Shown here: in pieces, positions 1-64,000 of the stretch
Numbering within the stretch: the first letter of the stretch is position 1
How the letters are laid out: each line of letters opens with the position of its first letter
Assembly: GCA_903909375.1 (NCBI GenBank)
Contig: CAIVVM010000036.1
Location: 241,953-305,952, forward strand
Length of the DNA stretch: 64,000 bases
DNA from: an uncultured Alphaproteobacteria bacterium
Lineage (GTDB): Bacteria; Pseudomonadota; Alphaproteobacteria; Caulobacterales; Caulobacteraceae
Direction of reading: 5' to 3'
Notes under the pieces: model-generated
The model's input: the letters and a program-made list of their open reading frames with translations, nothing else
Told to the model about the DNA's origin: nothing
Databases searched by the model: none
Translations under genes and position numbers: made by a program

Positions 1-6
1 CCCGGC

Positions 7-1794
7 CTAGACGGGATCGAACTCCGCAACCATATGCCCCGGCGCGACCTCGAGAAGCTGCGGCGGCGGTCCGGACCCCAGCCGCGATGGCAGGAAGCGG
101 TAGGCTGTCTTGGGATCCATGGGGCTGGGCGCCTCGCCGGTAAGCTTCAGCCGTTTGCGGGTGCGTTCGACTGCCGGGTCGGGGATCGGCGCCGCCGAGA
201 GCAGGGCCTTGGTATAAGGGTGCTGCGGCGCCTGCCAGATGCTGTCGCGGTCGGCCAGCTCCATCACGCGGCCCATGTAGAGCACCAGCACCCGGTGGCT
301 GATCTCACGCACCACCGCCAGATCGTGGCTGATGAAGATCATCGCGAGGCCCATTTCGGCCTGAAGCTGGATCAGCAGATCGATGATCTGGGCGCGGATC
401 GAGACGTCCAGCGCCGATACCGCCTCATCGCAGATCACCAGCTTGGGTTTCAGGATCATCGCGCGGGCAATGCCGACCCGCTGATTCTGGCCGCCACTGA
501 GTTCGTGAGGATAGCGGTTGATCAGGTCGGTATCCAGCTCGACCCGTTCCATCATGGCCCGGACCTCGATCTCGCGGGCCGCGCGGTTGAGATCAGGCCG
601 GAACGCAGTCAGCGGCTCGGCGATGGACGAACCCACGGTCATCCGGGGATCGAGACTGGCCAGGGGGTCCTGGAAGACGATCTGCAGGTCCTTGCGCGCC
701 GCGCGCATCGACTCGCGGTCCGCGCCGGTGATATCGCGCCCCATGAGCGTGACCGCACCGCCGGTAGCCGGCAGCAGGTTGAGCACCGCGCGGGCCAGGG
801 TGGATTTGCCCGACCCGCTCTCACCAACGATGCCCAGGGTCTCGCCCTGGCGCACCTCGAAGGAGACCCCGTCCACTGCGCGCAGCACCGCACTCTTGGC
901 GAACAGCGCGCCTGGAATGGGGAAGTGCACCTTCACGTCGCGACCCTCGGCGACCGTCGGCGCGTCAGCAGCCAGCGCCGCGATCTCGGGCCGCCCGCCA
1001 CGATCGGCCCGGTCCAGACGCGGGATCGCCGCCAGCAGGGCCCTGGTGTAGTCGCTCTTGGGGCGACGGAAGATGTCCTCAACCGAGCCAGCTTCGACGT
1101 AGGCGCCCGATTTCATCACACAGACCCGATCCGCGAGGCGGGCGATCACACCCATGTCGTGAGTGATCAGGGCCATCGCCGTGCCGGTGGCGCGTTGCAG
1201 TTCCGCCATCAGATCCAGGATCTCGGCCTGCACCGTCACATCCAGCGCCGTCGTGGGCTCGTCGGCAATCAGCAGTTCCGGTCCGGGCGCCATGGCGGCG
1301 GCGATCATCACCCGCTGACGCATGCCGCCCGACAGTTCATGTGGATACTGCCGCATCCGCTCGGCGGAATTCGGAATACGCACATTGTCCAGCCACTCCC
1401 GCGCCCGCTTGTCGGCGTCGGCGCCGCTCAGACCCAGGTGCAGGCGCAGCGGCTCGGCAATCTGCTCCCCGATCCGCACGTGCGGCGTCAGCGCCGTCAG
1501 CGGGTCCTGGAAGATCATGGTCATCTTCGAGCCGCGCACCTGATTGAGCTGGCGCGGCGACATGGTCAGCAGTTCCTGCCCGTGCAGGCTGGCCGACCCG
1601 GACGCCCGTCCGTTGCGCGCCAGCAGGCCCATGACTGCCATGAATGTCTGGCTCTTGCCGGAGCCGCTCTCGCCCACCACGCCCAGTGTCTCACCGCGGC
1701 CGATCTCCAGCGACACGCCCCGAACCGCGCTGATCTCGCCATCGTGGGTTTCGAAGTCGACCTTCAGGTCTTGGATGGACAGGACCGCCGCCAA
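7..1794 (-). CDS. Peptide-type ABC importer, fused double ATPase (YejF/DppDF type)
   Basis: This 595-residue protein carries two complete ABC nucleotide-binding domains and would power uptake of oligopeptides or a related solute through a separate permease pair at the inner membrane. The first half has the P-loop GESGSGKS (residues 41-48), the signature LSGGMRQR (about 154) and Walker B LLIADEPT. The second half repeats these as [17 protein letters not shown] and [12 protein letters not shown]. Each half ends in the short [10 protein letters not shown]-type extension found in oligopeptide/dipeptide ATPases. Fusion of two such halves in one chain is typical of YejF-like proteins. The start codon faces gmhB divergently. 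Permease and binding-protein genes are not in the window and could lie just left of it. The substrate cannot be told from this subunit. Confidence 0.9.
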
Positions 1795-1851
1795 TTTCGC
1801 CTCGCAAACAGAACCAGAGGCAACCTATGGCGGGAATGCAGAAATTTGGAA

Positions 1852-1868
1852 GCCCGCTGTGAGCGGGC
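1852..1868. promoter_or_regulatory. Palindrome between the ABC ATPase and gmhB
   Basis: GCCCGCT-GTG-AGCGGGC is a perfect inverted repeat with 7-bp arms in the 91-bp divergent intergenic space. A TATACT hexamer lies at 1874-1879, seven bases before the GTG chosen for gmhB, which would suit a leaderless transcript. I see no good -35 box. It may be an operator or only a GC-rich hairpin. Confidence 0.3.
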
Positions 1869-1885
1869 GCGCCTATACTGGGCGG

Positions 1886-2407
1886 GTGATAGAAACCGCC
1901 GCCCGCAAACCCGCCCTCTTCCTTGACCGCGACGGCGTGCTCAACGAGGACCAGGGGTATGTCTGCCGCTGGGCGGATTTCCGCTGGATCGCGGGCGCGC
2001 GCGAGGCGGTGGCGGATTTCAATCGCGCCGGCTGGCTGGTGATCGTGGTGACCAATCAGTCGGGCGTCGGCCGAGGCTACTACACCGAGGCTGAAATGCA
2101 CGAGCTCCACCGCCACATGCAGGCCGATCTCGCAACGCTCGGCGTACAAATCGACGCCTTCTATCACGCACCACAGCACCCCGACGCTGTGCTGGAGATC
2201 TACCGCCACCCCGACCCACCCCTGCGCAAACCCAACCCGGGCATGATCCTGCAGGCTCTGGCGGATTGGCCCATCGACCGGGAAGCCTCACTGCTGGTGG
2301 GCGACAAGGCCTCGGACCTTGAGGCGGCGGCGCGAGCAGGGATCAGAGCGGTACTGTTCGAAGGTGGTGATCTCCGGGCCTTTCTCGGCGCCCTTTCCCT
2401 GCCTTAG
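1886..2407 (+). CDS. gmhB: D,D-heptose 1,7-bisphosphate phosphatase, HAD family (GmhB-like)
   Basis: A 173-residue HAD-family phosphatase, probably removing the C7 phosphate in ADP-heptose synthesis for lipopolysaccharide. The open frame starts earlier (1544), but that part lies antisense to the ABC gene, so the GTG at 1886 is preferred because it begins just before the catalytic motif. HAD motif I is LFLDRDGVLN (D14/D16), motif II is VVTNQSGVG, the lysine is in RKPNPGM and motif IV is LLVGDKASD. The zinc loop of E. coli GmhB has several cysteines. Here the equivalent stretch between HAPQHPD and RKPNPGM has none, so the zinc site appears lost or altered. The gene overlaps the convergent ligase by 4 nt. 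A histidinol-phosphatase-like HAD enzyme is the main alternative. Confidence 0.82.
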   Translation: MIETAARKPALFLDRDGVLNEDQGYVCRWADFRWIAGAREAVADFNRAGWLVIVVTNQSGVGRGYYTEAEMHELHRHMQADLATLGVQIDAFYHAPQHPDAVLEIYRHPDPPLRKPNPGMILQALADWPIDREASLLVGDKASDLEAAARAGIRAVLFEGGDLRAFLGALSLP

Positions 2408-4023
2408 GGGAGGGGCGGTCCCAGCATCGCCTCCAGAGTCGCCAATTCATCCGCTTCGCCTGGCGGTTTGTCCCAGCGGATTCGGTGGATCCTTGGAAAC
2501 CGCATGGCCACGCCGGATTTGTGACGGCTCGAGCGCTGCAGGCCCTCGAACGCCACCTCGAAAACCAGGCCCGCGTGCGCCTCTGCGCGAACGGACCGAA
2601 CGGGCCCGAACCGCTCAATCGTGTTGTCGCGCACGAACTTGTCGATCTGCTTGAGTTCGTCATCCGTGAACCCGAAGTAGGCCTTGCCCACGGGCGTCAG
2701 CGCCCGACCTGCCGCAGCGTCGCCGGTCCATACCCCGAAGGTATAGTCGGAATAGAAGCTGGAGCGTTTGCCGTGGCCTCGCTGGGCGTACATCAGCACC
2801 GCATCCACGAGGAATGGATCGCGCTTCCACTTGAACCATGGGCCTCTGGGGCGGCCGGCCTCATAGGCCGAGTCCAGCCGCTTAAGCATCAGCCCTTCGG
2901 CGATCCGGGGGTCTCCCTCCGGCGGCGCGGCGCGCAGGGCGGCGAGATCTTCCCAGCTGGCGAACGCCTGCAGCGGCGACAGGTCTATCCGGCCCCCCGT
3001 CTGGCGCGCCACAAATGCCTCCAGCCGTTGGCGCCGCGCCGAGAACGGCAGCCCACGAAGGTCGTCGGCGCCCTCCTGCAACAGATCATAGGCGCGGATC
3101 GCCGCCGGGAAGGCAGCCATCAGCTTGCCGTCCACGATCTTGCGGTTCAGCCGCTGCTGCAGGTCGCCGAAACTCGCCACCCGGCCTTCCCGGATCACCA
3201 GAAGTTCGCCGTCCAGCACGCCCGGGTCGACCAGGGCGTCCAGCAGGTCGGGAAAGGTGCGCGAGATGTCATCGCCGGTCCGCGTGTAGAGCCGCCGCAC
3301 GCCGTCCTCGAAAGCGGCCTGGACGCGGATGCCGTCCCACTTCCACTCGGCGGCATAGTGGTCCGGATCCAGCCGCTCGAAGTCGACCGCCTCATCGAGA
3401 GCCTGGGCCAGCATGGCCGGGCGGAACCGCGCAGGGTTGGCCGAGGATGGCTTTTCCGCCCGCCCTTCCAGCCAGGCGAATAGTTCAGCGTAGGGCGGCG
3501 TCAACGCGTGCCACAACTCCTCGACCTCGGCGACTGCCGCGGCGCCGACATCGGCCGTCGCCTGCTTGGCCAACCGGGCCGACAAGCCGACGCGCAGGCC
3601 GCCCGTCACCAGCTTCAGTAGCGCCCAGCGCTCGCGGGCCTGCGGAAGCGCGTCCAGCCAGGCTTCGATCCGGCCCTGGGCTTCGGCCCGCGTGGCGGTG
3701 CGCAGACCCTCGACCACCTCCGAAAGCAACGGCTCCCGATTGGCGCCTGGACGCGCCGGCCAGACCAGCGACACCGCCTCGGCCAAGTCGCCCACATAAT
3801 CGTAGGACCAGGCGAACAGCTGCGCGTCCATCCGCGCCTCGACGGCCTTGCGAATGAAGGCGGGCTTCACGGCGTCAAATGTCAGCTCCCCGGTCAGCGC
3901 CGCCAGCGCCCAGCCTCGATCAGGGTCCGGCGTGGCCCGCAGATAGTCGCGTACCATGGTCAGCTTCGCGTTGCGCGAGGACGTAAGGCTCAGGCGGTCC
4001 AGGAGGTCAGCAAAGGCGCGCAT
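2404..4023 (-). CDS. ATP-dependent DNA ligase of the exonuclease-associated (cisplatin-response) type
   Basis: A 539-residue ATP-dependent DNA ligase that seals nicks during repair. It is separate from the NAD-dependent replicative ligase, which is not in the window. An N-terminal ligase-associated helical domain (about 1-190) precedes the nucleotidyltransferase core. The adenylated lysine is K228 in EWKWDGIRVQ, followed by YTRTGDDISRTFPD, LDGELLV and an OB-fold with FKWKRDPFLVDAVL. It lacks the primase and nuclease domains of LigD. It sits directly downstream of a metallo-beta-lactamase exonuclease with no spacing, the pairing known from Lhr-Core/MPE/Exo/Lig repair operons. The stop overlaps gmhB by 4 nt in convergent orientation. 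Confidence 0.93.
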   Translation of the reverse strand: MRAFADLLDRLSLTSSRNAKLTMVRDYLRATPDPDRGWALAALTGELTFDAVKPAFIRKAVEARMDAQLFAWSYDYVGDLAEAVSLVWPARPGANREPLLSEVVEGLRTATRAEAQGRIEAWLDALPQARERWALLKLVTGGLRVGLSARLAKQATADVGAAAVAEVEELWHALTPPYAELFAWLEGRAEKPSSANPARFRPAMLAQALDEAVDFERLDPDHYAAEWKWDGIRVQAAFEDGVRRLYTRTGDDISRTFPDLLDALVDPGVLDGELLVIREGRVASFGDLQQRLNRKIVDGKLMAAFPAAIRAYDLLQEGADDLRGLPFSARRQRLEAFVARQTGGRIDLSPLQAFASWEDLAALRAAPPEGDPRIAEGLMLKRLDSAYEAGRPRGPWFKWKRDPFLVDAVLMYAQRGHGKRSSFYSDYTFGVWTGDAAAGRALTPVGKAYFGFTDDELKQIDKFVRDNTIERFGPVRSVRAEAHAGLVFEVAFEGLQRSSRHKSGVAMRFPRIHRIRWDKPPGEADELATLEAMLGPPLP

Positions 4024-5034
4024 CTAGTCGTCGTTCTCGTCCTCATAGCCCACCAGCGCCAGAGCCCGTGCCGGGATACCCTTCAGTTCCGCCCATCGCG
4101 CCAGAGCTTCCTCCCGACCATGGGTGATCCAGAGTTCCGCAGGCCGTATCTCGGCCACCGTGGCGGTCAGCTCGTCCCAGTCGGCGTGGTCGGAGATCAC
4201 CAGGGGCAGCTCCACGCCCCGCTGGCGGGCGCGGGCGCGGATCTGCATCCAGCCGGAGGCAAAGGCGGCCACCGGGTCCGGGAACCGGCGGCTCCAGCGA
4301 TCCTGGAGCGCGGACGGCGGCGCTACGATGATCTGTCCGGCGAAGTCGGCCTTGGCGCCGCCCGTGGCCGGGGCCAGCGGGCCCAGATCGATGCCATGAC
4401 GGCCATAGAGCCCGTTCAACCGCTCCAGCGCGCCGTGTACATAGATCGTCCGGTCCCAGCCCGCCTCGCGCAGCAGCCGGATGATCCGCTGCGCCTTGCC
4501 CAGCGCGTAGGCGCCGATCATGTGGCTGCGCTCGGGGAACTGTGTCACAGACCGCAGCAAGCGAGCCACTTCTTCGCCGTCGCCCGGGTGGCGGAAGACC
4601 GGCAGGCCAAACGTCGCCTCGGTGATGAAGACATCGCAGGGGACGGGTTCAAACGCCGGACAGGTGGGATCGCGCCGGCGCTTGTAGTCGCCCGACACCA
4701 CCATGGTCAGGCCCTTCCACTGCACCACCGCCTGGGCGGAGCCCAAAACATGGCCTGCCGGAACCAGGGTGACGGTCACATCATCGCGCGCCATAGCCCG
4801 GCCATAGGCGGCGGCCTCGGTCGCAATCGCAAAGTCGGCGCCATAGCGTTCCGCCATGATCGCCAGGGTCTCTGGCGTCGCCAGCACGGCGCCGTGTCCG
4901 GCCCGGGCGTGATCGGCATGGCCATGGGTGATGACCGCGCGACCTACCGGGCGCACCGGGTCGACATAGAAGTCGCCCGGCGGGCAATAGAGCCCCTCGG
5001 GCCGGGGGCAGAGTAGATCCTGCGGGCGTATCAT
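4024..5034 (-). CDS. Ligase-associated DNA exonuclease, metallo-beta-lactamase/beta-CASP fold
   Basis: A 336-residue predicted metal-dependent nuclease of the SNM1/beta-CASP type that accompanies the ATP-dependent ligase in DNA repair. The metal motif HGHADH is at residues 37-42, with further ligands suggested by AGHVLGSAQ, VVSGDYKRRRDPT, EATFGLP and the late SDHADW. The family is known as ligase-associated DNA exonuclease, and its members show 3'-5' exonuclease activity on single-stranded DNA. It ends one base before the ligase gene begins, so the two are almost certainly co-transcribed. The other usual members of the cluster (Lhr-type helicase and MPE phosphoesterase) are not beside it here. 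Confidence 0.92.
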   Translation of the reverse strand: MIRPQDLLCPRPEGLYCPPGDFYVDPVRPVGRAVITHGHADHARAGHGAVLATPETLAIMAERYGADFAIATEAAAYGRAMARDDVTVTLVPAGHVLGSAQAVVQWKGLTMVVSGDYKRRRDPTCPAFEPVPCDVFITEATFGLPVFRHPGDGEEVARLLRSVTQFPERSHMIGAYALGKAQRIIRLLREAGWDRTIYVHGALERLNGLYGRHGIDLGPLAPATGGAKADFAGQIIVAPPSALQDRWSRRFPDPVAAFASGWMQIRARARQRGVELPLVISDHADWDELTATVAEIRPAELWITHGREEALARWAELKGIPARALALVGYEDENDD

Positions 5035-5108
5035 CGTCCTCCAATGTAGGCGCTCGGCCCGGCAGGCGCATTGACTTCCGCAGCGAGCCGCGCCTTACCC
5101 GGATCATC

Positions 5109-5540
5109 ATGGCCGAGACCTACGAAACCGCATCGCCCGGCGACCGCATGACCACTTTCGTCCCCCACGCGGCGGCGCTGGGCATGACGCTGGTGGCCAT
5201 CGAGAAGGGCACAGGGGTGATGCAGATCGCCTGGCGGGACGATCTGGTCGGTGATCCCGAAACCGGTGTCATCGCCAGCGGCGTGGTGACCGCCCTCATC
5301 GATCACACATGCGGACTGGCGATCAGCTCGGCAGGCGAGGTTCCCGCCACCATCGCCACCCTCGACCTGCGGATCGACTATCTGCGGCCAGCAGGGGCCC
5401 GCCTGGGCGTGACGGTCCAGGCCAATTGCTACAAGCTGACCCGCTCTGTCGGCTTCGTGCGCGCCCAGGCATGGGATGTCGATCCATCCGATCTGGTCGC
5501 CACCGCCCAGGCGTCGTTCATGCTGACCCGGCCCGAATGA
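5109..5540 (+). CDS. PaaI-family hotdog thioesterase, first of a tandem pair
   Basis: A 143-residue single-hotdog acyl-CoA thioesterase of the PaaI type. The segment GVVTALIDHTCGLAIS carries the conserved helix-capping region and acidic residue of the active site, followed by the strand ATIATLDLRIDYLRPA that is typical of the fold. It is divergently placed from the exonuclease gene with a 74-bp gap. It is followed after one base by a second thioesterase that shares only the family pattern. Its substrate cannot be read from sequence. Confidence 0.88.
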   Translation: MAETYETASPGDRMTTFVPHAAALGMTLVAIEKGTGVMQIAWRDDLVGDPETGVIASGVVTALIDHTCGLAISSAGEVPATIATLDLRIDYLRPAGARLGVTVQANCYKLTRSVGFVRAQAWDVDPSDLVATAQASFMLTRPE

Positions 5541-5541
5541 C

Positions 5542-5967
5542 ATGAGCGAAGAGGCCTTCACACGGGTGGAAGCGTTCCTTGAGCGCGCGCCCTATGCCCG
5601 GTTCCTCGGCCTGCGCCTCGAACTTGCCGGAGACGAGATGACCGCCATACTGCCGTTCGCGCCTCATCTGGTCGGCAACCCGATCCTGCCCGCCCTGCAT
5701 GGCGGGGTGATCGGCGCCTTCATGGAGATGACCGCGCTGGCCCAGCTGTCGCTGGTCCAGCCGGAGCGGCGCATTCCCAAGACCATCGACATCACCATCG
5801 AGTATCTGCGCCCCGGTCGCGCCCAGGACACCTTCGCCCGCGCCACCCTGCGCAAGGTAGGCCGCCGTGTGGCCAATGTGCAGGTCGAGTGCTGGCAGGA
5901 CAGCCGCACCCGACCGGTCGCAGGGATGACGGGGCACTTCCTGTTGCGCGAGCCTGTCCAAACCTGA
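5542..5967 (+). CDS. PaaI-family hotdog thioesterase, second of a tandem pair
   Basis: A 141-residue hotdog protein with ALHGGVIGAFMEMTALAQL, in which HGG and the downstream glutamate are the expected catalytic signature, and IPKTIDITIEYLRPGRAQD as the following strand. The HGG motif is more canonical here than in the upstream paralogue. The ATG lies one base after the stop of the first gene, so translation is likely coupled, and the two subunits could form a mixed oligomer. This is a family-level assignment; neither the acyl substrate nor a pathway is evident. Confidence 0.88.
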   Translation: MSEEAFTRVEAFLERAPYARFLGLRLELAGDEMTAILPFAPHLVGNPILPALHGGVIGAFMEMTALAQLSLVQPERRIPKTIDITIEYLRPGRAQDTFARATLRKVGRRVANVQVECWQDSRTRPVAGMTGHFLLREPVQT

Positions 5968-6004
5968 TCCGGTCATCCCGGCGGGGCTCCGGGGCGAGCG
6001 CGTG

Positions 6005-6997
6005 TCAGGGCTTCGCGGTCAGCGCCGCCCGCTCCTTCCGCACCTCCGCCAGCATCGCCTCCGCCTTGGAGGTCGCCGCAGCATCCTTGCGGTTGCGGGC
6101 CTCGATCAGGGCGCCGGTGGCCTCCATCTCGCGGACCGGTAGCAGGTGGGTGTCGTTGGCGGCCACAAACGGCTTGGTCTGGATCTTGTCGAGGATGGCG
6201 CGCTGGCGGGCGGCCTCGGGCGTGTCGCCGACGCCATAGCCAAACATGAAGTCAGCGATCTTCTTCTTCAGCGCCGGATCCAGGTCCTTGCGCCAGACCA
6301 GTGGGTCCTCCGGAATTCGCGGAGAGCGCCAGACGATCTCGACATTTGCGAGGGTGTTTCGCGCCAGATCGGTATCAAGCAAGCGCAACCGGTCCATGGA
6401 GGCGGTATTGTTGGTGGCCGCGTCCTGCAGGCCGCCGGAGACCGAGAACAGGTTGGTCTCGTGGTTGGCGGAGCGCACATTCTTGAAGCAGGTCGCAGGA
6501 TCAATGTTGCGCGGCGCGAACAGGAAGGTCATGGGCGCCAGGGTGCCGGAGGTGGATTTCGGATCACCCATCCCGAAATTCAGCGTCTTGTCGCACTTGA
6601 GAATCCCGTCGAGCGTCACGCCCGAACCCTTCTTGACGATGATCACCGCCTCGTAGCCGTCGATCCCGGAGGGGTTCACCGAACGGGCGAACACCTCGCC
6701 ATTGGCGCGGCGCACCGCCTCAAGGCCGGACTGGTTGGTGAACCAGCCGAGGTCTGTCTGTTTGAACCGCATCCCCTCGATCAGGGCCGTGTAGTTGGAG
6801 CCGTAGTAGGCCTTCACCGGCTGGCCCAGGGCCTTGGCCATATCCTCGACGAAGGGGGTCCAGTCCTTCTCGGCGCTGGCCTGGCTCTCGGCCGACAGTA
6901 TCGAGAACACCAATTCCTTTCGGGCCGGCTCCGGGCTCTTGCCGCAGCCGGCGAGGGCCAGGCCCGCCACCAGGGCCAGGGCGATGTTACGGCTCAT
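6005..6997 (-). CDS. phnD: Phosphate/phosphonate-type ABC substrate-binding lipoprotein
   Basis: A 330-residue periplasmic binding protein of the PhnD/PtxB type. The N-terminus [18 protein letters not shown] is a lipoprotein signal with lipobox LAGC and lipidated C18. The body shows family features: [33 protein letters not shown] near residues 45-75 and [11 protein letters not shown] in the centre. It is the last gene of a phoD-led operon and overlaps the previous gene by 4 nt. No phnC/phnE transporter genes are adjacent, so it either uses a transporter encoded elsewhere or has a sensing role. Ligand identity (phosphonate, phosphite or phosphate) is open. Confidence 0.88.
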
Positions 6998-7770
6998 TTT
7001 TCCTCCACCGGCGGCAGCTTCATGGCCACCACCTCGCGACTGGCGCGGTTGATCCCGAAGAGCACGCCGGGCGCACTGCGGTCAAACGTGATCGCCTGAC
7101 CCTCCACCGCGATCGGGATTGTCCCTACCAGTTTCAGGACGCCGCCACCTTCGGGCACGCTCAGCACGTAGAGTTCCGGCCGGTCGTGGCCGGTAACATA
7201 GAGATGCCCATCCGCGCCGAACGCGCCCCCCGATGCGCTCGAGGGCGCCATCCGGGCCAGGACGTCCGGCGGGAAAGTCCAGCGGTCCAGGGCGCGCCAC
7301 TGATCATCGAAACGGACCAGGGTCGTGAAGGTATGATTGCGACCGGGCTCCCCGCCACGGCCGTCATAGTTGGCGAACCCGGCCAACCAGGACCCGTCCT
7401 TGCGATCCACAAAGGTCAGCGAGCCGGGTTGGGAGCCCAGTGGAATTGTCCGCACATGCGACAGGGTCTTCGGGTCAAACACCTCGACCTGGCTCTGCAT
7501 CGGGGTCGCCGGATAGTTGGAGCCGGCGCAGACTAGTTCGGCGCCGATGACGGCGCAGGAATTCATGTGCGGGAACTTGACCGGATCGCCCTTGAAGTGG
7601 GCGACCTTCTGGCCGGTCTTGCGGTCATACTTGGCGATCTGCGCGTTATCCACGGCATAGAGAAAGTCCGCGTCAACCGCCACGCCCTGACGCGCCTCTT
7701 CCGCCGGACGCCGCGACAGCACTTCGGCCGGCGCGAATACCAGGGCGGCCGCAAACAGGACCTCAAACAC
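6994..7770 (-). CDS. Secreted propeller-like protein of unknown function
   Basis: A 258-residue protein with a short N-terminal hydrophobic stretch ([17 protein letters not shown]) that may act as a signal peptide. The rest reads like repeated beta-propeller blades: [53 protein letters not shown] do not recognise a named family. It overlaps phoD upstream by 8 nt and phnD downstream by 4 nt, so the three are one transcriptional unit and probably work in the periplasm on phosphorus compounds. A scaffold, lactonase-like or cycloisomerase-like enzyme would fit the fold, but no catalytic residues are obvious. Confidence 0.7.
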
Positions 7771-9292
7771 GCTTCAGCTCCGGATTGCCGGCCTCGACAA
7801 CGAAGGTCGCCAGATCGCTCACTGTCGAGGTCGGAACCAGAGCATCGGCGACGGCCCGGAAGGTTACGATCGCAGCCTTGGGGGTAATCTCGACGCATCC
7901 GTAGCCACGGCTTTCGCCGTCGCCGAACTTCAGACGCGGGTTGCCTGCCACCAGCCGGTTGATGTCGAGGTTGGGTCGGCCCAACGAGCTGATCGAGCCG
8001 CCGACGAACTCGCTGGCCAGCGGCTTGCCGCCGGGTTCCAGCGAGAGTTCGCCCGCAAAGAAACAATGGATGTCACCACCCAGCACCATGGGGTTGGATA
8101 CCTTGGCGTCTCGCCAGCCCTCCAGCACCCTGCGGCGCGAGGCCACATAGCCGTCCCAGCCGTCATTTCCCACCTTGCCCGGCGCGCTGAACAGCTCACC
8201 CATCAGGTACTGTTGCGCCAGCAGGTTCCATTGGGCCGGGGTTGACCGGAACCGGCCCTGCAACCACTGCTCCTGCGGGTCACCCAGCAGTGAGCGGGAC
8301 GGCTCGGATCGTTCTGGGCAGTCGGCCGGGATCCGCTTGCCCTCCGAGACGGCTTCACAGGTGCGGTGATTGCGGTACTGGCGGGTATCCAGCATCTGAA
8401 CCTGCGCCAGGCGCCCCCAGTCCAGTGACCGGTAGAGCAACATGTCAGGCCCCACCGGCATGCGGGTTCGCCGCAGCGGCATGTTCTCGTAGAAGGCCTG
8501 ATAGGCTGCCGCCCGGCGTTTCAGGAAGGTGGCCGGCGAAGGATTGGTGCGGTCCTGGTCACCGCCGTAGTCATTCGCGACCTCGTGATCATCCCAGGTC
8601 ACCATCCAGGGCGCCGCCGCGTGTGCGGCCTGAAGGTTTTCATCACCCTTGTACCAGGCGTAGCGCTCGCGATAGCCGGCCAGATCAACGGGTTCGTCGA
8701 CCGGATGAGCGCGGACGCCCTTGCCCGTATGGGCCTCCTCATAGATGTAGTCGCCCAGGAAAAGCACCAGATCTGGCTGGTCCGCCGCCAGGGCGGCATG
8801 GGCCGAATAGTAGCCAGCCGAATACTTCTGACATGAGGCATAGGCCAGTTTCAGCCGGTCTATGGCGCTGCCCATTGCCGGCGCCGTACGGGTGCGACCG
8901 ATCGGGCTGGCGTGGCCGGCGGCGTTGAACCGATACCAGTACTCCCGCCCGGGACTCAAACCCCGCACCTCGACATGTACCGAATGACCCGCTTCTGCGA
9001 CGGCCAGGGCCCGGCCACGGGCCACTGTTCGCCGCATGGCCGGATCCGTCGCGACTTCCCAGCGCACCGTCACCGGAGCCGGGGTCATTCCACCCATGGG
9101 CTCGCGTGGCTTCGGCGCCAGTCGGGTCCAGAGCACCATGCCGTCTGGCGAAGGTTCGCCAGACGCGACACCCAGCCCGAACGGGTCATCAGCCATCCGG
9201 GTCTGTGCAACAGCCGACGACCAGGCTGTGGGGGTGAGTGCAGCGCCAGCGAGAGCCGCCGCCTGCACCAATAGCTGTCGGCGTGACGACAT
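7763..9292 (-). CDS. phoD: Alkaline phosphatase D, Tat-exported PhoD-like phosphodiesterase
   Basis: A 509-residue PhoD-family enzyme that releases phosphate from organic phosphodiesters/monoesters in the periplasm. The start MSSRRQLL is preferred over an ATG ten codons upstream because it gives a twin-arginine signal (RR at 4-5) ending near AVAQ. Visible motifs are DPFGLGVASGEPSPDGMVLWTRL, YASCQKYSAGYYSAH, LVLFLGDYIYE, WDDHEVANDYGG and VLGGDIHCFF. The last three carry metal-binding Asp/His residues. It heads the phoD-propeller-phnD operon, and a PHO-box-like half-site ATGACAG lies 45 nt upstream. Confidence 0.93.
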   Translation of the reverse strand: MSSRRQLLVQAAALAGAALTPTAWSSAVAQTRMADDPFGLGVASGEPSPDGMVLWTRLAPKPREPMGGMTPAPVTVRWEVATDPAMRRTVARGRALAVAEAGHSVHVEVRGLSPGREYWYRFNAAGHASPIGRTRTAPAMGSAIDRLKLAYASCQKYSAGYYSAHAALAADQPDLVLFLGDYIYEEAHTGKGVRAHPVDEPVDLAGYRERYAWYKGDENLQAAHAAAPWMVTWDDHEVANDYGGDQDRTNPSPATFLKRRAAAYQAFYENMPLRRTRMPVGPDMLLYRSLDWGRLAQVQMLDTRQYRNHRTCEAVSEGKRIPADCPERSEPSRSLLGDPQEQWLQGRFRSTPAQWNLLAQQYLMGELFSAPGKVGNDGWDGYVASRRRVLEGWRDAKVSNPMVLGGDIHCFFAGELSLEPGGKPLASEFVGGSISSLGRPNLDINRLVAGNPRLKFGDGESRGYGCVEITPKAAIVTFRAVADALVPTSTVSDLATFVVEAGNPELKRV

Positions 9293-9336
9293 TCCGCATG
9301 ACCTTTCGTGACCGGCCGGCATCTTGGACGCGGTCG

Positions 9337-9343
9337 ATGACAG
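9337..9343 (-). promoter_or_regulatory. Possible Pho box half-site upstream of phoD
   Basis: On the minus strand this reads CTGTCAT, identical to one half of the enterobacterial PHO-box repeat. A second copy at the expected 11-nt phase is not recognisable. It lies 45 nt upstream of the phoD start in a 71-nt intergenic gap. A 7-mer alone is weak evidence; its value is its position before a phosphatase operon. Confidence 0.3.
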
Positions 9344-9363
9344 TTATGTTGCCCGCGCCCGAT

Positions 9364-10371
9364 CTATTCGATCATCACCACCACCTTGCCCATGGCCTTG
9401 CGGCTGGCCAGGTGAGTGATGGCGGCCGACGCGTTGGCCAGGGTGAAGCGCTCGGAAACGTAGGGCTTGATCTTGCCGTCGGCATACATCTGCATGAGCT
9501 CGGCCACACTGACCTGATGCCGTTCCGGGTTCTTGGTCACCCAGGCGCCCCAGAAGACCCCCACGATCTCGCAGCCCTTCAGCAAGGCCAGGTTCAGCGG
9601 GATCTTCGGGATCTCACCGGCGGCGAAGCCGACCACCAGATACTTTCCCTCCCAGGCGATGGAGCGCAGCGCGGGCTCGGCGTAAGCGTCACCGATGGCG
9701 TCATAGATCACGTCGGCGCCGTCAGGACCGCAGGCCTCCTTGAACAGGCCGGCCAGCGCCTTCTGGCCATCGCGGTCGAAGGGACCCCGGCCATAGACCA
9801 CACCGGCGTCAGCGCCCCGGCTGATGCAAAGATCGACCTTCTCCTGGCTGGAGCACGCGGCGATAACCCGCGCGCCCATGGCCTTGCCCAGTTCAACCGC
9901 CGCCAGGCCAACACCGCCCGCCGCGCCCAGCACCAGCATGGTCTGGCCGGGCTGCAGATTGGCCCGATCCTTGAGCGCGTGCCAGCTGGTGCCGTAGGTC
10001 ATGATGAAGGCGGCGGCGTCATCAAAGGGCATGCTGTCGGGAATTTTCACCAGGCGGTGTGCTTCCAGCGCCAGCTCCTCGGCCATCCCGCCCCAACCCG
10101 TGTTGCCCAGCACCCGATCGCCTGGCTTCACATGGGTGACGCCCTCGCCCACTGACTTCACCACGCCTGAGATCTCGCCGCCAGGCGAGAACGGGCGGGC
10201 GGGTTTGAACTGGTACTTGTCCTCGATGATCAGGGTGTCTGGAAAATTGACGCCCACAGCCTTGACGCTGACCACGGCCCAACCGGGCCTTGCTTCCGGT
10301 GAGGGCATCTCATCCAGCACCAGGGTCTCCGGACCGCCAACAGCCTTGCTCAACAGCGCTTTCATGGACAT
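9364..10371 (-). CDS. NADPH:quinone oxidoreductase-type MDR protein
   Basis: A 335-residue zinc-independent medium-chain dehydrogenase/reductase. It has the N-terminal GroES-like domain (GVNFPDTLIIEDKYQFKPA, PFSPGGEISGVV) and the Rossmann motif LVLGAAGGVGLAAVELGKAMGA around residues 145-165. It ends with TLANASAAITHLASRKAMGKVVV. The structural-zinc cysteine cluster of alcohol dehydrogenases is absent, which places it with the quinone oxidoreductase branch. The phoD gene follows after only 71 nt. Its substrate is not predictable. The promoter region is shared divergently with the pdxY-like gene and contains two clear palindromes. Confidence 0.9.
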   Translation of the reverse strand: MSMKALLSKAVGGPETLVLDEMPSPEARPGWAVVSVKAVGVNFPDTLIIEDKYQFKPARPFSPGGEISGVVKSVGEGVTHVKPGDRVLGNTGWGGMAEELALEAHRLVKIPDSMPFDDAAAFIMTYGTSWHALKDRANLQPGQTMLVLGAAGGVGLAAVELGKAMGARVIAACSSQEKVDLCISRGADAGVVYGRGPFDRDGQKALAGLFKEACGPDGADVIYDAIGDAYAEPALRSIAWEGKYLVVGFAAGEIPKIPLNLALLKGCEIVGVFWGAWVTKNPERHQVSVAELMQMYADGKIKPYVSERFTLANASAAITHLASRKAMGKVVVMIE

Positions 10372-10474
10372 CTCTCCCGTTCAGGTTTGCGCGAACCTAG
10401 CCGTCTCGAACGAATGTTTGAAGCGCCATCCCACCTTTCCTGGAGGGTGACCCGACGAGTGGTTGAAAGGATCT

Positions 10475-10514
10475 GCCACTTAAAGTGGCGCTTACATGCG
10501 GCATCACCATGTAA
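10475..10514. promoter_or_regulatory. Two adjacent palindromes in the divergent qor/pdxY promoter region
   Basis: GCCACTT-A-AAGTGGC (10475-10489) is a perfect 15-bp palindrome. TTACATG-N9-CATGTAA (10492-10514) is a second perfect inverted repeat starting three bases later. They lie 104-143 bp upstream of the oxidoreductase start and 49-88 bp upstream of the kinase start. Arms of this kind are typical of dimeric repressor operators (TetR, MarR or HxlR type). No regulator gene is adjacent. Confidence 0.55.
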
Positions 10515-10562
10515 AGTAGAATCTTTCTGGTTCGCCATGAACTTCTGGGCTAACGGCCTTTG

Positions 10563-11408
10563 GTGCCCACAGCCCTGATCCTCTCCTCGTTCGTCGCGGC
10601 CTCCCGCATTGGCGGGGCGGCGCAGCAGTATGTGCTGGCGGCGCACCGGATCGATCCGGTACTCGCCCCCACCTCCCTTTTTGGTCGCTCACCGGCCCGC
10701 GGCGGACGGGGCGAGGTGACCCGGCCGGATGTGTTCCGGCGGATGCTGGGCGACATCGAGGCTGACGCTCTGTTCGGCATGATAGACCTGATCATCACCG
10801 GCCATTTCTCCGACGCGGAGCAGGTGGAGATCGCCGCCGGTGTGATTGAACGGGTGCGTACCACCAAGCGCAGCGCAGACTGGGGCCCGCGGCCTCTGGT
10901 GCTGGTGGATCCGGTCCTGGGCGATGCCCCTGGAGGCCTGTACGTCCGCCCGGAAGTGGCCAATGCCGTCGAGACCCTGCTGGTGCCGCTGGCCGACTGG
11001 ATCACCCCCAACCTGTGGGAACTCGGATTCCTCACCGACCGGCAGATCACGACGGCAGATGAGGCCCGTGACGCCGCGCGATCTCTGGGCAAACCCGCCC
11101 TGGTGACCTCTGCGCCCGCATGGCCGGACGAGATCGGCCTGCTCTATGTGGACAAGGAGGAGGCGGTCCTGTTCGCCCATCCTGCCGTGGAGAACACACC
11201 CAAGGGGACAGGCGATCTGGTGACGGCCAGCTTTGGCGCAGGCCTGGTGGAGGGGATGGACCCTCGCGACGCCGCCGAACGCACCGCCCGAGCCGCCGCC
11301 GAGATCGTCCGCGCCGCAAGACTCTGGAAGTCCGCCGAGTTGCCCATTATCGCTATGGCCGACCGGTTGGTGAACCCCACCGCCGACGTCCGGATAGAGG
11401 TCCTGTGA
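10563..11408 (+). CDS. pdxY: Pyridoxal kinase-like protein (PfkB/ribokinase fold)
   Basis: A 281-residue PfkB-superfamily kinase, most like PdxY, which phosphorylates pyridoxal in the vitamin B6 salvage pathway. It has the early ILSSFVAASRIGGAAQQYVL segment in place of the pyridoxal-binding SIQSHVVYGHVGN region, VLVDPVLGD (Mg/ATP site), ADWITPNLWEL, and the anion-hole/catalytic signature TPKGTGDLVTASF near residue 220. Start codons TTG at 10560 and GTG at 10563 are both possible. The downstream serine hydrolase overlaps by 4 nt (GTGA). The substrate-binding loop differs from E. coli PdxY, so another small-molecule kinase is possible. Confidence 0.8.
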   Translation: MPTALILSSFVAASRIGGAAQQYVLAAHRIDPVLAPTSLFGRSPARGGRGEVTRPDVFRRMLGDIEADALFGMIDLIITGHFSDAEQVEIAAGVIERVRTTKRSADWGPRPLVLVDPVLGDAPGGLYVRPEVANAVETLLVPLADWITPNLWELGFLTDRQITTADEARDAARSLGKPALVTSAPAWPDEIGLLYVDKEEAVLFAHPAVENTPKGTGDLVTASFGAGLVEGMDPRDAAERTARAAAEIVRAARLWKSAELPIIAMADRLVNPTADVRIEVL

Positions 11409-12532
11409 GTTTCGAGATCTCGGGCTTCGCCCCGCAGCGCCTGTCTCACGTGAAGGATGTCTTCGCCGGTAGCATCGCCGCAGGCGAGGAACTGGGCGCC
11501 CGCTTCACCCTGGTTGAGGCCGGTGAGGTCGTGCTGGACCTCTGGGCCGGCTGGGCGGATCGCCAGCGCACCGTGGCCTGGGACGAGCACACGCTCGCAC
11601 CGGTCTTCTCGACCACCAAGGCGCTCGCCGCCCTGATGATCGCGCGGTTGGTGGATAAGGGGAAACTCACCTATAGCCAGACGGTCGCCAGCGTCTGGCC
11701 GGAATTCGCGGCGGCCGGGAAAGCCTCGGTCACCATCGAGCAGGTGATCTCGCATCAGGCGGGTCTACCGGGTTTCCCCGAGTCGATGGACCCGGCGCTC
11801 TGGCTGGACTGGGACGCCATCTGCGGGCGGCTGGCTGCCATGACGCCCATGTGGCCGCCGGGCTCGGCCAGTGGCTACCACCCCGTTACGGTGGGCTACA
11901 TCACAGGCGAGATATTCCGGCGCGTCGACGGGCGGGGTCTGGCCACTGCGTTTCGGGAAGACATCGGCGATCCGTTCGACCTGGACATCTGGATCGGCCT
12001 GCCGACCGGCGCCGACGCGCGCCTCGCCGATCTCCAGCGCCCCGGGGGCCTGCCTGAGTTCGGCGAGATCAACGCCGCCACCCGCGCCGCCTTCCTGACG
12101 CCCTGGTCATCCGCCGCTGGCAAGGCAGGCGACGACTATCGGCGCATGGGCGTGCCCTCCACCAACGGCTACGCTACTGCCGCGGCGCTCGCCCGGCTGA
12201 TGGGCGGACTGGCCAACGATGGCTGGCTGGAAGGCGGTGAACTGCTGTCGCCCGCCATGATCGCCGAGGCCTCGCGCGAACGCATTCGTGGCCAGGATCT
12301 GGTCCTGCCTTTTGACATGAGCTGGGGCGCCGGCTTCATGCGCAATCCGCCCAACTTTCCCTGGGGACCGGACGAGAGCACCTTCGGCCACGCCGGCTGG
12401 GGTGGCGCCTGCGCCTTCGCCGACCCGGAGCACCGTCTGGGCGGCGCTTATGTGATGAACAAGCAGGGCGTCGCGCTCATGGGGGATCTGCGCCCGCGGC
12501 GGTTGATCGAAGCGGCCTACGCCGGCCTATGA
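11405..12532 (+). CDS. Serine hydrolase of the class C beta-lactamase/EstB family
   Basis: A 375-residue penicillin-binding-protein-like hydrolase. The nucleophile motif SxxK is seen as STTK in APVFSTTKALAALMIARL (about residue 75). ASGYHPVTVGYITGEI sits where the YxN motif lies, and FGHAGWGG is the third motif. There is no signal peptide, so it is likely a cytoplasmic esterase of the EstB type rather than a true beta-lactamase. The GTG start overlaps the kinase stop codon, which is why this start is chosen over the longer open frame. The substrate is unknown. Confidence 0.88.
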   Translation: MSFEISGFAPQRLSHVKDVFAGSIAAGEELGARFTLVEAGEVVLDLWAGWADRQRTVAWDEHTLAPVFSTTKALAALMIARLVDKGKLTYSQTVASVWPEFAAAGKASVTIEQVISHQAGLPGFPESMDPALWLDWDAICGRLAAMTPMWPPGSASGYHPVTVGYITGEIFRRVDGRGLATAFREDIGDPFDLDIWIGLPTGADARLADLQRPGGLPEFGEINAATRAAFLTPWSSAAGKAGDDYRRMGVPSTNGYATAAALARLMGGLANDGWLEGGELLSPAMIAEASRERIRGQDLVLPFDMSWGAGFMRNPPNFPWGPDESTFGHAGWGGACAFADPEHRLGGAYVMNKQGVALMGDLRPRRLIEAAYAGL

Positions 12533-13435
12533 GGCCATCATCGCCCGCGACCGCCGCCAGGCCCCCCACGCAAACACCGCCGCGCCTGCCCAGATGAAGA
12601 CGAACGAGACGGCTCTAACCGGCGTGAAAGCCTCGCCCTGGGACAGGCCGATGCCGAAGCCGATGGTCGGGCCCATGAACTGCAGGAAGCCCATGAACGA
12701 CAGCGGGATGCGCCGCGCCGCCCAGGCGAAAAGCATCAAGGGTGTGGCGGTCAGCGGACCGCAGGCCAGCAACCAGGCCGTGGCGGAGACGCCCGCGCCG
12801 AAGTTGCCGGCGCCGGAGCCCTGCAACCATATCGCATAGATCAGGCTCGGGCCGGCCAGCAGCAGACACTCGACGAGGAGCCCGGTCTGGGCGTCCGCCG
12901 CCACCCGCTTGCGCACGATGGCGTAGCCGCAAAAGGTCAGCGCAAGCACCAGTGAAACCACCGGGAGGTGTCCCAGCGCCACGGTCTGGATAATGACCCC
13001 TATCGCCGCCAGACCGATGGCCAGGGCGCCGAAGCGGTCGATCCGCTCTCCGAAGATCAGGGCGCCCGCCGCCATCGCCAGCAAGGGGTTGATGTAATAT
13101 CCGAGGCTGGTTTCCAGCACGCGGCCCGAATTGACGGCCCAGATATAGAGCAGCCAGTTGCCGCCGATCAGCGCCGCCGAGAGGGCCAGCCAGCCCATGA
13201 CGCGCGCATTGCGCAGAACGCTGAGCACCTGCCGGCTCTGGCGTGCGGCCAGTACGAACGCCAGGGCCACCGGCACCGCCCAGATGGTGCGGTGCGCGAC
13301 GATTTCCCAGGGTGATATGCCCATCCGGCCCATCAGCTGGAAGGCCAGCGGCACAAAGCCCCAGATCAGATAGCAGCCGATCCCCGCCGTCAGAGCCGTG
13401 CGGGCCTCAGCCCCCGGCGCAGACGGCGTGGGCAC
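12527..13435 (-). CDS. rarD: RarD-type EamA transporter
   Basis: A 302-residue inner-membrane protein with about ten hydrophobic segments arranged as two EamA repeats. The N-terminal GIGCYLIWGFVPLAFQLM, the EIVAHRTIWAVP segment and LETSLGYYINPLLAMAAG are characteristic of RarD, a member of the drug/metabolite transporter superfamily whose true substrate is uncertain (named for chloramphenicol sensitivity). It overlaps the 3' end of the serine hydrolase by 6 nt convergently. It lies immediately downstream of asd, with which it may be co-transcribed. Confidence 0.92.
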   Translation of the reverse strand: MPTPSAPGAEARTALTAGIGCYLIWGFVPLAFQLMGRMGISPWEIVAHRTIWAVPVALAFVLAARQSRQVLSVLRNARVMGWLALSAALIGGNWLLYIWAVNSGRVLETSLGYYINPLLAMAAGALIFGERIDRFGALAIGLAAIGVIIQTVALGHLPVVSLVLALTFCGYAIVRKRVAADAQTGLLVECLLLAGPSLIYAIWLQGSGAGNFGAGVSATAWLLACGPLTATPLMLFAWAARRIPLSFMGFLQFMGPTIGFGIGLSQGEAFTPVRAVSFVFIWAGAAVFAWGAWRRSRAMMAS

Positions 13436-14467
13436 CTACGCCAGCGCTTTCTGGCGGATCAGGCCGCGTTCGTGCAGCAACTCTGCGATCTGCACGGCGT
13501 TGAGCGCCGCGCCCTTGCGCAGGTTGTCGGCCACTACCCAGAGGTTCAGGCCGTTCTCGACGGTTGGGTCCCTGCGGATCCGGCTGACAAACACCGGGTG
13601 CTCGCCCTGGGCTTCCTTGGGCGTCATGTAGCCCGTGGAGTCGCGCTTATCGATCACGATCAGGCCGGGAGATTCGCGCAGAAGGTCACGGGCCTCGTCC
13701 TCGTCGATCGGATTATGGAATTCGATGTTCACCGACTCGGAGTGGCCCACCATTACCGGGACGCGCACACAGGTGACGGTCAGCTTGATGTCGGCGTCGA
13801 GGATCTTGTGGGTCTCCTTCCACATCTTCTGTTCCTCATCGGTGTAGCCGTCGTCCTGGAAGGCGCCGATGAACGGAATGACGTTGAAGGCGATCTGCTT
13901 GGGGAACTTGTTCGGCGGCGTCGCGCCCAGCACGAAGACGTTCTTGGTCTGATCGAACAGCTCGTCCATGCCCTCCTTGCCCGCGCCGGAGACCGACTGG
14001 TAGGTCGAGACCACCACGCGCTTGATTTTCGCAAGGTCATGCAGCGGCTTCAAAGCCACCACCAGCTGGGCGGTGGAGCAGTTGGGGTTGGCGATGATGT
14101 TCTTGCGGCTGGCCCACATCACATCGTCCGGGTTCACCTCCGGCACCACCAGCGGCACATCGGGGTCCATCCGGAACGCCGAGGAGTTGTCGATCACGAT
14201 GGGGCCGGCGGCGCCGATCTTCGGAGACCACTCCTTGGAGAAGGTCCCGGACACACTCATCAGGACGAGATCCACCGTCGAGAAGTCGAACTGAGCGATA
14301 TCCTCGCACTTGACGATCCGGTCGCCGAACGAGACCTCGACCCCGATGGATTTGCGCGAGGCAATGGCGTGAATCTTGTCCACGGGGAACTTGAGTTCCT
14401 CGAGGATGTTCAACATTTCACGGCCCACGTTGCCCGTGGCGCCCACAACGGCGACCCGGTAACCCAT
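13436..14467 (-). CDS. asd: Aspartate-semialdehyde dehydrogenase
   Basis: A 343-residue enzyme that makes aspartate semialdehyde from aspartyl phosphate with NADPH, feeding lysine/diaminopimelate, threonine and methionine synthesis. The Rossmann motif VVGATGNVGREML is at 8-20, and the catalytic cysteine is C130 in ANPNCSTAQ. SVSGAGKEGMDEL and RVPVMVGHSESVNIEF carry substrate-binding residues. Length is standard for the family. It is the first gene of a run with rarD (0 nt spacing). It lies close to leucine genes but is not in their operon. Confidence 0.97.
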   Translation of the reverse strand: MGYRVAVVGATGNVGREMLNILEELKFPVDKIHAIASRKSIGVEVSFGDRIVKCEDIAQFDFSTVDLVLMSVSGTFSKEWSPKIGAAGPIVIDNSSAFRMDPDVPLVVPEVNPDDVMWASRKNIIANPNCSTAQLVVALKPLHDLAKIKRVVVSTYQSVSGAGKEGMDELFDQTKNVFVLGATPPNKFPKQIAFNVIPFIGAFQDDGYTDEEQKMWKETHKILDADIKLTVTCVRVPVMVGHSESVNIEFHNPIDEDEARDLLRESPGLIVIDKRDSTGYMTPKEAQGEHPVFVSRIRRDPTVENGLNLWVVADNLRKGAALNAVQIAELLHERGLIRQKALA

Positions 14468-14534
14468 TGGATGTCTCCTGGACTTGAGGGAGGGTTCCGT
14501 TACGCCGTGCGGCCCCGATGCGCAAGTTGGGCGC

Positions 14535-14975
14535 TCAACCCTCGTGCCCCGCCGGTGGCCAGGCCTCGCCGGCCATCGTCAGGATCTCGGCCCATTCGAC
14601 CGCCGTCACCGGCGAGACCGAAAGACGGCTCTGCCGTAGCATGGCCATGGCGGCCAGCGTGGGATTGGCTTTCAGCTCCGACAGGGTGACCTGCCGCATC
14701 AACGCCCGGACCGGGGCCAGTTCCACCGCGACGAACCGGCCCGCGGGATCGGATGGGTCCGGAAACGACTCCCTCACCACCTTGGCGACACCCACCACCG
14801 CGAGGCCTTCCTGCGAGTGATAGTAGAGAACCTCATCGTCCGTTCGCATGGCGCGCAGGTGCAGTGCGGCGGCATTGTTGCGGACGCCGTCCCAGACGGT
14901 GCGACCGTCACGCTGAAGATCGCTGAACGCATACTTCTCGGGCTCGGACTTCACGAGCCAGTAGCTAGTGGTCAT
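14535..14975 (-). CDS. EVE domain protein
   Basis: A 146-residue protein that is almost entirely one EVE domain, a PUA-like fold related to YTH readers. YWLVKSEPEKYAFSDLQ and WDGVRNNAAALHLRAMRTDDEVLYYHS are the family signatures, with an aromatic cage suggested by W and Y residues in those segments. EVE proteins are thought to bind modified bases in DNA or RNA, and some associate with restriction systems. Here the neighbours are housekeeping genes, so a general nucleic-acid role is more likely. Confidence 0.93.
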   Translation of the reverse strand: MTTSYWLVKSEPEKYAFSDLQRDGRTVWDGVRNNAAALHLRAMRTDDEVLYYHSQEGLAVVGVAKVVRESFPDPSDPAGRFVAVELAPVRALMRQVTLSELKANPTLAAMAMLRQSRLSVSPVTAVEWAEILTMAGEAWPPAGHEG

Positions 14976-15043
14976 GACGGAGCGATCTCCACGGGCGCTG
15001 AACCCAAGGATGCGAGTTTGGCGCCTCCGGCGTCAATGCCGCG

Positions 15044-15388
15044 TCAGGCAGCCTTGTTCTGGGTGCTGTGGTCCCGGATCGCCTTGAGGCCATGAATCAG
15101 CAAGCGCGTATTCTCGGCATCTGGATTACTTGTCAGCATCAGTCGCCAGGCGCGAAGGTGAACCGCAATCGCCTGACGATCCATCCGGACGTCCGAAATC
15201 AGGCGCTCCAGCAGCATGAACAGGCTGGCGGTGACTTCGCCGGCGCCGGGTGCGCCGGTGTCGGGATATCCGGAAACCACGGCGCGCAGCGCGCTTAGGC
15301 CCGCCGCGTCAAACCGGTCGCCCAGGACGGCGAACTCCGCCTCGGCGGCATCCACAAATGAAAGGCGCTTCTGCGCGGCGGGGTCCAT
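15044..15388 (-). CDS. Conserved-looking small protein of unknown function
   Basis: A 114-residue soluble protein, mainly helical by composition (AEAEFAVLGDRFDAAGLSALRAVVSGYPDTG ... LFMLLERLISDVRMDRQAIAVHLRAWRLML). I do not recognise a domain. Codon use looks like that of its neighbours, and the frame is free of shadow-like low complexity, so it is probably a real gene. It lies 68 nt from the EVE gene on the same strand. Confidence 0.65.
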   Translation of the reverse strand: MDPAAQKRLSFVDAAEAEFAVLGDRFDAAGLSALRAVVSGYPDTGAPGAGEVTASLFMLLERLISDVRMDRQAIAVHLRAWRLMLTSNPDAENTRLLIHGLKAIRDHSTQNKAA

Positions 15389-15553
15389 GACCTTCGCAAT
15401 CCTAAGAGGGTGAGATGCTAAACCGGTACCGGGGCGGTAACTCCGTTATCCTGACGCCAAGGCCTTAACGACACCCTTACGCTGCAACACAGGGTTGCCG
15501 GTCAGGGTTGGCCGAGGCCCTGTAAACGGCAGTCTGCAGGAATAGTTTCCGGC

Positions 15554-15985
15554 TTGAATGTTGACGCCGCGAGGTTGTCGGCTGTGGAAGCCCGGGTGGC
15601 TGTTCCGTTTCGTGCGCACCAGCCGGGTGACATGGGCTGGGTCGTCGAGCGTCACGCGACCCTCTACGGCCAGGAATATGGCTGGGGCGCGAAAATCGAG
15701 GCGGTCACCGCTCGTATCTTCGCAGACTTTCTGGATGGATCTGGCATCGAAACGGAACGCTGCTGGATCGCCGAAAGCGGTCTTGGTCTCGGCCGGCGGC
15801 TGGTGGAGGAATGCGTCGCCTTCGCGCGCGCAGCCGGATATCGCGAAGTGGTTCTCTGGACCCATGCTGTGCTGCCGGCGGCGCGCAGCATCTACGCCAA
15901 TTCGGGCTTCCAGCTTGAAAACACCTGGACCCACGATGAATTCGGATCCCTGGAAATCAGTGAGACCTGGCGGCTCAAGCTCCTA
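15554..15985 (+). pseudogene. GNAT acetyltransferase remnant with internal deletion and no proper stop
   Basis: The frame shows clear GNAT pieces: HQPGDMGWVVERHATLYGQEYGW, the acetyl-CoA helix GLGLGRRLVEECVAFARAAGYREV, and ANSGFQLENTWTHDEFG near the end. From memory of this subfamily, WIAE should be followed by about 30-40 residues (a strand with GSVFLV and one with KLRLL) before GLGLGRRL. Here WIAE is joined directly to SGLGLGRRL, so the central strands are missing. There is also no in-frame stop: translation would run on antisense through leuB to 17056. A TAG in the next frame (15984-15986) marks where the gene probably once ended. Many relatives have an N-terminal MarR domain; only the linker-like start remains. 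Likely non-functional. Confidence 0.7.
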
Positions 15986-17035
15986 GAGGCTGGCCAAAAC
16001 CGCGTCGCCCATCTGCACCGTGGACAACGAACCGCCCAGATCCCGCGTGCGCGCGCCGGCCGCCAGGGTGCGGCCCACGGCGGCGTACAGCCGGTCAGCC
16101 TCCGCCGGACGACCCAGCGACCAGCGCAGCGCCATCTCGAAGGAGAGAATAGAGGCCAGAGGATTGGCCACGCCCTGCCCGGCGATATCCGGCGCCGAGC
16201 CGTGGATCGGCTCATAGAGGCCGGGCGTTCCGGCGACACCCAGCGCCGCCGAGGGCAACATGCCCAGCGAACCGGTCAGCTGGGCCGAGATGTCCGACAG
16301 GATGTCACCGAACAGGTTGTCCGTGACCAGCACATCAAACTGCTTGGGGTTCTTGACGATCTGCATGGCGGCGTTGTCGGCCAGGATGTGCTCCAGCTCG
16401 ACATCGGCATAGTCGCGGGCGTGCAGGTCGGTGACCACACGTCGCCACAGCAGGCCGGAGTCCATCACGTTGGACTTTTCGGCGCTCGTCACCTTGTTTC
16501 GCCGTCCCCGGGCCAGTTCGAAGGCGACGCGGGCGACGCGCTCGATCTCCATCGTCGTATAGACCTGGGTGTCCACCGCCCGCTGCCCACCGCCCGGCAG
16601 GTCCTCGATAAAGCGGGGCGCGCCAAAATAGATGCCGCCGGTCAGTTCGCGCACGATCATCAGATCCAGGCCCTCGATCACCTCGCGCTTGAGGCTGGAG
16701 GCGTCGGCCAGGGGCTGGAAGCAGAGTGCGGGACGCAGGTTGGCGAACACGCCCATGCCGGCGCGCAAGGCCAGCAGGCCGGCTTCGGGTCGCTTGTCGC
16801 GCGGCGCACTGGCCCACTGGGGACCGCCGACGGCCCCCATAAGGACGGCCTTGGCGGCCTTGGCGGCGGCCAGGGTATCGTCCGTCAGCGGGCTGCCGTG
16901 GGCGTCAAAACTACTGCCGCCGAACGGGCCCTCCGCGATCTTCAGATCTGGCGTCAGGGCCTCCGCGACGCGACGCGCCTGGGCGGTCACTTCCGGCCCG
17001 ATCCCGTCACCGGGCAGGAGCAGCAGATCGGTCAT
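15983..17035 (-). CDS. leuB: 3-isopropylmalate dehydrogenase
   Basis: A 350-residue NAD-dependent decarboxylating dehydrogenase that converts 3-isopropylmalate to 2-ketoisocaproate precursor in leucine synthesis. [27 protein letters not shown] begins the fold. [11 protein letters not shown] carries the substrate-binding arginine and tyrosine region, [12 protein letters not shown] carries metal-binding aspartates, and [22 protein letters not shown] is the NAD-binding loop. Its 3' end meets the damaged GNAT gene head-on. It is the last gene of the leuC-to-leuB run, 12 nt after the ABM monooxygenase gene. Confidence 0.97.
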
Positions 17036-17047
17036 GGTGTCGGGCCT

Positions 17048-17353
17048 TCAGCCTAGAGCGCGTTCGGAGGCGACCTCATAGAGGCTGAGCTTGCGCTCGA
17101 AAACCCCAAGCTCTGCTCCGGCTGCCCGCCAGGGCGCCATGTGCGGCGCCTTGAAGTGGGCCTCGATCGCCGCCTGATCGCGCCATATCTCGAAAACCCG
17201 GACCAGACCCTCGTCCCTGGCGTCGAAACCATAGGAATAGGTCTCGCACCCGTCCTCAGCCCGGCTGGCCGCCAGCATCGTGAGCATGTGCGGGCGTAGC
17301 TTCTCGACGTTTTCCGACGGCACACGCACGGTGCCGGCAACGATGACCTTCAT
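17048..17353 (-). CDS. ABM-domain monooxygenase (YgiN-like)
   Basis: A 101-residue ferredoxin-like protein of the antibiotic biosynthesis monooxygenase family. [38 protein letters not shown] and [20 protein letters not shown] are typical. YgiN relatives oxidise quinols. It sits inside the leucine operon and overlaps leuD by 4 nt, so it is co-expressed with leucine genes although no leucine role is known for the family. Confidence 0.85.
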
Positions 17354-17961
17354 GCCTCCTCCAGCCAGGGCTGGGCGAGCGCACGCTTCATCTCGTAGGT
17401 GTCGATGGACCTGGCGGCGGTCAGGGTCTCGCCAATGGCGTCGAGGCCCAGGAGCATCTTCTGTTTGCGCTGCGGATCGATCTCGAAGGTGAACACCTTG
17501 CCCGACGGCGAGGTCACCCGTTGGGTCTCCAGGTCGATGCTGACCACGTGGTTGCCGCCCCGGGCCTCGTCCATCAGCTGGGCGACCTCCTCGGCCTTGA
17601 GCACCACCGGCAACAGGCCGTTCTGGAAGCAGTTGTTGTAGAAGATGTCGGCGAAGCTGGTGGAGATCACCGCCTTGACCCCGAAGTCCATCAGCGCCCA
17701 GGGCGCATGCTCGCGGCTGGACCCGCAGCCAAAATTGTCGCCGGTCACCAGCACGCCCGCGCCCTTGTACTCAGGCCGGTTCAGCACGAAGTCCGGCTTC
17801 TCCACGCCCTGCTCGTCAAAGCGCAGATCGTAGAACAGTCCCTTGGCCAGCCCCGCCCGCTCCACGGTCTTGAGGAACTGTTTCGGGATGATCTGGTCGG
17901 TGTCGATATTGGCCAGCGGCAACGGGGCCGACTTGGCGTCCAGGCGGGTGAAAGGTTCCAT
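17350..17961 (-). CDS. leuD: 3-isopropylmalate dehydratase small subunit
   Basis: A 203-residue swivel-domain subunit that pairs with LeuC to isomerise isopropylmalate. [30 protein letters not shown] is a canonical LeuD N-terminus and fixes the start at 17961, although the open frame extends 92 codons upstream into the VOC gene. [19 protein letters not shown] is the substrate-recognition loop and [16 protein letters not shown] follows as expected. Its ATG shares one base with the stop of the VOC gene (TGATG), indicating translational coupling. Confidence 0.97.
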
Positions 17962-18752
17962 CAGGCGGGATCCGCGTTCTGTTGCAGCATCAATGTCGGC
18001 ACTCCACCCGGCGCATCGCGCACCGTAAAGACCTTGGTGCCTGGTTTTCGCCCGGTGCGGACCTCCGAGACGTTGAACCCCTCGGCGATCATCCGGGCGC
18101 GGGCGGCCTCGGGATCGCTCACCCGCCAGGCCAGGCCGCCGAAGCTGTCGGGGCCGTCGGTGGGGGCGGTTTTCAGGCTGGCGGCCACTTCGAAGACCGC
18201 ACTGCCACAGCGGAAGAACAGCTGGCGCACGCCCCACTGTTCGTTGGACCGGTCCAGCCGCAGGTCCATGCCGAACTTGGCCCCATAGATGCCGACGGCG
18301 CGGTCGGCGTTCGGGGTCTGGACGACCACGTGATCCAGCTCGGCGACCGCTGCCGCCTCATCGCCTGTCGCGGGCGACGTCGTCGGCGCGCGGCTGGGCC
18401 AGAGCAGGAAGTGCAGGCCTGCAGCCTGAACCCGGCTCAGCGCGCCCATCGGCTCCACCGACAGGCCGCGCCGCTCCAGCAGGCGGGTCGAACCGGCCAC
18501 GTCGTCCACCTGGAACGCGGCCAGCCACTGGCCCTCGCCGGCCTCCTCGAGGCGCTTGCGGACCTGATGACCCGGGTGATCGTTACCGGGCGCAATGATC
18601 TCGAAGGCCATGTTGGGGAACCGGAACCAGGCCCGGTGCGCGCCGTCGCCCGGCTCCAGATCAGGCTCGCGGCCAAACAGCCGGCGGTAGGCGTCCACCG
18701 TGGCTTCAAAGTCGCGAACGGCGATGGCGATGTGGTCGAGTCCGGTGATCAT
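17961..18752 (-). CDS. VOC-superfamily protein with glyoxalase-like domain
   Basis: A 263-residue protein beginning [27 protein letters not shown], a glyoxalase/dioxygenase (VOC) half. A second half starts around [29 protein letters not shown]. The shorter start at 18752 is used because a start at 18782 would overlap the toxin gene. H7 and the first-half glutamate in MAFEIIAPG could bind metal; the second half has H and E candidates too. The substrate is unknown. It lies between the toxin-antitoxin pair and leuD within the leucine gene run. Confidence 0.82.
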
Positions 18753-18756
18753 GGTT

Positions 18757-19167
18757 TCAAGCCCATAGCACGGAGAGGCCATTATACTGCCCCAGCGTGC
18801 GGTCGTGAGTCACCAGCGTAAGGTTCTCGGCCAAAGCCTGGGCGACGATGAGCCTGTCGAAGGGGTCGCGGTGATGCAGCGGCAGATCGCGCAGCCGGGA
18901 GGCGTGCGCCAGCGTGACGTCCAGCGATACGATGCCGAGTTCTTCAAGCAGTTGAGTGAAAGCCTCACCGGCATCCTCGTCCTGACCGAACGGCAGCGCC
19001 AGCTTGCCCAACGATGCCTTGATGCAGAGCTCAGCGACGCTGGCCGGACTGACGAACAGGCCATTCGCTGCCAGACTCAGCTGGTCCAGCACCTGACTGG
19101 ATAGCCTTGGGGTTACCGGGGTCAGCCAGAGCAGAACGTGGCTGTCGAGCAGGAACCCCCGGCTCAC
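18757..19167 (-). CDS. PIN-domain toxin (VapC-like)
   Basis: A 136-residue PIN ribonuclease, the toxin half of a type II pair. The metal-binding acidic residues are visible: D8 in FLLDSHVLLWL, E in SVAELCIKASLGKL, D in HRDPFDRLIVAQA and D in LVTHDRTLGQY. The sequence pattern LDSHVLLW with DPFDRLIVAQA is the PIN subgroup commonly paired with Phd-type antitoxins. It overlaps the antitoxin by 4 nt. All expected catalytic residues are present, so it is probably active. The pair sits between leuC and the VOC-leuD genes. Confidence 0.93.
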   Translation of the reverse strand: MSRGFLLDSHVLLWLTPVTPRLSSQVLDQLSLAANGLFVSPASVAELCIKASLGKLALPFGQDEDAGEAFTQLLEELGIVSLDVTLAHASRLRDLPLHHRDPFDRLIVAQALAENLTLVTHDRTLGQYNGLSVLWA

Positions 19168-19439
19168 GCCTTATCTTCCGGGAACACGGGATTGTTTTCC
19201 CACTCGGCGATTTCCTCCTCGGTGAACTCCGGGAACACATCGGGTGGGACATAGCCGTATTTGCGGCCCCAAAAGCCGAATCGACGCCGAAGCGGCGCCT
19301 CCGCAGGCTCAGGGTCCAGCGCCACGAGCCGCGCGCACGGCTTGCCGTTCTTGGCGATGATGACCTCTTCGCCGGCCGCCGCTTCCTCGACCAGCGACGA
19401 CAGGTGGGTCTTCGCCTCGTAGAGGTTGACCTGCTTCAT
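19164..19439 (-). CDS. Phd/YefM-type antitoxin
   Basis: A 91-residue antitoxin with the classical N-terminal Phd DNA-binding fold: MKQVNLYEAKTHLSSLVEEAAAGEEVIIAKNGKPCARLV. The C-terminal half (FPEFTEEEIAEWENNPVF) is acidic and likely wraps the PIN toxin. It precedes the toxin with a 4-nt overlap. A perfect 17-bp palindrome lies 18 nt upstream of its ATG. The gap to the leuC stop is only 37 nt, so the pair may be expressed both from leu read-through and from its own autoregulated promoter. Confidence 0.93.
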   Translation of the reverse strand: MKQVNLYEAKTHLSSLVEEAAAGEEVIIAKNGKPCARLVALDPEPAEAPLRRRFGFWGRKYGYVPPDVFPEFTEEEIAEWENNPVFPEDKA

Positions 19440-19457
19440 GGCCTGAAAATGCGCCCC

Positions 19458-19474
19458 TTGACCAAGTTGGTCAA
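19458..19474 (-). promoter_or_regulatory. Palindromic operator and promoter of the Phd/PIN module
   Basis: TTGACCAA-G-TTGGTCAA is a perfect palindrome with 8-bp arms in the 37-nt leuC-antitoxin gap. On the minus strand its first six bases (TTGACC) read as a -35 box, with CATTTT 17 nt further on as a poor -10. That would place the transcription start at the ATG itself (a leaderless message). The overlap of operator and promoter is the arrangement expected for autorepression by a Phd-type complex. Confidence 0.7.
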
Positions 19475-19476
19475 CC

Positions 19477-20901
19477 TTACAGGAAATCCCTCACATCGGC
19501 TATGTGACCGGCGATGGCGGCGGCGGCGGCCATGGCGGGGCTCATCAGGTGGGTGCGTCCGCCGCGGCCCTGGCGGCCCTCGAAATTTCGGTTGGAGGTG
19601 GACGCGCAGCGCTGGCCAGGGGTCAGCCGGTCGGGGTTCATCCCTAAGCACATCGAACAGCCCGGCTCGCGCCACTCAAAGCCAGCGGCCTTGAAGATCG
19701 CGTCCAGCCCCTCTTCCTCGGCCTGATGGCTGACGAGACCAGAACCCGGCACCACCATGGCCCGCACGTGCGGCGCCACGAGACGGCCGTTCAGGAAGGC
19801 GGTCTGCACGATGGCGGCGGCCGTGCGCAGGTCTTCGATCCGACTGTTGGTGCACGAGCCAATGAACACCACGTCGACCTTCGCCTCGATCATCGGCTGG
19901 CCGGCGGTCAGGCCCATGTAGTCCAGAGCCCGGTTGATGGCGGCCTGCTTGTCCGGCGCGTCGAAGTCGGCCGGGTCCGGCGCATGGCCGGTGACGGCCA
20001 CCACGTCCTCCGGGCTGGTGCCCCAGGTGACCAGCGGCGCGATAGTGGCTGCATCCAGATGAATCTCGCGATCAAACACCGCGTCGTCGTCGGAGTAGAG
20101 CGTCTTCCAGTAGCTGAGCGCCATCTCCCAGCCGCCGCCTTTGGGCGCCGCCGGACGACCCATCAGATAGGCGTAAGTGGTCTCGTCGGGCGCCACCAGG
20201 CCGGCCCGCGCGCCCGCCTCGATGGTCAGGTTGCAGAGCGTCATGCGACCTTCCATCGACAGCGCCCGGATGGCCGATCCGGCGTATTCGATCACCGACC
20301 CTGTGCCGCCCGCCGTACCGATCGCGCCGATCACCGCCAGCGCGAAATCCTTGGCGCCGACGCCCGGGGCGGGCTCGCCCTCGATGTTGACGCGGAAGTT
20401 CTTCGACTTCTTCTGTCGCAGCGTCTGGGTGGCCAGCACGTGCTCGACTTCCGAAGTGCCGATCCCCTGGGCCAGGGCGCCGAACGCGCCGTGCGTCGAG
20501 GTATGGCTGTCGCCGCAGACTATGGTCATGCCCGGCTGGGTGCGACCCTGTTCCGGTCCCACCACATGGACGATGCCGTTGCGGATATCGCCCATCGGAA
20601 AATACTCGATCCCGAAGTCGGCGACGTTCTTCGTCAGGGTCTGCAGCTGCAGCCGCGCCTCCAGGTCCGCCACCGCATCGACGCCCAGGGCCTGGCCCTC
20701 CGTCGGCACATTGTGATCCGCCACCGCCAGGGTGCGGTCAGGTCTGCGCACGGCCCGGCGGTTCGCCCGAAGGCCCGCGAACGCCTGTGGCGTCGTCACC
20801 TCGTGGATCAGGTGCAGGTCGATGTAGAGGATCGCCTCGCCGTCGGTTTCATCGACGACGTGTGCGTCCCAGATCTTGTCATAGAGTGTCTTGCCGGCCA
20901 T
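19477..20901 (-). CDS. leuC: 3-isopropylmalate dehydratase large subunit
   Basis: A 474-residue aconitase-family iron-sulfur enzyme that, with LeuD, interconverts 2- and 3-isopropylmalate. [16 protein letters not shown] is the usual start (an ATG three codons upstream is also open). Cluster-binding cysteines are in [14 protein letters not shown] and in [29 protein letters not shown] and [21 protein letters not shown] are family signatures. It is the first leu gene of the minus-strand run, separated from leuD by the toxin-antitoxin and VOC genes. Confidence 0.97.
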
Positions 20902-20963
20902 GGGCCGCATGTAGGTCTTTGGCGCCGCCTGCGTCCAGAGCCATACAGCGGGAAAATCCGGCC

Positions 20964-21944
20964 TCAGGCGGCGGCGCGGAGTCCCTCAGCGGGTAACGAC
21001 CCCATCCCGGCCAGCGCGGCCCGCAAGGCGACGGGCAATACCGTGCGCGGCTCGGCGCCGAGCTTCGCCACCAGCCGGCTGTTGTCCAGCAGCACGGGCC
21101 GGTCCCAGAGGTACTTCATCTCCAACATCTCGCGCAGCATCTCGTTGAATGGCGAAATCGCGATCAGGACGAACCACGGCAAACGGCGGATGGGGAGTTT
21201 GCGTTCCGCCGCGATCTCCAGGGCTTCAACGAGTTCGCGCCCTGTGACCTGCTGGCCCTGGAAATGGAACACCTCGAACGGACCAAGGTCCGTGTCGAGA
21301 AGCCGGACAAACGTTTCCGCGAGGTCCGGCAGATAGGCCCACGCATGGGGGATCTCCAACGGGCCCGGATAGGTGACCGCAGTCGCCGGCCGACCCGGCT
21401 TCAGCAGGCCCTGTGACAGCCAGCTGCCACTGATCAGCCTGGGGCCGAAGAAGTCGCCGGCCCGGACGATCAGGCTACGAACGCCGTCTTCCGCTGCAGC
21501 GCGAAGCGCCAGCTCCATCTGCACCCGGATCGCGCCCTTGCGGCTGATCGGCGTCTGCGGCGACGTTTCGGAGATGAGCGGCAGGGCGTCTTCACCGTAG
21601 TTGTAGACATTGCCAGGGAACAGGATCCTTGCGCCCGAGGCCCTGGCGGCTGCGATCGTGTTGTTGAGCATGGGCATCAGCAGGCCGGCCCAGTTCTTGT
21701 ATCCGGCCGGGTTGACGGCATGGACAATGATCTGCGCGCCCTCAGCCGCCGAGACGACGTCGGCTTCGACCATGGCGTCGCCCTTCACCCATTCAAGATC
21801 GGGGCGACCGGCTCGGGCCGGATCGGGATTGCGGTTCATGGCGCGCACGCGCCAGCCGTTTGCCGCCAGCCGATCGGCCAGGGCGCCGCCGATGCCGCCG
21901 GTGGCGCCGATCACCAGCGCGATAGGTTGAGAAGCTTGGGTCAT
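20964..21944 (-). CDS. NAD(P)-dependent epimerase/dehydratase-like SDR
   Basis: A 326-residue extended short-chain dehydrogenase-like protein. [24 protein letters not shown] at residues 8-31 is the nucleotide-binding motif. NVYNYGED sits where the YxxxK tyrosine region would be, so the classic YxxxK lysine is not evident, and a flavin- or NADP-binding reductase role is possible. The start MTQASQPIA (21944) is preferred because the 27 residues before it read through the promoter region. It is divergent from a LysR regulator with an 85-bp gap, so it is the likely regulated target. Confidence 0.82.
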
Positions 21945-22029
21945 GTCAGGTCTCCGTTGGGCCGAAACCTGAACCCGGCCAACGCCGAACGGAATTGCCT
22001 TTTCGAGCAGAACAGCTATTCGCAAGTGT

Positions 22030-22923
22030 ATGCCTCACACACCCGACTGGGACCTTCTGCAGAGCCTTCACGCCGTTCTGGAGGCCGGCAGTTTCTCTGC
22101 CGCCGCCAAGATCCGGCGTCTGACCCAGCCGACCCTGGGCCGGCACATCGACCAGCTCGAACGCCAGCTGGGCGCGCCTTTGTTCCTGCGCAGCCCCAGA
22201 GGTCTGCAGCCTACGGACCTGGCGTTGGCATTCCTGCCGCACCTGGCCGACATGTACGCCGCCGCCAGCGCTGCGGGGCGTGATGCAACTGGCGTCGCTT
22301 CCGGCGAGGGCGGGGTGGTTCGCCTGGCTGCCAGCGAGATCGTAGGCATCGAGGTTCTTCCAGAGATCCTGGCCGGCTTCCACGACGCTCATCCGGGTAT
22401 CGACGTGGAGCTGACCCTGTCCAACAAGCTGGAGGACCTGACCCGTCGTGACGCCGATGTAGCGGTTCGGATGTCGCGGCCCACCCAGAACAGCCTGGTC
22501 GCCAAGAAGGTCGGCGACCTGAGCCTCGGCTTCTACGCCACCGCCGACTACATCGCGCGGAAGGGTCAACCGCAGGGCTTCGACGACCTGAAGACCCACA
22601 CCCTGATCGGCTTCGACCGGAATTTCCCGGAACTGGTCAACCAGTTGAACATTGGCGTGCCGATCACCCGCGACCTGTTTGCGCTGCGCACAGACAACGA
22701 CGCGGCCCAGCTCGCGGCGCTGAAAGCCGGATTCGGAATCGGGGTCTGCCAGCATCAGGTTGGCCGGCGGAACAACCTGGTTCCGGTTCTGCCCGGCGCG
22801 TTCAGCTTCAAGCTCGAGGTCTGGATCTGCATGCACGAGACCCTGCGCGGCACGCCGCGCATCCGGCTGATGTTCGACTACCTTGCAAGGACCCTGGGCG
22901 ACTACGTGGCCGAGGTCCCGTGA
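22030..22923 (+). CDS. LysR-family transcriptional regulator
   Basis: A 297-residue LysR-type regulator. The N-terminal winged helix covers about residues 4-62 (LLQSLHAVLEAGSFSAAAKIRRLTQPTLGRHIDQLERQLGAPLFLRS). The substrate-binding domain begins near GEGGVVRLAASEIVG. Its divergent placement from the SDR gene suggests it controls that gene from the shared 85-bp region. A convincing T-N11-A operator was not picked out by eye. The inducer is unknown. Confidence 0.94.
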   Translation: MPHTPDWDLLQSLHAVLEAGSFSAAAKIRRLTQPTLGRHIDQLERQLGAPLFLRSPRGLQPTDLALAFLPHLADMYAAASAAGRDATGVASGEGGVVRLAASEIVGIEVLPEILAGFHDAHPGIDVELTLSNKLEDLTRRDADVAVRMSRPTQNSLVAKKVGDLSLGFYATADYIARKGQPQGFDDLKTHTLIGFDRNFPELVNQLNIGVPITRDLFALRTDNDAAQLAALKAGFGIGVCQHQVGRRNNLVPVLPGAFSFKLEVWICMHETLRGTPRIRLMFDYLARTLGDYVAEVP

Positions 22924-22992
22924 CCGCCCACGCCGGCGGGCGCCTTTGCGGACAGGTGCGGTGGGCGGATGGCGATGCTGACCCCTAGATAC

Positions 22993-23023
22993 AAAAACGG
23001 CGGCTGGATTGCTCCAGCCGCCG
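22993..23023 (-). terminator. Rho-independent terminator after rplS
   Basis: CGGCGGCTGGA-TTGC-TCCAGCCGCCG forms a perfect 11-bp stem with a 4-nt loop. On the minus strand it is followed by TTTTTG. It lies 25 nt beyond the rplS stop, as expected for the end of the trmD-rplS transcript. Confidence 0.92.
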
Positions 23024-23048
23024 CATTCGTCTGACCTGACGATCAGGT

Positions 23049-23453
23049 TTAGCCTTCCGAGGCGGTCTCCACGACGGCCTTGTTGGTGTTCATCTGACGC
23101 TCGGCGATCCGCGCCGACTTCCCGCGGCGGTCGCGCAGGTAATAGAGCTTGGCGCGCCGGACGACGCCGCGGCGCTTCACTTCGATGGATTCGATGTTGG
23201 GCGAGAGCATCGGGAAAACCCGCTCCACACCTTCGCCGAAGGAAATCTTGCGGACGGTGAAGCTCTCGTCGATGCCCTGGCCGCCACGGGCGATCACGAC
23301 GCCCTCATAGGCCTGGACGCGCTCGCGCTCGCCTTCCTTGATCTTCACGTTCACGCGCACCGTGTCGCCGGGGCGGAACTCGGGGATCTGCCGGACGGCC
23401 AGCAGGCGGTCGGCTTCTTCCTTGCGCAATTCCTGAATGATGTTCGCAGCCAT
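23049..23453 (-). CDS. rplS: 50S ribosomal protein L19
   Basis: A 134-residue ribosomal protein at the 30S-50S interface. [58 protein letters not shown] is a standard L19 start and fixes the ATG at 23453. The upstream extension of the open frame overlaps trmD and is discarded. [22 protein letters not shown] and RRAKLYYLR are conserved. It has the alphaproteobacterial C-terminal extension. It is separated from trmD by 5 nt and is followed by a strong terminator. Confidence 0.98.
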
Positions 23454-23458
23454 TTTAC

Positions 23459-24184
23459 TCAATCCTTCTGGGCTTTTCCGCCCTTTGCCTGTTGATTGGC
23501 GGGCAGCCGGTCCCACAGATCGGGCCGCTGTTTCCGCGTGGTCTCCTGCCGCATCCCCTGCCGCCATTTGCGGATATCCGCATGGTGACCCGAAAGCAGC
23601 ACCTCGGGGATATCCAGTCCTTCGAACGTCCGCGGCCGTGTGTACTGCGGATGTTCGAGGAGACCGTCCTCGAAGCTTTCTTCACTCAAACTCTCGGCCT
23701 GTCCCAGAACCCCCGGAACCAGCCGCACGCACGCCTCGATCACCACCAGCGCCGCCGCCTCGCCACCGGCGAGCACCGCGTCGCCCACGGCGACCTCCTC
23801 GAACCCGCGGGCGTCGAGCACCCGCTGGTCCACCCCCTCGAACCGACCGCATAGGACGATGAGTCCCGGCCCTCTGGACCACTCATGGACCCGCGCCTGG
23901 GTCAGGGGTTTTCCCCGGGCGCTCATATACAAAAGCGGCCGCCCCCGCCGCTCCACACTGTCGAGTGCAGAAGCGATGACGTCCGCTCGCATCACCTGTC
24001 CCGGACCTCCCCCGGCAGGGGTGTCGTCCAGGAAGCCGCGCTTATCTTTGGAAAAGCCCCGAATGTCCACTGTTTCCAGTGACCAGAGGCCCTGCTCGCG
24101 CCAGGCCGTGCCGATCAGCGACACGCCAAGCGGCCCCGGAAACGCCTCGGGAAACATGGTCAGGACAGAACAGTCGAAGGACAT
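23459..24184 (-). CDS. trmD: tRNA (guanine37-N1)-methyltransferase
   Basis: A 241-residue SPOUT-class methyltransferase that places m1G at position 37 next to the anticodon and prevents frameshifting. [27 protein letters not shown] is the N-terminus, [17 protein letters not shown] follows, and the knot region is [19 protein letters not shown] with [51 protein letters not shown] is the tRNA-binding C-terminal segment. It forms the conserved trmD-rplS pair. Confidence 0.98.
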
Positions 24185-24223
24185 GGGCAGTCAAAGGGCC
24201 TGCGCAGGCGGGGCCGTCAAGCC

Positions 24224-24823
24224 TCAGAAGATGAACCGGTAGTGCCTGTAGAAGCCGTCCAGCAGTTCACCCCGATCGGCGCAGAGCATCCCCGGGCGCC
24301 CCACGCAGGGGCTGCTGTCGTAAAGGATTCCCTCGGCGAAGGCGCCGGACCGGGCCCAGATGAAATCGATCTCGCCGGGGCGGTCGGCACGATATCGGTA
24401 GCGCACGCCATCGCGCTGGCCGGTCACCGCGCCATCGGGCCCACCGAGCGCGCGGGTGCGAGCGGCCTCGGCGACGATGGCGTCATACACCGCCCGGCGG
24501 GATTCGAAATTGAGCCGGGTTCCGATCTCCAGCAGCGGCCCGAAGGCGGGTACGAAGGCGCCGCAGAAGGCCAGGAATATGGTCGGCGCCAGCCAGGCGG
24601 TCGTGGGCTCGCGCAACATGGCCCAGATGCTCCAGCCCAGCAGGATCGGAAGCGGCGCGGCATAGACCGCCACCGCCAGCACCGGCAGCGCCTCGCCGGG
24701 CACGATTTCCATCAGTCGCCCTGACGAAAGAGTCGCGCCAATGACAATCGCCATCCAACCAGCCAGCACGGCGGCGAGCGGCGTGCGCCAGATCGGTCTT
24801 ATGGCTTCCGCTACGTCCCCCAT
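24224..24823 (-). CDS. Membrane protein of unknown function
   Basis: About 199 residues if translation starts at MGDVAEAIRP (24823; an ATG twelve codons upstream is possible). Three hydrophobic segments are visible: PLAAVLAGWMAIVIGATLSS, ALPVLAVAVYAAPLPILLGW and LAPTIFLAFCGAFVPAFG. A soluble, probably periplasmic C-terminal part follows, with two cysteines (SSPCVGRPGMLCADRG) that could form a disulfide. No family is recognised. It is divergent from tesB. Confidence 0.65.
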   Translation of the reverse strand: MGDVAEAIRPIWRTPLAAVLAGWMAIVIGATLSSGRLMEIVPGEALPVLAVAVYAAPLPILLGWSIWAMLREPTTAWLAPTIFLAFCGAFVPAFGPLLEIGTRLNFESRRAVYDAIVAEAARTRALGGPDGAVTGQRDGVRYRYRADRPGEIDFIWARSGAFAEGILYDSSPCVGRPGMLCADRGELLDGFYRHYRFIF

Positions 24824-24930
24824 GGCGGCAACATGGGGCCAGGACCACCCTCTCGGCAAGGGCCGCTTGCCGCAGGAGCGGGCGGGGCGTAATCCACGCG
24901 CCTTCGCAATTGCAGCATGGCCGCCAGATC

Positions 24931-25794
24931 GTGACCGACGCCGTCCAGACCCTCGTGGAATCCCTCCAGCTTGAACGCCTGGAGCTGAACCTGTTCCGGG
25001 GCATCACCCCCGACGGCATGGGCCCACGCATCTTTGGTGGCCAGGTGATCGCCCAGTCCCTGCTGGCGGCCTATGAGACGGTGGAAGAGCGTGTATGCCA
25101 CTCGCTGCACTGCTATTTCATTCGACCGGGTGATCCGCGCATACCCATCGTCTTCGAAGTGGACCGGTCCCGTGATGGCGGCAGCTTCACGACGCGCCGC
25201 GTCGTGGCGGTGCAGCATGGCGAGCAGATCTTCAACCTCGCCGCCTCTTTCATGGCCCCGCAGGAGGGCTTCGAGCATCAGTCCGACATGCCGCCCGGAC
25301 CGCACTGGAGCGAACTGCCCGACGAAGCGGAAATGATGCGGGAGTTCATGAAGACCGCGCCGGACGAGATGAAGAAGTGGGCCGGCCGCGAACGCCCGAT
25401 CGAAATGCGGGCCGAGGACGCCCGGAACTACTGGCGCAGTGGCCCCAAGCCAGCGGTGGCCCAGAACTGGTTCCGCTGCCGCACACCCATCGGCGACGAC
25501 GCCCATATGCATCAGGTGATCCTCGCCTACGCCTCGGACATGAACCTGCTGTCTACCGGCATGCGCCCCCACGGCGTGCACTGGCAGACGCCGGGCTTTC
25601 AGTCGGCCAGCCTCGACCACGCCATGTGGTTCCACAAGACCACCGACTTCAACCAGTGGCACCTCTACGCGCACGACAGCCCGTCCGCCTCAGGCGGGCG
25701 CGGATTTATCCGGGGCTCGATCTATGCCGAGGATGGAACGCTGGTGGCCTCTGTCGCCCAGGAAGGCCTGATGCGGATGCGGGCGAAGGCGTAG
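24931..25794 (+). CDS. tesB: Acyl-CoA thioesterase II
   Basis: A 287-residue double-hotdog thioesterase that cleaves medium- and long-chain acyl-CoAs. The GTG at 24931 (VTDAVQTLVESLQLERLELNLFRGITPD) gives the usual TesB N-terminus; a TTG at 24910 is the alternative. RIFGGQVIAQSL, HSLHCYFIRPGDPRIPIVFEVDRSRDGGSFTTRRV and the C-terminal SLDHAMWFHK, HDSPSASGGRGFIRGSIYAEDG segment match the family, including the Asp/Thr/Gln catalytic set. It is convergent with fur. Confidence 0.95.
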   Translation: MTDAVQTLVESLQLERLELNLFRGITPDGMGPRIFGGQVIAQSLLAAYETVEERVCHSLHCYFIRPGDPRIPIVFEVDRSRDGGSFTTRRVVAVQHGEQIFNLAASFMAPQEGFEHQSDMPPGPHWSELPDEAEMMREFMKTAPDEMKKWAGRERPIEMRAEDARNYWRSGPKPAVAQNWFRCRTPIGDDAHMHQVILAYASDMNLLSTGMRPHGVHWQTPGFQSASLDHAMWFHKTTDFNQWHLYAHDSPSASGGRGFIRGSIYAEDGTLVASVAQEGLMRMRAKA

Positions 25795-25798
25795 ACCT

Positions 25799-26209
25799 TC
25801 AATCGTCCAGAGGCATCCCGTAGAGCTCCAGCCGGTGATCCACCAGCCGGTAGCCCAGCTTGCGGGCGATGGCTTCCTGCAGCGCCTCGATCTCGGCGTC
25901 GACGAACTCCACCACCTTGCCGGTCTTCATGTCGATCAGGTGATCGTGATGGTCATCGCTATGTTCCTCGTACCGCGAGCGCCCGTCGCGGAAGTCGAGC
26001 CGGTCAATGATCCCGGCCTCCTCGAACAGCCGCACCGTGCGATAGACGGTGGCGATGGAAATGTGCGGGTCCACCGCGTGCGCCCGGCGGTGAAGCTCCT
26101 CGACATCAGGGTGGTCTGACGACACCGAAAGCACGCGCGCGATCACACGGCGCTGATCGGTCATGCGCATGTTCTTGGCTAGGCAGAGCTTCTCGATTCG
26201 GTCCGACAC
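25799..26209 (-). CDS. fur: Ferric uptake regulator Fur
   Basis: A 136-residue metal-dependent regulator. A winged helix spans roughly residues 1-80 (MRMTDQRRVIARVL, SIATVYRTVRLFEEAGII), followed by the metal-binding EEHSDDHHDHLIDMKTGKVVEF. In E. coli Fur the segment after HHDHL contains a CxxC zinc site. Here it reads LIDMKTGK with no cysteine, and no C-terminal CxxC exists either, as I recall for Caulobacter Fur. It is the last gene of the nfu-tsaB-rimI-fur string, 30 nt after rimI. Confidence 0.95.
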   Translation of the reverse strand: MSDRIEKLCLAKNMRMTDQRRVIARVLSVSSDHPDVEELHRRAHAVDPHISIATVYRTVRLFEEAGIIDRLDFRDGRSRYEEHSDDHHDHLIDMKTGKVVEFVDAEIEALQEAIARKLGYRLVDHRLELYGMPLDD

Positions 26210-26239
26210 GAGGTGTTCTCCCTTCCCGTTTCGACAGGT

Positions 26240-26695
26240 CTAGTTCGGCGCTGCCGTCAGGTCGAGACGCATAACGAGCGCGTCGGCCAGTCCAGCTTCG
26301 CCCCGGTCATAGTAGCCTCTACGCAGGCCGGTCTGCACAAATCCCAGGCCCGTGTAGAGCGCCACGGCGCCAGAACTGGCGACGTCGACCTCCAGGAACA
26401 TCTCCCGTGCCTGCATCGCCCGGGCCCGGGCAATCGCCATTTCCAACAGCGCGCGACCGACGCCCCGGCGACGGGAGGCCGTTGCAACGCCCACCGTCAG
26501 GACCTCTGCTTCGCCAGCAACCGCCCGGCAGATCAGCACACCGGCTGGGCCGGAGTCGCGGGCGACCACGCCGAAGATACCCTCGCCGTCCAGCAGATCC
26601 TCGAAATCGGTCTCGTTCCAGGGCTTGTCGAACGCCTGGGCGTGAACGGCGGCCATGTCGGGCGCATCGTCAGGAACGGCGATACTCACGTTCAT
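26240..26695 (-). CDS. rimI: Ribosomal protein S18-alanine N-acetyltransferase
   Basis: A 151-residue GNAT acetyltransferase with the acetyl-CoA loop ASRRRGVGRALLEMAIARARAM and the family hallmarks AFDKPWNETDFEDLL near the N-terminus and MFLEVDVASSGAVALYTGLGFVQTGLRRGYY. RimI acetylates the N-terminal alanine of S18. It overlaps tsaB by 4 nt, the usual coupling for this pair. Confidence 0.93.
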   Translation of the reverse strand: MNVSIAVPDDAPDMAAVHAQAFDKPWNETDFEDLLDGEGIFGVVARDSGPAGVLICRAVAGEAEVLTVGVATASRRRGVGRALLEMAIARARAMQAREMFLEVDVASSGAVALYTGLGFVQTGLRRGYYDRGEAGLADALVMRLDLTAAPN

Positions 26696-27321
26696 GCGGG
26701 CAGCCGGGCGTCGGGCGCGCGCAGATAGAGGGGCCGTATCGGCGTGCTGGCACGTGAAGCCGCAAGGCGGGCGACCAGCCGCGCATCACAGCCCTCAGGC
26801 GCCTGCGTCACCGCGTCGGGAAAGGTGGGCGCCAGCAAGGATGCGCCCGAGCCGATCAGGGTGGTCGCCCGACCATTACTCAACTCGGCCAGCCGGGCCG
26901 CCGCGGTTCCCAACGGCAGGACGTCAGGCGCCATCAGAGCCAACCCATCTTCGAAGACCTGAAGATAGACCTGATCGCGACGGGCATCGAGGATTGCTGC
27001 CGCCAGTCCGGCTTGGCCTGCGACGAGGGCTTCGAGCGTTCCGACACCGACCGCGGGTATCCCCAGGGCCGAGGCCAGGCCCTTGGCAAAGGCCACGCCG
27101 ACCCGCAACCCTGTGAACGAGCCCGGCCCCACGGTCGCCCCGATCCGCTGCAGGCGATCGAAGGAAACTCCGGATTCGGCCATCACGGCCTCAACCATGG
27201 GCGCCAGTCGCTCCTGATGGCCCCGCGCCATCAGGGCGGTGTGGTGGGCCAGCACGGTCGGCCCATCAAGCACCGCCACAGAGCAGGCATTCAGGCAGGT
27301 ATCCAGCCCCAGGACAATCAT
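26692..27321 (-). CDS. tsaB: tRNA threonylcarbamoyladenosine protein TsaB
   Basis: A 209-residue ASKHA-fold protein that supports TsaD in forming t6A at tRNA position 37. [20 protein letters not shown] is the phosphate-1-like motif, and [39 protein letters not shown] is the strongly conserved core. [12 protein letters not shown] follows. It sits between nfu and rimI and is probably co-transcribed with rimI. Confidence 0.96.
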
Positions 27322-27351
27322 GCAGCCCCGTTAGCCGGTTCGCGACGCCGC

Positions 27352-27927
27352 TTAAAGGGCCTGCTCGACCCGCGTCACTTCCGGCACATAGTGCTTCAGC
27401 ATGTTCTCCACCCCGGACTTCAGCGTCGCCGACGATGAAGGGCAGCCGGAGCAGGCGCCGCGCATGTTGAGCCAGACCACCCCAGTGGCAACATCAAAGC
27501 GGTTGAACAGGATGTCGCCGCCGTCCTGCGCGACGGCGGGACGGATCCGGGTGTCCAGCAGGTCCTTGATCTCGGCGACGATCTGGGCGGTGTCACCCTC
27601 ATAGACACCCTCATCATGACCGCCGGCCTCACTGTCGCCGGCGTCGGCGAACAGCGGCTGACCGGAGGTGAAGTGGTCCATGATTGACGCCAGGATCGGC
27701 GCCTTCAGGTGCGCCCATTCCTCGTCAGCCTGCTTTCCCACGGTGATGAAATCCGGCCCGAAGAAGACCCGAGTGACGCCTTCGATACCGAACAGGTCGG
27801 CAGCCAGCGGCGAGGCGGACGCCTCGTCCGGCGAACGGAAATCCCGCGTGCCTTCGCCCAGCACGGCCTTGCCGGGCAGGAACTTCAGCACTTCGGGATT
27901 GGGTGTGGCTTCGGTCTGGATGAACAT
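27352..27927 (-). CDS. NifU/Nfu-type iron-sulfur scaffold protein
   Basis: A 191-residue iron-sulfur carrier. It has the N-terminal Nfu domain (MFIQTEATPNPEVLKFLPGKAVL, PLAADLFGIEGVTRVFFGPDFITV) and the C-terminal NifU domain with the CxxC motif GACSGCPSSSATLKSGVENMLK. Such proteins deliver 4Fe-4S clusters to client enzymes. This layout corresponds to the mitochondrial NFU1-like form usual in Alphaproteobacteria. It leads the nfu-tsaB-rimI-fur run, and iron-sulfur assembly next to fur makes physiological sense. Confidence 0.95.
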   Translation of the reverse strand: MFIQTEATPNPEVLKFLPGKAVLGEGTRDFRSPDEASASPLAADLFGIEGVTRVFFGPDFITVGKQADEEWAHLKAPILASIMDHFTSGQPLFADAGDSEAGGHDEGVYEGDTAQIVAEIKDLLDTRIRPAVAQDGGDILFNRFDVATGVVWLNMRGACSGCPSSSATLKSGVENMLKHYVPEVTRVEQAL

Positions 27928-28054
27928 TCCTGAGATGTGGCGCTTCCTGCATCGCCCTGCAAGCCATCACGCGATAAGGATGGCCCCAAGATCGCCACAA
28001 AATCACAGGCTGTGCGACAGGAAGTTGAGCCGATAGGCGATTGTGGGGCCGCAG

Positions 28055-29878
28055 ATGAATCGCACTTTGAAAATCCTTCTCGTCCTGGGCGCGGCCGCGT
28101 GCGCATCACCGCTTGCAGCGCGGCCCGCTAAGGCGGCGCCAGTGGCAGCTGCGACCATGACCGAGGACGCGCGTCTGGCCCGGTTCTTCGAGGAGGCATT
28201 TCTGGAGGGCGTGCGACAAAGCCCTGAGTCGCTGACCTTCCTGGGCATGAAGGACCGCTATGGCGAACTGGGCGACTACACCGAAGCCGGTGGGCGCAAG
28301 GCGCTGGCGCTATCGGAAGAACAGCTGGCGCGAATGACCCGGATGTTTGACCGGTCGAAACTCAACGAGGCGTCGAAGCTTTCGTTCGACCTCTTTGGCC
28401 AATCAGTGGCTGTGAAGCGGGTTCTCACGCGCTGGCGGTGGCAAGGCTACGCCGTCACATCGACAGGCGGCGCGCTTGATGGCATCCCCGTGTTGCTGAT
28501 CAACGCGCATCGGGTGGATACCGTCTCGGACGCAGAGGCCTATATCGCTCGACTTCGCGCCGTGGACCGCGTCTCCCGCGAGGTTTCTGCGGATATCGAG
28601 GCGCGGACAGAAAGAAGGTTCCTGCCGCCGGCCTTTGTGTTCGACAGGGTGATCCCCGACGCCGGAAACCAGATCAAGGGCGCGCCCTTCGACACCGGGC
28701 CCGATCACCCCGTCTGGGCAGATCTGAAGACGAAAATTGCTGCGCTGAAAGCCGATGACGCGGTCAAGGCCAGGCTGTTGGCGGAAGGCGAAGCCGCTCT
28801 CAAGGGCGAGTGGCGCAAGGGTTACGAGAGCTATCTTGCCGCGTTGACCGCGATGTCCCGGGCGGCGGGTTCGGTCGACGGGGTATGGGCGTTGCCAGAG
28901 GGCGAAGCCTACTACGCCGACATGGTGGCCTACTACACGACCACCCCGCTGACGCCGGATCAGATCCACAGCATGGGACTTTCCGAAGTCGCCCGGGTTC
29001 GCGCCGAGATGGAGGCCATCAAGCGCAAGGTCGGGTTCAAGGGATCACTTGAGGCGTTCTTCCAGCATGTGAAGACCGATCCCCGCTTTCACTACGCCAA
29101 CGACGCCGCCGGTAAGGCGCAATATCTAGCTGACGCCCGGGGAATTATTGCCGAGTATCTCGCCGTGGCAGAGAAGCAATTCTCCTCATTGCCAAAGCTG
29201 CCGCTTGAGGTTCGCGCGGTGGAGCCTTTCCGCGAAAAGACCGCAGCCGTCGCCTTTTATGCTCAAGGCGCGCCGGATGGATCACGACCCGGAGTCTTCT
29301 ATGTGAACCTCTCGGACATGACCCAGGTCCTCAAGCCGCAATTGCGGGTGATTGCGTACCATGAGGGCGCACCCGGCCATCATTTCCAGATTTCACGCAG
29401 CCAGGAACAGGCCGATTTGCCGATGTTCCGGCGGCAAGCCTATCAGGGCGCCTATATCGAAGGGTGGGGCCTGTACGCCGAGAAGCTGGGCAAGGAGGCC
29501 GGATTCTACACGGATCCTTACGACGACTTCGGACGCCTCTCGCTGGAGATCTGGCGGGCGGCTCGCCTCGTCCTCGACACCGGAATCCATGCCAAGCGCT
29601 GGTCCCGTGATCAGGCCCTGGACTATATGCGAAGCAATACCCTGAACTCCGAGCGGGATATCCAGAGCGAGGTTGACCGCTATTTCACCACGCCGGGACA
29701 GGCTACCAGCTACAAGATCGGTGAACTGAAGATCCTCGAGTTGCGCCAAAGAGCGCAGGAGGCGCTGGGATCGAAGTTCGATGTCCGGGCCTTCCACGAA
29801 ACCCTGCTGGAGGCAGGCGCCCTGCCACTGGACGTCCTGGAAGCGCGGGTCGACGCCTACATCGCGCGCTCGCGCTGA
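28055..29878 (+). CDS. DUF885 family secreted metallopeptidase-like protein
   Basis: A 607-residue exported protein. The ATG at 28055 gives MNRTLKILLVLGAAACASPLAARPAKA, a clear signal peptide (a GTG four codons upstream is less likely). The zinc motif HEGAPGHHFQ, in VIAYHEGAPGHHFQISRSQ, together with YIEGWGLYAEKLGKEAG, is the DUF885 hallmark, related to HExxH-like peptidases. Its substrate is unknown. It stands alone on the plus strand between nfu and a stress protein. Confidence 0.92.
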   Translation: MNRTLKILLVLGAAACASPLAARPAKAAPVAAATMTEDARLARFFEEAFLEGVRQSPESLTFLGMKDRYGELGDYTEAGGRKALALSEEQLARMTRMFDRSKLNEASKLSFDLFGQSVAVKRVLTRWRWQGYAVTSTGGALDGIPVLLINAHRVDTVSDAEAYIARLRAVDRVSREVSADIEARTERRFLPPAFVFDRVIPDAGNQIKGAPFDTGPDHPVWADLKTKIAALKADDAVKARLLAEGEAALKGEWRKGYESYLAALTAMSRAAGSVDGVWALPEGEAYYADMVAYYTTTPLTPDQIHSMGLSEVARVRAEMEAIKRKVGFKGSLEAFFQHVKTDPRFHYANDAAGKAQYLADARGIIAEYLAVAEKQFSSLPKLPLEVRAVEPFREKTAAVAFYAQGAPDGSRPGVFYVNLSDMTQVLKPQLRVIAYHEGAPGHHFQISRSQEQADLPMFRRQAYQGAYIEGWGLYAEKLGKEAGFYTDPYDDFGRLSLEIWRAARLVLDTGIHAKRWSRDQALDYMRSNTLNSERDIQSEVDRYFTTPGQATSYKIGELKILELRQRAQEALGSKFDVRAFHETLLEAGALPLDVLEARVDAYIARSR

Positions 29879-29889
29879 GCTTCCCGCGA

Positions 29890-30366
29890 TTACGCCAGGT
29901 CAGCGATCTCATCATCCGACAGGTCGCCAGGCACGATGGTGATCGGCACCTTGCGGGCGCCCCACTTGACGCCCTCCCTGGCGATGGACGTGACGAGCGG
30001 GCCCGGGCCTCGCCCGCCGACCGCGGCAGCGAGCACCAGGATCTTGATGTCCGGATCGTCAGAAAGCACCTGACGCAGGGCCGCGCGGGTTGAATCGGCC
30101 GTCTGGATCAGGAATTCCGGCGGCAGGCCCGTCTCGGCGAGAACGTATGCCGCCGAGAGTTGCAGGGCGGCCTCCGCCTCCTCTCGCTGCTGTCGGGCGA
30201 TCTCGTCGCGGACACCGGACCAGTGCTCGAAGACCGCCGGCTCGATGACCTTGAGCAGTGCCACATAGCCGCCCGTGGAACGGGCGCGCCGGCAAGCAAA
30301 GCGCAGGGCCGTCTGGAACTCGGCAGTCTCATCCGCCACTACAAGAAACTTGCGCCGTGTGCTCAT
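29890..30366 (-). CDS. Universal stress protein family protein
   Basis: A 158-residue single UspA domain. KFLVVADETAEFQTALRFACRRARSTGGYVALLKVIEP is the first strand-helix unit, and KILVLAAAVGGRGPGPLVTSIAREGVKWGARKVPITIVPG matches the ATP-loop/C-terminal region, although the usual G-x2-G-x9-GS(T) is degenerate (GGRGPGPLVTS). The role is probably stress-related; the partner is unknown. It ends 12 nt from the convergent DUF885 gene. Confidence 0.85.
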   Translation of the reverse strand: MSTRRKFLVVADETAEFQTALRFACRRARSTGGYVALLKVIEPAVFEHWSGVRDEIARQQREEAEAALQLSAAYVLAETGLPPEFLIQTADSTRAALRQVLSDDPDIKILVLAAAVGGRGPGPLVTSIAREGVKWGARKVPITIVPGDLSDDEIADLA

Positions 30367-30402
30367 GGGGCGAACCTGCGGCGCCGGCGACCGAGGCGCA
30401 AG

Positions 30403-31437
<1,035 letters not shown>

Positions 31438-31568
31438 GATGTGCGGGTTCTGAAGGCAACGGACAGGCGAGCGCAAGGCCCGAAACGACGGCAGGTCAGG
31501 TCGTCAGCGCCATCGGCGGGAGTGGTTTCCGATTTCCATCGTGGGTTCGGTGTACTGCCGAGACGTTA

Positions 31569-33209
31569 TCAGGACAAGTCCGTGGGCGGCGTTGCAACAT
31601 CACTCTTGCGGCGCCGGAAGGCCGCACGGGCCTCGGCTGGTGTTACCCCGCCGAACGCGAACAGCAGCACCGGGTAGAGCAAGGCGCCCGCCAGACACAG
31701 CAGCAGGACGGCAATTTCCTTGGCGCCGAGGAACCCCAGGCCTGCCCCTAAGGGCGCCTCCAGAGCTGCTCTGAAATATACGCCGACGGCAAGTGCGAGC
31801 CCAAGCCCGCCGCTGGCCAGCCCGACGCGGATCATCTTGCCCGTCGCGCGCGGCGAGGGCGCCCAGTGTCCATGGGTACGCAGATACGCGACCATCTGGA
31901 TCACGGTGATCCACGAAGCAGCCGATGTAGCCAGAGCGATGCCCTCAAAGCCCAGCGTGAAGAATAACGCGACACCCAGTGCGATGTTCACAGCCACCGA
32001 GAGCAGCGAATAATTCATCGGCGTTCGCGTGTCGCCCCGGGCGAAGAAAGCCGGCTGCAGGATCTTGATCAACACGAAGGCCGGTACCCCCCAACCGAAG
32101 TGGAACAACAGCTTCCCGGCATTGGCGGCATCCTCGCTGGTGAAGGCGCCGCGCGTGAAAAAGCCGTCGGTCAGGTAGACCGGCATACCCATCAGGGCCG
32201 CTGCCGCCGGCAAGCTGAGCGCCAGGCCGAAGACCACGGCCTGATCCATAGCAGCCTGGGTGTCGGTCTGATCCTTCTGCTGGAACGAAGTCGAGAGGCG
32301 GGGGAGCAGAGCCACGCCGATAGCCACGCCCACAAGGCTCAGGGGCAGCTGGTAGAAGCGTTCAGCGATGTTCAGCCAGACGCGCATGCCCGCCACCTGG
32401 CTGGCCAGCATTGCCGAGATGAAAAGGTTGATCTGGGTGGCGCTGGAGGCGATCACGCCAGGGACCATCCGTCGGATCATCGCCTTCATCTCCGGCGTGA
32501 ACTTCAGGTGTCGCGGATGAATGCGAGCGCCGGCGCGGTGGGCGCCCCACCAGCAGAGCCCCGCCTGGCTGACGCCGGCGACCAGCACGCCCCATGACGC
32601 CGCATAGGCTGCCTCAGTCGGATCATGCTGCGGCAGGATGGCGATCAGCATCACCACGTTCAGCAAGGTCGGATAAAGGCCGTAGATGATGAACCGGCCC
32701 CGCGCCTGCAGCGTGCCCGCGAACAGGGCGGCGATCACCATACAGGGCAGGTAGGGCATGGTGATCTGGGTCAGGATCACAGCCAGCTTGAACTTGGCAG
32801 GATCAGCCAGAAACCCGTAGCTGTACGCCATCATCAACCAGGGCATGGCCAGTTGGCAGAGGATCGTCAGCACAATCGTGCCCGCGGCCATTGTGGCCAG
32901 CGCATCCGAGGCGAAACGGTCGGCCTCTTCTTTCCCGTCGGCAGCCAGACGTCTGGCGTAGTCGGGGACGAACGCAGCGGCGAACGCGCCCTCCGCAAAC
33001 ATGCGGCGAAAGAGGTTCGGAAACGCCAGGGCCGTGTAATAGGCATCGGCGGCGATGGTCTGGCTGGCGCCCAGCTTGGCGGTGATCACCAGATCCCGCG
33101 CCAGCCCCATGAACCGGCTGACAAGGGTCAGACCGGAATAGATCGCCGATGAGCGCAGCAGGCCGCCGCGCCTGGGTGGTGGATCAACGGAGGACGGGCT
33201 GTTGGTCAC
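31569..33209 (-). CDS. murJ: Lipid II flippase MurJ
   Basis: A 546-residue polytopic protein of the MOP exporter superfamily that flips lipid II for peptidoglycan synthesis. About 14 hydrophobic segments are visible. The N-terminal GLARDLVITAKLGASQTIAADAYYTALAFPNLFRRMFAEGAFAAAFVP is highly conserved in MurJ and carries functionally important arginines. The gene stands between glnD and trpS on the same strand. Confidence 0.96.
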   Translation of the reverse strand: MTNSPSSVDPPPRRGGLLRSSAIYSGLTLVSRFMGLARDLVITAKLGASQTIAADAYYTALAFPNLFRRMFAEGAFAAAFVPDYARRLAADGKEEADRFASDALATMAAGTIVLTILCQLAMPWLMMAYSYGFLADPAKFKLAVILTQITMPYLPCMVIAALFAGTLQARGRFIIYGLYPTLLNVVMLIAILPQHDPTEAAYAASWGVLVAGVSQAGLCWWGAHRAGARIHPRHLKFTPEMKAMIRRMVPGVIASSATQINLFISAMLASQVAGMRVWLNIAERFYQLPLSLVGVAIGVALLPRLSTSFQQKDQTDTQAAMDQAVVFGLALSLPAAAALMGMPVYLTDGFFTRGAFTSEDAANAGKLLFHFGWGVPAFVLIKILQPAFFARGDTRTPMNYSLLSVAVNIALGVALFFTLGFEGIALATSAASWITVIQMVAYLRTHGHWAPSPRATGKMIRVGLASGGLGLALAVGVYFRAALEAPLGAGLGFLGAKEIAVLLLCLAGALLYPVLLFAFGGVTPAEARAAFRRRKSDVATPPTDLS

Positions 33210-33299
33210 GGGGCCTAGGTCGGCTGCGTCGGGAACGACGTCAACCTAGCGGCTGATGATGCAGATGGCGTGGAGATTTGAAGTGTAGCCAGCTGTCTG

Positions 33300-36119
33300 T
33301 CATCGCGCGCTGCTGGCGCGCGCCTGTTGAAGGTTGGTGCGGCGGGCCCTGGCGCTCTCGACCTCGCCCGCATTGAGATCGGCGAGCAGCGCCGCCTTCA
33401 GCGAATTGCCCTTGCGGGCGTCGGTGATCTTTTCGCCGGACTCGTCGACAACGTAGAAGGCGTCCACCGCCCGCTCGCCATAGCCACCGATGTGGGCCGA
33501 GGTGATCAACAGGCCGGCGTCTGACAGGGTGCGCGCCAGGCTGGCCAACAGGCCGGGTCGGTCGCGCCCGGACGCCTCCACGACTGTGGAGGTCTCCGAA
33601 GCGTCATTGTCCAGCATGACCGCCGGCGTGATGGCGAAGGCCGCGGCGCGGGCCAGGTCCTGGCGACGCGGTTCGCGCCCGTGGGGTTCGCCGCGCGCAG
33701 CGGCGGCAAGCTGATCGGCAAGCCGGGTCAGGCTTCGCGGGTCGACACCCCCGAACGGTGCGCCAGTGATGTCCTGAAGGTAGAACACATCCAGCGCCTG
33801 CTGCTGGCGCGAGGTGAAGACCCGCGCGCCGACGATGTTGGCCCCGGCTGCGGTGATTGCCTCGGCGAGATCCACGAACAGGCGGGGCCGGTCGGCCGCG
33901 GCGACCACCACCTCGGAGGCGTTGAGGTCGGCGCGGACCAGGCCGGCGGCGGCCGCGCCCTTGTCGTCCCGTGCCGCGCGCGACAGGCGGGCGTGAGCCA
34001 ACACCTCGGCGTCGTCAAAGGCGGTGAAGTAGGCGTCCTCCATCGCATCGCCCCAGGGCTCGGCGCTAGCCTCCACCCTGGCCAGGCGGACACGGGCGTC
34101 ATAGGCCGCGTTCTCCTGATAGCGCCTAAGCGCCGCAGCCGCGTCCGAGCCACGTCCGCCCCGAAAGACAGCCTCGGTGGCGGAGTAGAGTTCGCGCAGC
34201 AACTGGCCTTTCCAGCCGTTCCAGACGCCCGGTCCCACGGCGCGGATGTCGGCGACAGTAAGTACCAACAGCAGGCGCAGCCGCTCGGGGGACTGCACGA
34301 TGGCGGCGAAATCCGAAACCGTGCGCGGGTCGGAGATGTCGCGCTTCTGGGCTGTGTCGCTCATCACCAGGTGGTGTTCGACCAGCCAGGCCACCAGCTC
34401 TATCTTGGAGCGTTCCAGCCCCAGGCGTTCGCAGGCCTGACGGGCTGCGCGCGCGCCGGCCACCTCCTGGCCCCCGGCGCCGCCCTTGCCGGTATCGTGC
34501 AGTAGCATGGCCAGGAACAGCGCCTCGCGATCCACGATCAGCGGCATGATCTGCGTGGCCAGCGGATGCTCTTCCGGCATACGTCCCGCCGCGATCTCGG
34601 AGATCACGCCCACGGCCCGCAGGGTGTGCTCGTCTACGGTGTAGGAGTGGTACATATTGAACTGCATCTGCGCGACGATGCGGCCGAATTCGGGCAGGTA
34701 GCGACCGAGCACCCCGGCCTCCGTCATCAGCGTGAGCGTCGTTCGCGGATCGCGGCCGCGGGCCAGAATATCGAGAAACACGCGCGCCGCATGCCGGTCG
34801 CGTCGAACCGCTGACGTAATCAGGGAGATCGCCCGGGACGCGGCGGTGAAGGCATCGGGGTGGAGGTCCAGATTCCGCTGGTCGGCTACCTTGAACAGCC
34901 GCAACAGGTTGGTCGGGTCGGTCTGGAAGATGTCGGGGTCCACGTCGAGGCGGCCACCCACCTCGACGAACCCTGGCTCGGCCAGGGGTTTGCGGGTCAC
35001 CTTGCGGCCCGGGATGAAACGCGAGATGCCGCGCGGCTCCATCTTGACCTGTTCAGACTCCAGCTTGGCCGCAAACACCCGGGTGAGCGCGCCCACGTCC
35101 TTGGCGATCAGGAAGTAGCGGCGCATGAACCGCTCGACCGCCGGCGCATCGCCCCGATCACCATAGCCCATCCGCCGGGCGATCTCCGGCTGCAGATCAA
35201 AAGTCAGCCGCTCCTCCGGACGCCCTGTCGCGAAGTGCAGATGACCACGAACGGCCCAGAGGAAGTCGAAGGCCTGGATGAAGGCCCGCACCTCGCGCCG
35301 CGCGAACATCTCAAGTTGCAGCACCTTTTCAATGGACTGGCCTGGATGCAGGTACTGAGCGATCCAGAAGAGGGTGTTGAGGTCGCGCAGGCCACCCTTG
35401 CCCTCCTTGATGTTGGGCTCGACCATATATCGGCTGGCTCCAGCGCGGGTCTGACGCTCATCGCGCTCCTTCAGCTTGGCGGTGACGAACTCCGCTCCGG
35501 TCCCGCGGACCACCTCGGCCTGGAACCGCTGCATCAGTTCATCGGCAAGCTTCTCGTCACCGGTCAGGCGCCTGGCCTCGAGGATCGAGGTGCGGATGGT
35601 GAAATCCTCCCGGCTGAGCTTGATGCACTCCTCGATGGTCCGCGAGGCATGGCCGACCTTGAAGCCCAGATCCCACAGGGCATAGAGCATGAACTCAATC
35701 ACACTCTCGGCGTGAGCCGTCTGTTTGTAGGGCCGGACAAACAGCAGATCGATGTCGGAGAACGGCGCCAGCGTGCCGCGCCCGTAGCCTCCCACGGCCA
35801 TCAGGGCCAGACGTTCACCCTCGGTGGGATTGCGCGCACGGAACACGTGGACGGTGGTGAAATCCCACAACGCCGAGACCACCTCGTCGGTAACGCCGGA
35901 CAGCAGACTCGCGGTTTCGATCCCGCCAGCGCCGTTCTCCAGGCGCTCCTTGGCGATCATCCGCCCGCGAAACAGGGCGGCCTTCAGAAGGTCCAGCGCG
36001 GCCTTCCGTTGGGCCGGCTCGTCCCCCACACGTTCCAGGGCCGCCGCCGACAACTGACTGCGCAGCCGAACACCATCGACAACGTATTCCAGGCGTGTGG
36101 GGCGAAGGCGTGTGACCAT
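33300..36119 (-). CDS. glnD: Protein-PII uridylyltransferase / uridylyl-removing enzyme
   Basis: A 939-residue bifunctional nitrogen sensor that uridylylates PII when glutamine is low and removes UMP when it is high. The nucleotidyltransferase site is MAVGGYGRGTLAPFSDIDLLFV (about residue 130). The HD hydrolase motif is AMLLHDTGKGGAGG (about 540). Two C-terminal ACT domains follow (DRPRLFVDLAEAITAAGANIVGAR and DRPGLLASLARTLSDAGLLITSAHI) that bind glutamine. Length and domain order are complete. It is divergent from vapBC. Confidence 0.97.
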   Translation of the reverse strand: MVTRLRPTRLEYVVDGVRLRSQLSAAALERVGDEPAQRKAALDLLKAALFRGRMIAKERLENGAGGIETASLLSGVTDEVVSALWDFTTVHVFRARNPTEGERLALMAVGGYGRGTLAPFSDIDLLFVRPYKQTAHAESVIEFMLYALWDLGFKVGHASRTIEECIKLSREDFTIRTSILEARRLTGDEKLADELMQRFQAEVVRGTGAEFVTAKLKERDERQTRAGASRYMVEPNIKEGKGGLRDLNTLFWIAQYLHPGQSIEKVLQLEMFARREVRAFIQAFDFLWAVRGHLHFATGRPEERLTFDLQPEIARRMGYGDRGDAPAVERFMRRYFLIAKDVGALTRVFAAKLESEQVKMEPRGISRFIPGRKVTRKPLAEPGFVEVGGRLDVDPDIFQTDPTNLLRLFKVADQRNLDLHPDAFTAASRAISLITSAVRRDRHAARVFLDILARGRDPRTTLTLMTEAGVLGRYLPEFGRIVAQMQFNMYHSYTVDEHTLRAVGVISEIAAGRMPEEHPLATQIMPLIVDREALFLAMLLHDTGKGGAGGQEVAGARAARQACERLGLERSKIELVAWLVEHHLVMSDTAQKRDISDPRTVSDFAAIVQSPERLRLLLVLTVADIRAVGPGVWNGWKGQLLRELYSATEAVFRGGRGSDAAAALRRYQENAAYDARVRLARVEASAEPWGDAMEDAYFTAFDDAEVLAHARLSRAARDDKGAAAAGLVRADLNASEVVVAAADRPRLFVDLAEAITAAGANIVGARVFTSRQQQALDVFYLQDITGAPFGGVDPRSLTRLADQLAAAARGEPHGREPRRQDLARAAAFAITPAVMLDNDASETSTVVEASGRDRPGLLASLARTLSDAGLLITSAHIGGYGERAVDAFYVVDESGEKITDARKGNSLKAALLADLNAGEVESARARRTNLQQARASSAR

Positions 36120-36180
36120 GACTAGTCAGCTATACAGGATAGTTCGTAACGGGCGCAGGAGGTTCTGGCTGAGCCGAAGC

Positions 36181-36218
36181 TTGCCAGACTTGGATTTGGG
36201 ATATACAATATGTATATC
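36181..36218 (+). promoter_or_regulatory. vapBC promoter with overlapping palindromic operator
   Basis: TTGCCA (36181-36186) and TACAAT (36204-36209) are spaced by 17 nt, a good sigma-70-type promoter. The -10 box lies inside the perfect inverted repeat GATATACA-ATA-TGTATATC (36200-36218, 8-bp arms). The vapB ATG follows at 36231. Binding of a VapBC complex here would block the promoter, which is the standard autoregulation of such modules. Confidence 0.8.
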
Positions 36219-36230
36219 TCTGAGGCCGCC

Positions 36231-36452
36231 ATGACGCGAACCACTCTCTTCATGTCCAACCGCTCCCAGGCCGTGCGGCTGCCCAAGGACGTGGCCTTTC
36301 CCGAAGACGTTCGCTCGGTCACGATCCTGCGAGATGGGAAACGCCGGGTCCTCGTGCCAACCGAAACGCTGTGGGATGGGTTCTTCGAGGCGTCGGGCGT
36401 CGATCTGGGGGAGCGGGAACAACCGGTGACAGAGGATCGGGACGCGTTCTGA
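36231..36452 (+). CDS. vapB: VapB-type antitoxin
   Basis: A 73-residue antitoxin with an AbrB/SpoVT-like swapped-hairpin DNA-binding region, TTLFMSNRSQAVRLPKDVAFPEDV, and a C-terminal toxin-binding tail rich in acidic residues. The ATG at 36231 gives the usual MTRTTLFMSNRSQAVR start; the ATG at 36210 lies inside the operator and is rejected. The stop and the vapC start share one base (TGATG). Confidence 0.93.
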   Translation: MTRTTLFMSNRSQAVRLPKDVAFPEDVRSVTILRDGKRRVLVPTETLWDGFFEASGVDLGEREQPVTEDRDAF

Positions 36453-36856
36453 TGCTGCGCTACATGCTGGACACCAACCTGTGTATTCGCGTGCTCAGGG
36501 ACCGTCCGGCACAGGCGCGCGAGCGGTTCAATCTCGAGGCGGACGGGCTCTGTATCTCGACCGTCGTGCTGACGGAATTGTTGCATGGCGCCGCAAAGTC
36601 GGCCCGTCCGGCGCATCATCGAAGGGAGGTTGAACGGTTCGCAAGTCGCCTTGAGGTCCTGGCGTTCGACGTTGCGGCTGCCGACCACGCGGCCGATATC
36701 CGGGCCGCGCTGGAGCGAAAGGGGCAGCCCATCGGCGGCTATGACCTACTGATCGCCGGCCACGCGCGCAGCAGAGGTCTGGTCATCGTCACCGGAAATC
36801 TTGCGGAGTTCGGTCGCGTCGACGGCCTGCGATGCGAGGACTGGCTGACGGATTGA
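36452..36856 (+). CDS. vapC: VapC ribonuclease toxin
   Basis: A 134-residue PIN-domain ribonuclease. MLRYMLDTNLCIRVLRDRP sets the start and carries the first catalytic Asp. E in VVLTELLHGAAKS, D in IGGYDLLIAGHARS and the VTGNLAEFGRV segment complete the site. The VapC group with LDTNxCI usually cuts initiator tRNA. It is translated in overlap with vapB. The module lies between glnD and mutS, facing mutS convergently. It looks intact. Confidence 0.94.
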   Translation: MLRYMLDTNLCIRVLRDRPAQARERFNLEADGLCISTVVLTELLHGAAKSARPAHHRREVERFASRLEVLAFDVAAADHAADIRAALERKGQPIGGYDLLIAGHARSRGLVIVTGNLAEFGRVDGLRCEDWLTD

Positions 36857-36976
36857 GGCTTTGCTGTCATCCACCTGCGGCGAGCACCTCGGAAAGTCGC
36901 GCCGTGCCGTCCTAGAGCGCCCATCCGCCCGGACGCGGGAGAATGATGACGCCGTCGACGTCGACCATCAGGGCTC

Positions 36977-39661
36977 TCAAGCCAACAGGCCCTTCAGCCG
37001 ATAGAGCGCGTCCATTGCCTCCCGGGGGCTCATGCCGTCGGGGTCGAGTACCTGCAGCGCTTCCTCTACCTTGCTGGGACCATAGCGGGTCTCGGGTTCC
37101 GCGACGGCCGCAAACAAGGGAAGGTCGTCGAGATTGGCGGGACCTGAGGCTTCCTTCTCAAGACGTTCCAGCACCTGTCTGGCGCGCGTCACCACCCCGG
37201 GCGGCACACCGGCCAGTTTCGCCACCTGCACGCCATAGCTCCGATCCGCAGCGCCCGGGCCGGCCTCGTGCAGGAAGATCAGGTCGCCGTTCCACTCCTT
37301 GGCCCGCAGGCTGAGGTTTGAAACATGCGCCAGCCGGCCCTCCAGCACAGCCAGTTCGTGATAGTGCGTCGCGAACAGGGCCCGGCACCGGTTGGTCTCG
37401 TGCAGCGCCTCGGCGCAGGCCCAGGCGATGGCCAGGCCGTCGTAGGTGGCGGTGCCGCGGCCAATTTCGTCCAGGATCACCAGGCTGCGCGGGGTGGCCT
37501 GGGTCAGGATGGCAGCGGTCTCGACCATCTCCATCATGAAGGTCGAGCGGCCCCGGGCCAGATCATCACCCGCGCCGACGCGGCTGAACAGCCGGTCGAC
37601 CACGCCCAGGCGAAAGCGTTTGGCAGGCACGAAACAGCCGGACTGGGCCAGCACGGCCAGCAGCGCATTCTGCCGCAGGAAGGTGGACTTGCCGGCCATG
37701 TTCGGGCCGGTAACGATGGAGAGGCGAGGTCCGACGATGCCCGCGCCGTCCAGCCGGCAATCGTTGGGCGTGAACGCATCGCCCGCCCTTCGCACCGCAG
37801 CCTCGACCACCGGATGGCGGGCCGCCTCGGCCTCGAAGGCGGTGGAACGATCCAGGATCGGGCGGGTCGCGCCGACGTCGTCAGCCCATTCGGCCAGGGC
37901 CGCGCCGACATCGAGCGTGGCGGCGGCCTGCGCTGCGCCCAGAACATCGCGGGCGACCTCGGTCGCCGCCGATCGCCAGGCTTCGAAGGTCTCGAGTTCG
38001 ATGGCCAGCGCCCGCTCGGCGGCCTGGGCGATCTTCGCGTCGAGTTCAGCGAGTTCGACCGTGGTGAAACGGACCTGGTTGGCCAGCGTCTGGCGATGGA
38101 TGAAGGTCGCATTCAGCGGCGCAGTCATCAGCGGCTCCGCCGCCCTGGCTGTGGTCTCGACGAAATAGCCCAGAACGGCATTATGGCGGATCTTGAGGGA
38201 AACGCCGCTCTCGCCCGCCAGTTGCGCTTCGAGCGCGGTAATCACACGACGGCTGTCGTCGCGAAGTGCACGGGCCTGGTCCAGCTCGGGCCGGACGCCG
38301 GGCGCGACAAACCCCCCGTCCCGGGTCAGGGCCGGAAGATCCGCACCCAGACCGGTAACCAACAGGTCCCGGAAGGCCGCGAGTTGGGAAAGAAGGTTGA
38401 GGTCAAGCGCCGTGACCGCGGCGGCGATCTCGGCGGGCGGCTCGACCAGGGGCTCGCGCGCATCGGCGAACAGGCCGCAGACCGCCTCACCGATCCCCAG
38501 GCCGTCGCGCAGCGCACCGAGGTCACGGGGACCACCCCGGCCCAGCGCCAGTCGGGAGAGGCCGCGGGCCATGTCCGGCATGGCCCGGAGGGTCTCGCGC
38601 AGGCGCTGACGCTGGGGTCGCCGTTCGCAGAACCAGGCGACGGAATCCAGTCGCACATCAATCGCAGCAGGATCCAGCAAGGGCCGCGCAAGGCGCGTGC
38701 TCAACAGCCGTGCGCCCGGCGATGTAACCGTTCGGTCAATGGCCGCCGCCAACGAGCCTTCGCGGGCGCCGGAGGTGGCGCGCTCGATCTCCAGGCTGAT
38801 CCGGGTGGCCGGGTCGATCGTCATCACATCGGCCTCGCCCGCTCGACGCGGAGCCGACAGGACCGGGACACGGCCAGCCTGGGTGGTCTCCAGGTGTGCT
38901 GCGATCAGACCCAGAGCCGAGATCTCGGCGCCCGACAAGGGGCCGAAGCCGTCGAGAGTGTCGACGCCGTAAAGCCGCTTCAGCCGCGCCTCGGAGGCCC
39001 CCGGCTCGGCCAGCGCGCTGGGCATGGGTTGCACGAATCCACCCGCCGCCTTCAGGGCCTCGGAGACGGCGGCGTCCGCGAACAACCGGTCCGGAACCAG
39101 GATCTCGGACGGTCCCAGCGCCGCCAGCGCCGAGGCAAGCCCCCCCACCGTGATCGCGAAACACTCTACCTCGCCCGTGGAAAGCTCGACGCTGGCTACC
39201 GCCGCCGAACCCGCCCGGAACGAGACGGCAGCCAGCCGGTTTGCGCCGCGAGCATCCAGAAGGCCATCCTCGGTCAGGGTTCCCGGCGTCACGACCCGCA
39301 CGACATCGCGACGCACAACGGCCTTGGAGCCGCCCCGCCGTTTTGCGGTCTCCGCATCCTCGAGCTGATCGCAGACCGCCACCTTGAAGCCCGCCCGGAT
39401 CAGCTTGGCGAGGTAGGCTTCCATGGCGTGGGCCGGCACGCCGGCCATGGGGATCGGTGATCCGCCATGCTGGCCGCGCGCGGTCAGGGTGATCCCCAGG
39501 GTTGCGGCGGCCTTCTGGGCGTCTTCGAAGAACAGCTCGTAGAAATCGCCCATGCGGAAGAATACGAGCGCGTCCGGCTGGCTGGCCTTGGCCTGGAAAT
39601 ACTGGGCCATCACCGGGGTGGCGCCGGCGGCGTCTGGCGAAGGGGGGGTCTGGGCGTTCAT
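36977..39661 (-). CDS. mutS: DNA mismatch repair protein MutS
   Basis: An 894-residue mismatch-recognition ATPase. The start at MNAQTPPSPDAAGATPVMAQYF is preferred over a longer open frame. Mismatch-binding FFRMGDFYELFFEDA is near residue 40. The ATPase has Walker A GPNMAGKST, the switch DDLARGRSTFMMEM and Walker B LVILDEIGRGTATYDGLAIAW. The C-terminal helix-turn-helix EEALQVLDPDGMSPREAMDALYRLK is present. Length and all domains are complete. Confidence 0.98.
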   Translation of the reverse strand: MNAQTPPSPDAAGATPVMAQYFQAKASQPDALVFFRMGDFYELFFEDAQKAAATLGITLTARGQHGGSPIPMAGVPAHAMEAYLAKLIRAGFKVAVCDQLEDAETAKRRGGSKAVVRRDVVRVVTPGTLTEDGLLDARGANRLAAVSFRAGSAAVASVELSTGEVECFAITVGGLASALAALGPSEILVPDRLFADAAVSEALKAAGGFVQPMPSALAEPGASEARLKRLYGVDTLDGFGPLSGAEISALGLIAAHLETTQAGRVPVLSAPRRAGEADVMTIDPATRISLEIERATSGAREGSLAAAIDRTVTSPGARLLSTRLARPLLDPAAIDVRLDSVAWFCERRPQRQRLRETLRAMPDMARGLSRLALGRGGPRDLGALRDGLGIGEAVCGLFADAREPLVEPPAEIAAAVTALDLNLLSQLAAFRDLLVTGLGADLPALTRDGGFVAPGVRPELDQARALRDDSRRVITALEAQLAGESGVSLKIRHNAVLGYFVETTARAAEPLMTAPLNATFIHRQTLANQVRFTTVELAELDAKIAQAAERALAIELETFEAWRSAATEVARDVLGAAQAAATLDVGAALAEWADDVGATRPILDRSTAFEAEAARHPVVEAAVRRAGDAFTPNDCRLDGAGIVGPRLSIVTGPNMAGKSTFLRQNALLAVLAQSGCFVPAKRFRLGVVDRLFSRVGAGDDLARGRSTFMMEMVETAAILTQATPRSLVILDEIGRGTATYDGLAIAWACAEALHETNRCRALFATHYHELAVLEGRLAHVSNLSLRAKEWNGDLIFLHEAGPGAADRSYGVQVAKLAGVPPGVVTRARQVLERLEKEASGPANLDDLPLFAAVAEPETRYGPSKVEEALQVLDPDGMSPREAMDALYRLKGLLA

Positions 39662-39789
39662 GAACAGGCCGACGCTAGAGGATGACGTCGCGACCCGCAC
39701 CCCTTGAACCATCCCTGTCGAACGCCAAGCTGTGGATGGATGCCCGGCGAACCCAACGATACACGATTTCTGACTGTTCCGGCGGGGCC

Positions 39790-40737
39790 TCAGGCGGCGA
39801 CGGAGTTGACCGAGGTCAGGGACACGAACACGTCCTCCAGATCAGGGTCTTCCGTGGAGATATCCTTGATGTGTAGCCCGGCGGCGCGGACAGCGGCCAG
39901 GACCTGCTCCACGCTGGACTGGCCCGTGCGGTAGGTCACCGAGAAGCCGCCGGACTTCAGCAGTTTGGTCTCGAAGCCCGCCAGAGCCGGTGCGGCCGCC
40001 AAGGGTTGATCGGGGGTGACCAGCACCATGCGGGTGTCCATCCGCTGGAGCAACGTCGCGGTGGGTTCGCTGACTACGACCTGGCCCCTGTTGACGATCG
40101 CGATCTGGTCGCAAAGCTCCTGGGCCTCTTCCAGATAGTGGGTAGTGAGCACGATCGTCACACCCTTGCGATTCAGTTCCAGCACATAGTTCCAGAGCTG
40201 TTTGCGTAGCTCGACATCCACCCCAGCAGTGGGTTCATCCAGGATCAGCACTGGCGGATTGTGCACCATGGCCTTGGCCACCATCAGCCGGCGCTTCATG
40301 CCGCCCGAAAGCTGCCGCACATAGGCGTTGGCCTTGTCGGACAAACCCAGGGCGGCCAGCAGTTCATCGGTCCGCCGCTCGGACTTCGGCACGGCGTACA
40401 TGCCGGCCGCGACCTCCATGGACTCCTTGGGCGTGAAGAACGGGTCGGCGGCGATCTCCTGCGGCACCACCCCGATGGCGGCGCGTGCATCGCGCGGACG
40501 GCGATCGATATCGCGGCCCCAGATCAGGACCTCGCCGGATGTCTTCTGGCAAAGACCGGCCAGGATGTTGATGAAGGTCGACTTGCCCGCGCCGTTCGGT
40601 CCCAGCAGTCCGAAGATCGAGCCGCGGGGAATGGCCAGATCGATGCCTTTAAGGGCCTGCATCTCCGGCGTCGTCTTGGTTGCCGCATAGGTCTTGGTCA
40701 GGCCTCGGGCCTCGATGGCGTAATCCGGAAGGTCCAT
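39790..40737 (-). CDS. ABC-2-type transporter ATPase without an adjacent permease
   Basis: A 315-residue exporter ATPase. It shows Walker [17 protein letters not shown], signature [17 protein letters not shown], Walker [20 protein letters not shown], and the H-loop VLTTHYLEEAQELCDQ. It resembles the ATPase at 61539 closely in these motifs (for example SGGMKRR and [11 protein letters not shown]), so the two are paralogues. No membrane subunit is encoded on either side; mutS lies downstream and a zinc-finger gene is divergent. It may use a permease encoded elsewhere or share the one at 62462. Confidence 0.9.
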   Translation of the reverse strand: MDLPDYAIEARGLTKTYAATKTTPEMQALKGIDLAIPRGSIFGLLGPNGAGKSTFINILAGLCQKTSGEVLIWGRDIDRRPRDARAAIGVVPQEIAADPFFTPKESMEVAAGMYAVPKSERRTDELLAALGLSDKANAYVRQLSGGMKRRLMVAKAMVHNPPVLILDEPTAGVDVELRKQLWNYVLELNRKGVTIVLTTHYLEEAQELCDQIAIVNRGQVVVSEPTATLLQRMDTRMVLVTPDQPLAAAPALAGFETKLLKSGGFSVTYRTGQSSVEQVLAAVRAAGLHIKDISTEDPDLEDVFVSLTSVNSVAA

Positions 40738-40844
40738 GGGCGTCCTGAACTTGGGCCTGGTGCGTTGACGACGAAAGCCGCTGTCGCATACCTAGAGGTC
40801 AGCCTGCGCCGCGCCAAGCGGTTGGCTCGCAAGGTACGAAGATC

Positions 40845-41114
40845 ATGGCCCGCAAAGCTGCTGCAAAACCCTCGGCGCCCGCCCAGCCGGCCACATCGGT
40901 CCTCGGGCCTGCGCCTGAGGTGATCGCCGTCCACAGCCACCGGATCGCCTGCGATGGCGGTGGTGGCGCGCTGGGCCATCCGCGCGTTTGGCTGGAGATG
41001 GGCGAAGGAGCCTACGTGGAGTGCCCCTATTGCGATCGCCGTTTCGTGCCGGCGACCAGCGCGGACCATGGCCAGACAGCGCCGGGCGTCTACGAAGGCT
41101 CTGGCGGGCACTGA
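40845..41114 (+). CDS. Zinc-finger protein related to complex I subunit NDUFS6 (zf-CHCC)
   Basis: An 89-residue protein with a basic, disordered N-terminus (MARKAAAKPSAPAQPATS) and a zf-CHCC domain: IACDGGGGALGHPRVWLEMGEGAYVECPYCDRRFV. The expected ligands are C, H, C and C. In mitochondria the homologous subunit is needed for complex I assembly, and alphaproteobacterial forms accompany complex I as an accessory subunit. No nuo genes are in the window, so it is a detached gene. Confidence 0.9.
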   Translation: MARKAAAKPSAPAQPATSVLGPAPEVIAVHSHRIACDGGGGALGHPRVWLEMGEGAYVECPYCDRRFVPATSADHGQTAPGVYEGSGGH

Positions 41115-41269
41115 GCCAATAGGTCTGCAACGGGCGGTGAATCCGTCGCGTCAGGGCCAGGGGCGCGTAAGCCGGATTGTCTGAGGCTCGACGCTGAAGT
41201 GGGAAGAGTTGGCGGAGCCGGCCGGGCAGTCTAGCGCGTGTCCTCGGTCAGATACGCGTCATCCGCACC

Positions 41270-42388
41270 CTAAACCCTCAACGGCATCAGGATGTACTGC
41301 ACATCCGCATCGCCCGGATCCAGCACCAGGGCCGGGTCATTCGGGCCACCAAACCGCAGCTCCATGCTCCCGCCGGAAATCTGGTCGGTGATGTCCATCA
41401 GGTAGCGGGCGTTGAAAGACAGCTCGAAGGGGTCGCCGTCATAGTCGATCTCGAGCTCTTCGACCGCCTGACCGGCTTCCATGTTGCGCACGGTGAGCAC
41501 GACCCGACCGGCTTCGATGGCCATGCGGACGGACCGGCTCTTCTCGGCCGAGATGGTCGCAACGCGGTCGACGGCCTGGGCGAACACCTTGGCGTCGACC
41601 ATCACCATGCGCTGGTTGTCCTTGGGGATGACGCGTCCATAGTCCGGGAAGTTGCCATCAATGACCTTCGAGGTCAGGGCGGCCCCGCTGAGTTCCAGCC
41701 GGATCTTCTGGGGGCTGATCTGGACGTCGACGCTTTCGCCGGCGTCCTCCAGCAGGCGACGGGCCTCGTTGATGGTCTTGCGCGGCACGATTACGCCCGG
41801 CATGCCGACGGCGCCTTCCGGGGCGGGCATGTCGGCCAGAGCCAGGCGCGAGCCGTCGGTGGCCACGGCGCGAAGGCGAGCCTGGCCGTCGATCATCACG
41901 GTGTGGAGGTAGAGGCCGTTCAGATAGTAGCGGGTCTCTTCGCCCGAAATGGCGAAACGGGTCTTGTCGATCAGCCGGATCAAGTCGTTCACATCCACCG
42001 ACATGCGGCCAGAGAATCCTTCGGACGACATCACCGGGAAATCGCCGGCCGGAAGCACCGGCAGGTTGAAGCGACTGCGCCCAGCAGCCACCGTCAGGCG
42101 CGGGTCTTCGCCGGTGAAGCTGAGGGAGACGTCGGCGCCTTCCGGCAGTTTGCGCACGATCTCATAGAGGGTGTGCGCGGGCGCAGTGATCTGGCCGGGC
42201 TGGTCCACCTGGGCCAGGGCCTCGTCGATAATCTCCAGGTCCAGGTCCGTGGCGGAGAAGGTCAACCGGTCGCGGTCGGCCGACAACAGCACGTTCGACA
42301 GGATCGGGATGGTGTTGCGGCGCTCAACGGCGCTTTGCACGTGGCCCAGCGCCCGAAGCAGGGCGGCGCGTTCTATGGTCAGCTTCAT
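41270..42388 (-). CDS. dnaN: DNA polymerase III beta sliding clamp
   Basis: A 372-residue ring-forming processivity factor. MKLTIERAALLRALGHVQSAVERRNTIPILSNVLL is the conserved start, and the end PGDADVQYILMPLRV is the canonical clamp C-terminus. Length is standard. It is not beside dnaA or recF here, which suits the scattered replication genes of Caulobacteraceae. Upstream is the grpE-hrcA operon on the same strand. Confidence 0.98.
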   Translation of the reverse strand: MKLTIERAALLRALGHVQSAVERRNTIPILSNVLLSADRDRLTFSATDLDLEIIDEALAQVDQPGQITAPAHTLYEIVRKLPEGADVSLSFTGEDPRLTVAAGRSRFNLPVLPAGDFPVMSSEGFSGRMSVDVNDLIRLIDKTRFAISGEETRYYLNGLYLHTVMIDGQARLRAVATDGSRLALADMPAPEGAVGMPGVIVPRKTINEARRLLEDAGESVDVQISPQKIRLELSGAALTSKVIDGNFPDYGRVIPKDNQRMVMVDAKVFAQAVDRVATISAEKSRSVRMAIEAGRVVLTVRNMEAGQAVEELEIDYDGDPFELSFNARYLMDITDQISGGSMELRFGGPNDPALVLDPGDADVQYILMPLRV

Positions 42389-42477
42389 GTCGGTCCCGGC
42401 TCGCCTACACGCGCAAACGAATCACCTTCGCTCGCCCGCGCCCCGATCTGAAAGGGACTTGCGACATTAGCGGAAAC

Positions 42478-42504
42478 GCCGGGGCGGGGAAGTCCCCCTG
42501 CCCC
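42478..42504 (-). terminator. Hairpin after grpE
   Basis: GGGGCGGGGAAGTCCCCCTGCCCC can fold into a GC-rich stem just beyond the grpE stop. On the minus strand it is followed only by GGCGTTTCC, so the U-tract is poor. It is a possible terminator or transcript-end stabiliser. Confidence 0.4.
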
Positions 42505-42557
42505 AGAGATTCCCGGCGCCTGTGGACAGGCGGCGCGCGGGCTGTGGGTGGGACCGT

Positions 42558-43160
42558 TCAGGCCCGGGTATCGAAGCTTGCGCCGGCGTCGCGGCCCTCG
42601 TCTTCATCCCCGGCATAGGGGTTCGCCGGCGCAGCGGGCGCAGGCGCCTTGGCCGCCACCACCACCATCGCCGGGCGGACCAGCCGGCCAAGGAGTTCGT
42701 AGCCAGCCTGCATCACCTGAACGACGCCGCCGGGCGACACATCCGTGCCCGGCTGCTCCATCATGGCCTGGTGCTTGTGGGGGTCGAACTTCTCGCCCTG
42801 CGGCGGGTCGATCTTCTTGAGGCCGTTGCGCTCGAAGGCAGCCAGCAGTTCCTTGGCGGTCATCTCCACGCCAATGACGTAGTTCTTTACCGCAGGATCG
42901 CCGCTCTCGGTCGGGGCGGCAGCGGTCGCGCGGTCAAGGTTGTCGGCGACGCGCAGCAGATCAGTGGCGAACTTCTGGATGGCGTAGGCTCGAGCGTCAT
43001 TCGCCTCACGCTCGGCGCGGCGCTTGGTATTCTCGGCGTCTGCGGCGTAGCGCAGTACCTGTTCCTTCAGCGCCTGAACCTCAGTCTGCAGCGCCTCGAC
43101 CTCGGCATCGACGGAGGGGGTGTCGGCTTCCCAGTTTGCGGGGGTATCGTTCTCGGACAT
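42558..43160 (-). CDS. grpE: Nucleotide exchange factor GrpE
   Basis: A 200-residue co-chaperone that exchanges ADP for ATP on DnaK. The long coiled-coil is at 20-75 (EVEALQTEVQALKEQVLRYAADAENTKRRAERE), followed by the beta-domain motif EKFDPHKHQAMMEQPGTDVSPGGVVQVMQAGYELLGRLVRPAMVVVA. It lies 15 nt after hrcA, forming the conserved hrcA-grpE operon. Confidence 0.97.
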   Translation of the reverse strand: MSENDTPANWEADTPSVDAEVEALQTEVQALKEQVLRYAADAENTKRRAEREANDARAYAIQKFATDLLRVADNLDRATAAAPTESGDPAVKNYVIGVEMTAKELLAAFERNGLKKIDPPQGEKFDPHKHQAMMEQPGTDVSPGGVVQVMQAGYELLGRLVRPAMVVVAAKAPAPAAPANPYAGDEDEGRDAGASFDTRA

Positions 43161-43174
43161 CTCGTCTCAATTCT

Positions 43175-44242
43175 TCATGTGTTCATCACCTGGCCAAGAA
43201 CGCGGGCGGTATAGTCCACCAGCGGGATGACCCGGGCGTAGTTCAGGCGGGCGGGTCCGATCACGCCGATCGCGCCGACCACCCGTTGTGAGCCCGTCAT
43301 ATAGGGCGCTGCGATCACAGCGGAACCCGAAAGCGAGAACAACCGCGTTTCAGCCCCGATGAAGATGCGCATGCCCTGACCGTCACGCACCCCATCCAGC
43401 AGGCCGATCAGCTGCTCTTTCTGCTCCAGATCCTCGAACAGCGAGCGCACGCGCTCCAGATCATCGATGGCCTGGGTGTCCTCCAGCAGGTTGGCGCGGC
43501 CACGAACAATCAGGGCGCGGTCAGCTGCCTCGCCGCCGCCCCAGGCCGCCAGGCCATCCTCGACCAGCCGCGCGGCAGTGTCGTTGAGCTCGCGACGGGC
43601 CAGATCCAGTTCGCCGCGAAGATCGGCCTTGGTTTCGCCGAGTGTACGGCCACGCATGCGGGCGTTGAGGAAGTTGGAGGCTTCCTGCAGGGCCGATGGT
43701 GTGACGCCGGCAGGCTGGCGGATCAGCCGATTCTCCACCACCCCATCGTCAAACACCATGATCGCCAGCGTCCGGTCGCCGGACAGCGGCACGAATTCCA
43801 CGTGGCTGACGCCCGCATCACGCACGGGCGTGACAACGACCGCAGCGCCGCCCGCCAGCCCCGACAGGATCAACGAGGCTTCGTTGAGCGCATCCTCGTA
43901 GTTGCGGCCATGCGCGAGCAGCCGGGTTTCAATCTCGCGGCGCTCATCGCCGCCGATGTCGCCCACCTCCAGCAGTCCGTCGACAAAGAGGCGCAGGCCC
44001 GCATGCGTCGGAAGACGTCCGGCGCTGGAATGCGGCGCGCCAAGCAGGCCCAGTTGCGTCAGATCCTGCATGGTGTTGCGGATCGAGGCGGGCGACAGTG
44101 ACACCCCGCCCCGCGACAGGGTGCGAGAGCCCACCGGCTCGCCGGTCTCCAGATAGCCCTCGACGATGCGGCGGAATATGTCGCGGGCGCGGGCGTCCAT
44201 GTCGACGAGCGAAGGGCCACGGGCAAACAGGGATGGGTTCAC
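43175..44242 (-). CDS. hrcA: Heat-inducible transcription repressor HrcA
   Basis: A 355-residue repressor of heat-shock genes such as groESL, which it binds at CIRCE elements. The GTG at 44242 ([44 protein letters not shown]) gives the usual length. The rest of the 461-residue open frame runs antisense through rph and is rejected. It has an N-terminal winged helix, then the IF-GAF domain ([26 protein letters not shown]). It is divergent from rph. No CIRCE sequence (TTAGCACTC-N9-GAGTGCTAA) is seen in the 105-bp intergenic region. Confidence 0.95.
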
Positions 44243-44315
44243 GGGATGCGGCAGGGGTCCCTCGCGGCCCCCATGGACGGGGCCTTTCGGATACAGGATA
44301 AGCGCGACCCTCAGC

Positions 44316-44330
44316 GGCGCAAGCTGCGCC
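44316..44330. promoter_or_regulatory. Palindrome in the hrcA/rph intergenic region
   Basis: GGCGCA-AGC-TGCGCC is a perfect inverted repeat with 6-bp arms, 18 nt upstream of the rph ATG and 74 nt upstream of the hrcA GTG. It may be an operator or a leader hairpin. It does not resemble CIRCE. Confidence 0.3.
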
Positions 44331-44347
44331 CACAAGAGTCTTTTTCC

Positions 44348-45064
44348 ATGCGCCCCTCCGAACGCACTCCCGAACTGCTGCGGCCCATCACCCTGGAGAC
44401 GGCGGTCACCCGCTATGCCGAGGGTTCGTGCCTGATCACGGCCGGGCACACGAAGGTGCTGGTGACGGCCAGCCTGGAGGAAGGCGTCCCCGGATTTTTG
44501 CGCGGCAAGGGCCAGGGCTGGGTGACGGCCGAGTACGGCATGCTCCCGAGGGCCACCCATACGCGAGGCCGGCGCGAGGCCGCCCAGGGCAAACAGTCGG
44601 GCCGCACACAGGAGATTCAGCGCCTGATTGGTCGGTCGCTTCGCGCCGTCACGGACATGAAGGCGCTGGGTGAGCGCCAGATCACTGTGGACTGCGATGT
44701 GCTGCAGGCGGACGGCGGCACGCGCACCGCCTCCATCACGGGCGCCTGGGTGGCGCTGCGACTGGCGACGAAATACCTGCTGGATGAGGGCGTGATCACC
44801 ACCGACCCGATCCTCGACCAGGTGGCGGCTGTTAGCTGCGGGATCTTCAATGGGACGCCGGTGCTGGATCTCGACTACGAGGAGGATTCCAACGCCGAGG
44901 CGGATTCCAACTTCGTGCTGACCGGCTCGGGATCGATTGTTGAGGTTCAGGCGACCGGCGAGAAGCGTGGGTTCAGCCAGGGGGAATTTGACGAACTGTT
45001 TTCACTGGCCCGCAAGGGCATCGGTGAGTTGTGCGCGCTGCAGAAGGCGGCGGTCGGGGGTTAG
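44348..45064 (+). CDS. rph: Ribonuclease PH
   Basis: A 238-residue phosphorolytic 3'-5' exoribonuclease that trims tRNA 3' ends. [45 protein letters not shown] sets the start at 44348. [24 protein letters not shown] and [17 protein letters not shown] contain phosphate- and RNA-binding arginines, and [22 protein letters not shown] and [21 protein letters not shown] complete the core. In related genomes, from memory, rdgB and hemW follow directly. Here a 1.4-kb islet separates them. Confidence 0.97.
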
Positions 45065-45085
45065 GCCCGACCGCGCGCATCAGGT

Positions 45086-45190
45086 TCAGAAGAATACGTA
45101 GAAACGCATGGCCGAAGCCGGCAGGCGCTCCAGTTCACGCGCCAGCGGCGCGAACATCGCATCCAGAAGTTTTTCGATCAGGGCGACCAT
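45086..45190 (-). CDS. Possible 34-residue small protein
   Basis: The ATG at 45188-45190 is preceded by GGAGG with a 10-nt gap, a strong ribosome-binding site. It opens a frame for MVALIEKLLDAMFAPLAREL followed by ERLPASAMRFYVFF, which looks like an amphipathic helix with a hydrophobic end. A longer frame exists from a GTG at 45274. The ribosome-binding site, and a palindrome-like CATTG...CAATG with GTGCAGTGCAA just upstream, argue for a real short gene in the regulatory islet. No homologue is known to me. Confidence 0.4.
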   Translation of the reverse strand: MVALIEKLLDAMFAPLARELERLPASAMRFYVFF

Positions 45191-45204
45191 TTGAGTCACG
45201 CCTC

Positions 45205-45323
45205 CATTGTGCAGTGCAATGAGCCCCAGATGGGCGTGAGCTGCTGTCAGATCAAGGGTTTTCGCTAAACCCACAGGGATTCCCGCTGCATTGCGGGAAC
45301 GAGTTGCCGCAATGCAACATCGC
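45205..45323. promoter_or_regulatory. Cluster of TGCANTGCA-type palindromes downstream of the XRE gene
   Basis: Three related 11-mers occur here: GTGCAGTGCAA (45209-45219), CTGCATTGCGG (45286-45296, within the hairpin TTCCCGC-TGCATT-GCGGGAA at 45280-45299) and CCGCAATGCAA (45307-45317). The 14-mer GCAATGCAACATCG (45309-45322) recurs exactly at 46467-46480. The region lies between the XRE stop and the small ORF at 45086, so it can serve as that ORF's control region. The 45280 hairpin could also terminate the XRE transcript. Confidence 0.55.
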
Positions 45324-45324
45324 G

Positions 45325-45564
45325 CTAATCGGGCTCGTCATCCAGTGGCCCGTCTTCTGACCCGGCCTCATAGATCAGCAGATCGCCGGGCTGACAGTCC
45401 AGCTCCCGGCAGAGCGCGGCCAGGGTCGAAAACCGGACGGCGCGGGCCTTGCCGGTCTTCAGGATCGACAGATTGGCGATGGTCACCCCCACACGGTCGG
45501 CAAGTTCGGTGAGCGACATCCGGCGGTCCAGCAGGACGCGGTCGAGATTGACGCGGATCGGCAT
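45325..45564 (-). CDS. Small XRE/Cro-type regulator paired with DUF2975 (YozG-like)
   Basis: A 79-residue protein that is essentially one helix-turn-helix domain: MPIRVNLDRVLLDRRMSLTELADRVGVTIANLSILKTGKARAVRFSTLAALCRELDCQPGDLLIYE. This is the YozG-like regulator usually encoded beside a DUF2975 membrane protein, as here (14-nt gap). The repeated TGCANTGCA palindromes at both ends of the islet are its most likely binding sites; that is inference. Confidence 0.9.
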   Translation of the reverse strand: MPIRVNLDRVLLDRRMSLTELADRVGVTIANLSILKTGKARAVRFSTLAALCRELDCQPGDLLIYEAGSEDGPLDDEPD

Positions 45565-45578
45565 GCTTGTCGTCTCCG

Positions 45579-46118
45579 CTAGATGGTCAGCTCGGCTTCG
45601 CGGCGCAGGCGTGCGCCTTCGCGGAACACCTCCGCCAGGACGAAGACGACAAGAACGGAAAACCAGGCGGTAAGGCTGAGCGACGGCTCCACGCGGTCAA
45701 GGCCCGGAAACACCCACACACTCAACGCCCAGAAGGCGTAGCGGCCCAGTTCCAGCGCGGCCAGCATCAGACCGATCAGCCGCAGGCGCGCCACATTGTC
45801 TGGATGAAATGGGTCGCCCGCTGTCAGCGTCATGAAAATGCGCCGGAGAGACCCCACGATAACGAGGATGGCGGCAAGATAGAGGTCCGCGGACGCAAGT
45901 GAGCGCAAAATGTTTGCGCCGTTGGCGAGAAGCTTGGTGATGTCGGCGTCTGGAGCGCCATCGGCGCCAGTCCGAAGGCCGATCACGAGATCAGGATTGA
46001 ACCTGACCAGGAGCGCAACCAGCGTCACAACGCTGAGGATCGCGAGGCTGGTCCAGAGGGCGGCGAAAACGACGTCCAGGATGACTTTCAGAAAGCTCGA
46101 AACAGAGCCAGGTCCCAT
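45579..46118 (-). CDS. DUF2975 membrane protein
   Basis: A 179-residue inner-membrane protein with four hydrophobic segments: [71 protein letters not shown] and [36 protein letters not shown] is the DUF2975 signature. The start [14 protein letters not shown] (46118) is chosen because the upstream part of the open frame is arginine/proline-rich out-of-frame sequence. It is coupled with the XRE gene. The function of the pair is unknown. Confidence 0.9.
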
Positions 46119-46228
46119 GGCGCGCAATGTCGACGGCTCCCATTCGTGGGTATGGATCCGCCGCGGCGCCGAGTGTGGCCGGCAACCGGGGCGGATCGGA
46201 CGAACCCCATAAGTATCAGGGTCGTGTC

Positions 46229-46336
46229 TTAGAGGAAGGTCGCATTGGCCGCGATGGCCAGGATGGGCGCGCCCGCAAGGATGACGACGAAGGTCACGGC
46301 GACGCGGTCGAGGATATACATGGCTTGAGAGAACAT
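46229..46336 (-). CDS. Possible 35-residue single-pass membrane protein
   Basis: This ORF is too short for the supplied track. On the minus strand GGAG lies 9 nt before an ATG that opens [20 protein letters not shown] followed by [15 protein letters not shown] and TAA. Residues 12-33 are a convincing transmembrane stretch. It lies 110 nt upstream of the DUF2975 gene on the same strand and 22 nt downstream of a perfect palindrome. Position, ribosome-binding site and hydrophobicity together suggest a genuine first gene of the islet operon. No homologue is known to me. Confidence 0.5.
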
Positions 46337-46357
46337 TTGGGTAGCTCCGCTTTTCAT

Positions 46358-46480
46358 GCTGCAATGCAGCAGGTTAATGCTCGGAGCCCCGCGCCCCGAT
46401 GCGCTTATCGATATGCGCGCATTGCTTTTCGATCAAATGAACATCGAGTAACGATGTTAAACTTTTGCAATGCAACATCG
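46358..46480. promoter_or_regulatory. Palindromes upstream of the islet operon and of rdgB
   Basis: GCTGCA-A-TGCAGC (46358-46370) is a perfect palindrome 22 nt upstream of the 35-residue ORF. TTGCA-A-TGCAA (46465-46475) is another and forms part of the exact 14-mer GCAATGCAACATCG (46467-46480) shared with 45309-45322. Between them ACATCG-AGTAA-CGATGT (46441-46457) is a further inverted repeat. The 407 bp between the DUF2975 start and rdgB hold only these sites and the small ORF. Confidence 0.6.
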
Positions 46481-46525
46481 GCGGCGGAGGCTATGGTCCC
46501 GGCGCAGGCAATGCGGAGTGAATCA

Positions 46526-47125
46526 GTGTCGTTAATTCTGGAGCCCGGCACGCGGCTGGTGGTAGCGACCCACAATCCAGGCAAGGCCCGCGAGCTGGCA
46601 GAAATCCTGGAGGGTCGCTTTACCCTGGTGGCCGCCGGCGAGCTGGGCCTGCCTGAGCCGGAGGAGACCGAGGCCACCTTTGTGGGCAACGCCATGCTGA
46701 AGGCGCGGGCCGCCGCGGACGCCTCGGGCCTGATCGCGCTGGCGGACGACTCCGGACTTTCAGTCACCGCGCTGGGCGGCGCGCCTGGCGTCTATTCGGC
46801 CCGCTGGGCCGGGCCGGGCAAGGATTTCAGCGTGGCGATGGAAAAGGTTCGCGCACGCCTTGAGGAGGCCGGGGCGACCGATATGTCCGCCTGGTTCACA
46901 TCGGCGCTGGCCGTAGCCTGGCCAGAGGGGCCCGCGGTGGTCGTTGAGGGACGGGTGGACGGCACGCTGACCTTCCCGCCCAGAGGTGAACTCGGGTTCG
47001 GCTACGATCCGATCTTCATTCCGGAAGGCCATGATCAGACCTGCGGCGAGATGGCGCCCCTGACCAAGGATGGCATGAGCCACCGCGCGCGGGCGTTCGC
47101 AAAACTGAAGGCCGCCCTGCTTTGA
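46526..47125 (+). CDS. rdgB: XTP/dITP pyrophosphatase (non-canonical purine NTPase)
   Basis: A 199-residue house-cleaning enzyme that removes inosine and xanthosine triphosphates. [18 protein letters not shown] is the nucleotide-binding start, and [50 protein letters not shown] holds the catalytic acids. [20 protein letters not shown] and [11 protein letters not shown] complete it. The GTG at 46526 has GGAG 7 nt upstream and gives the family length; ATGs at 46493 and 46511 are alternatives. hemW overlaps its stop by 4 nt. Confidence 0.96.
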
Positions 47126-48270
47126 CCCTGCCGCTCGGGGTCTATGTGCATTGGCCCTATTGCGCCCGCATCTGCCCCTACTGCGACTTCAACGTCTTCC
47201 GAGCCAGGGGCCGTGAGATCGAGGCGTCTGACCTTGCCCGCGCCATTGTCAAGGACCTGAAGGCCCAGGCCGCGCTGACCGGTCCGCGTGATCTGGTGTC
47301 GATCTTCTTCGGCGGCGGCACCCCCTCATTGATGGACCCGGGTCAGGTGGCGGACATCATCGCCGCCGCCCGAGCGCTGTGGACCCCGGCTGCCGATCTG
47401 GAGATCAGCCTCGAAGCCAACCCGACGGATGCCGAGGCGGCGCGCTTCAGCGCGCTTGCCGATGCCGGTGTGGGTAGATTGTCTCTGGGCCTGCAGGCGC
47501 TGGACGACGCGGCCCTGAAATTCCTTGGGCGCAATCATGACGCCGCGCAGGCCCGGCGGGCGGCAGAAGTTGCGGGTGCGACCTTCCCACGCCTTTCGCT
47601 GGACCTGATCTATGCCCTTCCGGGACAAACGTCAGAGGGCTGGATCGAGACCCTGCGTCACGCCATCGCCCTGGGCGGTGAGCACATATCGCCCTACCAG
47701 CTGACCATAGAGTCGGGGACAGCCTTTGATCGGGCGGTTCGACGCGGGGTGTTCAGACCGCCAGGTGAAGACCTAGCCGCTGACCTTTACGACGCCACCC
47801 AAAGCGTTCTCGAGGCCGAGGGGTTTGAAGCCTATGAGGTTTCCAACCATGCGCGGGGGGCTGCGGCGAGATCGCGGCACAATCTCGTGTACTGGAGGGG
47901 TCTGGACTATGTCGGGGTCGGGCCCGGCGCCCACGGTCGCTTGACTCTGGATGGCGTGCGCGTGGCCACGGTGGCGCCGGATCGCCCGGCCGACTACCTC
48001 CGCCGGGTGGCCGAAACCGGGTTGGGGTTCTCGGCGCGTGAAACCCTCACCGCACTGGACGCTGCCGAGGAGCGCCTGCTGAGCGGCCTGCGGATTCTGG
48101 AGGGCGTGGCCTTCGAGGAGGTCGCGATCCTGGGCCTCACCCGGGATCACCCCCGGGTCCGCGACTTCGTTCAGCTGGGTCTCCTGGCCGCCGACCCGGA
48201 CAGGCTGCGAGCCACTGCGAACGGTCGCCGGGTGCTGGACCGGCTTACCACCGAGCTGGCGACGGCCTGA
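47122..48270 (+). CDS. hemW: Heme chaperone HemW (HemN-like radical SAM protein)
   Basis: A 382-residue radical SAM protein. [20 protein letters not shown] contains the CxxxCxxC cluster motif, but lacks the fourth cysteine that follows in true coproporphyrinogen dehydrogenase HemN (CxxxCxxCxC). That marks HemW, which inserts heme into target proteins. [50 protein letters not shown] and [18 protein letters not shown] are typical. It starts with TTG overlapping the rdgB stop. Confidence 0.95.
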
Positions 48271-48317
48271 GACGGCGCGGCTTGCCTTTCGCCGCCCAAC
48301 CGGCGAACCCTGCGTTC

Positions 48318-49181
48318 ATGGTTACACCGATTGTCCTGCCGGCCCTGAATGAAACGCCGCTGGTGTCTGGCCTCTATGTGGTGGCGACGCCGATCGGAAA
48401 TCTGCGCGACATCACATTGCGTGCGCTGGATGTGCTGGCGCAGGCCGACCTGGTGCTCTGCGAGGATACGCGCGTCACCGGGAAACTGCTGCACGCCTAC
48501 GGGATATCGGCGAAGCTGGAACGCCACGACGAGCACGCAGCAGAACGCGCCCGGCCCAGGGCGTTGGCCGCCCTTGCGGAGGGCAAGCGCGTGGTTCTGG
48601 TGAGCGACGCCGGTACCCCCCTCATCTCCGATCCTGGCTACAGGCTGGTTCGCGAAGCCGTTGCAGGAGGCTACGCGGTGATCCCCATTCCGGGGGCATC
48701 GGCGCTGATCGCCGGACTTTCGGCGGCCGGGCTGCCCACGGACCGATTTCTGTTCGCCGGGTTTCCGCCGCCGAGAAGCGCCGCGCGCAGGACGTTCCTG
48801 GAAGAACTGGCAGGCATCCGCACCACCCTTGTCTTCTATGAAGGCGGCTCCCGGCTGGCCGATAGCCTGTCCGACATGGCTTCCGTACTGGGAGACCGTC
48901 AGGCCGTGGTTTGTCGCGAACTGACCAAGCTCTACGAAACGATATATCGTGGCCCGCTTTCCGCCTTGGCGGCGGACCCTGGGCTGGACGCGCCCAGGGG
49001 CGAGATCGTAATCCTGGTCGGCCCAGGCCGGGAGACCGAGGCCTCGGCCGCGGATGCCGACGCCGCGCTGGCAGACGCCCTGACCCGCCTCAAACCCGCC
49101 GAGGCCGCGTCGGAGGTGGCCAAGGCGCTTGGCCTCTCCCGCCGCGATCTCTACCGCCGGGCCATGGAACTGAAGCGGTGA
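48318..49181 (+). CDS. rsmI: 16S rRNA (cytidine1402-2'-O)-methyltransferase
   Basis: A 287-residue tetrapyrrole-methylase-fold enzyme that methylates C1402 in the ribosomal P site. GLYVVATPIGNLRDITLRALDVLAQADLVLCEDTRVTGKLL is highly diagnostic. LVSDAGTPLISDPGYRLVREA and PIPGASALIAGLSAAGLPTDRFLFAGFPP follow. The ATG at 48318 is preferred over a TTG 12 codons upstream. yraN overlaps its stop by 4 nt, as in many genomes. Confidence 0.97.
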   Translation: MVTPIVLPALNETPLVSGLYVVATPIGNLRDITLRALDVLAQADLVLCEDTRVTGKLLHAYGISAKLERHDEHAAERARPRALAALAEGKRVVLVSDAGTPLISDPGYRLVREAVAGGYAVIPIPGASALIAGLSAAGLPTDRFLFAGFPPPRSAARRTFLEELAGIRTTLVFYEGGSRLADSLSDMASVLGDRQAVVCRELTKLYETIYRGPLSALAADPGLDAPRGEIVILVGPGRETEASAADADAALADALTRLKPAEAASEVAKALGLSRRDLYRRAMELKR

Positions 49182-49549
49182 CGCGCCGCGCCGACCGTGG
49201 TCTGGCCGCGCGTCGGTCGGGACGGCGCGCTGAGGTATGGGCGGCGGTCTGGCTCATGGCCCGGGGCTACCGGATCCTGGGATTTCGCCTGAAAACCCCC
49301 ATCAGCGAGATCGACATCCTGGCCAAGCGCGGTGATGTGCTGGCGGTGGTGGAGGTGAAGAGCCGGACCGAACTGGAAACCGCACTTGAGGCCGTGGGCG
49401 CAGATCAACGCGAGCGGTTGCGGCGGGCTGGCGTCCAACTCGCGCTGGCGCGCCCGGCGCTCCGGGATTGCGCCGTGCGGCTGGACCTGATTGCCCTGGC
49501 GCCGGGTCGCCTGCCGCTGCACATTCCGGATGCGTGGAAAGGCGTCTGA
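49178..49549 (+). CDS. yraN: YraN/UPF0102 family nuclease-fold protein
   Basis: A 123-residue protein with a PD-(D/E)XK-like core: AEVWAAVWLMARGYRILGFRLKTPISEIDILAKRGDVLAVVEVKSR, where E, D and ExK (EVK) match the expected active-site residues. Its cellular role is not settled. The GTG start overlaps the rsmI stop (GTGA), which supports this start within a longer open frame. Confidence 0.92.
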   Translation: MTRRADRGLAARRSGRRAEVWAAVWLMARGYRILGFRLKTPISEIDILAKRGDVLAVVEVKSRTELETALEAVGADQRERLRRAGVQLALARPALRDCAVRLDLIALAPGRLPLHIPDAWKGV

Positions 49550-49613
49550 GGCCGGGTAGCCTTGGCCGGTCCGAACGCCTATGTCGGAGAGGTCGCCAAA
49601 GGGGGAGCTGCGC

Positions 49614-50561
49614 ATGTCACTGAAGGTCGCCGTCCAGATGGATCCCATCGAGGGCATCAACATTGAGGGCGACACGACCTTCCTGATGATGGAGACCGCC
49701 CAGGCGCGCGGCCACCAGCTTTTCGTCTACGTCGCCGAGACCCTGGCAATGGACGAGGGTCGGGTATTTGCGCGGGGCCGGGACGTCACTGTGCAACGGA
49801 CCCTTGGCGCGCACGCCGCGTTGGGGGATTTCCGCAAGGTCGAGCTTGCCGAGTTTGATGTGATCCTGCTGCGTCAGGACCCACCTTTTGACATGCACTA
49901 CATCGACACCACCTTTTTCCTGGAAGCGGTGCATCCAAAGACCCTGGTGGTGAACAATCCGGTGGAGGTGCGCAATGCACCGGAGAAGCTGTTCGTCACC
50001 AAGTTTCCGGGTCTGCAGCCGCCGACCCTGATCACCTGGGACAGGGCAGCCATCATGGATTTCCGCGACCGCCACGGCGACATCGTGCTGAAGCCGCTGA
50101 ACGGCCGCGGCGGGTCGGGGGTGACGCGGCACCTGAAGGACGACCCCAACCTCGACACCTTACTGGAACTGCATGCCGAACTGGGTCGCGAACCCGTGAT
50201 CGTGCAGAAGTTCCTGCCGTCAGTAACCAGGGGCGACAAGCGGATCCTGCTGGTCGATGGTGAGCCGGTGGGCGCCATCAACCGGGTTCCGGGCAAGGGG
50301 CAGATCAGATCGAACCTCGCCGTCGGAGGAACCGCCCACCCTGTCGAGCTGACCGCGCGGGATCACGAGATCTGCGCGGCGATTGGCCCGGAGTTGAAGG
50401 CGCGCGGCCTGATCTTCGTCGGCATCGATGTGATCGGCGAGTATCTGACTGAAATCAACGTGACCTCGCCCACGGGCGCACCGTCGCTGAAACGATTCTC
50501 CGGGATCGACGCCACCGAGGTGATGTGGGCGCGGATCGAGGACCTGCGCGCCAGAGCGTAG
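49614..50561 (+). CDS. gshB: Glutathione synthetase
   Basis: A 315-residue ATP-grasp ligase that joins glycine to gamma-glutamylcysteine. [39 protein letters not shown] is a standard start with GGGGAG just upstream. [34 protein letters not shown] and [24 protein letters not shown] bind ATP and substrate, and [21 protein letters not shown] ends the fold. Complete and typical. Confidence 0.97.
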
Positions 50562-50659
50562 ATTGTTGTGGAAGAGACGCCGGGAAGTCACGGAAACGTC
50601 TCGCTTTCTCCCTAGGTTCTTTTTTTGTTCTTGATCCGGACCGGCGTTCGTGTTGGTCT

Positions 50660-50668
50660 TGTGGATAA
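50660..50668 (-). promoter_or_regulatory. Perfect DnaA box upstream of comM
   Basis: TGTGGATAA is the complement of the consensus DnaA box TTATCCACA. It lies 28 nt upstream of the comM ATG. One exact 9-mer in 64 kb is near chance expectation, so the position is suggestive only. Confidence 0.3.
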
Positions 50669-50696
50669 GTTTTGTCTGGATACAAGGGGTTGAGGC

Positions 50697-52247
50697 ATGT
50701 CGGCGCGGGTGGTCACCCTGGCGTTCAGCGGCGTCGAAGCCGTACGCGTCGATGTGCAGGTCCAGTTCACGCGCGGTGATCCAAAGTTCTTCCTCGTGGG
50801 GATGGGCGACAAGGCCATATCCGAAAGTCGTGAACGGGTGCGTGCGGCCTTTGTAGGGATGGGGCTGTCGCTACCCGCCCGGCGCATCATCGCCAACCTG
50901 GCGCCGGCCGACCTGCCCAAAGAGGGCAGCCATTACGATCTGCCGATCGCGCTGGCGATCATGGCGGCGATGGGGATCGTCCCGCCCGACGCGCTGGAGG
51001 GCTGGGCGGCGGTGGGTGAACTGGCGCTGGATGGCCGGATCACGGCGGTCACGGGCGCCTTGCCGGCGGCGGTCGCGGCGGGCGGTATGGGGCTCGGACT
51101 CATCTGCCCCGAGGCCTGCGGGCCGGAGGCGGCCTGGGCGGGCGAGACACGGATACTGGCCGCGCCGTCGCTGATCGCTCTTGTCAATCACTTTCGCGGA
51201 ACCCAGGTGTTGTCGCCACCCGAGGCGGGGCAGATGCTGGACGGTGAGCGGGTTCCCGATCTGCGCGATGTCAAGGGCCAGGAGCACGCCAAGCGCGCGC
51301 TGGAGATCGCCGCCGCCGGGGGACACAACATTTCGTTCATCGGACCGCCGGGGTCTGGCAAGTCGATGATGGCGGCGCGCCTGCCGGGATTACTGCCCCC
51401 GCTGACCGCAGAGGAGTTGCTGCAGACCTCGATGATCCACTCGGTGGCGGGGCTCATCGCCAAGGGCCAACTCACCCGCGCCAGGCCGTTCCGTAGTCCC
51501 CATCATTCCGCCAGCATGGCCGCGCTGACTGGCGGCGGCCTGAAGGCCAAACCTGGCGAGGTGAGCCTGGCCCACAACGGCGTGCTGTTTCTGGATGAAC
51601 TGCCCGAGTTCGGGACCCAGGCGCTGGACAGTCTGCGCCAGCCGCTGGAAACCGGTGAGGTGGTGGTGGCGCGCGCCAATGCTCACGTGCGCTATCCGTC
51701 ACGGTTCCAGCTGGTGGCAGCCATGAACCCTTGCCGGTGCGGGCACGGCGGTCCAGGCAAGGGCGCCTGCGGCCGCGCGCCCCGCTGCCAGACCGACTAC
51801 CAGGGCCGCATCTCGGGCCCACTGATGGACCGTATCGACCTGCAGGTGGAAGTACCGCCCGTCACCGCCGCAGACATGGCTTTGCCGGCGCCGTCCGAAG
51901 GCACAGCGGAGGCCGCCGCGCGTGTGGCCCAGGCCCGGCAGTTGCAATCGGATCGCGCCATGGCGTCAGGGCGCGAGGGTGTCGCAGTGATCAACAGTCT
52001 GGCCGAGGGCGACTGGCTGGAAACCATCGCCGACCTGGAGGCTTCTGCCCGGGCGCTGCTGTCACGCGCCGCCGAGGCCGGGGGATTGTCAGCGCGCGGC
52101 TGGACCAGGACCTTGCGGCTGGCGCGCACCATAGCTGATCTTGAGGGCGTCGAAGCGATCCGTCGCGTCCATGTGGCGGAGGCGTTGATCTACCGGAGGG
52201 TCGCGCCGGGCGTAGCGTCTGCGGTCACGCCGGCAGCTCTCACGTAA
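50697..52247 (+). CDS. comM: YifB/ComM-type Mg-chelatase-like AAA+ ATPase
   Basis: A 516-residue AAA+ protein. ComM in naturally competent bacteria is a hexameric helicase that helps branch migration during DNA integration. The N-terminal Lon-like domain is seen at ALAIMAAMGIVPPDALEGWAAVGELALDGRI. Walker A is FIGPPGSGKSMMAARLPGLLPP, Walker B is GVLFLDELPEFG and sensor/arginine regions follow. The cysteine cluster AAMNPCRCGHGGPGKGACGRAPRC, a zinc-ribbon-like insert, is intact. The 3' end overlaps the convergent membrane gene by 58 nt. Confidence 0.95.
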   Translation: MSARVVTLAFSGVEAVRVDVQVQFTRGDPKFFLVGMGDKAISESRERVRAAFVGMGLSLPARRIIANLAPADLPKEGSHYDLPIALAIMAAMGIVPPDALEGWAAVGELALDGRITAVTGALPAAVAAGGMGLGLICPEACGPEAAWAGETRILAAPSLIALVNHFRGTQVLSPPEAGQMLDGERVPDLRDVKGQEHAKRALEIAAAGGHNISFIGPPGSGKSMMAARLPGLLPPLTAEELLQTSMIHSVAGLIAKGQLTRARPFRSPHHSASMAALTGGGLKAKPGEVSLAHNGVLFLDELPEFGTQALDSLRQPLETGEVVVARANAHVRYPSRFQLVAAMNPCRCGHGGPGKGACGRAPRCQTDYQGRISGPLMDRIDLQVEVPPVTAADMALPAPSEGTAEAAARVAQARQLQSDRAMASGREGVAVINSLAEGDWLETIADLEASARALLSRAAEAGGLSARGWTRTLRLARTIADLEGVEAIRRVHVAEALIYRRVAPGVASAVTPAALT

Positions 52248-52645
52248 GGCGCGGTCCACGCACCGTAGCCAATCGCGAAGAGGCTGAGGTAGCTCCAGAT
52301 CAGAATAGCGGTGAGATAGGCCCACCCGCTGACCCCGGTGTCCAGAGCGTGGGCGATGTGGGTCACAACTATCAATAAGGAAAACCCCGCCGTGAACAAC
52401 GGCCAGTAGCGGTTGCTGCGAAGCGCCAGCCAGACCATCAGAACAAGAAGTACGGCGTCTACCGCCATCATAGCCCACTGGGTTTCTTCACTCAGCGGCT
52501 GGAACACTACAAGTGTGATCGCCCAGTTCGCCAGCGTGGCGGCCGCGGCCAATCGCTCGTCGTCCTGACCGCGCCAAAACGCCAGGCCGCAAACGATCAT
52601 CAGGGCCGCAGGCCAGACCCAGACCGGAAGTTGGTAAGCAGGCAA
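52190..52645 (-). CDS. Membrane protein of unknown function
   Basis: About 151 residues with five hydrophobic segments (WPAALMIVCGLAFW, LANWAITLVVF, AVDAVLLVLMVWLAL, WPLFTAGFSLLIVVTHIA, AYLTAILIWSYLSLFAIGYG). The ATG at 52678 lies inside a terminator-like hairpin, so a TTG at 52645 or a later start is more likely; the true start is uncertain. The 58-nt convergent overlap with comM is unusual. Its family is not recognised. Confidence 0.6.
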   Translation of the reverse strand: MPAYQLPVWVWPAALMIVCGLAFWRGQDDERLAAAATLANWAITLVVFQPLSEETQWAMMAVDAVLLVLMVWLALRSNRYWPLFTAGFSLLIVVTHIAHALDTGVSGWAYLTAILIWSYLSLFAIGYGAWTAPYVRAAGVTADATPGATLR

Positions 52646-52677
52646 AGAAAATGGCCCCCCGGTTTCGCCGAGGGCCA
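52644..52677 (-). terminator. Probable terminator of the 52719 gene
   Basis: On the minus strand TGGCCCTCGGCGAAACCGGG closes with GGGCCA and is followed by TTTTCTTT. The stem of about 6 bp plus inner pairing and the U-rich tail suit a rho-independent terminator 42 nt after the stop of the gene at 52719. Confidence 0.55.
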
Positions 52678-52718
52678 CAGTCTGACAGAGGCTGTCGTCA
52701 GTTGAAACGATTAGTGCG

Positions 52719-53081
52719 TCAGGAGGCGATCCTGAGGCCGCGCATACGGGCGCGCTCAGCGTGCACCGCTTGCGGCGGCGGCTTCATGCCGCCAGCGCCG
52801 TTCATGGTGATGGCCCCGAGGCCAATCTGGCCCTGGACGATGCTGAGTTCCTTGTGGGTCTCGACGATCGAGCGGCGGGCCTCGGCCAGGGCCATCAGAG
52901 CCTGACTTGCGTGTTCCAGGGCGTCCTGGCCGATGAGAGCCGAAGCGCCGGCCTGGCGACGCATCGCGGGCATTGCGCCGGCGAGATTTGCGGTTTTGGT
53001 GAGGGCGGCATCAATCGCAGCTTCGGCTTCGAACAGGGCCGCAGCGACTTGCTCGGCAACCATGCGACGTTCTTTGAGCAT
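52719..53081 (-). CDS. Small helical protein of unknown function
   Basis: A 120-residue, alanine-rich, probably all-helical protein (QVAAALFEAEAAIDAALTKTANLAGAMPAMRRQAG ... ALEHASQALMALAEARRSIVETHKELSIVQGQIG). An ATG six codons in (MVAEQ) is an alternative start. No domain is recognised. It is followed by a likely terminator, supporting a monocistronic unit. Codon use matches its surroundings. Confidence 0.65.
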   Translation of the reverse strand: MLKERRMVAEQVAAALFEAEAAIDAALTKTANLAGAMPAMRRQAGASALIGQDALEHASQALMALAEARRSIVETHKELSIVQGQIGLGAITMNGAGGMKPPPQAVHAERARMRGLRIAS

Positions 53082-53149
53082 GAAGGCTCTCCACTCGCGA
53101 CAATTCTCTGTCGCAGGAGAAAAGTCGCAGGAGAGCGTTACCAGCCCGT

Positions 53150-53902
53150 TCAGGCTTGTGCTAAATTTCGTGCTAAATCGCTCAGGGCGTGCAAGCCGGC
53201 CAGCATGCCACCAAACGCGACGGCCGTGATCACGGCGATTCCCAGAATGGCGCCAAGTCGAACTGACGGCGTCAGTTCATTTCGGCGGAACCAACCTCGG
53301 CTTCGCCCTTGAAGTTCTCGTCCAGGAGAACCCAGGTCAGGCACAGAATTTCCCGAAGCACCATTTCCGGCGGCTTGAAGGGCGCGAGCTTGCGGGTGGC
53401 CGAGACCAGATGCCGCGCCATGTCCGCCTGCGCTGGAGTCGCCGAGAGATCCACCAACTGCCGTTCCAGTTGGGTCCAGGAGAAGCCCGGGAGCAATTCT
53501 TCCCGCTTCGCCAGAGCCGGCCACCGGGTTTCGAAGTCGTCGATTTCCCGACGCAGGCGCAGCGCCCGGCCGATCACCGCTCTGTTCTCGAAGTTCGGTT
53601 GCTGACCCATCAGAGCCTCCCGCTGTTGCAGGGGTACCGAGCCAGTTTCCGGGTGGTGCGTCTGTCCTGACCGTGTCGTGTCCTGATTCAATCAGGACAG
53701 GATCGAGGCCTGCGTCGCGCAGCAATCGGGCGGCGGTGTAGCGATCGTTCACCCCCAATTTCTTGCGGGCGCGATCACAATAGGTATCCACGGACGTCTT
53801 GGACATGCCCAGTTCACGGGCGATCTGCTTGGAACTGAAATGCCTGTCCACGAGGCTCAGGCATTCCCGTTCGCGCTGAGTCAGAAGCTCCAGAGATTTC
53901 AT
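53150..53902 (-). CDS. LuxR-type HTH protein with C-terminal membrane anchor
   Basis: A 250-residue frame. Residues 1-65 are a LuxR-type helix-turn-helix (LLTQRERECLSLVDRHFSSKQIARELGMSKTSVDTYCDRARKKLGV). Residues about 208-235 form a transmembrane helix (SVRLGAILGIAVITAVAFGGMLAGL). I recall this N-HTH/C-TM layout for small alphaproteobacterial regulators. The 140-residue middle (GSDGSATELREQSGDRPGAAP...) is glycine/alanine-rich and lies over another ORF in the +1 frame, so it may be a disordered linker, a dual-coding region or an insertion. It is divergent from shkA. Confidence 0.65.
   Translation of the reverse strand: MKSLELLTQRERECLSLVDRHFSSKQIARELGMSKTSVDTYCDRARKKLGVNDRYTAARLLRDAGLDPVLIESGHDTVRTDAPPGNWLGTPATAGGSDGSATELREQSGDRPGAAPASGNRRLRNPVAGSGEAGRIAPGLLLDPTGTAVGGSLGDSSAGGHGAASGLGHPQARALQAAGNGASGNSVPDLGSPGRELQGRSRGWFRRNELTPSVRLGAILGIAVITAVAFGGMLAGLHALSDLARNLAQA
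53272..53610 (-). CDS. Small protein nested inside the LuxR-type gene in another frame
   Basis: A 112-residue frame starting MGQQPNFENRAVIGRALRLRREIDDFETRWPALAKREELL, with GGAGG 5 nt before the ATG. Its composition is that of a normal helical protein (TQLERQLVDLSATPAQADMARHLVSATRKLAPFKPPEMVLREILCLTWVLLDE), unlike the low-complexity LuxR frame over the same bases. It therefore looks like the genuinely coding frame in this stretch. The open frame extends upstream to 53691, but that part looks non-coding. Family unknown. Confidence 0.6.
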   Translation of the reverse strand: MGQQPNFENRAVIGRALRLRREIDDFETRWPALAKREELLPGFSWTQLERQLVDLSATPAQADMARHLVSATRKLAPFKPPEMVLREILCLTWVLLDENFKGEAEVGSAEMN

Positions 53903-54055
53903 CCGATCCTCGAGGCGCCCTTCCGTTGGGCTTCAACAGTAAACAGCGCCAGGATCGTTTCGTCTACGGCCAGGCGCCATAAGCCCGACATTTCAGCCGG
54001 TTCCGTCTCGCATTTGACCCCTCGTTAAGCGATTGACCGTTACGACGTCCGTCCC

Positions 54056-55612
54056 ATGTCCAGACGCTCCATGCGCCCCTTGTCGGAACGCCGACCGACT
54101 CGCGCCCAGATCGGCGCCGAACAATTGGCCTCGCTCAGCCATGAATTCCGCACGCCGCTGAACGGCGTCCTGGGGATGGCGCGCCTGCTTGAAGGCACCC
54201 GGCTCACCGCCGAGCAGAAGACCTATGTTCACGCGTTGCACGACAGCGGCCAGCACCTGCTGACACTGGTCAATGACGTGCTGGACTTCGCCAAGCTCGG
54301 GGCGGGTCGCGTGGAACTCCATGCTGACCGCACGAACCTGGAGGGCCTTTTGCAAGGCGTCGCCGAACTGCTGTCACCCCGCGCCCGCGAGAAGGACCTG
54401 GAGATCGCATGGGCGGCGCCGGCCGCACTCAACACGGTCCACGCCGACGAAGGACGCCTGCGGCAGATCCTGCTGAACTTCGCCGGAAATGCGGTGAAGT
54501 TCACAAGCACCGGCGGCGTGTTGATATCGGTCTGCCTTGCAAACCCCGGCGTGATTCGCTTTGTCGTTGAAGACACCGGACCCGGCGTATCGCAGCATGA
54601 CCGCGATCACATCTTCGAAGCCTTCGCCCAGGCGGACCCAACACACGCAGACCTGGGAGGCACAGGTCTCGGACTGGCCATCGCCCGGCGCCTGGCGCAC
54701 GCGATGGGTGGGGAGGTGGGTGTGGATGAGGCCTCAACAGGTGGGGCCCGCTTCTGGTTTGAAGCCGCCCTGCCAGAGCTCCCCGGGACGCCGCGGGAGC
54801 AGCCCTTGAAAGGCCGACGGATCGGCATTGCATCGCCCAGCCCGATCGTCCGCGAGGCCGCGAAACGCCAGGTCGAAGCTTGCGGCGGCGAGGCTATAGT
54901 CACTCACGATTTGCCTGAGGCGATTACGCGAACGCGGCCCGGGGATGTAGTGTTGGTGGATGCGCGGCTGGCCGGACCTGGCGCCACTCTGCGCGCGCCG
55001 CTGCAACGCGCCGCCATCGTCCTGCTGGCGCCGGAAGAGCGGGACCAGATCGCCCGCTACCGGCGTTCGGGGTTCCAGGGCTATCTGATCAAACCGCTGC
55101 GTCGCGCCTCGCTCGCCGAGCGGGTGTTGGTGGCGGCAGGGTCCGCCCCTGGTAACGCCACCCCGCGCGAGGATGACCGCATTGCCGCCGCCGCCGCGCC
55201 CGGCGCCCGGATCCTGCTGGTTGAGGACAACCCCATCAACGCCCTGCTGGCTCGCGCCTTGTTGACGCGGGAAGGCTGCGACGTTGAGCACGCCATCAGC
55301 GGCGAGGAAGCGCTGGTGGCCGCCCGACTGTGCACCTTTGATCTGGTTCTCATGGATATGCGGATGCCTGGCCTCTCCGGAGAGCAGACCGCGCGGCAGA
55401 TGCGCGCCGAGGGAATTGCGACGCCGATTGTAGCCCTGACCGCCAATGCCTTTGAGGATGATCGCCACGCCTGCCTGGCGGCGGGCATGGATGACTTCAT
55501 GGTCAAGCCGGTCTCGCCTGACACCCTGCGCGCAGCGCTCACCCGATGGGCCAGGCCGCGCAGTACGCCGTTCCGGATGCCAGGCTTTCCAAAGGCCGCG
55601 CGCACCTCCTGA
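54056..55612 (+). CDS. shkA: Cytoplasmic hybrid histidine kinase, ShkA orthologue
   Basis: A 518-residue kinase without membrane segments or an obvious sensor domain. DHp: H29 in LASLSHEFRTPLNGVLG. CA domain: NFAGNAVKFTSTGG (N box), EDTGPGV, GGTGLGLAIARRL. Then a degenerate receiver (about 252-362) and a true receiver with phospho-acceptor D434 (VLMDMRMPG) and K484. In Caulobacter ShkA, c-di-GMP binds the pseudoreceiver through residues I recall as R324, Y338, R344 and S347, and a DDR motif sits in the linker. Here R329, Y343, R349, S352 and DDR 373-375 have the same spacing to within one residue. ShkA feeds the ShpA-TacA relay for stalk genes. A paralogous hybrid kinase is the alternative. 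Confidence 0.85.
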   Translation: MSRRSMRPLSERRPTRAQIGAEQLASLSHEFRTPLNGVLGMARLLEGTRLTAEQKTYVHALHDSGQHLLTLVNDVLDFAKLGAGRVELHADRTNLEGLLQGVAELLSPRAREKDLEIAWAAPAALNTVHADEGRLRQILLNFAGNAVKFTSTGGVLISVCLANPGVIRFVVEDTGPGVSQHDRDHIFEAFAQADPTHADLGGTGLGLAIARRLAHAMGGEVGVDEASTGGARFWFEAALPELPGTPREQPLKGRRIGIASPSPIVREAAKRQVEACGGEAIVTHDLPEAITRTRPGDVVLVDARLAGPGATLRAPLQRAAIVLLAPEERDQIARYRRSGFQGYLIKPLRRASLAERVLVAAGSAPGNATPREDDRIAAAAAPGARILLVEDNPINALLARALLTREGCDVEHAISGEEALVAARLCTFDLVLMDMRMPGLSGEQTARQMRAEGIATPIVALTANAFEDDRHACLAAGMDDFMVKPVSPDTLRAALTRWARPRSTPFRMPGFPKAARTS

Positions 55613-55683
55613 CGCGCCGCCTTTACCGAACGGCCGACACGGGCCAAGTTCCGCGCTAAAGTCGCCGCCAGACAGGAGAGGTC

Positions 55684-57375
55684 ATGAGCGCAGAGGCCTC
55701 CGAAACCAAGCGAGGCGCGCTGGCGGCCCTGGCGGTGTTCATTGAGCGCCGCGCGCTGGTAATGCTGGCGCTGGGCTTTGCCTCCGGGCTTCCGAACCTG
55801 TTGATCTTCGACACCCTGTCGCTTTGGCTGCGCGAAGCCGGTCTGTCGCTGAAGGTGATTTCGATCTTCGCGCTGGCGACCTTGTCCTATTCACTGAAGT
55901 TTCTATGGGCGCCATTGATCGACCGCACCCGGGTGCCCGGCCTAACAGGCCTGCTCGGTCACCGACGCAGCTGGATGATTGTGCTTCAAGTGTTGCTGAT
56001 GATCGGGCTTTGGCTGATCTCAGGGACCGATCCAGCCCGGAATCTGGCCGTGATGGCCGCCTTTGCCGCATTCGTGGCCTTTGTTTCGGCGACCCAGGAC
56101 ATCGTCATTGACGCCTGGAGGATCGAGGCGGCGGACATCGAGAAGCAGGGCGCCATGGCCGCCGCATATCAGTGGGGCTACCGGGTCGCGATGGTGGTAG
56201 CCGGCGCTGCGCCGCTTTTGCTGGCCGAAGCCTATAGCTGGAATTTCTCTTATGCCGTGATGGCGGGACTGATGTTGCTGGGCGTCACCGGCGTCCTCTT
56301 CGCGCCGAGAGAACAGGAGCACGCGATCCGGCCGATCCACGCCGATGGCGTTCCGAAACGCCCCGCGCTGGAACTACCCGAGTGGGCCGGGCGCCTGGCG
56401 ATCTTTGCTCTGGGTGCGCTACTGCTGGGCTGTGGTCTTGCGGCTGACGCTTCGCTTCTGGCGGCGGGCCTGCGCGGTGTCGGGCTGGCAGACGCCGGTG
56501 TCACCATCACCGAGGCATGGGCGTTGAAGCCGGAAGGCATCTACCTTCAGCTTCTGGCCGTCGTTGTCGGGCTGGGGGTGATCGTCCTGGCCGTCTGCCC
56601 GATCCCCGGATTCCGGACCCGGCCGGGGGTCTATCTGTTTGCAGCGCTGGGCGACCCCTTGCGCGATTTCTTCGTGCGTTATCGCGGGACGGCAGCCCTG
56701 ATCCTGGCGCTGATCTGCCTTTATCGCCTCTCCGACTTCGTGCTGAACATCATGAACCCGTTCTACGCGGACCTGGGCTTCAGCAAGGTCGAGATCGCTG
56801 AGGCACGGAAGGTGTTCGGGGTCGTGATGACTGTGATCGGCGTCGGCTTGGGTGGCTATGCGGTGGCGCGGCTGGGCCTGATGCGGGCGCTGGTGATCGG
56901 CGCCTTTGCAGGGCCGCTCAGCAATCTCGCTTTTGGTTGGCTGGCAGTGCAGGGGCCGGAACTCTGGGCCCTGTTTGTGGCCATCGGCATCGACAATGTC
57001 GCCGGCGGAATCTCGGGAACTTGCCTGATCGCCTACATGTCCAGTCTGACGTCAGCCGGATTTACAGCCACACAGTACGCGCTGTTTTCATCGCTCTACG
57101 CCCTGCCTGGCAAGCTGATCGCCTCGCAATCCGGGCGGCTCGTGGAGGGATCAGCGGCGGCGGCGGATCATGGCGGTCCGATGGCGGCGCTCAAGACGCT
57201 ATTCTCGGGGCTACCTCCGCAGGCCTATGCGGGCGCCATGGAGAAGTCCCAGGTGACGCCGGCGGCGCTGGGCGCTGGCTATCTGGTGTTCTTCCTGTAC
57301 TCGGCCTTGCTGGGCGTGGCGGCGGTGTTTCTGGCGTTCCTCGTGGCGAGCCGAACGCCGCCAAAGAGCGAATAG
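55684..57375 (+). CDS. AmpG-like MFS transporter
   Basis: A 563-residue major-facilitator protein with 12 or more membrane segments. GFASGLPNLLIFDTLSLWLREAGLSLKVISIFALATLSYSLKFLWAPLIDRTRVP is the AmpG hallmark, with a D-R loop between the second and third helices, and ATQDIVIDAWRIE follows. AmpG proteins import anhydromuropeptides for cell-wall recycling. At 563 residues this is longer than E. coli AmpG, owing to an extra segment between helices 6 and 7 (VPKRPALELPEWAGRLAIFALGALLLGC). Confidence 0.88.
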   Translation: MSAEASETKRGALAALAVFIERRALVMLALGFASGLPNLLIFDTLSLWLREAGLSLKVISIFALATLSYSLKFLWAPLIDRTRVPGLTGLLGHRRSWMIVLQVLLMIGLWLISGTDPARNLAVMAAFAAFVAFVSATQDIVIDAWRIEAADIEKQGAMAAAYQWGYRVAMVVAGAAPLLLAEAYSWNFSYAVMAGLMLLGVTGVLFAPREQEHAIRPIHADGVPKRPALELPEWAGRLAIFALGALLLGCGLAADASLLAAGLRGVGLADAGVTITEAWALKPEGIYLQLLAVVVGLGVIVLAVCPIPGFRTRPGVYLFAALGDPLRDFFVRYRGTAALILALICLYRLSDFVLNIMNPFYADLGFSKVEIAEARKVFGVVMTVIGVGLGGYAVARLGLMRALVIGAFAGPLSNLAFGWLAVQGPELWALFVAIGIDNVAGGISGTCLIAYMSSLTSAGFTATQYALFSSLYALPGKLIASQSGRLVEGSAAAADHGGPMAALKTLFSGLPPQAYAGAMEKSQVTPAALGAGYLVFFLYSALLGVAAVFLAFLVASRTPPKSE

Positions 57376-57379
57376 GCGA

Positions 57380-58213
57380 TCAGGTTCCGTCGAGACAGAC
57401 GACCTGGGCCACCTGCAGTTCGCGACGCAGGTCGTCGGCGACGTAAAAATAGTTCTGCGGCGTGATGGCCTCACCGATAGCACCGCTATCCGCGCGGCGA
57501 CCGCTCGTAGCGAGGGTCGCGCTCACAACTTCCGGGGCGGTGGTATAGATGCGGCCCCGTCGCGGGCTTTCGGCAATGGTTACGCCCAGTACTCGGCCAC
57601 TGACATCGAGCGCTGGAGCGCCGGACAGGCCACCAAGCGTACCCTTCAGGCCCTCGGTGCGTCCTGTCTCGGCCCAGACCAACACCGGCTCGGTTCGTGC
57701 GCCGTGGCCGCGCACCACGAGGTTTTCCCGCCCCAGCAGTCGTGAGCTGGCCTCGCCAGGCTCACCCTGCGGGAAGCCCGGATGGAAGGCGCGTTGCCCT
57801 CGTCGCAGGGGCTCGCTGAGGGCCAGCGGCAGGGGCGCGGCGCCACCTTCGGTGTAAAGCATGGCCGCCTCCCCCTTGGGATCGACCCGTACTTTCACCG
57901 CAACCCCGGTTCCCGGTCCAACCACGATCGCCACGCGCTGGCAGCCATCTACGACATGCCTGGCGGTCAGCCAGACACCGGAGCGTGCAATGGAAAAGGC
58001 GGTGCCGGCCGAGGGCCCCGCCTTGGCCGGAACATCCACCACCACGGCCGGATCGAACGGCGAAGCAGGTCCCAGCGCCTCTCCCAAAGGGTCGCTGCTG
58101 CGCGGCGGCGGCGGCGGCGCATCCGTACGCTCATCGCGGCCGAGCGCTGCGAACAGCAACGCCACGACCACCGCCGCATAGACCACCCAGTCCGGCAGTC
58201 GTGGGAACCGCAT
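57380..58213 (-). CDS. Membrane-anchored trypsin-like serine protease
   Basis: A 277-residue protein with one N-terminal membrane segment (WVVYAAVVVALLFAALG), a proline-rich linker (APPPPPRSSDP) and a chymotrypsin-fold domain. GTAFSIARSGVWLTARHVVDGC carries the catalytic His, and GTLGGLSGAPALDVSGRVLGVTIA carries the nucleophile Ser. D in VRVDPKGEAAMLY is the likely third residue. No PDZ domain is present. It is probably active in the periplasm. The substrate is unknown. Confidence 0.85.
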   Translation of the reverse strand: MRFPRLPDWVVYAAVVVALLFAALGRDERTDAPPPPPRSSDPLGEALGPASPFDPAVVVDVPAKAGPSAGTAFSIARSGVWLTARHVVDGCQRVAIVVGPGTGVAVKVRVDPKGEAAMLYTEGGAAPLPLALSEPLRRGQRAFHPGFPQGEPGEASSRLLGRENLVVRGHGARTEPVLVWAETGRTEGLKGTLGGLSGAPALDVSGRVLGVTIAESPRRGRIYTTAPEVVSATLATSGRRADSGAIGEAITPQNYFYVADDLRRELQVAQVVCLDGT

Positions 58214-58230
58214 TTCAGCCCAACGCCATT

Positions 58231-58650
58231 CTAGCTGCGCGCGGCCGCGATCACGAGCGCGGTGGCCAGCTTCGCACCCACCAGCAGGGCTGCGGCGGAG
58301 ATCTCGCCCTCCTGAATGCGTTTGGGCAGGCCCCTAAGGATCAGGTCCGTCAGCCGGAAGACCAGTAACTGCACAACCACCGTGACGGCGCCCCACAGGC
58401 CGATCTCAATGACATTGGTCGAGGCCTTCAGTGAGGCGGCGAGCGGAATCGCCAGGCCCACCAGCACCCCGGCCAGCGAAATGGCCGCCGCTGCGTTCCC
58501 TTCGCGGATCAGGGTGATTTCCTTATGCGGCGTGAGCAGCACATAGAGAGCTGCTGCGGCAAACAGGATCGCTACGGTGACGCCGGAGTGGGCCAGAAAG
58601 ATCGGAAATCCAGCGGCAAACGCCTGTATCTCGGGTGAGGGTGTCTGCAT
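58231..58650 (-). CDS. DUF350 membrane protein
   Basis: A 139-residue protein with four hydrophobic helices in two similar halves (GVTVAILFAAAALYVLLTPHKEITLIREGNAAAAISLAGVLVGLAIPL and IGLWGAVTVVVQLLVFRLTDLIL ... AALLVGAKLATALVIAA). This is the DUF350/UPF0719 layout. The ATG at 58650 (MQTPSPEIQ) is preferred over one nine codons upstream. The function is unknown. It lies 17 nt before the protease gene on the same strand. Confidence 0.85.
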   Translation of the reverse strand: MQTPSPEIQAFAAGFPIFLAHSGVTVAILFAAAALYVLLTPHKEITLIREGNAAAAISLAGVLVGLAIPLAASLKASTNVIEIGLWGAVTVVVQLLVFRLTDLILRGLPKRIQEGEISAAALLVGAKLATALVIAAARS

Positions 58651-58708
58651 GAATTTTCCCCTTAACGGCGTGGCCAAGCCATGGCACGGCGCGGATATCG
58701 GTTAGAGA

Positions 58709-59875
58709 TCAGGCGTCGGCCGCCGGCGCCGCGATCTTGCGTCGCGCGCTGGCGCGCAGTTTCTCGCTCTCGCTCTTGAGCTGACCGCAGGCGGCGAGGA
58801 TGTCGCGCCCGCGCGGTGTCCGGATCGGTGAGGCATAGCCACCCCGGTTCAGGATCGCGGCGAACGCCTCGATGGTGGACCAGGATGAACATTCATAGGC
58901 CGTGCCAGGCCATGGGTTGAACGGGATCAGATTGATCTTGGCCGGAATGCCCTTCAGCAGTTGCACCAACGCCTTGGCCTCGGCCGGGGTGTCGTTGACG
59001 CCCTTCAGCATCACGTACTCAAACGTCACCCGTCTGGCGTTGGACAGGCCTGGGTAGGCGCGGATACCGGCCATCAGCTGGTCCAGCGGATATTTCTTGT
59101 TCAGCGGCACCAGAACGTCGCGCAAGGCGTCGTTTGTGGCGTGCAGGGAGATGGCCAACATGGCCTGGGTCTTTTCCCCGAGGTCGTGCAACTCGGGAAC
59201 AACGCCGGAGGTCGAGACGGTGATCCGTCGCCGCGAGATCGCAATGCCCTCGTTGTCGGCAATGATGTCTATGGCCGCGGCCACATGGTCCAGATTGTAG
59301 AGGGGCTCGCCCATGCCCATGAAGACGATGTTGGTGAGCCGGCGGTCTTCCTTCGGGCTTGGCCATTCTTCCAGATCGTCGCGAGCGACCTGGACCTGCG
59401 CCACGATCTCCGCGGCGGTCAGGTTGCGCACCAGCGCCTGCGTGCCGGTGTGACAGAAGGTGCAGTTCAGCGTGCAGCCCACCTGGCTGGAAACACAAAG
59501 CGCGCCCGCACGGCCCACGTCCGGGATGTAGACGGTTTCGACCTCGATACCGGGGGCCAGCCGGATCAGGTATTTTCGAGTGCCGTCCTTTGACACCTGG
59601 CGCTCGACAACCTCGGGACGAACCAGGGTGAAGGCCTGTGCCAGGGTGGCGCGGGTGTCCTTGGCCACGTCGGTCATCCGCTCGAAATCGGTGACGCCGT
59701 AGTGATGGATCCAGCGCCAGAGTTGGGTGGCGCGCATCTTCGCCTTCGCCGCCGGGACGACGTCGGCCGCGACCAGCGCCGCCGCCAGTTCAGCGCGCGT
59801 CATCCCACAGAGGTTGGGTCGCACGGCGCCCGGCGGTTTGGCCGCCGGGCGGCTAAGGTCGAGGGTGACGCCCAA
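58709..59875 (-). CDS. rlmN: Dual-specificity RNA methyltransferase RlmN
   Basis: A 388-residue radical SAM enzyme that methylates C2 of A2503 in 23S rRNA and A37 in some tRNAs. The cluster motif is [32 protein letters not shown] and [10 protein letters not shown] are conserved, and the resolving cysteine is in [12 protein letters not shown]. The open frame has ATG at 59953, but the TTG at 59875 ([25 protein letters not shown]) matches the N-terminus I remember for Caulobacter. Start uncertain, function firm. Confidence 0.95.
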
Positions 59876-59937
59876 TGGATGGTCCCTGGCTGGAAGGCTG
59901 CGAATATAGGCTAGCCGGGGCCACTCTCCAAATGTCC

Positions 59938-59969
59938 GGCGTGGCGGCCGCATCCGGACCCGCCACGCC
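59938..59969 (-). terminator. Stem-loop after ahcY
   Basis: GGCGTGGCGG and CCGCCACGCC form a perfect 10-bp stem around a 12-nt loop, 12 nt beyond the ahcY stop. On the minus strand the following bases (GGACATTTGG) are only weakly U-rich, so it may be a terminator or an mRNA 3' end stabiliser. Confidence 0.55.
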
Positions 59970-59980
59970 GTCAGTGCTAT

Positions 59981-61372
<1,392 letters not shown>

Positions 61373-61442
61373 CGTCTGTCCTGAGGTCGAAGGGCTGTGA
61401 TTGGCGGCCCCTATAGCCGTCCGACCGGTTTCTAGCAATCGG

Positions 61443-61462
61443 ATATAAAGAAATCCTTATGT
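61443..61462. promoter_or_regulatory. Imperfect palindrome upstream of ahcY, candidate SAH/SAM-responsive operator
   Basis: ATATAAAGAAATCCTTATGT matches its own reverse complement at 14 of 20 positions. It lies 71 bp upstream of ahcY and 77 bp upstream of the divergent ABC gene. I recall ATAAAGA-type palindromes as operators of ArsR-family methionine-cycle regulators (SahR/SamR) in Proteobacteria, so its place before ahcY is meaningful. It is AT-rich against a GC-rich background and could equally contain promoter elements. Confidence 0.5.
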
Positions 61463-61538
61463 TCCATTTTGGGGCAGGGCAGGCAGTTTTGATCGCCCAT
61501 CCGGCACAGAATGCTATGACCGTACTGCAGGAGAGCTC

Positions 61539-62461
<923 letters not shown>

Positions 62462-62465
<4 letters not shown>

Positions 62466-63223
62466 ACGTGCACGCCATCCGCGCCATCTATCAGTTCGAG
62501 ATGAACCGCTGGATTCGCACCATTGTGCAGTCGGTGGCCGCGCCCGTGATCTCGACGTCGCTTTATTTCGTGGTGTTCGGCGCTGTCATCGGGGCCCGCA
62601 TGGCCTCGGTGGACGGCGTGAGCTACGGCGCCTTTATCGTACCTGGCCTGCTGATGTTGTCGATCCTGACCGAAAGCGTGTCGAACGGCAGCTTCGGCAT
62701 CTACATGCCGAAGTTTGCGGGCACGATCTATGAGGTGCTGTCGGCGCCGATCTCCTCGGCCGAGGTGGTGCTGGGCTATGTGGGTGCGGCCGCCACCAAG
62801 TCGATGGTGCTGGGACTGGTGATCCTGGCGACGGCGCGGATCTTCGTGCCCTACGAGATCAACCACCCGTTCGTGATGCTGGGCTTCCTGGCCCTGACCT
62901 CCGTGACCTTCAGCCTGTTCGGCTTCCTGATCGGGATCTGGGCCGACGGCTGGGAGAAGCTGTCGATCATCCCGACGCTGGTGATTACGCCCCTGACCTT
63001 CCTGGGCGGCAGCTTCTATTCCATCGACATGCTGCCGGGCGTCTGGAAGACGATCGCGCTGTTCAACCCGGTGGTCTATCTGGTGAGTGGGTTCCGCTGG
63101 AGCTTCTACGGCGTGTCGGATGTGGGCGTGGGCGTCAGCCTGGCGGCGACGCTGGGTTTCCTGATCGTGTGCCTGGCGGCGGTGACCTGGATTTTCCGAA
63201 CCGGGTGGCGATTGAAGACGTGA
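62462..63223 (+). CDS. ABC-2-type exporter permease
   Basis: A 253-residue membrane subunit with six hydrophobic segments. [25 protein letters not shown] and the ABC-2 signature region [43 protein letters not shown] are typical of the DrrB/YadH-like group. The ATG overlaps the ATPase stop by 4 nt (ATGA). It completes the exporter. The repeat region begins 17 nt after its stop. Confidence 0.94.
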
Positions 63224-63239
63224 AGGGCTCTTTCTTGCG

Positions 63240-63308
63240 ATGAGCTTGATCGTGGCCGCCCTACCCTGCGCGCCTCTGGCGCGCTGTCCCTCCCCATTAA
63301 GGGAGGGA
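63240..63308 (+). repeat. Palindromic repeat unit A
   Basis: This unit begins ATGAGCTTGATCGTGGCCGC, continues with ACCCT, a small hairpin (GCGCGC...GCGCGC) and TGTCCC, and ends TCCCCATTAAGGGAGGGA. The first 22 bases recur exactly at 63805. The last 24 bases form the left arm of a long inverted repeat with unit B. Confidence 0.85.
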
Positions 63309-63347
63309 TTTGAGCGCTTGAAGTCCCTCCCTTAATGGGGAGGGACA
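63285..63347. repeat. Perfect 24-bp inverted repeat (units A and B)
   Basis: The left arm 63285-63308 and right arm 63324-63347 are exact reverse complements over 24 bp, around a 15-nt spacer containing AGCGCT. As RNA it would form a very stable hairpin just past the exporter operon, so it could also act as a bidirectional terminator. As DNA it is a REP/BIME-like pair of units. Confidence 0.85.
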
Positions 63348-63388
63348 GACCGCGCAGCGGTCAGGGTGGGGGAGGTGGGGTCAAGCTG
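63324..63388 (-). repeat. Palindromic repeat unit B (inverted)
   Basis: Read on the minus strand this unit is CCCCCACCCTGACCGC-TGC-GCGGTCTGTCCC followed by the 24-bp arm. It has the same plan as unit A (ACCCT, small hairpin, TGTCCCTCCCC) and is nearly identical to unit C in the hairpin part. Its outer edge is less certain. Confidence 0.75.
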
Positions 63389-63398
63389 AACGCTTGCA

Positions 63399-63863
63399 AT
63401 GAGTACAAATCATAAACATACTTCTTCCATGAGACCCGAGATCACCAGAGCCCGTGCAATGCGAGGCCAGATGAGCGACGTGGAGGTGATCCTGTGGAGC
63501 CGGCTCAAGCGCCTTCGCGAGCGAGGATTTCACATCCGGCGGCAGGCGCCCTTCATGGGATATTTCCTGGACTTTGTCTGTTACGCGCGCCGGGTTGTGA
63601 TCGAGGTTGATGGCGGGCAACATGCCGATGCGGTCCAGGCCGATCACGACAGGATCAGGGATGCGATCCTTCGCCGTCACGGCTTTCGGACGCTCCGATA
63701 CTGGGCTTCGGATGTTCGGCATGACACTGATTGGGTGATGGATCAGATCGTTCTGGCGCTTGAGGCGGCGATGCCAGTTGCGCGAGCAGGGCAGGCTTCA
63801 GGGAATGAGCTTGATCGTGGCCGCCCCACCCTGACCGCTTCGCGGTCTGTCCCTCCCCATTAG
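63399..63863 (+). CDS. DUF559 (Vsr-like PD-(D/E)XK) endonuclease-domain protein
   Basis: A 154-residue protein of the DUF559 family related to very-short-patch-repair endonucleases. MRGQMSDVEVILWSRLKRLRERGFHIRRQAPFMGYFLDFVCYARRVVIEVDGGQH contains the nuclease-like core, with D in FLDFVC and E-x-D in VIEVDGGQH. DAILRRHGFRTLRYWASDV follows. The last 20 or so residues (from GNELDRGRPT to the end) are encoded by repeat unit C, so the repeat supplies the C-terminal tail and stop. The gene is bracketed by repeat units, suggesting they move or persist together. Confidence 0.88.
   Translation: MSTNHKHTSSMRPEITRARAMRGQMSDVEVILWSRLKRLRERGFHIRRQAPFMGYFLDFVCYARRVVIEVDGGQHADAVQADHDRIRDAILRRHGFRTLRYWASDVRHDTDWVMDQIVLALEAAMPVARAGQASGNELDRGRPTLTASRSVPPH
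63805..63862 (+). repeat. Palindromic repeat unit C, cut by the IS element
   Basis: It opens with the same 22 bases as unit A, then CACCCTGACCGC-TTC-GCGGTCTGTCCC as in unit B, and TCCCCATTA. After this TA the expected AGGGAGGGA is replaced by GAGCGTGACC. The unit is therefore truncated at a TA dinucleotide where the IS630-like element begins. Confidence 0.8.
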
Positions 63864-64000
63864 AGCGTGACCGCATCTGACGGATTCGGGATTCACGAGG
63901 TTTGCGGATCGTGATTCAAGGTGGGGGCTGGGCCGGAGGCCAGCCTGCATGACTCGACCGTTTTCACTGGACCTTCGGGAGCGTGTTGCGCGGTTTGTGG
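63863..64000 (+). mobile_element. Left end of an IS630-family-like element (cut by window edge)
   Basis: Sequence from GAGCGTGACCGCATCTGACG onward departs abruptly from the repeat at a TA, the target IS630-family elements duplicate. An 86-bp leader with inverted bits (TCACGA...TCGTGA) precedes a transposase start. The right end lies beyond the window, so the terminal inverted repeat cannot be confirmed. Confidence 0.65.
63949..64000 (+). CDS. IS630-type transposase, N-terminal fragment at the window edge
   Basis: The ATG at 63949 opens MTRPFSLDLRERVARFV before the window ends. This matches the MTRxxSxDLRxRV start I know from IS630-family transposases, whose N-terminus is a helix-turn-helix DNA-binding region. 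GGCCGGAGG upstream could serve as ribosome-binding site. Only 17 residues are visible, so whether the gene is intact is unknown. Confidence 0.65.
   Translation, partial: MTRPFSLDLRERVARFV

What the first reader, a model, noticed from the sequence alone, without database searches (positions are those of the whole stretch)
45065..46525. Operator-rich XRE/DUF2975 islet between rph and rdgB
rph and rdgB-hemW are usually neighbours in this group (memory), but here 1.4 kb separates them. The islet holds a YozG-like XRE regulator, a DUF2975 membrane protein, two ORFs of 34-35 residues with good ribosome-binding sites, and at least five copies of an 11-mer of the type NTGCANTGCAN. The exact 14-mer CGATGTTGCATTGC (minus strand) lies about 119-131 nt upstream of each small ORF, and a TGCA palindrome lies just upstream of each. 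This gives two parallel units under one probable operator code: one leads to a tiny membrane protein plus DUF2975-XRE, the other to a tiny amphipathic peptide. It could be a compact, self-regulated membrane-stress or peptide toxin-like module.
Basis: partly seen in the sequence, partly recalled or inferred. Interest (0 to 1): 0.72.

Follow-up and report, generated by a model that had tools for sequence, protein, structure and literature searches.

The report
PhaR-controlled micropeptide beside DUF2975-XRE operon
The islet is two neighbouring gene units: an old operon for a tiny membrane protein, a DUF2975 membrane protein and their own repressor, and a 34-residue amphipathic peptide gene whose DNA switch sites match those of PhaR, the regulator of bacterial bioplastic (PHB) granules, so the peptide is probably a PHB-granule or storage-linked micropeptide rather than a toxin.

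Summary
The repeated sites and both small ORFs are real; the single-operator, toxin-like reading is not supported. Window genome: Phenylobacterium-type, Caulobacteraceae.

(1) The motif is the PhaR box TGCRNYGCA; published PhaR sites are CTGCN3GCAG and YGCRNYGCR. All three strict copies in the 64 kb window lie in the islet. An unbiased search for tandem boxes in 40 genus genomes returned mainly the phasin promoter and the promoter of the 34-aa ORF (S2). Boxes precede S2 in 48/48 loci (114 seen, 3.1 expected). They stay with S2 in three genomes where it lies far from DUF2975-XRE.

It lies upstream of 16/44 other alphaproteobacterial DUF2975-XRE pairs (0.05 expected).

(3) The other small ORF (S1, 35 aa, one probable TM helix) heads the S1-DUF2975-XRE operon in Phenylobacterium, Caulobacter and Brevundimonas-like genomes. 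Two PhaR boxes 106-107 bp apart flank its promoter.

Best model: PhaR represses S2, with phasin, until PHB titrates PhaR away; XRE autoregulates S1-DUF2975-XRE, with PhaR added in this genus. S2 coating PHB granules is inference; nothing was tested experimentally.

The parts
45086..45190 (-). S2: 34-aa amphipathic micropeptide gene MVALIEKLLDAMFAPLARELERLPASAMRFYVFF
   Evidence: Conserved start, SD and stop in relatives; pN/pS 0.32-0.51 in frame, at least 0.93 in other forward frames; 47/56 sampled genus genomes, 0 in other genera of the family; predicted helices 2-22 and 25-31; hydrophobic moment mean z 2.35.
45210..45218 (.). PhaR box of S2 (TGCAGTGCA), between -10 and SD
   Evidence: Strict TGCRNYGCA; in 48/48 loci a box lies upstream of S2.
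45227..45232 (-). putative -10 of S2 (CATCTG; genus consensus TATATG)
   Evidence: Alignment of 49 upstream regions; consensus inference.
45250..45255 (-). putative -35 of S2 (TTGATC), 17 bp from -10
   Evidence: Alignment, conserved cTTG-N17-CCTAT.
45287..45295 (.). weaker PhaR box upstream of S2 (TGCATTGCG)
   Evidence: Fits YGCRNYGCR, an unspecific pattern by itself.
45308..45316 (.). weaker PhaR box upstream of S2 (CGCAATGCA), overlapping the 14-mer copy 45309-45322
   Evidence: Fits YGCRNYGCR.
45325..45564 (-). XRE regulator, HTH_26, 79 aa
   Evidence: PF13443 E 2.9e-21.
45579..46118 (-). DUF2975 membrane protein, 179 aa, four long helices
   Evidence: PF11188 E 2.8e-11; model pLDDT 90.4.
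46229..46336 (-). S1: 35-aa single-TM micropeptide gene [35 protein letters not shown]
   Evidence: S1-type ORF in 73/81 loci; frame controls.
46360..46368 (.). PhaR box in the S1 leader (genus consensus GCTGCRNYGCAGC)
   Evidence: near-invariant in aligned leaders.
46408..46413 (-). putative -10 of S1 (TATCGA)
   Evidence: Conserved TATnGA; consensus inference.
46431..46436 (-). putative -35 of S1 (TTGATC), 17 bp from -10
   Evidence: Alignment.
46440..46458 (.). probable XRE operator AACATCG-AGTAA-CGATGTT
   Evidence: Exact palindrome; same position in the operon of relatives; core in 16/44 non-genus DUF2975-XRE loci against 0.05 expected.
46466..46474 (.). upstream PhaR box of S1 (TTGCATTGCAA on minus), overlapping the 14-mer copy 46467-46480
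   Evidence: 106-107 bp to the leader box in 24/26 loci.

Best explanation
Two adjacent transcription units. Unit A (S1-DUF2975-XRE, minus strand) is an old operon of Caulobacterales: a single-TM micropeptide, a four-helix DUF2975 membrane protein and an HTH_26 XRE that autoregulates through the 19-bp palindrome just upstream of the S1 promoter. Unit B is S2, a genus-specific 34-35-aa amphipathic micropeptide with its own promoter and one or two PhaR boxes between -10 and SD. Without PHB, PhaR occupies these boxes and represses S2 together with phasin. When PHB accumulates, PhaR is titrated onto granules and S2 is made, most likely to bind the granule surface (or membrane, or another granule protein). 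In this genus two further PhaR boxes flank the S1 promoter, which ties unit A to storage state, perhaps by a repression loop. From sequence comparison: genes, boxes, their conservation, the phasin/phaR link, the palindrome. Inferred: PhaR and XRE binding, direction of regulation, looping, S2 function.
For: Published PhaR motifs CTGCN3GCAG and YGCRNYGCR (PMC12542648) and TG[N]TGC[N]3GCAA (PMC3206438) match the islet motif. The genome has one PhaR, PhaC and a phasin (PF09361 E 6.6e-24) whose promoter carries two boxes; one box lies between phaR and the divergent phaA. Tandem-box search in 40 genus genomes: of the 30 loci it brought in, 14 are phasin and 9 are S2 promoters. Boxes before S2: 114 seen, 3.1 expected, 48/48 loci; before S1: 56 seen, 1.4 expected, 35/50 loci; Caulobacter-type operon 2 seen, 0.4 expected. 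S2 relocated in G022, G023 and G029 keeps its boxes. Palindrome: at most one mismatch, one per genus genome where found, at this locus; also in Caulobacter, at a paralogous DUF2975-XRE pair (L174), and in 16/44 other loci, with spacer 5 almost exclusively. S1/S2 coding. S2 amphipathic.
Against: No binding or expression data. PhaR and PhaC are near-universal in the genus, also in sampled genomes without S2, so presence/absence gives no functional link. S2 has no match to phasins or any family. TGCRNYGCA is short (301 copies per genome), and the DUF2975 coding control also shows 15 against 2.7 expected, so single copies mean little. 28 of 44 non-genus loci lack the strict palindrome, some having variant palindromes. 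S1 pN/pS of 0.54-0.72 is only moderate.
Confidence: 0.78

Rival explanations
1. One reading: the 79-aa XRE binds the TGCA boxes and controls both small ORFs as one self-regulated stress or toxin-like module.
For: Boxes occur in both units of the islet.
Against: Boxes also mark phasin and phaR promoters, are essentially absent from the Caulobacter operon, and stay with S2 away from XRE; a different palindrome tracks DUF2975-XRE pairs; no toxin family hit.
Confidence: 0.06
2. S2 belongs to the PhaR regulon but is not a granule peptide: it is a small regulator or a membrane-binding peptide that acts in the switch to storage metabolism.
For: Amphipathic helices also bind lipid membranes (general knowledge); S. 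meliloti PhaR strongly regulates small proteins of unknown function (PMC12542648); invariant P15, R22, P24 and R29 suggest a specific partner.
Against: Tandem boxes over the promoter in the manner of phasin favour a granule role but do not prove it.
Confidence: 0.4
3. The box in the S1 leader (GCTGC-N3-GCAGC) acts as an RNA hairpin near the ribosome-binding site rather than as a DNA operator.
For: Perfect short inverted repeat within the putative transcript, 28-36 nt before the start in most loci; a second repeat GGGAC...GTCCC nearby shows paired changes by eye.
Against: The sequence, not only the pairing, is nearly invariant; it equals the published PhaR site CTGCN3GCAG; spacing to the upstream box is fixed at 106-107 bp. 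Not tested by covariation counts.
Confidence: 0.15
4. The upstream boxes mainly serve the divergent rdgB promoter.
For: Box 46466-46474 is about 55 bp upstream of rdgB.
Against: The box is missing where S1 and its promoter are lost although rdgB remains (e.g. L061, L073, L077); the second box lies in the S1 leader.
Confidence: 0.05

Closest known systems
PhaR (AniA, PhbF) regulon of PHB metabolism
   Same: Box sequence, tandem boxes overlapping the promoter, phasin and phaR/phaA as co-targets, one PhaR per genome.
   Different: The targets S1-DUF2975-XRE and S2 were not found described; S2 is a genus-specific 34-35-aa peptide.
Phasins (PF09361, TIGR01841)
   Same: Amphipathic helix under PhaR boxes.
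   Different: 34-35 aa against 114 and 148 aa for the S. meliloti phasins; no sequence match to phasin models.
DUF2975 plus HTH_26 (YozG-like) XRE pairs
   Same: Pfam matches, gene order, palindrome upstream as in many Alphaproteobacteria.
   Different: In Caulobacteraceae a single-TM micropeptide S1 leads the operon; in this genus PhaR boxes are added.

Membership tests
PhaR regulon | PhaR box in promoter | tested here: met
PhaR regulon | PhaR and PHB synthase encoded in the genome | tested here: met
PhaR regulon | Same motif at phasin and phaR promoters | tested here: met
PhaR regulon | PhaR binding and PHB-dependent derepression | not testable with these tools
   Needs EMSA and reporter assays.
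Phasin | Sequence match to a phasin model | tested here: not met
   No hit for S2 in Pfam, NCBIfam or PHROGs.
Phasin | Amphipathic helix | tested here: met
Phasin | Localises to PHB granules | not testable with these tools
   Experiment needed.
DUF2975/HTH_26 pair | PF11188 and PF13443 above cut-off, adjacent | tested here: met
DUF2975/HTH_26 pair | Shared palindromic operator upstream | tested here: met
   The window form AACATCG-N5-CGATGTT is a variant of the family core; XRE binding itself untested.
Toxin-antitoxin module | Match to a toxin or antitoxin family | tested here: not met
   No such hit for the small ORFs or DUF2975 in Pfam, PHROGs or NCBIfam; PADLOC not searched.
Toxin-antitoxin module | Toxicity rescued by the partner | not testable with these tools
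   Experiment needed.

The most novel reading that the evidence does not exclude
S2 is the founding member of a 'micro-phasin' family: a 34-35-aa single amphipathic helix that coats or tunes PHB granules, switched by PhaR like phasin. In addition the S1-DUF2975-XRE membrane operon is a storage-state sensor with two inputs: XRE at its palindrome, and PhaR forming a 106-bp loop around the promoter.
Probability: 0.35. Interest if true: 0.75.

Novelty: new variant of a known kind. Interest (0 to 1): 0.6.

Why it matters
It gives a testable regulon and a testable function (PHB granule or storage) for a micropeptide family with no database match. It defines a probable operator for DUF2975-linked XRE regulators; a search of the held library for DUF2975 returned 2 papers, neither about this protein family by title or abstract. 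It also adds a second micropeptide (S1) that heads this operon across Caulobacteraceae, including the model genus Caulobacter. If S2 is granule-bound, it would be a far smaller granule protein than the S. meliloti phasins (114 and 148 aa).

Tried and rejected
Considered and dropped: long-range RNA pairing of the boxes (in several loci the two boxes do not match at the centre base, e.g. TTGCATTGCAA with CTGCACTGCAG in L038). An RpoH-type promoter for S2 (CTTG-N17-CCTAT looks similar from memory) was not tested. Fold search of the DUF2975 model in PDB gave nothing significant (best E 0.43). PHROGs and NCBIfam gave no hit for S1, S2 or DUF2975. S2 in other genera: none in 115 class genomes besides the window's own or in the other genera of the family. 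The first leader alignment (A1) and first S1 protein alignment (A2) had locus L001 in the wrong orientation and were redone (A5, A3). One search failed and was rerun.

Full report
What is there. The islet at 45065-46525 is confirmed: on the minus strand, in the order of transcription, S1 (46229-46336), DUF2975 (45579-46118), XRE (45325-45564) and S2 (45086-45190). The 14-mer occurs twice, exactly. DUF2975 is found in 50 of 60 relatives, and loci labelled Phenylobacterium, Caulobacter and Brevundimonas were fetched. In nearly all of them DUF2975-XRE lies between or beside rph and rdgB-hemW, so its presence there is the rule, not an insertion.

The small ORFs are genes. S1-type ORFs lie before DUF2975 in 73 of 81 loci, including Caulobacter (MSAARLFxIADKVVMTAITAALIVAVPVSAVAFxxQTL) and Brevundimonas-like genomes. 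Different small hydrophobic ORFs lie at the same place in two further families of the order. S2 occurs in 47 of 56 sampled genus genomes and in no other genus sampled. In-frame pN/pS is 0.72 and 0.54 for S1 and 0.32 and 0.51 for S2; the other forward frames give 0.93 to 3.6. One antisense frame of S2 is also low (0.43 and 0.64 in the two length classes), so the case leans on the conserved start, Shine-Dalgarno and stop as well. S1 has one strongly hydrophobic segment. S2 is predicted as a helix 2-22 plus a short helix 25-31 and is amphipathic.

The motif is a PhaR box. Published PhaR sites are CTGCN3GCAG (Rhodobacter sphaeroides) and YGCRNYGCR within the Sinorhizobium meliloti motif (PMC12542648), and TG[N]TGC[N]3GCAA for PhbF of Herbaspirillum (PMC3206438). 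The window genome has one PhaR gene, PhaC and a phasin. The phasin promoter has two boxes, and a box lies between phaR and the divergent phaA. A search of 40 genus genomes for two boxes 4-20 bp apart, made without regard to genes, brought in 30 loci of which 14 are phasin and 9 are S2 promoters. In shuffle tests S2 upstream regions hold 114 boxes against 3.1 expected and S1 upstream regions 56 against 1.4; Caulobacter-type S1 regions show 2 against 0.4. The DUF2975 coding control also exceeds its shuffles (15 against 2.7), so conserved coding sequence can carry the motif; the promoter signals are much larger. Relatedness of the loci inflates all these counts. In G022, G023 and G029 S2 lies far from DUF2975-XRE and keeps its boxes.

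The XRE has its own probable operator. A palindrome AATATCG-N5-CGATATT lies upstream of S1; the window has AACATCG-N5-CGATGTT, changed on both arms. With at most one mismatch the palindrome occurs once in those genus genomes that have it, and there at this locus. It is also present in Caulobacter, another family of the order, and a paralogous DUF2975-XRE pair. The core TATYG-N5-CRATA is found upstream in 16 of 44 other DUF2975-XRE loci against 0.05 expected, nearly only with spacer 5. In L061, L073, L077 and L089, where S1 is missing, the palindrome is missing as well.

How it probably works. PhaR represses when PHB is low and is titrated to granules when PHB accumulates (established for S. 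meliloti and others, PMC12542648). The S2 boxes sit between the putative -10 and the SD, a place fit for repression. The S1 promoter has a box on each side, 106-107 bp apart in 24 of 26 loci, close to ten helical turns, which would suit a loop; this is inference. DUF2975 is predicted as four long helices without a significant PDB match, so its activity remains unknown; a sensor or XRE-controlling role is a guess from gene pairing.

Novelty. PhaR regulons are known; the peptide families S1 and S2 and the DUF2975-XRE operator were not found described in the libraries searched, which for papers hold open-licence work only. I therefore file it as a new variant of a known kind.

Noticed in passing
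S1 leader, window about 46370-46405, and relatives (alignment A5): An inverted repeat GGGAC...GTCCC precedes the leader PhaR box and shows paired changes across species by eye; could be an RNA hairpin.
   Followed up: partly
L174 (G024:C1:1662200-1667700): A second, paralogous DUF2975-XRE pair elsewhere in one genus genome, with two palindromes of the same type upstream.
   Followed up: partly
L184, L203: DUF2975-XRE loci with several overlapping or tandem copies of the TATYG-N5-CRATA palindrome.
   Followed up: no
L160, L163, L168: In another family of the order a different conserved 44-aa hydrophobic ORF (MSRKNSTTNFGGIGGIVNGLAVLV...) lies directly before DUF2975.
   Followed up: partly
L061, L073, L077, L089: Loci without S1 and without the palindrome, with DUF2975-XRE close to rdgB.
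   Followed up: partly

Follow-up and report, generated by a model that had tools for sequence, protein, structure and literature searches.

A DUF559 nuclease gene between inverted triplex-type repeat units: a putative compact mobile element in Phenylobacterium

Is a small nuclease gene that lies between palindromic repeats merely their neighbour, or do gene and repeats belong together? This question is raised by a DUF559 gene found in Phenylobacterium at the end of a contig, in a stretch of 64,000 nucleotides that was analysed as a whole and is called the window here. The original prediction compared the arrangement to REP elements and their RAYT transposases and proposed a repeat-nuclease partnership with a PD-(D/E)XK enzyme in place of the transposase. 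In our analysis the partnership is supported by statistics that reach far beyond the window locus. The description of the units as REP-like had to be corrected: they fit the intrastrand-triplex plan of the BoxC/PIT/TM repeats and not that of classical REPs.

The window locus and its nuclease

All parts of the predicted layout of repeats and gene are present at the locus (Table 1). Their order is <A, B> gene <C: units B and C face each other across the gene, and unit A is extra. Hence the claim that all three units surround the gene holds for B and C as brackets and fails for A, which lies outside. Unit A is what remains of the right end of a further copy of the element. It shares with C the 22 bp ATGAGCTTGATCGTGGCCGCCC, and this predicted exact match in direct orientation was recovered at 63240 and 63805. 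A 24-mer, TGTCCCTCCCCATTAAGGGAGGGA, is exact in A (63285-63308, plus strand) and in B (63324-63347, minus strand), with a chance expectation of 0 in 64 kb; no copy of the window hairpin beyond A and B was found in the whole genome, even with 2 mismatches. In unit B hairpin 1 reads TCCCTCCC-TTAAT-GGGGAGGGA and hairpin 2 GACCGC-GCA-GCGGTC. Folding as single-stranded DNA gave z = -6.1 for unit A (0 of 200 shuffles) and z = -5.2 for unit B. The prediction that the repeat encodes the C-terminal tail of the protein also stood, as the last codons and the stop (63861-63863) fall inside unit C. This unit ends at CATTA because an insertion sequence was inserted there, and the contig, and with it the window, stops inside the insertion sequence. 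Judging from its MTRPFSLDLRERV start, we infer that it may be of IS630 type. The same insertion sequence ends two contigs, each time at TA (window 63863-64000 and L009:1-138, 138 bp identical). At another locus (L204, G009:C35:413380-414700) a gene-less pair is immediately followed by a DUF559 gene and a unit of the same class, a tandem like that of A, B, gene and C.

Table 1. Features at the window locus (positions in the window)
Feature	Position	Strand	Remarks
ABC-transporter permease gene	62462..63223	+	ORF; left neighbour, outside element
Remnant, 3' end of another copy of same DUF559 gene, 22 bp	63240..63261	+	fused to unit A; exact match to 63805-63826
Repeat unit A	63260..63308	-	in opposite orientation to B; tail CCTACCC, second hairpin, first hairpin TCCCTCCCCATTAAGGGAGGGA
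Repeat unit B, left end of element	63324..63371	+	mirror tail GGGTGGGG faces gene
DUF559 nuclease gene, 154 aa	63399..63863	+	domain 63444-63761
3' part of DUF559 gene recurring in front of unit A	63805..63826	+	22 bp exact
Repeat unit C, right end of element	63824..63862	-	inverted to B, outer half missing; 39 columns aligned to B, one difference
Insertion sequence splitting unit C at TA	63863..64000	+	identical to start of contig C53 up to TA

The protein matches Pfam PF04480 (E 1.4e-28) and PDB 3hrl (E 1.3e-18), and a start at 63429 (MRPEITRARAM) agrees better with its homologues. Numbered from this start, E19, Q39, D48, E59, D61, Q64 and H65 are invariant in 45 sequences. A structure model (pLDDT 88, pTM 0.82) was matched by Foldseek to 3hrl (N. 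gonorrhoeae NGO0050), 3r3p (I-Bth0305I) and 1vsr (Vsr). The window enzyme is, as modelled, a DUF559 protein of the PD-(D/E)XK type with the Vsr / I-Bth0305I fold. The Vsr-like nuclease of the original prediction is thereby borne out, and acidic and His residues are conserved in it; that it cuts DNA is inferred. The DUF559 protein VsrA of C. crescentus causes DNA damage in vivo when the cytosine methylase ScmA is missing (PMC12907096), so that the family probably cuts DNA in cells; in the literature VsrA is a candidate for a Vsr very-short-patch (VSP) repair enzyme (PMC12907096). YcjD, NGO0050 and VsrA share family and fold with the window protein and have so far been seen as predicted nucleases or VSP-type repair enzymes; the members in E. 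coli and Neisseria also lie near triplex-type units. I-Bth0305I has the fold and the stand-alone Vsr-like catalytic domain in common with the window protein. In contrast to I-Bth0305I, the window gene shows no sign of an intron or intein and lies between inverted repeats that vary with it.

Association of DUF559 genes with repeat units

The genome carries 8 DUF559 genes, all of which adjoin hairpin units of one plan that come in several sequence variants. Besides the class at the window gene, these are CTCCTCCCCCGTCGGGGGAGG (loci L006 and L010), CCTCCCCCGCAAAGCGGCGGGAGG (L007 and L008), TTTCCCGCCGCAGGCGGGAGAGG (L009), CCTTCTCCCCTTGTGGGAGAAGG (L004) and CCTCTCCC (L003, where an inverted pair is found on the 3' side only). 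When the flanks of all DUF559 loci of the genome were compared, the repeat was seen to vary along with the gene. Since the window 24-mer has only 2 copies, counting exact copies alone, as had been proposed, would suggest a private repeat; yet the repeated flanking that the count was meant to reveal is found with variant units at 8 of 8 genes.

Bracketing was assessed by aligning the 500 bp upstream of the DUF559 domain with the reverse complement of the 500 bp downstream, a score of at least 40 counting as positive. Across 60 Phenylobacterium genomes 78 of 95 DUF559 loci were bracketed. Windows of the same size that were slid through the same regions were positive in 4 of 1456 cases, and the top-scoring one was itself a DUF559 gene. 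When loci with homologous flanks were merged, 55 of 69 independent loci of the genus remained positive, and gene-centred controls reached the threshold only once in 310 cases, compared with 51 of 60 DUF559 genes in the same regions. The association was also observed in a phylum sample (42 of 70 DUF559 loci with a score of at least 40 versus 0 of 277 controls) and in an independent set of named genomes (37 of 71 versus 2 of 236) that includes Desulfobacterota, Chloroflexota and Marinimicrobia. Bracketed DUF559 genes occur in Deinococcus, in Pseudanabaena and on pSymB of S. meliloti as well; phages yielded one weak match only. On a plasmid of Sphingomonas parapaucimobilis, a bracketed DUF559 gene (L219:1971-2381) is located between sufB and sufC, inside the suf operon. 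One apparent exception among the controls (L095) turned out to be a second DUF559 gene. In another (L064:7022-7339, G027:C91), two inverted CCTTCTCCC-type units enclose an unrelated, non-DUF559 ORF of some 105 aa, as though it had been picked up as cargo.

Detectable flanking units are missing at about 18% of the DUF559 genes in the genus and at 40% in the phylum sample. The alignment test misses short or decayed units. Because the sampled loci were mostly best-scoring matches, the bracketed fraction in the whole family may also be lower. Recurrent flanking, which the original prediction had put up for checking, is thus found in genus and phylum alike. Two observations were to count against it: homologues without flanking repeats, and repeats unrelated to DUF559 genes. 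The outcome is mixed. The former do exist, in the proportions just given, and the majority is bracketed; as to the latter, most copies lie away from DUF559 genes, as is the case with REPs and RAYTs.

Nuclease and unit were observed to co-vary. Across 84 independent loci protein similarity was correlated with unit similarity (Mantel rho 0.34, 0 of 2000 permutations), the median unit score being 67 among the most similar proteins and 19 among the least similar. Within the genus, CCCTCCC-type hairpins reach a median of 15.5 copies in genomes with DUF559 versus 2.5 without, and CCTTCTCCC-type units 6 versus 0. This link survives when genome size is corrected for, and it is stronger where the class is the cognate one; shared ancestry was not removed. 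Among 249 genomes of the phylum, a strong DUF559 match was found in 39 of 49 TM-bearing genomes, defined by three or more strict TM motifs, compared with 35 of 200 others (OR 18, p 4e-16). This co-occurrence test ignores the shared ancestry of the genomes, and 10 of the 49 TM-bearing genomes gave no strong match. Two congeners carry 61-65 CCTTCTCCC-type units, and their only DUF559 gene has another unit class. Since repeats can be abundant without a cognate DUF559 gene, they either persist without it or have another helper. No paper linking DUF559 or Vsr with REP, BoxC, PIT or triplex was found in the open-access literature, preprints excluded. Repeat and enzyme family are both known; we could not find their partnership described, with most subscription journals outside the scope of the search.

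The repeat unit, the BoxC/PIT/TM motif and ycjD

The observed architecture of a unit, from outside to inside, is a C-rich arm, a loop, a G-rich arm, a second loop (loop 2) and a G-rich tail that faces the gene. This tail repeats the G-arm in mirror order, and an A may be matched by either A or T. Examples of G-arm and tail are GGGGAGGG..GGGTGGGG (window unit B), GGGAGAAGG..GGATGAGGG, GGGGGAGG..GGAGGGGG and GGAGGAAGGG..GGGATGGTGG. A mirror tail is present in 177 of 238 bracketing flanks. Where the arms are asymmetric, the mirror was favoured over a direct copy by 150 to 34 (30 to 8 for distinct arms), and perfect mirrors (28/63) exceeded perfect direct copies (7/63). A mirror in which A is matched by A or T is the code of the antiparallel purine-motif triplex.

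Loop 2 measures 1-7 nt in 91 units and at least 14 nt in 84 units, mostly 14-34 nt; in the window class and in about half of all units a loop 2 of 14-34 nt holds a second hairpin. Stems of at least 6 occur in 55% of the long loops and in 3% of shuffles, and in 34 elements the two second hairpins differ from each other, yet most of them retain their pairing. Among the triloop hairpins of the units, G-N-A loops account for 49% (4% in shuffles) and are commoner on the G-rich strand than on the other strand, by 66 to 19. This bias might be taken as a hint, by inference, that the G-rich strand is used single-stranded. GCGAAGC is an example of the G-N-A triloops towards which the second hairpins of many bracketing loci are biased on the G-rich strand; loops of this type are very stable when the DNA is single-stranded. 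In 69 of 120 elements the stop codon of the DUF559 gene lies in or beyond the downstream unit.

Units that match this plan were already recognised in E. coli in the 1990s as BoxC/PIT/TM repeats and occur in >260 genomes (PMC4666352). The motif (TMECO) is CCCTCNCCC N3-6 GGGNGAGGG N3 GGGNGAGGG, for which triplex formation was demonstrated in vitro (Holder et al. 2015, PMC4666352). There are 23 copies in MG1655, arranged in inverted pairs and unstable between strains, and no transposase, integrase or other mobility gene is reported near them; footprinting gave no sign of a stable triplex in vivo (PMC4666352). The text of that paper makes no mention of DUF559, ycjD or an endonuclease. We derived the mirror rule before this work was found; the triplex was already known and is therefore not a discovery of the present analysis. 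Common to both are the C-arm, loop, G-arm, short loop and mirror third strand, the inverted pairs and the wide spread from enterobacteria to cyanobacteria. The present units also meet the mirror rule of the published motif (G-arm mirrored, A may be T), but a stable triplex has been shown for the E. coli motif only. They differ from the repeats as published in that they bracket a nuclease gene and fall into many classes with their own arm sequences. Furthermore, the published loop 2 of about 3 nt is not found in the window class, where it is 14-34 nt long and holds the second hairpin.

YcjD of E. coli is a DUF559 protein that has long been predicted to be a PD-(D/E)XK nuclease (PMC1189080). Just downstream of ycjD, between this gene and fabI, lies a unit identical to TM motif no. 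9. At ycjD the units are found on one side only, and in Neisseria those near the DUF559 gene are in direct orientation. Matches to the repeat occur at a median of 15 places in E. coli with ycjD versus 3.5 without it, a difference that is confounded with phylogroup and includes the fabI flank in its count. At the sapF-fabI site (L213/L221), some strains have ycjD together with triplex repeats and the others the eef efflux operon. E. coli was rejected as a clean case of ycjD presence and absence, as strains without ycjD carry the eef operon there.

Mobility and its alternatives

Does the element move? Elements at unrelated sites were observed to be alike only up to the outer edge of the unit (median 2 bp from it, more than 25 bp beyond it in 0 of 16). 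The site between ompA and lrp is bare in several species, just after the ompA terminator, is occupied by a complete DUF559 element in others and by a gene-less pair of another unit class in one species. Empty sites, another check named in the original prediction, were thus encountered. Gene-less > < pairs are common and constantly spaced, for example 129-138 bp from start to start in genome G031. No target-site duplication was seen in 58 elements (mean direct match 3.8 versus 3.6 in re-paired flanks, 18 of 200 as high), which is a weak negative, as the element ends are not known to the base. Nor was a recent movement within a species caught. With insertion sequences and their MITEs the elements share unrelated sites, homology confined to the element and empty sites; they do not meet the mark of target-site duplication, within the limits of that test. 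Taken together, the evidence supports a mobile element with non-autonomous derivatives, of which movement itself has not been seen.

The explanation we favour, and consider reasonably probable, is that the locus is a compact mobile element with a Vsr-fold nuclease acting on its own triplex-type ends, where recognition, cleavage and movement are inferred. Such an element of about 0.43-0.8 kb would consist of one DUF559 endonuclease gene between two inverted BoxC/PIT/TM-type ends. C-rich and G-rich arms would form the outer hairpin, onto which the mirror G-rich tail would fold back as antiparallel third strand; the loop before the tail would, in many classes, give way to a second hairpin that varies freely. 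The enzyme would most likely recognise its own unit while the G-rich strand is exposed as a single strand, during replication, transcription or repair, and nick beside the folded unit, at the edge of the element. Through the nick the element, or a gene-less pair serving as its non-autonomous derivative, could be copied, or could move, to another site, where host repair would complete the transfer. Both the single-stranded route and this completion by the host are inferred, like recognition and cleavage.

The main rival is homing, in which the nuclease would cut gene-less pairs and repair from an occupied copy would insert the gene, while the repeats spread by other means. The layout does fit a gene set into its own recognition site as in homing endonucleases, although cleavage of an empty site is only inferred: the short-spaced gene-less pairs share the > < layout, and an occupied site looks like a pair with the gene in its spacer. 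After 3hrl the nearest solved fold is the homing endonuclease I-Bth0305I, and target-site duplications were not seen. However, some sites that lack both gene and repeat in relatives hold a whole element, which implies that the units come in no later than the gene, and repeat numbers follow the presence of DUF559, which would need explaining if another enzyme spread the repeats. We regard homing into existing pairs as unlikely but still possible; the cleavage step is common to both models. It is also doubtful, in our view, that what counts for the enzyme is a G-quadruplex, and not a triplex, of the G-rich strand. In most classes, hairpin arm and tail together do contain four closely spaced G-runs; against this, mirror tails of asymmetric arms with A opposite A or T are required by an antiparallel triplex and not by a quadruplex, and for the E. 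coli motif a triplex has been measured (PMC4666352).

The nuclease might instead work on its own in repair or defence, as a VSP-like or restriction-like enzyme, with units that are insulating, regulatory or just common intergenic DNA. DUF559 domains do occur in large anti-phage proteins, and the damage by VsrA in the absence of ScmA would suit such a role (PMC12907096). We hold this to be very unlikely, because gene-centred controls with intergenic DNA on both sides were positive in only 1 of 123 cases, the unit class follows the nuclease sequence and PIT units are reported to be without promoter or terminator activity (PMC4666352). It is scarcely credible that the units are REPs moved by a RAYT-type Y1 transposase with DUF559 as a passenger: the genome does contain one weak match to a Y1 transposase, but this gene has its own, different 25-bp inverted repeat and no such unit beside it, and the units lack the plan of RAYT-associated REPs. 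RAYT as mobiliser was rejected, since the genome's single Y1 gene has ends of another kind. That gene (L042, G000:C63:66254-66559; 1300-2000) is flanked by the perfect 25-bp inverted repeat CGGTGACACTTTACTTAACCCCCAT and represents a separate small element.

The favoured mobile element nevertheless resembles the RAYT/TnpA-REP, REP and REPIN systems in its one enzyme gene between inverted palindromic units, its gene-less inverted pairs, its cognate classes of enzyme and repeat, and repeats able to outlive the gene. It differs from them in the enzyme, which is PD-(D/E)XK (Vsr fold) whereas RAYT is an HUH/Y1 transposase, and in the unit, a hairpin with mirror tail whereas a REP is a GTAG-tagged palindrome. 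The CCTTCTCCC class presumably resembles the rhizobial RIME. Like the present units, RIME and the Caulobacter CIR are alphaproteobacterial intergenic repeats without a known mobiliser, and without a sequence comparison they serve as leads only (for CIR, PMC2229807).

In conclusion, the pairing is met again in many genomes, with Phenylobacterium, E. coli and cyanobacteria among them, and this suggests DUF559 as the missing partner of the BoxC/PIT/TM repeat. Whether DUF559 proteins are the dedicated mobilising enzymes of these repeats throughout bacteria, including ycjD in E. coli K-12, we consider evenly balanced. The origin of BoxC/PIT/TM repeats is open, and a matching nuclease family makes the question testable in E. 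coli K-12, where ycjD adjoins a TM motif. If confirmed, this would be a repeat-enzyme partnership that parallels RAYT/REPIN and is built of unrelated parts; a family still named "domain of unknown function" would gain a function, and an enzyme possibly able to read DNA in triplex or hairpin form would be at hand. If true, it would represent a class of mobile DNA with single-strand triplex hairpin ends and a Vsr-fold nuclease as its only enzyme.
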